Under the pieces are notes generated by a model. The model worked only from the letters and a program-made list of their open reading frames with translations, was not told the DNA's origin and did not search any database. A DNA stretch of 22,659 nucleotides from a virus: positions 1 through 22,659 of the IMG/VR virus record IMGVR_UViG_3300020580_000577. One strand, written 5' to 3'. Within the stretch, counting starts at the first letter, position 1; each line of letters starts with the position of its first letter. Shown one piece after another: positions 1 through 22,659 of this stretch. The position numbers and the translations under genes were made by a program.

Positions 1-723
1 TTAAAAACCTCCTCCTGCCGGAAGGCCACCTGGTCTAAGTGCCTTGTAAACAGTTGCTGCCGTGTCGATGCCTTGCTCCAGGTTTTGTGCCCAGCCAGAC
101 TTTCCGGCAGTGGTTTGTGCGTTGACTGCGTTCGTACCAGCGTTGATGTCTTCCGGCACAAGACCCATAGCCTTCATTTGCTGACTGAGGTCTGTTCCGT
201 ACATTCCCTGAACACCACCAAGGGCGGTTTGCTTTTTCGCTTCGCCCAGCTTCGAACTGTCAGCAGCGACCCTTTCACTTGCTCCGGCCCCAGCTCCAGC
301 CTTAGCGCGAGCGATGGAATCTAGCAGAGCGGAGGTACCGCCTGAATTTCTTGTACGCAATGCGTCCAAGCCAACCTTGCCAGCGAGGGAAGATGTAGCT
401 CCGCCGCCTCCGGCCTCGGCAGCCGTGAGCATCTTATTTTGTGCGCCTGCGGTATACCCGGTTGGGTTGTTGATTTCTGCCTTTAGAGTGGGGATGACAG
501 CAGCACGGTCTTGAGCGGCATTAGCTTGTGCGCCTTGCGCTACATTGTTTGCGTTTGTGACGGCACGCTTCGCGGTGGTCTCGTTTGAACCTGCTTCATT
601 TGCCGCAGCGCGGTCAAACATCCTTGGCGTGGACATCCAGGCAGACAAAGTGCGTGCGCGATGCTCGGGCGGCTCGCCCATTTCTAACAAAAGATTTATT
701 CCTGAATTTGGAATCATTGTCAT
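1..723 (-). CDS. Ala/Gly-rich putative internal (ejection) virion protein
   Basis: This is a 240-residue protein. Its TAA stop occupies the first three bases of the window, so the gene is complete. The reading frame stays open up to 951, but that would overlap the upstream GNAT-like gene by over 200 nt. The ATG at 723 is preferred because AGGTGA lies 7 nt upstream (731-736) and the ATG follows the upstream TAA after only 2 nt. The N-terminus reads MTMIPNSGINLLLEMGEPP. The rest is rich in Ala, Gly, Asn and Thr, with long likely helical stretches, no membrane segment and a Gly-rich tail ending GGLPAGGGF. Composition and position, last in the head-tail cluster, resemble small internal or ejected proteins of short-tailed phages such as those beside T7 gp14. 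That role is an inference from context; no catalytic motif is seen. Confidence 0.75.
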   Translation of the reverse strand: MTMIPNSGINLLLEMGEPPEHRARTLSAWMSTPRMFDRAAANEAGSNETTAKRAVTNANNVAQGAQANAAQDRAAVIPTLKAEINNPTGYTAGAQNKMLTAAEAGGGGATSSLAGKVGLDALRTRNSGGTSALLDSIARAKAGAGAGASERVAADSSKLGEAKKQTALGGVQGMYGTDLSQQMKAMGLVPEDINAGTNAVNAQTTAGKSGWAQNLEQGIDTAATVYKALRPGGLPAGGGF

Positions 724-725
724 CT

Positions 726-1121
726 TTACATCACCTTTGAAAACGGCAGTCCCCAGGGACTCTCTTTGAATCCCAGTTCTTCTAGTCGCCCACCAAAACT
801 CTTCCGCAATCCGGGTGGGACCCACGCTGTCATATCTTCCAGCCCATAAGTGCGAGCGGAGGTTGTGACGGTGTCGTTCAACGCCTTGAGAGCTTGCCAA
901 CGCCACTCTGGTGTCGCCACTGTGTGGTCCACCAAAAGAAACGGCTCGCAAGTGAGCTTGAGGAACGCTGCTAGTGCTGGCGTTCCCTCATGCTCAATGA
1001 CCTGGCGAACGAAAAACAACGGGTTGCCAGGGTCCGGCAAACAAACAGATGGAAGCTCATTGTTGCGATGGATTCTCTCCAGCTGTCCAAAATCGGTGTC
1101 TAAATAGGGTCGGATAATCAT
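726..1121 (-). CDS. GNAT-like (acetyltransferase-fold) protein in the tail gene cluster
   Basis: This 131-residue protein has GNAT superfamily features. It opens with MIIRPYLDTDFGQLERIHRN, the usual beta-strand plus helix start. A helix around residues 75-95 is followed by a strand (DMTAWVPP). It ends with FGGRLEELGFKESPW, which matches the 'F..+LGF.E' C-terminal motif of GNATs. The acetyl-CoA pyrophosphate-binding motif (Q/RxxGxG/A) is not evident in the central part, so catalysis is doubtful. The ATG overlaps the upstream stop as TAATG, implying translational coupling and late co-expression with tail genes. It may modify a virion or host protein, or be a structural descendant of the fold. 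The fold call is moderately supported; no substrate can be named. Confidence 0.65.
   Translation of the reverse strand: MIIRPYLDTDFGQLERIHRNNELPSVCLPDPGNPLFFVRQVIEHEGTPALAAFLKLTCEPFLLVDHTVATPEWRWQALKALNDTVTTSARTYGLEDMTAWVPPGLRKSFGGRLEELGFKESPWGLPFSKVM
731..736 (-). promoter_or_regulatory. Shine-Dalgarno deciding the start at 723
   Basis: Minus-strand AGGTGA ends 7 nt before the ATG at 723 and overlaps the end of the upstream gene. The in-frame upstream start at 951 lies deep inside the GNAT-like gene. Confidence 0.6.
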
Positions 1122-1714
1122 TACTTCATCGCCTCTTTGGAGAACTGACTCGTCCCGTATCCCGTGCCCGCCTTCTGACCATTGCTCGGTGCCGTTCCGG
1201 CTCCCGTAGAGGGAAGAAGTGTGAGATTCGTGCTACCGCCCATAGTTACTGCTGTCGGTGCTCCCTGCTGTCCTAGATACACGTGCGGAGAGGCCTTCTT
1301 AGACCCCAGTGACATTGTGTAAGTGCGAAAATACCAATTGTGTGGCTGTCCGTTGTCGTCATTCGTTGGGAGATTTAGAACACGATGACGAGCTACACCA
1401 AGATGTTCTGTCCACGTGGAGGCCGGGGAGAATGATTTCGCCGTGGAAAACTCCACGAAATTGTTGAGAGACCGATCCCTGGCGGAGTTGTCTTCAATCG
1501 TAACGTGGGCCAACTCTCCTGCGACTTTCACATTGATGGCAGCGGGAGGGTCGGGCTGGTCTAGGTGCTTGGTGGCGTCCACGCCAGCAGCCTGGGCCGC
1601 TTGGTTGATAGCATCCTGAATGTTCTGGAGCTTTGGTCCTAGACGCGGAGCTATAGCGGCCCAGTCCGCACTGGTGCGAATTTCGGAAATCATTTGAGAG
1701 AGGTCTAGGCTCAC
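1121..1714 (-). CDS. Putative tail-associated virion protein (197 aa)
   Basis: The protein starts with GTG at 1714, sharing one base with the TAG stop of the giant nozzle-like gene (TAGTG), so translation is probably coupled. A G-rich stretch lies 8 nt upstream. Residues 1-45 look helical (LSQMISEIRTSADWAAIAPR). The middle is beta-rich, with INVKVAGELAHVTIEDNS and a central NWYFRTYTMSLGS strand pair. The tail is Gly/Ser/Thr-rich and ends QFSKEAMK. There is no signal peptide or membrane segment. Position between the nozzle-like gene and the last virion genes suggests a tail fibre-attachment or tail accessory protein, but this is contextual. I do not recognise a named family. Confidence 0.7.
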   Translation of the reverse strand: MSLDLSQMISEIRTSADWAAIAPRLGPKLQNIQDAINQAAQAAGVDATKHLDQPDPPAAINVKVAGELAHVTIEDNSARDRSLNNFVEFSTAKSFSPASTWTEHLGVARHRVLNLPTNDDNGQPHNWYFRTYTMSLGSKKASPHVYLGQQGAPTAVTMGGSTNLTLLPSTGAGTAPSNGQKAGTGYGTSQFSKEAMK

Positions 1715-4700
1715 TAGAAATTCCCCCCACGAGTCGTGCTGTAGGGTTCCTTAGACAGAGTCAGATTGAGGCGGCTCAGTTTGAACCACGAGTTCACCTC
1801 GTTCGTAGACAAGTCCATGAAGAAGCGGAAGCCGCTACGATTGAGGGGCAGTTCAAGGTCTCCGTAAGGAGGAGGATTCAATAGCTGCTGCGGCGTAGAC
1901 ACAGCCACGCGTGGTGATGTTGGGAAGTCCGGGTATGTGCTGACCGCGAAGTCGCCATTTCCTTCCACGAGGAACGTTGCGAATGTTGCGACATAGCGAT
2001 GGAGTCCGAGCTGCTTTGCTTCGGCCTCGTCGGATTTGGGAATGCCATACGTCATGTAGCGCGAGAAAATAGCCTCACCATCGTCGGAGAAGTTTCCAGG
2101 GAGTTGCTGATAAATCTTTGAGTTCTCAACTCCGTTGCAGAAGAGCAACTGGCGAGTGTGGTCGGGACGGTCGCAGAACGCTGCGTATGTAGAGATGATG
2201 TTCCAAGCGGCCCACTTGCGGCCCAACTGATACGCCTTGAGCGTCCCCATGAACGTCTGGCGGATTGCACCCTCACTTGCTAGAGCGGAGGCCGAGTTCA
2301 ATTCGCGATAGCTCAGCATTAACACAACGTTTGGAGATGTGGGGTTGGCGTTAGCCGGGAAGTCAGGCATCCACACGTTTGGTGTAACCAGAGGCACGCC
2401 GATGCAAATTCTCTTCTTCGTCACGTCATTGGTGACCCAAATCGTGTGACCATAATTCCAGTTGATAGCATCCCAAATCGGCTGGATTTCTCCGCTGATC
2501 TTGACTGGCTGGCCGCCATCCCACAGGAAGAGTCCTGCTTGGTCAGCGACTACGGCCCAGCCTTCACCAATTGCCACGCCATTCACGGAAGGTGTTCCAA
2601 CTTGGTTGGAAATTTCGCGCACGGTCCACAGACCAGGCTCGGTCGTGCCGTTGTCCGTGGTGGAATACATGGAGCGAGACTTCACACCAACGAGTTGGTC
2701 AAACAAAGTGAACGCGCAGCGGAGCGGCTGTTGATTCTCGGTCGCCATTCCCAGGCGACCAGTGTTGATGTCGAATGCCTCAAAATTGTTAGCGTAGGAA
2801 CACAGGAAACTTGTGCCGCCGTCGATGAGCGGCTGCGCGGTGAGATAAGGCTCAATGCGGTCAACGTAGATTTTTGCGCCAGCCGAGAGGTCTGTTGCAT
2901 AGATGCGAATCTGTAAGTCGCTCGGCACGATAGGAGTGAAGATCGTCGTGAGCAAAGTCTCGTCGAAAATCAACATGCTGGAGGTCATCTGGGCCAGCGG
3001 GATGGAGGAGAAGCCCGGGAACTGTGTTCCCGTGGATGGGCTGAACAAATCCACCACGAGATTGCCGGACAGAGTAGGAGGTGAGCCAGTCGGGGTACCA
3101 GTGCTCAACGCTGTGACGCGGACCCGATATTGCTGCTGAGTCAAGATGATGGGAGCGCCGCCGCCGACGACAAACGAATCGCGGTAGGCAGGCTGCGTGA
3201 TCATTCCGTAGACAGCCTGAGTGGAGTTTGTACTGTTGGCGATGATGTAAGCAGACCCGAAGATAGGAGATGGACCTACGCTGCCGCCAGCGCCGAATAC
3301 AGGGTCTGAAGTCCAGCCGAGCGGGGCACCCGCGTTGTTCGTTACGTTAGGAGCGATGATGGGTTGCAGCGAAAACGCAACCGTGCTGCCGTTGCCCGAG
3401 ATGCTATTTCCTGTCCGAGTCCAGTTGGCGTTGTAGCTCCCCCCGGTTTGGCTGACAAAATAGCCAGCATTCAGCTGTGCTGGGTTGGAGGAGACAGTAG
3501 GAACCTCAATAGTGCCCAGCGAACTCCAACCGGATGGAAGAGAAATGGCTCCGCCAGTGTCCCATAGCGTGCTGACAATCAGGTCCACGGGGCCAGTTGT
3601 GATTACTTCGCCTGTGTTGAACGTGCTGTTGAAAGTTCCGCTGTTTGTTGCCACGCCATCGGTGGTAATAGGAACCAACAAACCGCTGAACTCAACAAAA
3701 TTTGACAGCATGTAAGAATCAGAATTTTGCACTGACTGACTGAGCGTAATTGTCAGCGAGCCGTTGGCCGTAGCTTTGGTGGTCCAAACTGTAGAGACAC
3801 TCAGGCTGTTGACGGAGGTGCTTACCAAGCGATAGGTGTTTCCTTGGCTGTCGGTAACAGTGAGCGTGCCGGGGTAATCGTAGGACTCCACCAAAACCAA
3901 GACTCCGTTGCCACTCGTGACAGGCTTGGTGAAAGCCTTGACGAGTGTTGGCTGCCCGTAGGCGAAGGCCGGAGTCAGACGGAATGCTGCGGTGATCCCC
4001 AGACCATCCATGACAGATGCGGACCAAGTAGGAGTGAAGGCTCCCGTAGCAGAGACCTGCTTGTAAGCCATCGCCAACACAGGTACCGCGCCATTCAACT
4101 GGTTAGGCTGAGGAACAGATTGACCCGCGATGAGCGTGAAGCCAGACGGGACAGTCGGCGTTACGCCTGCGGCTGTGGCGTTGGTGATGACGGAAATAAT
4201 CACATCATTCGGATTTGAGGTGAGGATAGTTCCTGTATTAAACAGATTGGTCTCGCCCGTGGCCGTGGCTGCCCTATCTACCGTGGTAGATATAGCGCCC
4301 TGAACCTCGTCTGCTACGAACATCGTGAAAGAGTTGAACTGCTGACCCACGGAGTTAACCGTGAGGGTGATGGCTCCGCCAGCGACGGCGGACGCGGCAA
4401 ACAGATAAGTCGTGAACTCTCCATCGACAACCTCTACGAGCGGGGTGTAACGATTTCCTTGGTTGTCCGTAACCGTTGGGGCGGAGTTGTAGTGAAAAAC
4501 GTTCAGTCCCACGAGAATGCTGTTGCCCGCTGTAACCGCACTGGGGAATGAAGCAGAAACTGTCTGCCCGTTGGAGCCACCGTGTACGGCGACTTGACCA
4601 GAGCAGTGCTGCACGGAGGTGAAGCTATATGTAGATGAGACGTTATTTGCCAGGACGTTCTGAATGAAATCTGCGCTGAAAGTCGTGTCGCCGACGATTG

Positions 4701-7700
4701 CGGCCACGTTACCATTCACACCGCCATCAAAACTGTAGTTGATGAGGTTGGTGATCTTGCTTTGAACGCCCCAAGCCATGAGGCGGTTGGAATACTCAAT
4801 CACGCCAAGAGACGAACCCAGCTCAACCTGGTTGAAATTGTTGGCTCCCTGAATGTCAATTTCCGTGGCAGCCAAGAGGATGTCGTCTGTAAAGGCGAAT
4901 GTGGCGGTGGTCTGTGTGTTGTTCGGAATCACCGTTGAGCTGTAAGTGATTTGCTGGTTCGCGTTGAACGGCGAAACCGTCGTCACAGGCTCTGGGATGT
5001 AATAGAAGAATGCTCCGGGCACGCCCTGTTGACCCGCCTCGGTGAAGGCGATGACACGCGCCACAACGTTGCTAGGACCAACAGGAATTTGTCCGCAGAT
5101 GATTGCCTGTTCGTTGGCGGACAAATTGAACTGGATTGGAGGCGAGCATTGAGTGAGTAGTCCTGCCTCGGTCAAGAATAAACAGACAGCTTGGCGCGTA
5201 CCGCTTGCCAACCCTCCCTGTTGAAGGATCGTTCCCCCAGTGGAATTGGCTAGCAGCTTGGTTGTGTCGAATGTGAAGATCGTTCCGTTGATGACAGCGG
5301 TCGCGCCGAGGTCCGCGCCGGACGGAATGTTTTGTGCGATAACGGATACAGTGAATTGAGTGTCCGTAGCGGAGGTGACTTGCGCGTTGGTTACATTGAG
5401 TGGATTGTTGGAACTAGTGGTGCCGTTCGTGGCCCCGTTGACCGTGACAAGGCCGAATGCCGCGCCTCCTGGGGTCCCCGGGAAGTTTTCGTTGGTCCAG
5501 ACAACACCACCTGCGTCTGTGGTAGGGGTACCAACAGTCTGAGAAAAGTTCGGAATGCTACCGCTAGATGTTCCTGCGGTCGTGACCTGCTGTACGAATC
5601 CATGCTGGTCAATGATTTGGTCGCCCAGGACATAGTTGACGCCGGACTGCCAACCGATTGCCTGACCAGTCTGGGGCGTGTAGCTGTAGACCGCGACGTT
5701 GGCACCAACTATCGAGCCATTAAATGTGGCTGGCGGGCCGATGGCGGTGGTCGTGATGGACATCTGGCCGCCGTTTAGCTCATCCGTGATGTTCCAGCTT
5801 CCGTCGTATCCACCATCGCTTGCGCCTGCAATCGTGATGTTGTCGCCAGCACCCAAGAATGGAATCGGGTTGGCTACGGTCAATGTGCTGACTGTTGATT
5901 GGTAAGTTCCGAGTTGTGTTCCGCCTGCCGGGAAGTCCGCAGTCTTAGCATTCGTCTGAGCCTGCGTGGACACAGCGGTGAAGCAAGGAACGATTTCACT
6001 AGGCACGTCCCCGCTTCCAGCGGAGATTTGAGAGGTGTTTACGGCGGTGACCGTGTACGTCCCGCTGTAAGTAGCGCCAGTCCCCCAGACGCCACCATCT
6101 CCCGTACCGCCGCCAATTGGGTCCCACGTGAAGACAATAGTTCCGCCAACCTCCACACCCGGGAGCGATGCTCCAATGCTAGGGGTCGTGGTGTTGGGAA
6201 CCTTTCCCTCACCAAAGAATGTCATGGTCGTGCCCTGGACTGTGCTGTTGCCCAGAGCATTTCCAATCATCAAGCGGCGAACCTTTACAGGTGCGTGCTG
6301 AGTGATGCTGATGATTTCGTTGGCTGTACCAGTGAACGTGACGACTCCCGAGCCTGTCTCTGGTATACCAGCGGGGTTGTTGACGACTAGGTTCGTAGAC
6401 GTGCAACTAATCACGGTGAATATTCCGTTGTTCGGCGTGTTCGCCCACCCGGAAATATCTACTGTGGTGCCAACAGGAATCACGGGCGAGAATGTTCCGT
6501 TGTAGGTGGTGTCTCCCGGAGGAGAACCTCCTACATCAACAGATGTCAGGAAAGCGACCGAGCTGGCTTGGCCGATAGTCGGAGGCGCACCAGGACCAAC
6601 CTGTGATAGACGATTGAAATTCGTGCCATCGTACTGACGCGGCATATCCGTGCCAGCGATCAAGTTCGACAGGGCGATAAACTCGCGGTCGTCCACAGTT
6701 ACGGAGGTTGCGAAGGTTCCTGGCTCAATCAGGGTGTAGAAGGCTGTTAGGACACCAGGATTGTTGTAAACGTCTTCCTGCCAGAATGTTCCCGCATTAT
6801 CCAGGGCGAGGTTCAGCGTTGTACCGTCTGTCTCCTCAAATGTTTTGATGTAATTAAAATTCTGCGGCGGAGGCGTGACGAATACGCGCATCGCCACGCT
6901 GTAAATGTCAAACGTAGCAAGCACATTAGAACTAGCCTGAATAGAGAAATTCAGAACGTTGCTGTTGATGAAGGCTGGCGTGAGAGTTGTGCCACCAATC
7001 CCCCAATTGTCCGTAGGGTATCCGACCGTGACTACGCCATCGCCTGAAGGCAACTGGAAAGTGGTCACAGGAGGATTTGCAACTCCCCCTCCGGTCATCT
7101 GTACGGTTAGTTGGGTGCTGGCATCCTGCGAAGTCTGGTGTCCTCCTACGAGGAGTTCTATGCCCGTGACACCCACACCCGGTGGGATCGTGAATGGAAA
7201 GTTGGCTCCCTGGAGGAAATTGCTGAGAGTGTTGCCCGGAAGGCCGCCCAACCCGGAAATTTCGTACATCTCAATGGAGGGCAGACCCGTGATAGCGCCC
7301 GAGGTCCAATTGACGGTGACTGTGTTCGGTCCGGCGTTAATTCCTGTTGCCACAAGTACAATCTGCTGAATGCCGTCGAGAGGATCAAACAAGTTTGCTA
7401 GGTTGACGATTTGAGTGTAGTTGTTGCCGTTCGTGTCGCTGGCGGTCACGGTCCCAATTGGCTCGTCGTGACCAGGATGAAAGACTGATGGCCCATTGAT
7501 GAAAATGAGAATCGTGTTCTCAGCGGTGTTGGGTGACGTGAAGGATTTGGTGAAGGGGGGCGGTGACCCGGTACCGATCCCAATACTCAACCCAGAAGCA
7601 ACTTGTATCTGCTGAACAATCGCTGGCGTAACGTTAGCCTTCTGTCCGAAGAGAGCCAAGCTAGCAATCCAGTACGGGGGGGACGGGGGACCACCCTGTA

Positions 7701-8244
7701 ACGGCGGGAGAGTTGAACTTGCCGAAACAGTGCCCGTTGGTGCAGGACTCTGTAGAAAAATGCCAGCCTTAGCGCCAGCGTTGGTTGTATCGAAGACAGT
7801 CCAACCAGAGGGCGTTCCGGGAACATTCACGCCTCCGTCGTATTGCTGCGTGATAAGACAGAGAGCAAACAGGCCCGACTCGGAGGGGGTTGAAACAGTG
7901 GCTGTGAGACTCAAGCCTGTGTTCACGGCTGCGCCAAAGAAGAATGTGTTGTTGAGAGTTACGCTGGCGTAGGTTCCCGGCGTTCCTACCGTAATGTTGT
8001 TGGGATTAAGCCAAGGGACCCCCGTACCCGAGGCGGTTCCCGAATTGGCTAGAGATGTTTGAAATGAATTAGCGAACGAATAGACCGAGATGACGCCATC
8101 TCGAGTGCGCACTGCGCCGACAGAATCAAAATCTACGTCCTCGGCGATGACAGCGGGACCTGCCGGGAGATCGGCTGGGGCCAATTCGGGGGCCATACCG
8201 CCGAAGATTGTAAGAGCAGAAATTGGCTTGCTGACTGAGTTCAC
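1714..8244 (-). CDS. Giant nozzle-like tail protein with inserted Ig-like/beta-sandwich modules (2176 aa)
   Basis: GTG at 8244 is the earliest possible start because TAA lies directly before it; AGGA sits 7 nt upstream. Scaffold segments resemble short-tail nozzle proteins (T7 gp12, P22 gp10 class): residues 1-58 (IFGGMAPELAPADLP, then DVDFDSVGAVRTRDG), 460-555, 1013-1178 (EYSNRLMAWGVQSK) and 1630-2176. The last holds propeller-like WTVREISNQVG, GLFLWDGGQPVKISGEIQP, INWNYGHTIWVTND and RKWAAWNIISTYAAF. Between them sit inserts. Adhesin-type repeats occur at 229-331, 1210-1424 and 1425-1628, with motif D-x2-G-N-x-Y and, in the longer copies, PSG[FW]; a half copy lies at 80-200. Smaller Ig-like modules occur near 564-637, 670-755 and 783-850. 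The protein probably forms the distal tail tube and displays binding domains. Nozzle assignment rests on family memory and gene order. Confidence 0.8.
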   Translation of the reverse strand: MNSVSKPISALTIFGGMAPELAPADLPAGPAVIAEDVDFDSVGAVRTRDGVISVYSFANSFQTSLANSGTASGTGVPWLNPNNITVGTPGTYASVTLNNTFFFGAAVNTGLSLTATVSTPSESGLFALCLITQQYDGGVNVPGTPSGWTVFDTTNAGAKAGIFLQSPAPTGTVSASSTLPPLQGGPPSPPYWIASLALFGQKANVTPAIVQQIQVASGLSIGIGTGSPPPFTKSFTSPNTAENTILIFINGPSVFHPGHDEPIGTVTASDTNGNNYTQIVNLANLFDPLDGIQQIVLVATGINAGPNTVTVNWTSGAITGLPSIEMYEISGLGGLPGNTLSNFLQGANFPFTIPPGVGVTGIELLVGGHQTSQDASTQLTVQMTGGGVANPPVTTFQLPSGDGVVTVGYPTDNWGIGGTTLTPAFINSNVLNFSIQASSNVLATFDIYSVAMRVFVTPPPQNFNYIKTFEETDGTTLNLALDNAGTFWQEDVYNNPGVLTAFYTLIEPGTFATSVTVDDREFIALSNLIAGTDMPRQYDGTNFNRLSQVGPGAPPTIGQASSVAFLTSVDVGGSPPGDTTYNGTFSPVIPVGTTVDISGWANTPNNGIFTVISCTSTNLVVNNPAGIPETGSGVVTFTGTANEIISITQHAPVKVRRLMIGNALGNSTVQGTTMTFFGEGKVPNTTTPSIGASLPGVEVGGTIVFTWDPIGGGTGDGGVWGTGATYSGTYTVTAVNTSQISAGSGDVPSEIVPCFTAVSTQAQTNAKTADFPAGGTQLGTYQSTVSTLTVANPIPFLGAGDNITIAGASDGGYDGSWNITDELNGGQMSITTTAIGPPATFNGSIVGANVAVYSYTPQTGQAIGWQSGVNYVLGDQIIDQHGFVQQVTTAGTSSGSIPNFSQTVGTPTTDAGGVVWTNENFPGTPGGAAFGLVTVNGATNGTTSSNNPLNVTNAQVTSATDTQFTVSVIAQNIPSGADLGATAVINGTIFTFDTTKLLANSTGGTILQQGGLASGTRQAVCLFLTEAGLLTQCSPPIQFNLSANEQAIICGQIPVGPSNVVARVIAFTEAGQQGVPGAFFYYIPEPVTTVSPFNANQQITYSSTVIPNNTQTTATFAFTDDILLAATEIDIQGANNFNQVELGSSLGVIEYSNRLMAWGVQSKITNLINYSFDGGVNGNVAAIVGDTTFSADFIQNVLANNVSSTYSFTSVQHCSGQVAVHGGSNGQTVSASFPSAVTAGNSILVGLNVFHYNSAPTVTDNQGNRYTPLVEVVDGEFTTYLFAASAVAGGAITLTVNSVGQQFNSFTMFVADEVQGAISTTVDRAATATGETNLFNTGTILTSNPNDVIISVITNATAAGVTPTVPSGFTLIAGQSVPQPNQLNGAVPVLAMAYKQVSATGAFTPTWSASVMDGLGITAAFRLTPAFAYGQPTLVKAFTKPVTSGNGVLVLVESYDYPGTLTVTDSQGNTYRLVSTSVNSLSVSTVWTTKATANGSLTITLSQSVQNSDSYMLSNFVEFSGLLVPITTDGVATNSGTFNSTFNTGEVITTGPVDLIVSTLWDTGGAISLPSGWSSLGTIEVPTVSSNPAQLNAGYFVSQTGGSYNANWTRTGNSISGNGSTVAFSLQPIIAPNVTNNAGAPLGWTSDPVFGAGGSVGPSPIFGSAYIIANSTNSTQAVYGMITQPAYRDSFVVGGGAPIILTQQQYRVRVTALSTGTPTGSPPTLSGNLVVDLFSPSTGTQFPGFSSIPLAQMTSSMLIFDETLLTTIFTPIVPSDLQIRIYATDLSAGAKIYVDRIEPYLTAQPLIDGGTSFLCSYANNFEAFDINTGRLGMATENQQPLRCAFTLFDQLVGVKSRSMYSTTDNGTTEPGLWTVREISNQVGTPSVNGVAIGEGWAVVADQAGLFLWDGGQPVKISGEIQPIWDAINWNYGHTIWVTNDVTKKRICIGVPLVTPNVWMPDFPANANPTSPNVVLMLSYRELNSASALASEGAIRQTFMGTLKAYQLGRKWAAWNIISTYAAFCDRPDHTRQLLFCNGVENSKIYQQLPGNFSDDGEAIFSRYMTYGIPKSDEAEAKQLGLHRYVATFATFLVEGNGDFAVSTYPDFPTSPRVAVSTPQQLLNPPPYGDLELPLNRSGFRFFMDLSTNEVNSWFKLSRLNLTLSKEPYSTTRGGNF

Positions 8245-8330
8245 TTATGTGTCCTAATCTGGAGCAGGAGCAAATCTCGCACCTCATGGCTGAAATGCGT
8301 CCCGGCCTTACGGATGGGGACTTCCTGCAT
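8241..8330 (-). CDS. Possible 29-residue coupled small ORF
   Basis: The gap between the connector and nozzle-like genes is filled by ATG at 8330 to TGA at 8241-8243, 29 codons beginning MQEVPIRKAGTHFSHEVRD and ending IRTHK. Its TGA overlaps the nozzle GTG start by four bases (GTGA), an arrangement typical of coupled genes. No convincing Shine-Dalgarno precedes the ATG, and no family is recognised. It may be a genuine micro-protein, a leader ORF setting nozzle translation, or chance. Confidence 0.35.
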   Translation of the reverse strand: MQEVPIRKAGTHFSHEVRDLLLLQIRTHK

Positions 8331-8339
8331 TAAAATCTG

Positions 8340-9353
8340 CTACCCGATGCGACCACCACGATTGCGGCCATTGTTGCTGTCGTATGAGGCGCGGAAATAC
8401 TGAATGCCTTGCTTCTGGCGCACTGTGCGCTTGATGATTTCGCGGATGTACTTGTCCGCCTGAGCACCAACCAGAGGTGCTGTCTCGGGGTTGCGGCTCA
8501 TCACGTAGCGAAACGCGATCATGTAGCTAAGTGCGTTGTACGCTCCCGGTAGGTCGATGAGGATCGTCGTGAAGTCTGTGCCTGCGGTGATGTTTGCTTC
8601 GCGCTTCTGGTAGCGGAGACGAATGTCGCGCAGGGTTGTCGCGCCAAGGAAATAGATTGCGTTGCCGCGCCATTCCCACTGAGCAAAACTCGGAGTCTGA
8701 CTGCGAGACTGTAAGCCTTCCATCGGCTGTACCATCGGGACGAAAGGAAGGTTGCTCCCGGTCTGGCGCTCCCAAAGAAACTGAGGCGTCATCATGTCGG
8801 GGGGTAGCGTGAATGTCGGGTCAAACGTGTTGGTGACTAGCCCTGTGTCCGCTGTCGGGCCGTAGGGGGCATTTGTCAACGCAGCCGTGAAGCTGTTGCT
8901 AGAAACATTGATGACAGTGAGCGTCAGGCCATTGAGGAAAGTCGCCGAGGTGAGGCCAGAGAAAACCACAGGCATGTTCTGCTTCAACGCGAGCGTCGAG
9001 TTGGAACAGGTGACGGTGACTAGGTTGGAAGAAACCTGAACCTGTGAAATGTCGAATGTGTTTGTGTATCCGCCGTACCCATCAAACCCTAGAAAGGTTT
9101 GTACCGACGGGTCTGTAGGGTTGACAGGCTCTAGGCCGCTCCGAATGTAATTGTCCACAGTGAGGACCACGACCGCGTTGTTCTCTAGGCGATCCTGTAG
9201 TTCCTGTAGGCTGGAATTGATGTACGAGATTGTGAACGGGGCTGTGTCCGTGAGAATTTCACCCGCTCCCGCGTTGTAGGCGTCATTAGCAATGGCGCGG
9301 GCGTTGTCCATGATGTCTTCTAAAATCGCAAAAGCATTTGGTGTTGTGCTCAT
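8340..9353 (-). CDS. Head-to-tail connector/adaptor-like protein with inserted beta domain
   Basis: This 337-residue protein sits between the capsid region and the nozzle-like gene, where T7-like phages encode the tail adaptor (gp11). Residues 1-75 are helical (AILEDIMDNARAIANDAYN, SLQELQDRLENNA). Residues 180-255 carry LPPDMMTPQFLWERQTG, WEWRGNAIYFLGAT and DIRLRYQK, typical of phage connector-like proteins. The C-terminal helices (ALSYMIAFRYVMSR, YIREIIKRTVRQKQG) would face the portal. Residues about 104-172 are a separate beta module that resembles modules in the neighbouring nozzle-like protein. ATG at 9353 has AGGA 5 nt upstream and starts just after an intrinsic terminator, so its expression may be throttled. 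Connector function is inferred from context and general resemblance. Confidence 0.75.
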   Translation of the reverse strand: MSTTPNAFAILEDIMDNARAIANDAYNAGAGEILTDTAPFTISYINSSLQELQDRLENNAVVVLTVDNYIRSGLEPVNPTDPSVQTFLGFDGYGGYTNTFDISQVQVSSNLVTVTCSNSTLALKQNMPVVFSGLTSATFLNGLTLTVINVSSNSFTAALTNAPYGPTADTGLVTNTFDPTFTLPPDMMTPQFLWERQTGSNLPFVPMVQPMEGLQSRSQTPSFAQWEWRGNAIYFLGATTLRDIRLRYQKREANITAGTDFTTILIDLPGAYNALSYMIAFRYVMSRNPETAPLVGAQADKYIREIIKRTVRQKQGIQYFRASYDSNNGRNRGGRIG

Positions 9354-9361
9354 GTCGTCCT

Positions 9362-9401
9362 AAAGAAAAGGGGAGCGTGCCCTTGCAGGCTCACCGCTCC
9401 C
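9362..9401 (-). terminator. Intrinsic terminator before the connector gene
   Basis: On the minus strand GGGAGCG (9395-9401) pairs with CGCTCCC (9371-9377). The 17-nt loop holds an inner GCC/GGC pair. The stem is followed, after one extra C, by TTTTCTTT (9362-9369). It follows the small virion protein gene and ends 8 nt before the connector ATG, so it should lower read-through into the tail genes. Confidence 0.75.
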
Positions 9402-9423
9402 TTCGATCTCCCTGCCAAGTTCC

Positions 9424-9816
9424 TTACTGCTTGAAGAAGTCAAACTTGCCGAATACGGCGCGGAACTGAATCGTGTCGTTCAGCACGGCGGTCGGAATGG
9501 TTCCGCCTCCGGCGAGTTCAATGTTGTTGGTGCCAAAAATCTTGAGCGTCTGTAGAGACTGGTTGTAGGTGTATTGATAACCGCTTCCAACCGCTGACCA
9601 GACCTGAACTTCAAACGGAGCTGCCAGAGTCTTGACAGGCTCAATCGCCCACGAGATGGGAAGACCCCCGGTCTGATATTCGTCCTGGGAAGCCGGGGAG
9701 CCGCTAACCTGCGATGAGACCGCGAAATTTCCGCGCAGAGTCTGAGTCTTTTGACAGAACTCCGAGCCCTCTTGAAACCCAAAGAGATTGATTTGAACTG
9801 CTGCTGTTTGTGCCAT
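9424..9816 (-). CDS. Small beta-rich virion protein (130 aa), possible capsid decoration or head protein
   Basis: The frame opens at 9837, but the strong Shine-Dalgarno GAGGAGG (9825-9831) sits inside that extension and 8 nt before the ATG at 9816, so the protein starts MAQTAAVQINLFGFQEG. It has 130 residues, beta-rich and without charged helices: LRGNFAVSSQ, LPISWAIEPVKTLAAPFEVQVW, YQYTYNQSLQTLKIF and DTIQFRAVFGKFDFF. Phage structural proteins with a 'YxYxYN..LQIF...DTIxFRAxF' pattern are familiar to me, but no function is established. The gene has its own candidate promoter and leader (9912-9924), the strongest Shine-Dalgarno in the window and its own terminator, all pointing to abundant expression, as expected for a decoration or other high-copy protein. 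That role is an inference. Confidence 0.75.
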   Translation of the reverse strand: MAQTAAVQINLFGFQEGSEFCQKTQTLRGNFAVSSQVSGSPASQDEYQTGGLPISWAIEPVKTLAAPFEVQVWSAVGSGYQYTYNQSLQTLKIFGTNNIELAGGGTIPTAVLNDTIQFRAVFGKFDFFKQ

Positions 9817-9824
9817 ATTTTTGT

Positions 9825-9831
9825 CCTCCTC
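9825..9831 (-). promoter_or_regulatory. Strong Shine-Dalgarno deciding the start at 9816
   Basis: Minus-strand GAGGAGG with 8-nt A-rich spacing to the ATG at 9816. The upstream in-frame ATG at 9837 has no comparable signal and would make this site coding. Confidence 0.8.
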
Positions 9832-9851
9832 GGACATTGCACCCAGGACGT

Positions 9852-9863
9852 AGCCTTGCGGCT
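9852..9863 (-). ncRNA. GNRA tetraloop hairpin in the leader of the small virion gene
   Basis: On the minus strand AGCC-GCAA-GGCT forms a 4-bp hairpin with a GCAA tetraloop, about 20 nt upstream of the Shine-Dalgarno. A second hairpin, TGGCG-ACCTA-CGCCA, lies at 9887-9901. Both are within the 96-nt leader inferred to start near 9912. Confidence 0.4.
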
Positions 9864-9911
9864 TATCTGCACTTCTCCTGAGGCTTTGGCGTAGGTCGCC
9901 ACCCTGCGTTG

Positions 9912-9932
9912 CTATAAATGGAGGAGGAAGTT
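9912..9932 (-). promoter_or_regulatory. Candidate phage late promoter (copy 1)
   Basis: The minus strand reads AACT, 4 nt, then CCTCCATTTATAG (9912-9924). The same 13-base box recurs at 13637-13649 upstream of the capsid gene. TATAG at the 3' end resembles the initiation part of T7-type promoters, with the start G near 9912. It lies 96 nt before the start of the small virion protein gene, in the second-longest gap of the window. Confidence 0.45.
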
Positions 9933-9953
9933 ACGAAATGCGGAGACACAAAA

Positions 9954-10011
9954 GGCCTCAGTTAGCCCAACTCTGCCGTAAGGGGCAGGACCGTCTATGG
10001 GCACCGAGGCC
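9954..10011 (-). ncRNA. Extended hairpin with U-tract, possible terminator
   Basis: Three nested stems are seen: GGCCTC/GAGGCC (9954-9959 with 10006-10011), GCCCA/TGGGC (9965-9969 with 9998-10002) and CTGCC/GGCAG (9973-9977 with 9984-9988) around a 6-nt loop. On the minus strand the last arm is followed by TTTTGTG. This may end the transcript of the 260-residue gene or be part of the adjacent structured RNA. The internal loops make it weaker than the two other terminators. Confidence 0.45.
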
Positions 10012-10055
10012 GATTGCTCGCATCCATTAAGGAATTGTGAAAAACATCGCCGGGA

Positions 10056-10132
10056 GGTTAAGAAACGAACGGGGCCAGGATTGACGCCCGAAGGCGTTGG
10101 ACCTCTTGGGTCCAACCCCGTTGTTCTTAACC
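10056..10132 (-). ncRNA. Predicted 77-nt branched structured RNA element
   Basis: On the minus strand the outer stem GGTTAAGAA/TTCTTAACC (10124-10132 with 10056-10064, 9 bp) encloses AACGGGG/CCCCGTT (10116-10122 with 10068-10074, 7 bp). Inside lie two hairpins: GTTGGACC-CAAGA-GGTCCAAC (10109-10116 with 10096-10103) and ACGCC-TTCG-GGCGT (10093-10097 with 10084-10088). The second is a canonical cUUCGg tetraloop only when the minus strand is read, which matches the direction of transcription. The hairpins share about two bases, so one is slightly shortened. It begins about 17 nt after the stop of the 260-residue gene and does not fit a tRNA. No named RNA family is recognised. Confidence 0.55.
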
Positions 10133-10148
10133 CTTATCCCAGCGAAGA

Positions 10149-10931
10149 CTAAATTTTTGTGACAGGCTTGACCTGAGCCTGGGCTGCGTTGTTAGTAGCC
10201 TCGGCCTTCCTGCGAGCATCCTTGAGGCGGTTACTGAGACCACCCTTCATGACGCTGTGCCAAGGAGCGTCTACCTCATGACCAGCGGTAATGAAATAGT
10301 CCGCTGCCTCGTGATAAGGCTTTCCGCGTCCTGCTCCGAGCTGCTTTTGCCCTTCCGGGCCGCTGGCATAGAGTTCGTTGGCTTCCATGATGAGGCGGTT
10401 GTAATTCAATTCCAGACGATCAATCGCAGCCTCGACAGCATCAAGGTCAGGCTCCGAGTCCGGCGTTGCGAGGCGGACCCAGAAGATGCCCTTCTCGTAG
10501 TAGTTGTTGCCGATGTTAATTTCTGTGGCCGGGTTGGCGGCCTTGTAAGTCTTCCAGCTACCATTCGGGTCGTTGGAGTTGACGATGTCCTGAGCAAGGA
10601 ACTCTCCCTTTTGCGGGACGGTGAGGATTTCATCGTTGCCCACGATGGGCCTGTGGATGAGTTCGATGTCGGCAAGAACGAAAGGCTTCCCATAAAGCGC
10701 ATCTTCTTTACGAGCTTCAATACGGACTGTTCCATTGATCGCCCAAGGACGCTCTACCACGAGTTCGCGACGTGAGACGTTGAAAATACCCACGTAAAAT
10801 TCTGGCTTGCGATCCTTGTAAGGATTGCCCGTCATGATCAATTGCGACTCGCGATTCTTATCATTAGCGATAGACCGAATTACGGTCTGCGCTGCGGCTG
10901 AGTCTCTAAGCTGTGCTGTTGGTACTGGCAT
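10149..10931 (-). CDS. Unrecognised conserved-looking protein of the head gene cluster (260 aa)
   Basis: ATG at 10931 has ACACAGGAG ending about 9 nt upstream, with a second ACAGGAT just before it. The protein begins MPVPTAQLRDSAAAQTVIRS. Residues 30-100 appear beta-rich (PEFYVGIFNVSRRELVVERPW, NGTVRIEARKED). The middle holds INIGNNYYEKGIFWVRLATP. A long helix at 160-190 (LDAVEAAIDRLELNYNRLIMEANELY) precedes a basic C-terminus ending AQVKPVTKI. There is no signal peptide or membrane segment. It lies with the preceding 109- and 219-residue genes between capsid and connector, so a role in head completion or assembly is plausible, but nothing in the sequence fixes a function. Confidence 0.7.
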   Translation of the reverse strand: MPVPTAQLRDSAAAQTVIRSIANDKNRESQLIMTGNPYKDRKPEFYVGIFNVSRRELVVERPWAINGTVRIEARKEDALYGKPFVLADIELIHRPIVGNDEILTVPQKGEFLAQDIVNSNDPNGSWKTYKAANPATEINIGNNYYEKGIFWVRLATPDSEPDLDAVEAAIDRLELNYNRLIMEANELYASGPEGQKQLGAGRGKPYHEAADYFITAGHEVDAPWHSVMKGGLSNRLKDARRKAEATNNAAQAQVKPVTKI

Positions 10932-10940
10932 GTTGTTACT

Positions 10941-10960
10941 CTCCTGTGTTCTATCCTGTT
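10941..10960 (-). repeat. Paired ACAGGAT/ACACAGGA leader motif
   Basis: The minus strand carries AACAGGAT and, one helical turn later, AACACAGGAG, the latter positioned as the Shine-Dalgarno of the gene starting at 10931. Similar pairs precede the genes starting at 11964, 15160 and 20885. Confidence 0.6.
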
Positions 10961-10971
10961 TTTCCCCAACC

Positions 10972-11631
10972 CTAATTTGTATTGGGTGAAATTGGTCGTT
11001 GCGCGAAGCCCTTTTGGTGTCTGAGCTTGCGCGGGTCTACTCGGTTCCAGACCTGCTGTATCTCGTGCATTTTCTTATCAAGAATGCTGGTCCTACACCC
11101 ACCGCGCCCATAACTCGTCGGGCCGTAGCGTGTGGGTAGAGCTTCCATAAGCCTGTCAGTAATCATCTCCACGTCGGCTCGTTCGTCTAATTCCTTCTGA
11201 CGGTCCTTAGCGGCCTGTCTCTCCGCGTCACTGAGGCGTGCAAAGGCTTGCAGGAAAGGAATAGTGGAGTGGATGAGTTCGTAATCTAGCGGCGCGTTCC
11301 CCAAATTTCGGAGCATCTCGTACTGCCCATACTCTGGATATGGAAACAGAAGTTGTCCATTTGCTGGGTCACGGTTGATGAGCTTGAAAAATTTCGGGCT
11401 GCCCCATTTGTCCGGCGAGACCCAGCGTTGGAGAATCCATGCAGGTAGGCCACCCCCACAGGTTTGGTCCGTGTATCCGCCTTCAGGCTTGGAAACGCGA
11501 ATAGTTTCTGTTTGTCCCCACACGATGCGGTACATGGGATCGCCGAAATCATTCACCCCGAAAATATCTGTCAGAAGTTGCTGGAACTCTGGCGGGCACT
11601 CAAGGCGCTCGAAATGTCCCATCGTCCACAT
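10972..11631 (-). CDS. Unrecognised phage protein (219 aa)
   Basis: ATG at 11631 begins 3 nt after the TAA of the GroES-like gene, with no clear Shine-Dalgarno, so coupling is likely; a second ATG three codons on is equally possible. The N-terminal half is compact and aromatic: FQQLLTDIFGVNDFGDPMYRIVWGQ, then LPAWILQRWVSPDKWGSP and FPYPEYGQYEMLRNLG. The C-terminal half is charged and helical (LSDAERQAAKDRQKELDERADVEM), ending in a basic tail. The motif 'MYRxVWGQ...WxLxRW..P.KWG' seems familiar from environmental phage proteins of unknown function. Location between the chaperonin-like and connector genes implies a structural or assembly role. Confidence 0.7.
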   Translation of the reverse strand: MWTMGHFERLECPPEFQQLLTDIFGVNDFGDPMYRIVWGQTETIRVSKPEGGYTDQTCGGGLPAWILQRWVSPDKWGSPKFFKLINRDPANGQLLFPYPEYGQYEMLRNLGNAPLDYELIHSTIPFLQAFARLSDAERQAAKDRQKELDERADVEMITDRLMEALPTRYGPTSYGRGGCRTSILDKKMHEIQQVWNRVDPRKLRHQKGFAQRPISPNTN

Positions 11632-11634
11632 GAG

Positions 11635-11964
11635 TTAGACAGGGAGCCGCATGTAAATTTGTTTGCGGTTGAGGATCAGGTGTTCAATGCGGTCCAGCGT
11701 CACGTCATTGGCGGCGTGTTCGCTGAATAGAACCGTGTCGCCCAGCTTGAGCCACGTTTCCTCAGCGGCGACCGCGATCACCTTGCCCTTGTTGGAGAGA
11801 GTGCCCACCATATCGTGGGCGTTCTTCTCAATCTCCGACGCGGAATCCACGTCCAAGCGTTTGACGAGAACCATTTCAGGTGCCATTTCGTATTGCGGAG
11901 TTGGTGCTGGCGCTACTGCGGCGGCTGACTCGACGAGTTCCGCCAAAGAAGATTTCTTAGACAT
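11635..11964 (-). CDS. GroES-like co-chaperonin family protein
   Basis: This 109-residue protein matches the Cpn10/GroES layout after a roughly 25-residue Ala/Pro-rich leader: MVLVKRL (first core strand), a 23-residue loop where GroES has its mobile loop, NKGKVIAVAAE (compare RGEVLAVGN), LKLGDTVLFSEHAAND (compare VKVGDIVIFNDGYG) and the closing strand LILNRKQIYMRL. The loop (DVDSASEIEKNAHDMVGTLS) lacks a perfect Ile-Val-Leu contact triplet; MVGTL or EIE could replace it. The Gly after IAV is Ala. T4 gp31 is the precedent for a phage GroES replacement used in capsid folding. The gene lies directly after the capsid gene and its terminator. Upstream, ACACAGGAT abuts the ATG itself, too close to act; GAAGG 10 nt upstream may serve. 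Fold fairly likely, GroEL partnership inferred. Confidence 0.65.
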   Translation of the reverse strand: MSKKSSLAELVESAAAVAPAPTPQYEMAPEMVLVKRLDVDSASEIEKNAHDMVGTLSNKGKVIAVAAEETWLKLGDTVLFSEHAANDVTLDRIEHLILNRKQIYMRLPV

Positions 11965-11988
11965 ATCCTGTGTACCTTCAATCCTGTT
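11965..11988 (-). repeat. Paired ACAGGAT/ACACAGGAT leader motif
   Basis: Minus-strand AACAGGAT (11981-11988) and ACACAGGAT (11965-11973) precede the GroES-like gene. The second touches the ATG directly, so it cannot be an ordinary Shine-Dalgarno, which hints that the motif has another role or that initiation here is weak. Confidence 0.5.
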
Positions 11989-12012
11989 GAAGTGACTACA
12001 TACTGGGTTCCG

Positions 12013-12045
12013 AAAACGAAAAAGACCGGGAGGTTAGTCCCGGTC
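12013..12045 (-). terminator. Strong intrinsic terminator after the capsid gene
   Basis: On the minus strand GACCGGGA (12038-12045) pairs perfectly with TCCCGGTC (12024-12031) around a 6-nt loop, followed at once by TTTTT and, after CG, TTTT (12013-12023). It lies 26 nt beyond the capsid stop codon and 49 nt or more before the GroES-like start. The placement matches the T-phi terminator after T7 gene 10. Confidence 0.9.
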
Positions 12046-12070
12046 CTTAGCAAGTCAGCGTTGTCGCTGG

Positions 12071-13402
12071 TTAGATTGTTGGCTCTGCGGCGTTCTGAAC
12101 GATGACGCCAGCCTTCATGTTGGAGTTGAAGAAGTTCAACATGGCGTTGTAATAGAAGATGTTGGATGCCAGGTAGCCTGCGCCATTCGGGTCGGGGACA
12201 GGCATCGTGGTGACGCCGTTACCGAACGAATAGAGAGAAGGCTCAACTGTCTCGACGATGCCCCAGTTACCCAGGCACAGACCGTCGATACGGCCCGGTG
12301 TTGCGTTGTAGGCTTCGACGTATTCACGATCGCCGAAGCGCGTGATCATCTCACCCTTTACAACGTCACCAGCCTTGTTTCCACCTTCATAGATGTTGTT
12401 CTGTTGCAGGATGCCCTGGTACAGATTCGTTACAGCAAGACGCTGTCCCGGACCACCGTACCAAACGAGTTCCTTGGCACACTCTGTGTCAGGTCCCAGA
12501 CCACGCTTTACGAGAATCTCGGCGCGATACGGGACTGCTGGGTTCACGGCCTTACCACCGAGGTCGATCAACGGAGTTGAAAGACGCGATGGGTAGTTAG
12601 CGCGGAGCAAGTTGAGCACCGAGCCAGAGTTGCCGTTGACCTGATAGGTCTTGATACCAGCGACGGACCCGCCGACAGCACCCGAGCAGCCAGCGACCAT
12701 GATTGAGTCGCCAGCGGCTACCGCTCCACCCGTTGAAGGTAGAACCGTGCTGAAATAGACGGTGTTGGATGCGCCGTCAACATAGGACACAGTTGCAGTA
12801 CCGCGAGTTGCTCCACCTTCTGAGGGGAAGAACTGGACGACCTGTTGGTCCTGGAATTGGTTTGCGTTGTTGAGGCCCGCGATGGATGCCGTAGTTGCGG
12901 CAGTAGCTCCACCAGAAGCTACGATCACAGCGCCTGTCGGGATCGTGTCAAGAGCACCAGAGCTATCGCCCTGAGCTAGAGCCTCGATACCGTTCAAGAA
13001 GCTCGTGAGCGAGTTCTTGAGTTCTTGGGCGCGAACGCTGATCATGCCGCGCTTCGGACCCGCCGTAGCAATTTCTGTCAGATAGGTGATTTCACAACCG
13101 TTGGTCAGGAAGACCGGGGAGATATCTCCCGAGATCCACTGAGACGTGGTACCGCGACCCAGAGAGCCGCCATCGGCGTTGCCCTGAGTAATTGCGGAAC
13201 CGCTCTGCACACGCATCGGGACGCGGAAGGCCGGACGAGTTACGCCGCCAGCTGCGGTGATGTTTGCAGAGGGATAAGTCTTTGCTGCCTTTTTGATGCG
13301 GGTGTAAAGAGTGTCTGCCTTGAAGACAAGGTCAGGAATCATTTTTGCCCAATTTTCGAGTTCGATACCCTGTACTGCTGCTTCGCCTTGAGGACCTGCC
13401 AT
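12071..13402 (-). CDS. Major capsid protein
   Basis: This 443-residue protein follows the scaffold gene and forms the capsid shell. The N-terminal arm (1-45) is helical, with IELENWAKMIPDLVFKADTL and a basic KKAAKTYPS segment. Residues 55-135 hold beta strands and the long spine-like helix (GMISVRAQELKNSLTSFLNGIE, 119-140). Residues about 155-240 form a beta-rich insertion (NQFQDQQVVQFF, TATVSYVDGASNTVYFS, AAGDSIMVAG). Then GIKTYQVNGNSGSVLNLLRANYPSRL and WYGGPGQRLAVTNLYQGI precede the C-terminal beta domain. The order is compatible with an HK97-type fold. ATG at 13402 has TAGGT 8 nt upstream. A 235-nt leader runs back to the candidate promoter box, and a strong terminator follows, so this is probably the most expressed gene here. 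Confidence 0.88.
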   Translation of the reverse strand: MAGPQGEAAVQGIELENWAKMIPDLVFKADTLYTRIKKAAKTYPSANITAAGGVTRPAFRVPMRVQSGSAITQGNADGGSLGRGTTSQWISGDISPVFLTNGCEITYLTEIATAGPKRGMISVRAQELKNSLTSFLNGIEALAQGDSSGALDTIPTGAVIVASGGATAATTASIAGLNNANQFQDQQVVQFFPSEGGATRGTATVSYVDGASNTVYFSTVLPSTGGAVAAGDSIMVAGCSGAVGGSVAGIKTYQVNGNSGSVLNLLRANYPSRLSTPLIDLGGKAVNPAVPYRAEILVKRGLGPDTECAKELVWYGGPGQRLAVTNLYQGILQQNNIYEGGNKAGDVVKGEMITRFGDREYVEAYNATPGRIDGLCLGNWGIVETVEPSLYSFGNGVTTMPVPDPNGAGYLASNIFYYNAMLNFFNSNMKAGVIVQNAAEPTI

Positions 13403-13603
13403 TGGAATTACCTACGATTTGTTTTGGCTCTTCCGGTCTCCTCATCCTGGTGAGTTGAACGAAGGCGGCGTCGAGTTCCAACCCGGCGCTTTTACTGAGG
13501 GCAACGCCTATCTCTAGGTCGCTGTTTGTATCTCCTTGGCTTTTTATCGGCTTTGTTTATCCAGGTTCCGAGCTGGTTCGCCGAAGGAGATGGAATCTTT
13601 TGG

Positions 13604-13635
13604 TGCAGGCCCACAATGTTAGTCACAGGCCTGCA
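13604..13635 (-). ncRNA. 8-bp hairpin at the inferred 5' end of the capsid transcript
   Basis: TGCAGGCC (13604-13611) is perfectly complementary to GGCCTGCA (13628-13635), with a 16-nt loop. On the minus strand it starts within two bases of the TATAG box, so it would cap the transcript's 5' end, comparable to the 5' stem-loop of T7 phi10 mRNA. Confidence 0.55.
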
Positions 13636-13636
13636 T

Positions 13637-13658
13637 CTATAAATGGAGGGCGATAGTT
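13637..13658 (-). promoter_or_regulatory. Candidate phage late promoter (copy 2)
   Basis: The minus strand reads AACT, 5 nt, then CCTCCATTTATAG (13637-13649), identical over 13 bases to the copy at 9912-9924. The TATAG end fits initiation by a T7-type single-subunit RNA polymerase. It lies 235 nt upstream of the capsid ATG. No RNA polymerase gene is in the window. Confidence 0.5.
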
Positions 13659-13700
13659 CAGATTTTTCTTGCGCGGAAATTAGCGAGACCGAAAATTGGC

Positions 13701-13730
13701 GCTCCCCACCCGCTTGCGCGAATGAGGAGC
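13701..13730 (-). ncRNA. Hairpin with GCAA tetraloop downstream of the scaffold gene
   Basis: Outer GCTCC/GGAGC (13701-13705 with 13726-13730) encloses, on the minus strand, CGC-GCAA-GCG (13711-13720), extendable by U-G pairs. The GNRA loop exists only on the transcribed strand. No U-tract follows, so it is not a standard terminator; it could protect or process the mRNA between scaffold and capsid genes. Confidence 0.35.
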
Positions 13731-13780
13731 AGATGGGCAGTTTAATGTCATGCCCAGGACTCAGTAACTTGAGTGCGGAA

Positions 13781-15160
13781 TTAGTTTTGTTTGGACCAGT
13801 CCCACTTGACGCGGCGCTTTGAACCCTTGAGAACGGCCTCCCCGGCCATATACATCATTTCCGTAGTGGGGCCTCCGTCCTTCTCCCAAAATATATCGTC
13901 GTATTTTGGCTTGGCTGTTAGGTTCACAGTTCCTGTATTGGTGGCTCCTGGTGCTGGCTTGGTAGAGTTGGGGATATTTCCGAACCCACGGCGATTCCAA
14001 ATCTTCTTTGCGGATTCCTGGACAATCTTTGAGACATTCTGCTGGACGAAGTTAGCGATCTTCTGCTGATTTCCCTCGTTCACTAGGGTGCGCAGTTGTG
14101 TCTGATACTTCTTGTTGGACTCAAGCTGCCGCGTGATGAAACTAAACACGCCTTCGTGCAGGTCGGCCTTCTGCTCCTTGGTGATCTTGGGAAACTGCTT
14201 GTAGTAAGTGCTCAGCGATTTGTCTACCAGGCCATCCATAGCGGTGACGACCTTGGTCTGCATCTCTGTGTAGAAGGCATCGCGTTCTTTCTTGGTGATT
14301 TGCTGTTCCTTCTGTTGAAGAGCCTTCTCACGGTCACTCAGAGGACGCTCAGCGCCCTTCTCGGCAATCTGTTTCAAATTCTCCGTAGCTCCATAGACCT
14401 TTTGTAGTGCCTTGAATGCCTGGGTCAATTCTGCGACGCCCTGCGTGTTGCCGGACTGCTTGAATGACTGGAGGACCTCGTAAAGCACGTTGCCAGCTTC
14501 CATCACACCAGCGGTGATGCCGGACGTTTCCAGCGTGTTCACAAAAATTGGTGCGAGTGCGGCGTTGTACGCCTCGGGCATATTAGAGAGTTCCGCAAGA
14601 TAAGGAATTGCGCCTCCCCCGAATCCCTCCGGGTCGTCCTTCGCCAACTGCGCATAGAATTTGGGGTCGGCCTTGGAGAAGGACTCCATCTCGCTGGCGA
14701 ATTGCTGTGCACGACCGGAAATTTCCTCAATACCCTCGGCTCCGCCGTAGGTGTCAAAGAGTTCTTTCGCGGCTACCGCGTCGGCTGAGGTTGGGAATGC
14801 TTGCTGATATTTTTGATAATCGAAGTGCTGCTTGCGGAAGACATCTGCGGCCTTGGGGTCGGCTGCTTTGAGCTTGTCATAGACAGACTTGAAATTTGTC
14901 TTGGTATCAGTCGGCGCTGCCTTAGGAATTGGGTTTCCGTCGGCGTCTAACTTTTGCTCGCCAGTGGCTTCATCAATTTCAAACTCTTGAGCGTCCGCTC
15001 CGCCAGTGGATTCTTCTCCACCAACTACGGGGTCGGCCTCTCCACCAGAGCCGCCATCATCTCCGCCGGAATAGCTTCCACCTGAATCTCCGCCAGAGTC
15101 GCCCGCTCCTACTCCTGGGTCTACTGCCAAAGCTCCGCCAACTGCGTCTTCCATTGACAT
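13781..15160 (-). CDS. Capsid scaffolding (assembly) protein
   Basis: This 459-residue protein directly precedes the capsid gene, the usual scaffold position. Residues 1-60 are acidic and Gly/Ser/Asp-rich (GDSGGDSGGSYSGGDDGG), probably disordered. Residues 85-380 are strongly helical: a region with YQKYQQAFPTS, then the coiled coil REKALQQKEQQITKKERDAFYTEMQ, and later FITRQLESNKKYQTQLRTL. The C-terminus is basic and aromatic (KGSKRRVKWDWSKQN), consistent with the capsid-binding tail of scaffolds such as P22 gp8. The N-terminal acidic tract resembles that of T7-like gp9. ATG at 15160 has ACACAGGAGA 7-8 nt upstream, the last of several ACAGG repeats. The scaffold would be lost from mature particles. 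No protease motif is seen. Confidence 0.8.
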   Translation of the reverse strand: MSMEDAVGGALAVDPGVGAGDSGGDSGGSYSGGDDGGSGGEADPVVGGEESTGGADAQEFEIDEATGEQKLDADGNPIPKAAPTDTKTNFKSVYDKLKAADPKAADVFRKQHFDYQKYQQAFPTSADAVAAKELFDTYGGAEGIEEISGRAQQFASEMESFSKADPKFYAQLAKDDPEGFGGGAIPYLAELSNMPEAYNAALAPIFVNTLETSGITAGVMEAGNVLYEVLQSFKQSGNTQGVAELTQAFKALQKVYGATENLKQIAEKGAERPLSDREKALQQKEQQITKKERDAFYTEMQTKVVTAMDGLVDKSLSTYYKQFPKITKEQKADLHEGVFSFITRQLESNKKYQTQLRTLVNEGNQQKIANFVQQNVSKIVQESAKKIWNRRGFGNIPNSTKPAPGATNTGTVNLTAKPKYDDIFWEKDGGPTTEMMYMAGEAVLKGSKRRVKWDWSKQN

Positions 15161-15170
15161 GATTACTGTC

Positions 15171-15229
15171 TCCTGTGTTTATCCTGTGTCGGCGCGATCC
15201 TGGGCGTGCTGACGTCTAACCCTGTGTTT
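15171..15229 (-). repeat. Cluster of ACAGG-type motifs in the portal-scaffold gap
   Basis: The 79-nt gap contains, on the minus strand, AAACACAGGG, CCAGGAT, ACACAGGAT and AAACACAGGAGA; only the last is spaced as a Shine-Dalgarno for the scaffold ATG. This is the densest occurrence of the motif in the window. Confidence 0.6.
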
Positions 15230-15239
15230 CAAAGTAAAT

Positions 15240-17726
15240 TTATGCCGCTTGCTGCGTTGGCATTCCGTTGGATTGAATGCCTGCCTCGCCCAAGAGTTGG
15301 GCAAGTTCGTTTGTCATTCCCGCCGCCATGAGGTCCTTTGCGGAGACGCTCTTGCTGACACCCTTCTCGGGTTGCTTCTTATTTGCAGCCGCAATCTTGT
15401 CGGCGTACTGCTGGTGAGTTAGATAGTGGAGGCGAATGTTCTCGTATGCTTCTTGCTCACCCACTTCGCCATCTTCCCCGGCTGTCGTTCCTGCCTTCAA
15501 TGCGCGGCCAGATGGGCCGCGTAGGAAAGCTAGGCACGTCAGAGCCTCGGTTTCGTGGTCGTCAACCTTCTCGTCCACCTCTACCGAGCTAATCTGTTGA
15601 GGAGTCTGTGCGAGCTGTTTCTTTAATACTTCGAGTTGCTGTGTCGCGATTGGTGCGAGGGTTGGATCCTGAGAACCAACTGCCTGCGTAGCTGCGGCGA
15701 TTTGCTTCTCTAATTCTGCATATGCGGGGTTTGGCAGCGGCCCACTCTTCTTCAATTCCTCAATCTCTCCGAGTTGCTTCTCGTAAGATTCCTGTTTAGG
15801 AATGTAAAGTTCAGTGAGGCCCGTGGCCTTCTTGAGAAATCCATAGTTGTTAGGGTGGTTGACGACTTCTAGGAGCGCGGGGTTAGCCTGCGACTCCAGC
15901 ATGAGTTCGCCGACCCGATTCTGAATTTCGGACCACGACTCGGGGAAGTTCTCATCCGTAGAAGGCTCGCAGTAATACTTGCCCTTGAGGTCTTGTAACT
16001 CCACCACGATTGGGTCCGCCCCATTCCTGGAGCCGGACGCATAAATATTCTCGTCGTGATTGATAGCCGTACACTGCACGGCGTTCAACATCACGTTGGC
16101 GATAGCTTCCTTGATGTAGCGCCAAGGAATACCAATGCGACCAAGCGCGGCGTCGCGCTGGAGCTTCAAGCCACCCATCGTTTCGCCGACTTGTCCTACG
16201 TCGTCGCCCGAGAGTGCGGGGAATACACCAGTGATAATCTGTGCGGTCTGGCCGCGACCAAAATCCTCAATGGCCTCTTCAAGACCAGTTGGATACTGAA
16301 CAGCCGTTTCCGCGTAGATGAAATCGCCAACAGGACGTGTGGGGTCAGCAACGAACGGGCGAATACCACCTGGAATGTTGGTCTGGTCCTTGATGTGCTC
16401 GACATCAAACATATCGTTGTCCATCCACTTCATGGGCACGCCGCGAACGAGGTAGTCATTGCGGAGTTCCAGATAAGTGTTGGCCTGCTTTTGGACAGGA
16501 ATATAAGAGGAACCTAGCGCGGGGCGGTGGATACCGTCGCCCGGTAGGGCGAAGCACAGAGTCCAGTGATCGTCCATAGATTCTTGCTTTGCTTCAATAA
16601 ATTCGTTGCCGCAGAAAGTGAAACGGAGACCGCGTCCTTCGGACATTTCTAATAGGTCGTTGCGTACCTGGTCGTCTTCAATTTCTAAGAGGGAGCAGTC
16701 GCGAAGCCATGCGTTTTGAATTGTTACGTCGTAGGCTTCCGAGTCGGAGGTAACAAAATTATCCTCAACACCGAGCTTGGTGTTTACGCGAGCAAGGCGA
16801 TCAACATCATCACCAGCGGGGCCGCCGCGTGACACCACAATCTTGTCGGCCTTCTTGGGATACATGCCTTTGGCGACAGGCAGATCACGTTCACAAGCCC
16901 AGATGAGCCAGCCCGCTTCGGACTGATTGTTTGCCTTAATGGGATATTTGACTTCCAACGCACCGTGGCAAGTGACAATGGTTTGACCGCGAGGCTCACC
17001 ACGACCGGAAGATTTCTTCGGCGGAGGTGCGTTACCAGCCTCACTTGCGGAGGCTTCCTCGGGATTCTCAGCCTCTTCCGGCTTACCGAAACCAAACCGC
17101 TGGCCGTCCTTGACGTAGCGTGTGTAGAAGGAGACCCGGCCATCGGTCCATAGGAACCGCGCCATATCGGACATGAGACTTAGGAAATTGTTGTTGCGAA
17201 TAATCACATCGCGGAGCTTGTTAGCGGCGCAGGCTGCGGTGATGTCTGCGTCATCCTTGGGACAGACGGGATTGAATAGAGTCTTGGGCACTTGGCGCGT
17301 GAGCGCGGAAACTACAGACAGCCCATAGGTCAAATAGAAGTTCGTCTCAAAATTGCTCTTGAATCCTTGCTCACCCGGCCCGTAACCGGAGCCTGGGCCA
17401 GCGAACTCCCAACCAAATCCCACACGGGACGGTAGGAGGTGCTGATAACCGCGCCAAAACAACTCAGCTTCCCAAACACGAAGAATTTCTTCGCGGCGGG
17501 CGGGCATATCACGCTGCATGAGCTTACGGAGAAGAGCGCGGACCGCGTTGACATGAGATTCGCGGAGTTCTAAGGTCGGGGACTTGCTCCAGTCAGTGCC
17601 TATGAGACTGCCAGCGGGGAGTGAAGCGACAAAATCGCTCTTCCCGTTTTTGTTGGCGGTAGTCTTATCACTGGCTGGATCGTTGGAGGCACCCGGCGTC
17701 AATTGGTCGTTATCTGTTTCTGGCAT
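15240..17726 (-). CDS. Portal protein
   Basis: This 828-residue protein lies between terminase and scaffold. It would form the dodecameric portal through which DNA is packaged and ejected. Features typical of large podovirus-type portals are the N-terminal helical segment (AVRALLRKLMQRDMPARREE, 61-80), GFKSNFETNFYLTYGLSVVSALTRQVP (121-147) and SLMSDMARFLWTDGRVSFYTRYVKDGQRFG (183-212). Residues about 215-247 form a low-complexity acidic/Pro insert. Mid-protein has ALGSSYIPVQKQANTYLELRND and a VGETMGGLKLQRDAALGRIG segment. A charged, Gln-rich helical region near 640-720 and a flexible tail ending MPTQQAA form the C-terminus. Its ATG at 17726 lies inside the preceding 57-codon gene (17-nt overlap), with only a weak GAGAG upstream, so translation is probably coupled. 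Confidence 0.88.
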   Translation of the reverse strand: MPETDNDQLTPGASNDPASDKTTANKNGKSDFVASLPAGSLIGTDWSKSPTLELRESHVNAVRALLRKLMQRDMPARREEILRVWEAELFWRGYQHLLPSRVGFGWEFAGPGSGYGPGEQGFKSNFETNFYLTYGLSVVSALTRQVPKTLFNPVCPKDDADITAACAANKLRDVIIRNNNFLSLMSDMARFLWTDGRVSFYTRYVKDGQRFGFGKPEEAENPEEASASEAGNAPPPKKSSGRGEPRGQTIVTCHGALEVKYPIKANNQSEAGWLIWACERDLPVAKGMYPKKADKIVVSRGGPAGDDVDRLARVNTKLGVEDNFVTSDSEAYDVTIQNAWLRDCSLLEIEDDQVRNDLLEMSEGRGLRFTFCGNEFIEAKQESMDDHWTLCFALPGDGIHRPALGSSYIPVQKQANTYLELRNDYLVRGVPMKWMDNDMFDVEHIKDQTNIPGGIRPFVADPTRPVGDFIYAETAVQYPTGLEEAIEDFGRGQTAQIITGVFPALSGDDVGQVGETMGGLKLQRDAALGRIGIPWRYIKEAIANVMLNAVQCTAINHDENIYASGSRNGADPIVVELQDLKGKYYCEPSTDENFPESWSEIQNRVGELMLESQANPALLEVVNHPNNYGFLKKATGLTELYIPKQESYEKQLGEIEELKKSGPLPNPAYAELEKQIAAATQAVGSQDPTLAPIATQQLEVLKKQLAQTPQQISSVEVDEKVDDHETEALTCLAFLRGPSGRALKAGTTAGEDGEVGEQEAYENIRLHYLTHQQYADKIAAANKKQPEKGVSKSVSAKDLMAAGMTNELAQLLGEAGIQSNGMPTQQAA

Positions 17727-17883
17727 CGGCTCTCTGCTCTGCTGCTTCGCGCCATTTCCCCTTCTTCTTAGGGAGGGAACTAAAATCCGTCGCGCTTTCC
17801 CATTCCTTCAACTTGGCGCGGCCACCGACCTTGTCGGGATGAGCCTCTAGGAAGCGTTGCTGTGCGACGGACTGGAAAGGCAT
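17710..17883 (-). CDS. Small basic phage protein (57 aa), short gene overlapping the portal start
   Basis: ATG at 17883 directly follows the TAG of the His-rich gene (TAGATG), with AGGA 4 nt upstream. The 57 codons run to TAA at 17710-17712, overlapping the portal ATG by 17 nt. The N-terminus MPFQSVAQQRFLEAHPDK and the later KLKEWESATDFSSLPKKKGKW resemble a widespread small phage protein pattern, 'FxSxAQxR(F/Y)....P......(W)...T....LP.K', of unknown function. The rest is basic and helical (REAAEQRADARNR). Good ribosome site, tight junctions at both ends and the recognisable pattern make it a real gene. It may couple portal translation or bind DNA or portal; neither is shown. Confidence 0.8.
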   Translation of the reverse strand: MPFQSVAQQRFLEAHPDKVGGRAKLKEWESATDFSSLPKKKGKWREAAEQRADARNR

Positions 17884-18270
17884 CTATTCCTCGTAGGGAG
17901 TGAGACCAAGGGCCTTGGCCTTTTCGCCGACGTGTCCGGCCTGTTCAAGATCATTGGCCGCTTCGTCTTCCAGACCTTCGTGCTCTGGTGAACCCGCCAT
18001 TTTCTTTGCGTGTTCTACGGCTTCATCCACGGAGCCGTGCTGCGACTTGTGTACGTGGCCGTCTTCATGAGTGGAGTGAACGTGATGAACACCACGAGCG
18101 TGGTCTAGCTTCATGTGAATGTCGTGAGCCTTGCCGTGCTCGGCTACAACATCCTCGTGCTCGCCCTCTTCATGCTCCATCTCGTCTTCCATCTTTGGAG
18201 ACTCCGCCTTCGGTGCCGACATGCGGTCGTGCAGCTTCTGTGTTTCTAGATTCTGAAATTGTCTGGACAT
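17884..18270 (-). CDS. His-rich acidic protein next to the portal gene (128 aa)
   Basis: The frame opens at 18282, but AGGAG (18275-18279) falls inside that extension and 4 nt before the ATG at 18270, so the likely start is MSRQFQNLETQKLHDRMS. Seventeen of 128 residues are His, concentrated in residues 30-75 (MEHEEGEHEDVVAEHGKAHD, then DHARGVHHVHSTHEDGHVHK), amid many Glu and Asp. SVDEAVEHAKKMAG forms a helix, and the C-terminus is LGLTPYEE. The 'HxVxSxHEDGxxHxxxHxSxDEAxxHA' pattern seems familiar from small phage proteins near portal genes. Metal binding is chemically plausible but not shown. It is coupled to the following 57-codon gene. Confidence 0.75.
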   Translation of the reverse strand: MSRQFQNLETQKLHDRMSAPKAESPKMEDEMEHEEGEHEDVVAEHGKAHDIHMKLDHARGVHHVHSTHEDGHVHKSQHGSVDEAVEHAKKMAGSPEHEGLEDEAANDLEQAGHVGEKAKALGLTPYEE

Positions 18271-18274
18271 GGTT

Positions 18275-18279
18275 CTCCT
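18275..18279 (-). promoter_or_regulatory. Shine-Dalgarno deciding the start at 18270
   Basis: Minus-strand AGGAG, 4 nt before ATG 18270. The alternative ATG at 18282 has only GGGTCC in front of it. Confidence 0.6.
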
Positions 18280-18319
18280 CATGGACCCGAGGGTCTCTTA
18301 TAAAGAACTTGGAATTTGG

Positions 18320-18640
18320 TTAAGCGGCTTGCTTCTGCTTTTCTTCAGCGGCGAGGCGGCGAACCTCAGCGATTTCCTGATACCGTTCGGCCTCAAGCTG
18401 CGCCCACCGCTTTGGTCCCGCTACGGCGGTCTGTTCTGGGCGCTTAGGTGGATTCTCACGGCGATGGAGGGCTTGTCCCGCTGGGTTCACGCTGTTGAGG
18501 CGCTCCTGCAAGAGATTTTTGTCAAGGCGGAGAGTAGCTATCTCGTTGCGGAGATAGAGAACCTCTTCCTCAAGGTGTTTTGTGTGCGTGGAGTAGAACA
18601 AATCGTTCCACCACGTCCGTAATGTAGTTGCCCAATTCAT
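18320..18640 (-). CDS. Small coiled-coil protein (106 aa)
   Basis: The frame opens at 18661 inside the terminase gene, but GAGGA (18648-18652) sits 7 nt before the ATG at 18640, which itself lies 2 nt past the terminase TAG, so the start is MNWATTLRTWWNDLFYSTH. An aromatic N-terminus (possible amphipathic segment) is followed by a clear leucine heptad helix, LEEEVLYLRNEIATLRLDKN then LLQERLNSV (residues about 24-51). A Pro-rich linker and a second charged helix, LEAERYQEIAEVRRLAAEEKQKQAA, complete it. Probably an oligomeric helper protein. Position between terminase and portal suggests packaging or head assembly, without direct evidence. Confidence 0.72.
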   Translation of the reverse strand: MNWATTLRTWWNDLFYSTHTKHLEEEVLYLRNEIATLRLDKNLLQERLNSVNPAGQALHRRENPPKRPEQTAVAGPKRWAQLEAERYQEIAEVRRLAAEEKQKQAA

Positions 18641-18642
18641 TT

Positions 18643-20208
18643 CTATTTCCTCACCATCCACGGGAGTGCCCGGCTGTCCTGATATGTCTTAGGCCCCTGA
18701 TTCCTCTTGACCCACTGTTCGTAGGCCCGAATTTTCTGTGCTACGGGGTCCAGGATCCTGTCTAGAGCCTCAGCATCGGCCAGCGCCTGTGGTTTCTTGC
18801 CACCCGGCAGATACGACTTCACTGCGTACCTAAAGGAGTCCGCTAGGTCGTCTTCAACGGAGGCAATCTTCTTTACATCCTCAGGATCGTTGGGCGTATC
18901 ACGAATCAATGTGGGGAGAGCGGCGATAAGTTGCGGACAATCCGTGGTGACGACGAGTTCGTCCAGGTCGAACATCTGACCGATGAGTGACCACCCGTCC
19001 ACTCGGCTCTTGTCAGCGGCTTGAGGCCGGGGGAGGCCGTACTTTGCCAAGCGGTCGCCGAGAGATTGCGCGACGGTGTGGTTGTTCTCATGACGAATGA
19101 AGCGATCCCAAGAAAAGAAGAATCTCTTGAGCGGTTCCGTTACGCGCTTGATGGCGTGCGCCGGATTTTCGCAAACATCGCCGCAATCATTGTGCGTGCA
19201 CTGGTGACGGCAGGCGCGGGCAATGGCATCGGCGGCCTGAACGGGGTTCATGTTCTCAAGAACGAGTTCGCGGAAGGCGACGGTCACTTGACGCAACCCG
19301 CCGTGTATCTTGTCCGGAATCCAACCCTTGGTGAGCCACAGCACAGGCCAGTTTTTGGAGTCCCAGTCACTACCACACCAGATAGGTTCGTAAGAACGGA
19401 ACCGAATCTGGTTAGGTTCCATGACGTGAACGCCTTCATGCTGCCCGGTATTGAACTGCGGATACATCTGACCGCCGACAACGTCCTCGTTGCCGTAGAG
19501 GGCCTGCTCGCGGAGCGTGCCCGTCATGGATTCAAGTTTCTTCACGTACTCTGGCGTGTAGATGTAGGGGTTGTCTTTGACCGTGGAGTGAACACGGAAG
19601 TAATCACTGGGGTCGTAGCGTCCCATTCCCTTGACAGGGCCTTTGGGTTTCTTTGCGGTCCCAAAGAGTGTTGAAATCCAACCCCAGCCGTTACCGAACG
19701 GGTTTGTGGTCAGGCCGATGCTGGTCTTAACAGCATTGCCATACAAATCCTTGACCTCTGTAGACAAGCGGGCGCGGCCCACGAGCACTTCAAAGATGCG
19801 ATAAGAAAATTCGCCAGCTTCCTCAAGATGGATGTAGGCATATTCCGTTGAGAGATACTGCATGACGTCTTCGTCGCGCTGACAGTAGCCGAAGCGAAGC
19901 TGCGAGCCGTTTTCGAAGTAAGCAATCTTTTCGTTTTTGTTGTAGCTCTTGTAGACCCAGCGGGGGACGAACTTCTCATCCAAGAATTTGCGGATCACGG
20001 TGTTCTGGATGTCGGGCGAAGTGGTACGAAGGATGAGACAGCTACAGCCAGGTACGAGCAGACACGTGATGATCGCTTCCATCAACCCGTTCAGTGTCTT
20101 ACCGGAACCGAAACCCCCGACGTGCAGCCGATACGGGGCCGTGGACTGGTGGTATTCATCCTGCTTGGCGAGCGGGATATAAAAATCTGTGATTTGGTGT
20201 TGAGGCAT
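18643..20208 (-). CDS. terL: Terminase large subunit (packaging ATPase/nuclease)
   Basis: This 521-residue packaging motor uses ATP to pump DNA through the portal and cuts the concatemer. The ATPase domain shows Walker A GGFGSGKT (31-38), an arginine/Q-rich segment FGYCQRDEDV (106-115), Walker B with catalytic Glu in AYIHLEEAGE (124-133) and the coupling motif GLTTNP (165-170). The RNase H-like nuclease domain shows CGSDWDSKNW (278-287; likely Asp281 or Asp283) and the last acidic cluster VEDDLADSFRYAV (451-463). Unusually, CRHQC..C..C (Cys333, 337, 342, 346) with nearby His sits within the nuclease domain. The ATG shares a base with the small-subunit stop (TAATG), with GAGGT 7 nt upstream. 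The C-terminus ends LPWMVRK and encodes the ribosome site of the next gene. Confidence 0.95.
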   Translation of the reverse strand: MPQHQITDFYIPLAKQDEYHQSTAPYRLHVGGFGSGKTLNGLMEAIITCLLVPGCSCLILRTTSPDIQNTVIRKFLDEKFVPRWVYKSYNKNEKIAYFENGSQLRFGYCQRDEDVMQYLSTEYAYIHLEEAGEFSYRIFEVLVGRARLSTEVKDLYGNAVKTSIGLTTNPFGNGWGWISTLFGTAKKPKGPVKGMGRYDPSDYFRVHSTVKDNPYIYTPEYVKKLESMTGTLREQALYGNEDVVGGQMYPQFNTGQHEGVHVMEPNQIRFRSYEPIWCGSDWDSKNWPVLWLTKGWIPDKIHGGLRQVTVAFRELVLENMNPVQAADAIARACRHQCTHNDCGDVCENPAHAIKRVTEPLKRFFFSWDRFIRHENNHTVAQSLGDRLAKYGLPRPQAADKSRVDGWSLIGQMFDLDELVVTTDCPQLIAALPTLIRDTPNDPEDVKKIASVEDDLADSFRYAVKSYLPGGKKPQALADAEALDRILDPVAQKIRAYEQWVKRNQGPKTYQDSRALPWMVRK

Positions 20209-20885
20209 TACAGCACCTCAACGTCAATTGCGTTTGGGTCATCAATCTTGTTGGGAACCTGAGCGGGCGCGAACCGCGAGCCGATGTTGATGACGAGAGA
20301 ATTGCCGGCATTCCCACCGCCTTCGGCGGATTCCACCGTGGGCTTGCCATCCAAGCGGTTTCCGATTAGTTCGTACGCTTTGAGGAGCAATTCCAGCGAG
20401 CACGACGGGTCCATCGCGAGGTGATAAATTCTCTCGGACAGTGCATCTAGGCGGGACTTGTCTCCGTTGGGCGTAGCGCGTGCTCTGACGAGCGCCCTTT
20501 CCAAAGCCTCCCGCACTTCCATCTTTGGGCGTCCGTTGGGATTACCAGAAACACCGGGCTTGAACCGAGTTAACTCATCACCGCGCACTGGGACGGCCTT
20601 CTCATGGAGAGCCTTCTCAGTCGCGGCGGCTTGTGCCGCCTGTTTCTTCTCAAGACGCTTCTGCTCCCGCGCCTTCTGCTCAATCTCTTTCCTCTTTATG
20701 CGGGCGACATTCTCTGGCGAGAGAATTGCGTCATTGCGGGGTCTACCACCGACGTTCTTTGGTGGGGTAACGGGATTAGAGGGTTGTGTAGAGGAAGGAT
20801 TTTGTTTTTCTGATGGGACTACGGACTGGGAGGGTTTTGGAGCAGCCTCCGGCATAGCAGGCAAATTGTCTGCATCTTCAAGCAT
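20208..20885 (-). CDS. terS: Probable terminase small subunit (DUF5681-like)
   Basis: This 225-residue protein precedes and overlaps terL by one base, the standard position of the DNA-recognition subunit. Residues 1-50 are Pro/Ser-rich and flexible, ending NVGGRPRN. Residues 57-97 are a charged helix, a likely coiled coil (KRKEIEQKAREQKRLEKKQA). Residues 107-121 read RFKPGVSGNPNGRPK, the hallmark of the DUF5681 family, found in phage terminase-like loci. Helices follow (REALERALVRARA; LDALSERIYHLAMD; LELLLKAYELIGNRLDGKP). The C-terminus is acidic (DDPNAIDVEVL), possibly the large-subunit contact. ATG at 20885 has ACAGGAT 4-5 nt upstream. The second GRP repeat (GGRPRN) may be a decayed copy of the DUF5681 motif. 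Function assigned from context plus motif. Confidence 0.78.
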   Translation of the reverse strand: MLEDADNLPAMPEAAPKPSQSVVPSEKQNPSSTQPSNPVTPPKNVGGRPRNDAILSPENVARIKRKEIEQKAREQKRLEKKQAAQAAATEKALHEKAVPVRGDELTRFKPGVSGNPNGRPKMEVREALERALVRARATPNGDKSRLDALSERIYHLAMDPSCSLELLLKAYELIGNRLDGKPTVESAEGGGNAGNSLVINIGSRFAPAQVPNKIDDPNAIDVEVL

Positions 20886-20890
20886 GCTTA

Positions 20891-20908
20891 TCCTGTTGGT
20901 CCTGTGTT
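20891..20908 (-). repeat. Paired ACACAGGA/ACAGGAT leader motif
   Basis: Minus-strand AACACAGGA (20900-20908) then AACAGGA (20891-20897) lie in the 34-nt gap before terS, in reversed order relative to the pairs before the genes at 10931 and 11964. Confidence 0.5.
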
Positions 20909-20919
20909 AAGAGGGCCTG

Positions 20920-22659
20920 CTAGTGAATAAACTTGGAGCGAGACCCGAAATTGAACTTGAGATCGAAGCCCGAACCTCCGCCTTTGGGGGGCGGCGGTGC
21001 AACGTAGGTGAACAAGCCGGACACAGGGCCACTCGTGCTCGTGTCTGGATTTGTGACAGTGATGGTTGCCGCCCCTACCGCGTTGGCAGGGGTCACACAG
21101 GTTAATTGCGTGCTAGAGACAAACACCACACTTGTAGCCGGGGTGCTGTCGAATAGGACAGTGGGTGTTGCCACAAATCCTGTTCCTGCCAAGTTTGTGA
21201 TGATCGTGCCGCCAGTTGAATATCCCGTGTCGGGAGTACAGGAGGTAACTGTGGGGGGCGGAGGAGCGCCAGGACCAAAGGCTAGGTAGAAAACCTTGTT
21301 GGCTTGAACGTCTGCAACGGACATCTTAGTTGTAAATCCATCGGAGTCTAGCGACTCCAGCGCCATGACACCCTGAACTGTTGGGTTGGTCGATGCGGTG
21401 GCAGCGGCGAGATTCAAGTACACGCTGTCAAAATATTCTCCGCCAGCGACGACAGAGGGGTTCACATTGTCCTTGCTCACCACAGCAGCCACGTTTTGTG
21501 ACGCGGCACCTGTGGTGCAGCCGATTGCCATGGGACCCGTTGGCTGAAGTGGTGCGGGGACCGCAAACGAGCCTGTCAATGAGGACGCGGCGGCATGAGC
21601 CATCGTGTTCGTGCCATTGAACTGAACCGGGGAGGAGCCAGCGGCCATCACAGAGAGACCCGCTATCGCGAAAGCGGCGGCTGAGGTCCAAGAGTGCGTA
21701 ACGCTAGATGCTCCTGTCGTGGAGTGCCCGCTCGCCCCACAAAAAGTCCCGGCATTATTGTCGCCATCAAATGCGGTGCCAGAATTTGTTGAGAAATCTC
21801 CGCTGGTGAGGGAAGTTGCGCCTCCATTTATGACGCTCAGGGTCAGGTCGTTTGCGTTAGAGGAAATCGTGAGCGTGGCGGTTCCCGCTGCCGACGTGTT
21901 TGTCTGATAAGAACCTGACCGCACGGGAGTTGTCTGGTTGACGCCGGAGAAGGATACGACGTTGGCATAAATTTCGTTGACCTGGGCATTGCCCGTGACG
22001 ACGAGGGCATTTGAACCAGTCGGAGGGTTCGCCAAATAGAACAGCTGACAGAACGCATTGTTGGAGGAATTATCCGCCGCCGTACCGCAAGACGTCATGG
22101 CCTGACCACCGTAAGTGACAGACGTGATCGCTCCGCCCGCCGTGTTGTCGAAGGCGACGGCGGCGAACGCGGTGAGATTGGGAGTGGACTCGGGCTGACA
22201 GCTAGAGAGAAATAGAACAGCACCCGGTACGAATCCCAACCCGGTTTGAGAGAAATTAGAAGTGTTCGTCTGAGTTACAAAATTCCCGACGAAAGCATCT
22301 GTGATGTTGATAGCCGCATAGCAAAGAGTTATGTCGCTGCTAGCAGCGGCCTGCGGCGTGACGGTGAATCCGCCGGATTGTAGGCTGGCAATCTTTCCAT
22401 AATTGGTCAGGAGGTTTGTAGCAGAGGTGTCTGCGTTCGACGAGACAGCATAGAACTGACCGTGTTGGTTGTAGTAACTCGTGCGGACGTTTGAGCCTTC
22501 AAAAGTCGCCCAGTTGGCGACCACGCCTTGATTCAGGCTGGCGTCACAAACTCCGACGCTAAGTGCCCAATCAGCACTGAGGAAGCTAGGGTTGCCAGCA
22601 TTGCCCGTAGAGCGACCAACGCTCGCGCCGATGAGGCAGTTTGGGGTGAAGCACAGTCC
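20920..22659 (-). CDS. Fibre/adhesin-like protein with IPT/TIG domain, 5' end outside the window
   Basis: The frame is open from the right edge to the TAG at 20920-20922. A GTG at 22524 is merely internal, since 45 further codons without a stop run to 22659 (reading SADWALSVGVCDASLNQGVV before it). Visible length is 579 residues. Two beta-rich modules are apparent. The first contains LGFVPGAVLFLSSC, then VTYGGQAMTSCG, FYLANPPTGSNALVVTG and VVSFSGVNQTTPV, like adhesin-type modules in the nozzle-like protein. A second spans roughly 345-460. An IPT/TIG Ig-like domain near 466-555 follows (TSCTPDTGYSTGGTIITNLA, TGFVATPTVLFD, ATITVTNPD). A Pro/Gly linker and FDLKFNFGSRSKFIH end the protein. Probably a virion surface or host-binding protein. 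Its position upstream of the terminase genes rather than with the tail genes is notable. Confidence 0.78.
   Translation of the reverse strand, partial: GLCFTPNCLIGASVGRSTGNAGNPSFLSADWALSVGVCDASLNQGVVANWATFEGSNVRTSYYNQHGQFYAVSSNADTSATNLLTNYGKIASLQSGGFTVTPQAAASSDITLCYAAINITDAFVGNFVTQTNTSNFSQTGLGFVPGAVLFLSSCQPESTPNLTAFAAVAFDNTAGGAITSVTYGGQAMTSCGTAADNSSNNAFCQLFYLANPPTGSNALVVTGNAQVNEIYANVVSFSGVNQTTPVRSGSYQTNTSAAGTATLTISSNANDLTLSVINGGATSLTSGDFSTNSGTAFDGDNNAGTFCGASGHSTTGASSVTHSWTSAAAFAIAGLSVMAAGSSPVQFNGTNTMAHAAASSLTGSFAVPAPLQPTGPMAIGCTTGAASQNVAAVVSKDNVNPSVVAGGEYFDSVYLNLAAATASTNPTVQGVMALESLDSDGFTTKMSVADVQANKVFYLAFGPGAPPPPTVTSCTPDTGYSTGGTIITNLAGTGFVATPTVLFDSTPATSVVFVSSTQLTCVTPANAVGAATITVTNPDTSTSGPVSGLFTYVAPPPPKGGGSGFDLKFNFGSRSKFIH

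Follow-up and report, generated by a model that had tools for sequence, protein, structure and literature searches.

A structured element behind g260

In the window analyzed here, i.e., the whole 22,659-base IMG/VR virus record IMGVR_UViG_3300020580_000577, from a soil phage, every large gene lies on the minus strand. One of them was recognized as a terminase through PHROG and Pfam matches, and portal-like, capsid-like, and tail-like genes were named on the basis of gene order and size; no tRNA or tmRNA was found in the window with ARAGORN. The element under study lies downstream of g260 (260 amino acids; positions 10149 to 10931, minus strand) and is followed by g137 (9424 to 9837, minus strand) and then g337 (8340 to 9353, minus strand), the last weakly matching a virion structural protein in PHROG. 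In most relatives, g337 directly follows the hairpin, and g137, which sits between the two in the window, is missing from this site. Relatives of g337 with 31 to 33% identity were found in Acidobacteria assemblies, and the window phage may, judging from these matches, infect that phylum. The g260/g337 gap of these relatives within Acidobacteria assemblies holds a different, very strong G+C-rich hairpin (L125, positions 5915 to 5985; L126; L127; L128; L089, positions 4918 to 5000).

Several other features of the same strand were recorded. A GroES-like (Cpn10) gene (11635 to 11964), which most relatives have too, lies directly behind the capsid-like gene, and a terminator scan listed an intrinsic-terminator-like hairpin with a U-rich tail (12021 to 12048) right after the capsid-like gene. 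The second most structured stretch of the record (13691 to 13793) follows the gene that lies upstream of the capsid-like one. Finally, another long hairpin, GGCCUCGGUGCCC...GGGCUAACUGAGGCC, followed by UUUUGU, lies between the element and g137 (9940 to 10020).

The original prediction placed a structured RNA at positions 10056 to 10132. This was borne out: on the minus strand, the stretch folds at −39.1 kcal/mol (z −5.2), far below its shuffled controls, none of 200 shuffles being as good. Its fold has two stems, one outer and one inner and G+C-rich, and two hairpins, one of 6 bp and the cUUCGg hairpin of 5 bp; these four arms are close to those claimed, with slightly different pair counts. 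As predicted, the UUCG tetraloop forms only on the transcribed strand, the minus strand, where all large genes lie. The predicted extent was too short, since a further 9-bp helix and the basal CUUC/GAUG foot fall outside it. The full element (10045 to 10147, minus strand; 103 nt) starts one base past the TAG stop codon of g260 and folds at −56.0 kcal/mol (z −6.8). When 1,736 windows of 103 nt on both strands were scanned, the best z was −5.1; scored in the same way, the element reached −7.9, and no other 103-nt stretch scanned on either strand of the record was as structured.

From its 5′ end, the element comprises the foot CUUC (10144 to 10147) and the 5′ arm of the basal helix P1 (10137 to 10145, pairing with 10047 to 10055), followed by the 5′ arm of a long upper helix (10115 to 10132, pairing with 10056 to 10075), an accessory 6-bp hairpin (10098 to 10114), an accessory 5-bp cUUCGg hairpin (10084 to 10097), and the loop motif UCCUGG (10075 to 10080); the 3′ arms of the upper helix and P1 then lead to the 3′ foot GAUG (10045 to 10048). 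Both accessory hairpins are seen in the fold of the window copy and are missing from relatives, so that the cUUCGg hairpin, which the original prediction had treated as part of the core, is an insert, like its 6-bp neighbor. What is conserved is the outer stem with its CUUC/GAUG foot, omitted from that prediction, and the UCCUG loop.

The same hairpin in related phages

Relatives were collected from IMG/VR through the capsid-like protein (58 to 67% down to 28% identity), and alignments of the portal protein, g337, and g260 supplied more. Neither g260 nor the terminase, each used as a single-protein query, retrieved any relative from viral contigs, and no named phage was matched by the portal or capsid queries. 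The same type of hairpin occurs in the g260/g337 gap of 16 other IMG/VR phage lineages, whose proteins are often only 30 to 60% identical. In L003, L004, L005, L006/7, L008, L021/22/26, and L056, this gap is essentially taken up by a single hairpin that shares the foot and loop, and a variant, the 3′ arm of which bears a side helix in several cases, fills the gap in L070 to L073, L112, L133, L137, and L143. In some more distant relatives, g260 and g337 abut, with no gap and no hairpin. Each record has one strong copy, and no convincing extra copies were found elsewhere in the records. Searches of Acidobacteriota chromosomes, run without a positive control, yielded no copy in 149 genomes with model R1 and one weak match, without CTGAGTCC, with model R2. 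A scan for any CCTG-loop hairpin was dropped as too unspecific, though the L027 member surfaced in it.

Two further kinds of element were seen in the relatives. Just before the capsid-like gene, several of L002, L003, L004, L005, L007, and L008 have a hairpin of the form AAUGAG-stem-loop-CUCAUG (or close to it), the 3′ arm of which holds the start codon of that gene; the window has no clear copy. Group I introns were matched by Rfam in L116 (1600 to 1817) and L117 (278 to 491).

The members with the layout of the window copy (type I) start with CUU(C), continue over about 23 to 28 bp to a loop with (U)CCUG, and end with (G)AUG. CUU of the 5′ foot (invariant in 28 of 28 members of both forms described below), the last G of the 3′ foot (also invariant), and CUG of the loop (invariant in the loop alignment) are invariant or almost so across the family; some relatives have GUCG, CAUG, or GGGG instead of GAUG. 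Most members have a U·U mismatch above the basal C-G pair, topped by a U-A pair in 23 of 28. Where measurable, the 5′ arm from CUU to CUG spans 32 to 36 nt and the main helix encloses the loop with 23 to 28 pairs; automatic reading of the loop position failed for L004 and L008, where part of the loop is paired in the best fold. The two exceptions in arm length, L003 (53 nt) and the window (69 nt), carry hairpins in that arm, and the window arm shortens to 38 nt once its two side hairpins (31 nt) are removed. Extra helices are accommodated as side branches, and the window copy otherwise has everything that marks the family: the CUU foot, a helix of about 25 bp, the CUG loop, an AUG-like foot, and the g260/g337 junction.

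The element is tied to the end of a gene, a long-frame stop codon lying 1 to 6 nt upstream of the hairpin in 13 of 17 type I members. We considered whether the AUG of the GAUG foot is a start codon and rejected this, as different members have different frames behind it, and in some of them the foot reads GUCG or GGGG. A strong G+C-rich hairpin after a stop codon, followed in the window copy directly by UUUUUC, could also be an intrinsic or partial transcription terminator placed after the head genes. However, in 11 of 17 type I members the next 8 bases contain 0 to 2 T's, the terminator scan did not list the element, and the kept letters of loop and foot would be needless for such a role. A stem followed by a U-rich tract was recognized in few members (the window copy passes by eye), and because no U tract is conserved, the family is not one of intrinsic terminators; we regard the terminator reading as quite improbable.

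The distance to the next gene bears on another possibility, namely, that the hairpin is an operator bound, without cutting, by a dedicated protein of phage or host that governs how the neighboring genes are translated or used. Most relatives have the start of g337 close behind the hairpin, the letters of loop and foot stay the same as those of the stem change, as is typical of protein sites, and in two records (L152 and L153) the sister form described below occurs in tandem copies. Against this, the next start codon may be near or hundreds of bases off (304 nt in L070), whole genes have been inserted in the window, L027, and L070, and the window hairpin overlaps neither a start codon nor a ribosome site. 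This freedom of distance weakens the operator reading, which we consider rather unlikely. In L027, an inserted gene precedes the hairpin and another follows it; HNH-like genes, identified by eye, are inserted beside the hairpin, on either side, in L027 (10036 to 10588) and L149 (2373 to 3062).

Covariation and a sister form

Since whole-element MAFFT alignments misplace the loop, the P1 arms were excised and manually joined, with CUU and AUG as anchors. Among 14 type I members, seven of the nine P1 pairs have changed on both sides, with 27 compensated cells, the rows being mutually related and the cells therefore not independent events; the covariation score was 0.663, compared with 0.200 for shuffled alignments and at most 0.184 for slid pairings. 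Over 28 members of both forms, 97.3% of the cells are paired, a percentage biased upward by the manual anchoring and by the fact that members were found partly via foot pairing (the window and L003 to L008 were found through gene position alone), 68 cells are compensated, and the score rises to 0.863 versus 0.213. The stems thus change with compensation in homologues, and the folding energy lies well below that of shuffles, where the original prediction had named uncompensated changes and an energy no better than that of shuffled sequence as observations that would speak against it.

These alignments also bear on the strand and on the nature of the molecule. As DNA, the hairpin folds as well (z −7.4), as would be expected of a recombination, replication, or packaging site acting as a cruciform or single-strand hairpin. 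However, P1 over both forms holds 14 G·U pairs on the gene strand versus one A·C, which indicates that selection acts on the gene-strand RNA, and the position of the element is tied to a stop codon; a DNA element is, in our judgment, very improbable. The difference in whole-element folding energy between the strands was not significant (P = 0.11).

In more distant relatives, the same g260/g337 gap is occupied by a sister hairpin with the loop CUGAGUCC and a foot that is mostly CUUG/CAUG. It occurs twice in tandem in L152 (2760 to 2831 and 2849 to 2920) and L153 (2774 to 2846 and 2863 to 2935). A covariance model of this form matched 13 loci at E values below 1e-12, mainly model members or nearly identical records. 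In L114, L115, and L119, an extra hairpin sits upstream of the CUGAGUCC loop, at a distance of about 65 nt. A kissing interaction with a neighboring loop was rejected as a general feature, given that an ACUCAG hairpin complementary to CUGAGU is found in these three records only; a CUCAG/CUGAG kissing pair is possible in that subgroup alone.

The unpaired letters that are conserved, most of all CUGAGUCC of the sister form, might recall a self-cleaving ribozyme or a riboswitch. Such a function is scarcely credible: several type I members are near-unbroken hairpins (26 pairs, almost uninterrupted, in L021), no catalytic core or ligand pocket is evident, and no ribozyme or riboswitch in Rfam was matched. 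More generally, the original prediction, which recognized no known RNA here, was borne out against Rfam. Rfam 15 gave no gathering-score match for the element and no meaningful one in a search up to an E value of 10, the best matches (E values of 0.22 and 0.38) being at chance level and far below gathering; the sister form likewise had no Rfam match, and no description of the element was found in the literature searched. Structured RNAs from viral contigs have been compiled in large catalogues, and an unnamed listing of the element in one of them is possible. In summary, this is a real, apparently unnamed RNA element and apparently a new RNA family among intercistronic phage hairpins, with unusual conservation at both ends.

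A proposed measured hairpin in the structural-gene transcript

From the constant stem length and the signals at both ends, we infer that something measures the hairpin. The reading that we favor, albeit with less than even confidence, is that of an intercistronic hairpin of the structural-gene transcript that is measured by a protein for mRNA cutting or protection. The protein that would measure and bind the hairpin is most probably a double-strand nuclease of the RNase III type or, alternatively, one that blocks 3′ exonucleases; the polycistronic mRNA would then be cut, or protected, at the boundary of the head genes and the following genes. A ribosome ending g260 would cover the foot, and the step could thereby be coupled to translation. 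The position behind the stop codon, the free distance to the next start, the constant 5′ arm, the covariation in P1, its excess of G·U over A·C, the 23 to 28 enclosing pairs, and the single strong copy per record all support this reading, and an RNase III-type cut or a protected 3′ end suits the position better than the alternatives do. The absence of the gap from some relatives means that the function would be dispensable or has moved there. Among the roles listed in the original prediction, 3′ protection, processing, and regulation still stand as candidates, an elaborate terminator is unlikely for the family, and no tie to packaging was found.

RNase III cuts double-helical mRNA structures and can set mRNA half-life, and its T7 substrate R1.1 is a hairpin of about 60 nt (PMC4858673). 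Type I members offer the long intramolecular mRNA duplex looked for in such sites (23 to 28 pairs), and they share with phage sites of the R1.1 type the intercistronic position and a hairpin of about 60 to 100 nt with a long duplex. Unlike those sites, the element keeps its loop (CUG), its foot (CUU/AUG), and a near-constant length, and the side helices that break the duplex in some members count against RNase III. RNase III is not known to require a fixed apical loop sequence, and the kept CUG loop therefore suggests that the reader is something other than plain RNase III. A measured stem with basal and apical sequence signals is found in eukaryotic pri-miRNAs and loop-specific RNase III substrates (Drosha and Rnt1p). 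The likeness is one of logic only, the element being from a bacterial phage and its letters unrelated. With 3′-end stabilizing hairpins and intrinsic terminators, it shares a strong hairpin right after a stop codon, but it has a kept loop and foot and no kept U tract.

The last alternative is an RNA acting on the transcribing polymerase, e.g., in processive antitermination through the late operon as by HK022 put. Like put RNA, which is about 70 nt long (PMC9378689), the element is a phage cis RNA of similar size with kept letters, and a terminator-like site (the one at 12021 to 12048) lies earlier in the same gene block. However, put RNA consists of two stem-loops near early promoters (PMC9378689), whereas the element is one long main hairpin in the middle of the structural-gene operon, behind rather than before the terminator-like site, which makes this mode of action distinctly unlikely.

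Returning to the protein-measured hairpin, a broader claim can be put forward as a tentative possibility: a new class of phage RNA signal, in which a hairpin of measured length would be read at its foot (CUU/AUG with the U·U mismatch) and its loop (CUG) by a dedicated reader protein. Such a signal would exist in two or more sister forms within a large group of uncultivated phages. The family is compact and testable, with clear invariant and covarying positions, and the phages that carry it have their nearest cellular matches in Acidobacteria, abundant but little-studied soil bacteria. Its constant length and the signals at both ends suggest a specific reader, which, if found, would reveal loop-specific RNase III-like processing in bacteria or a new way of splitting the expression of head genes from that of later genes.
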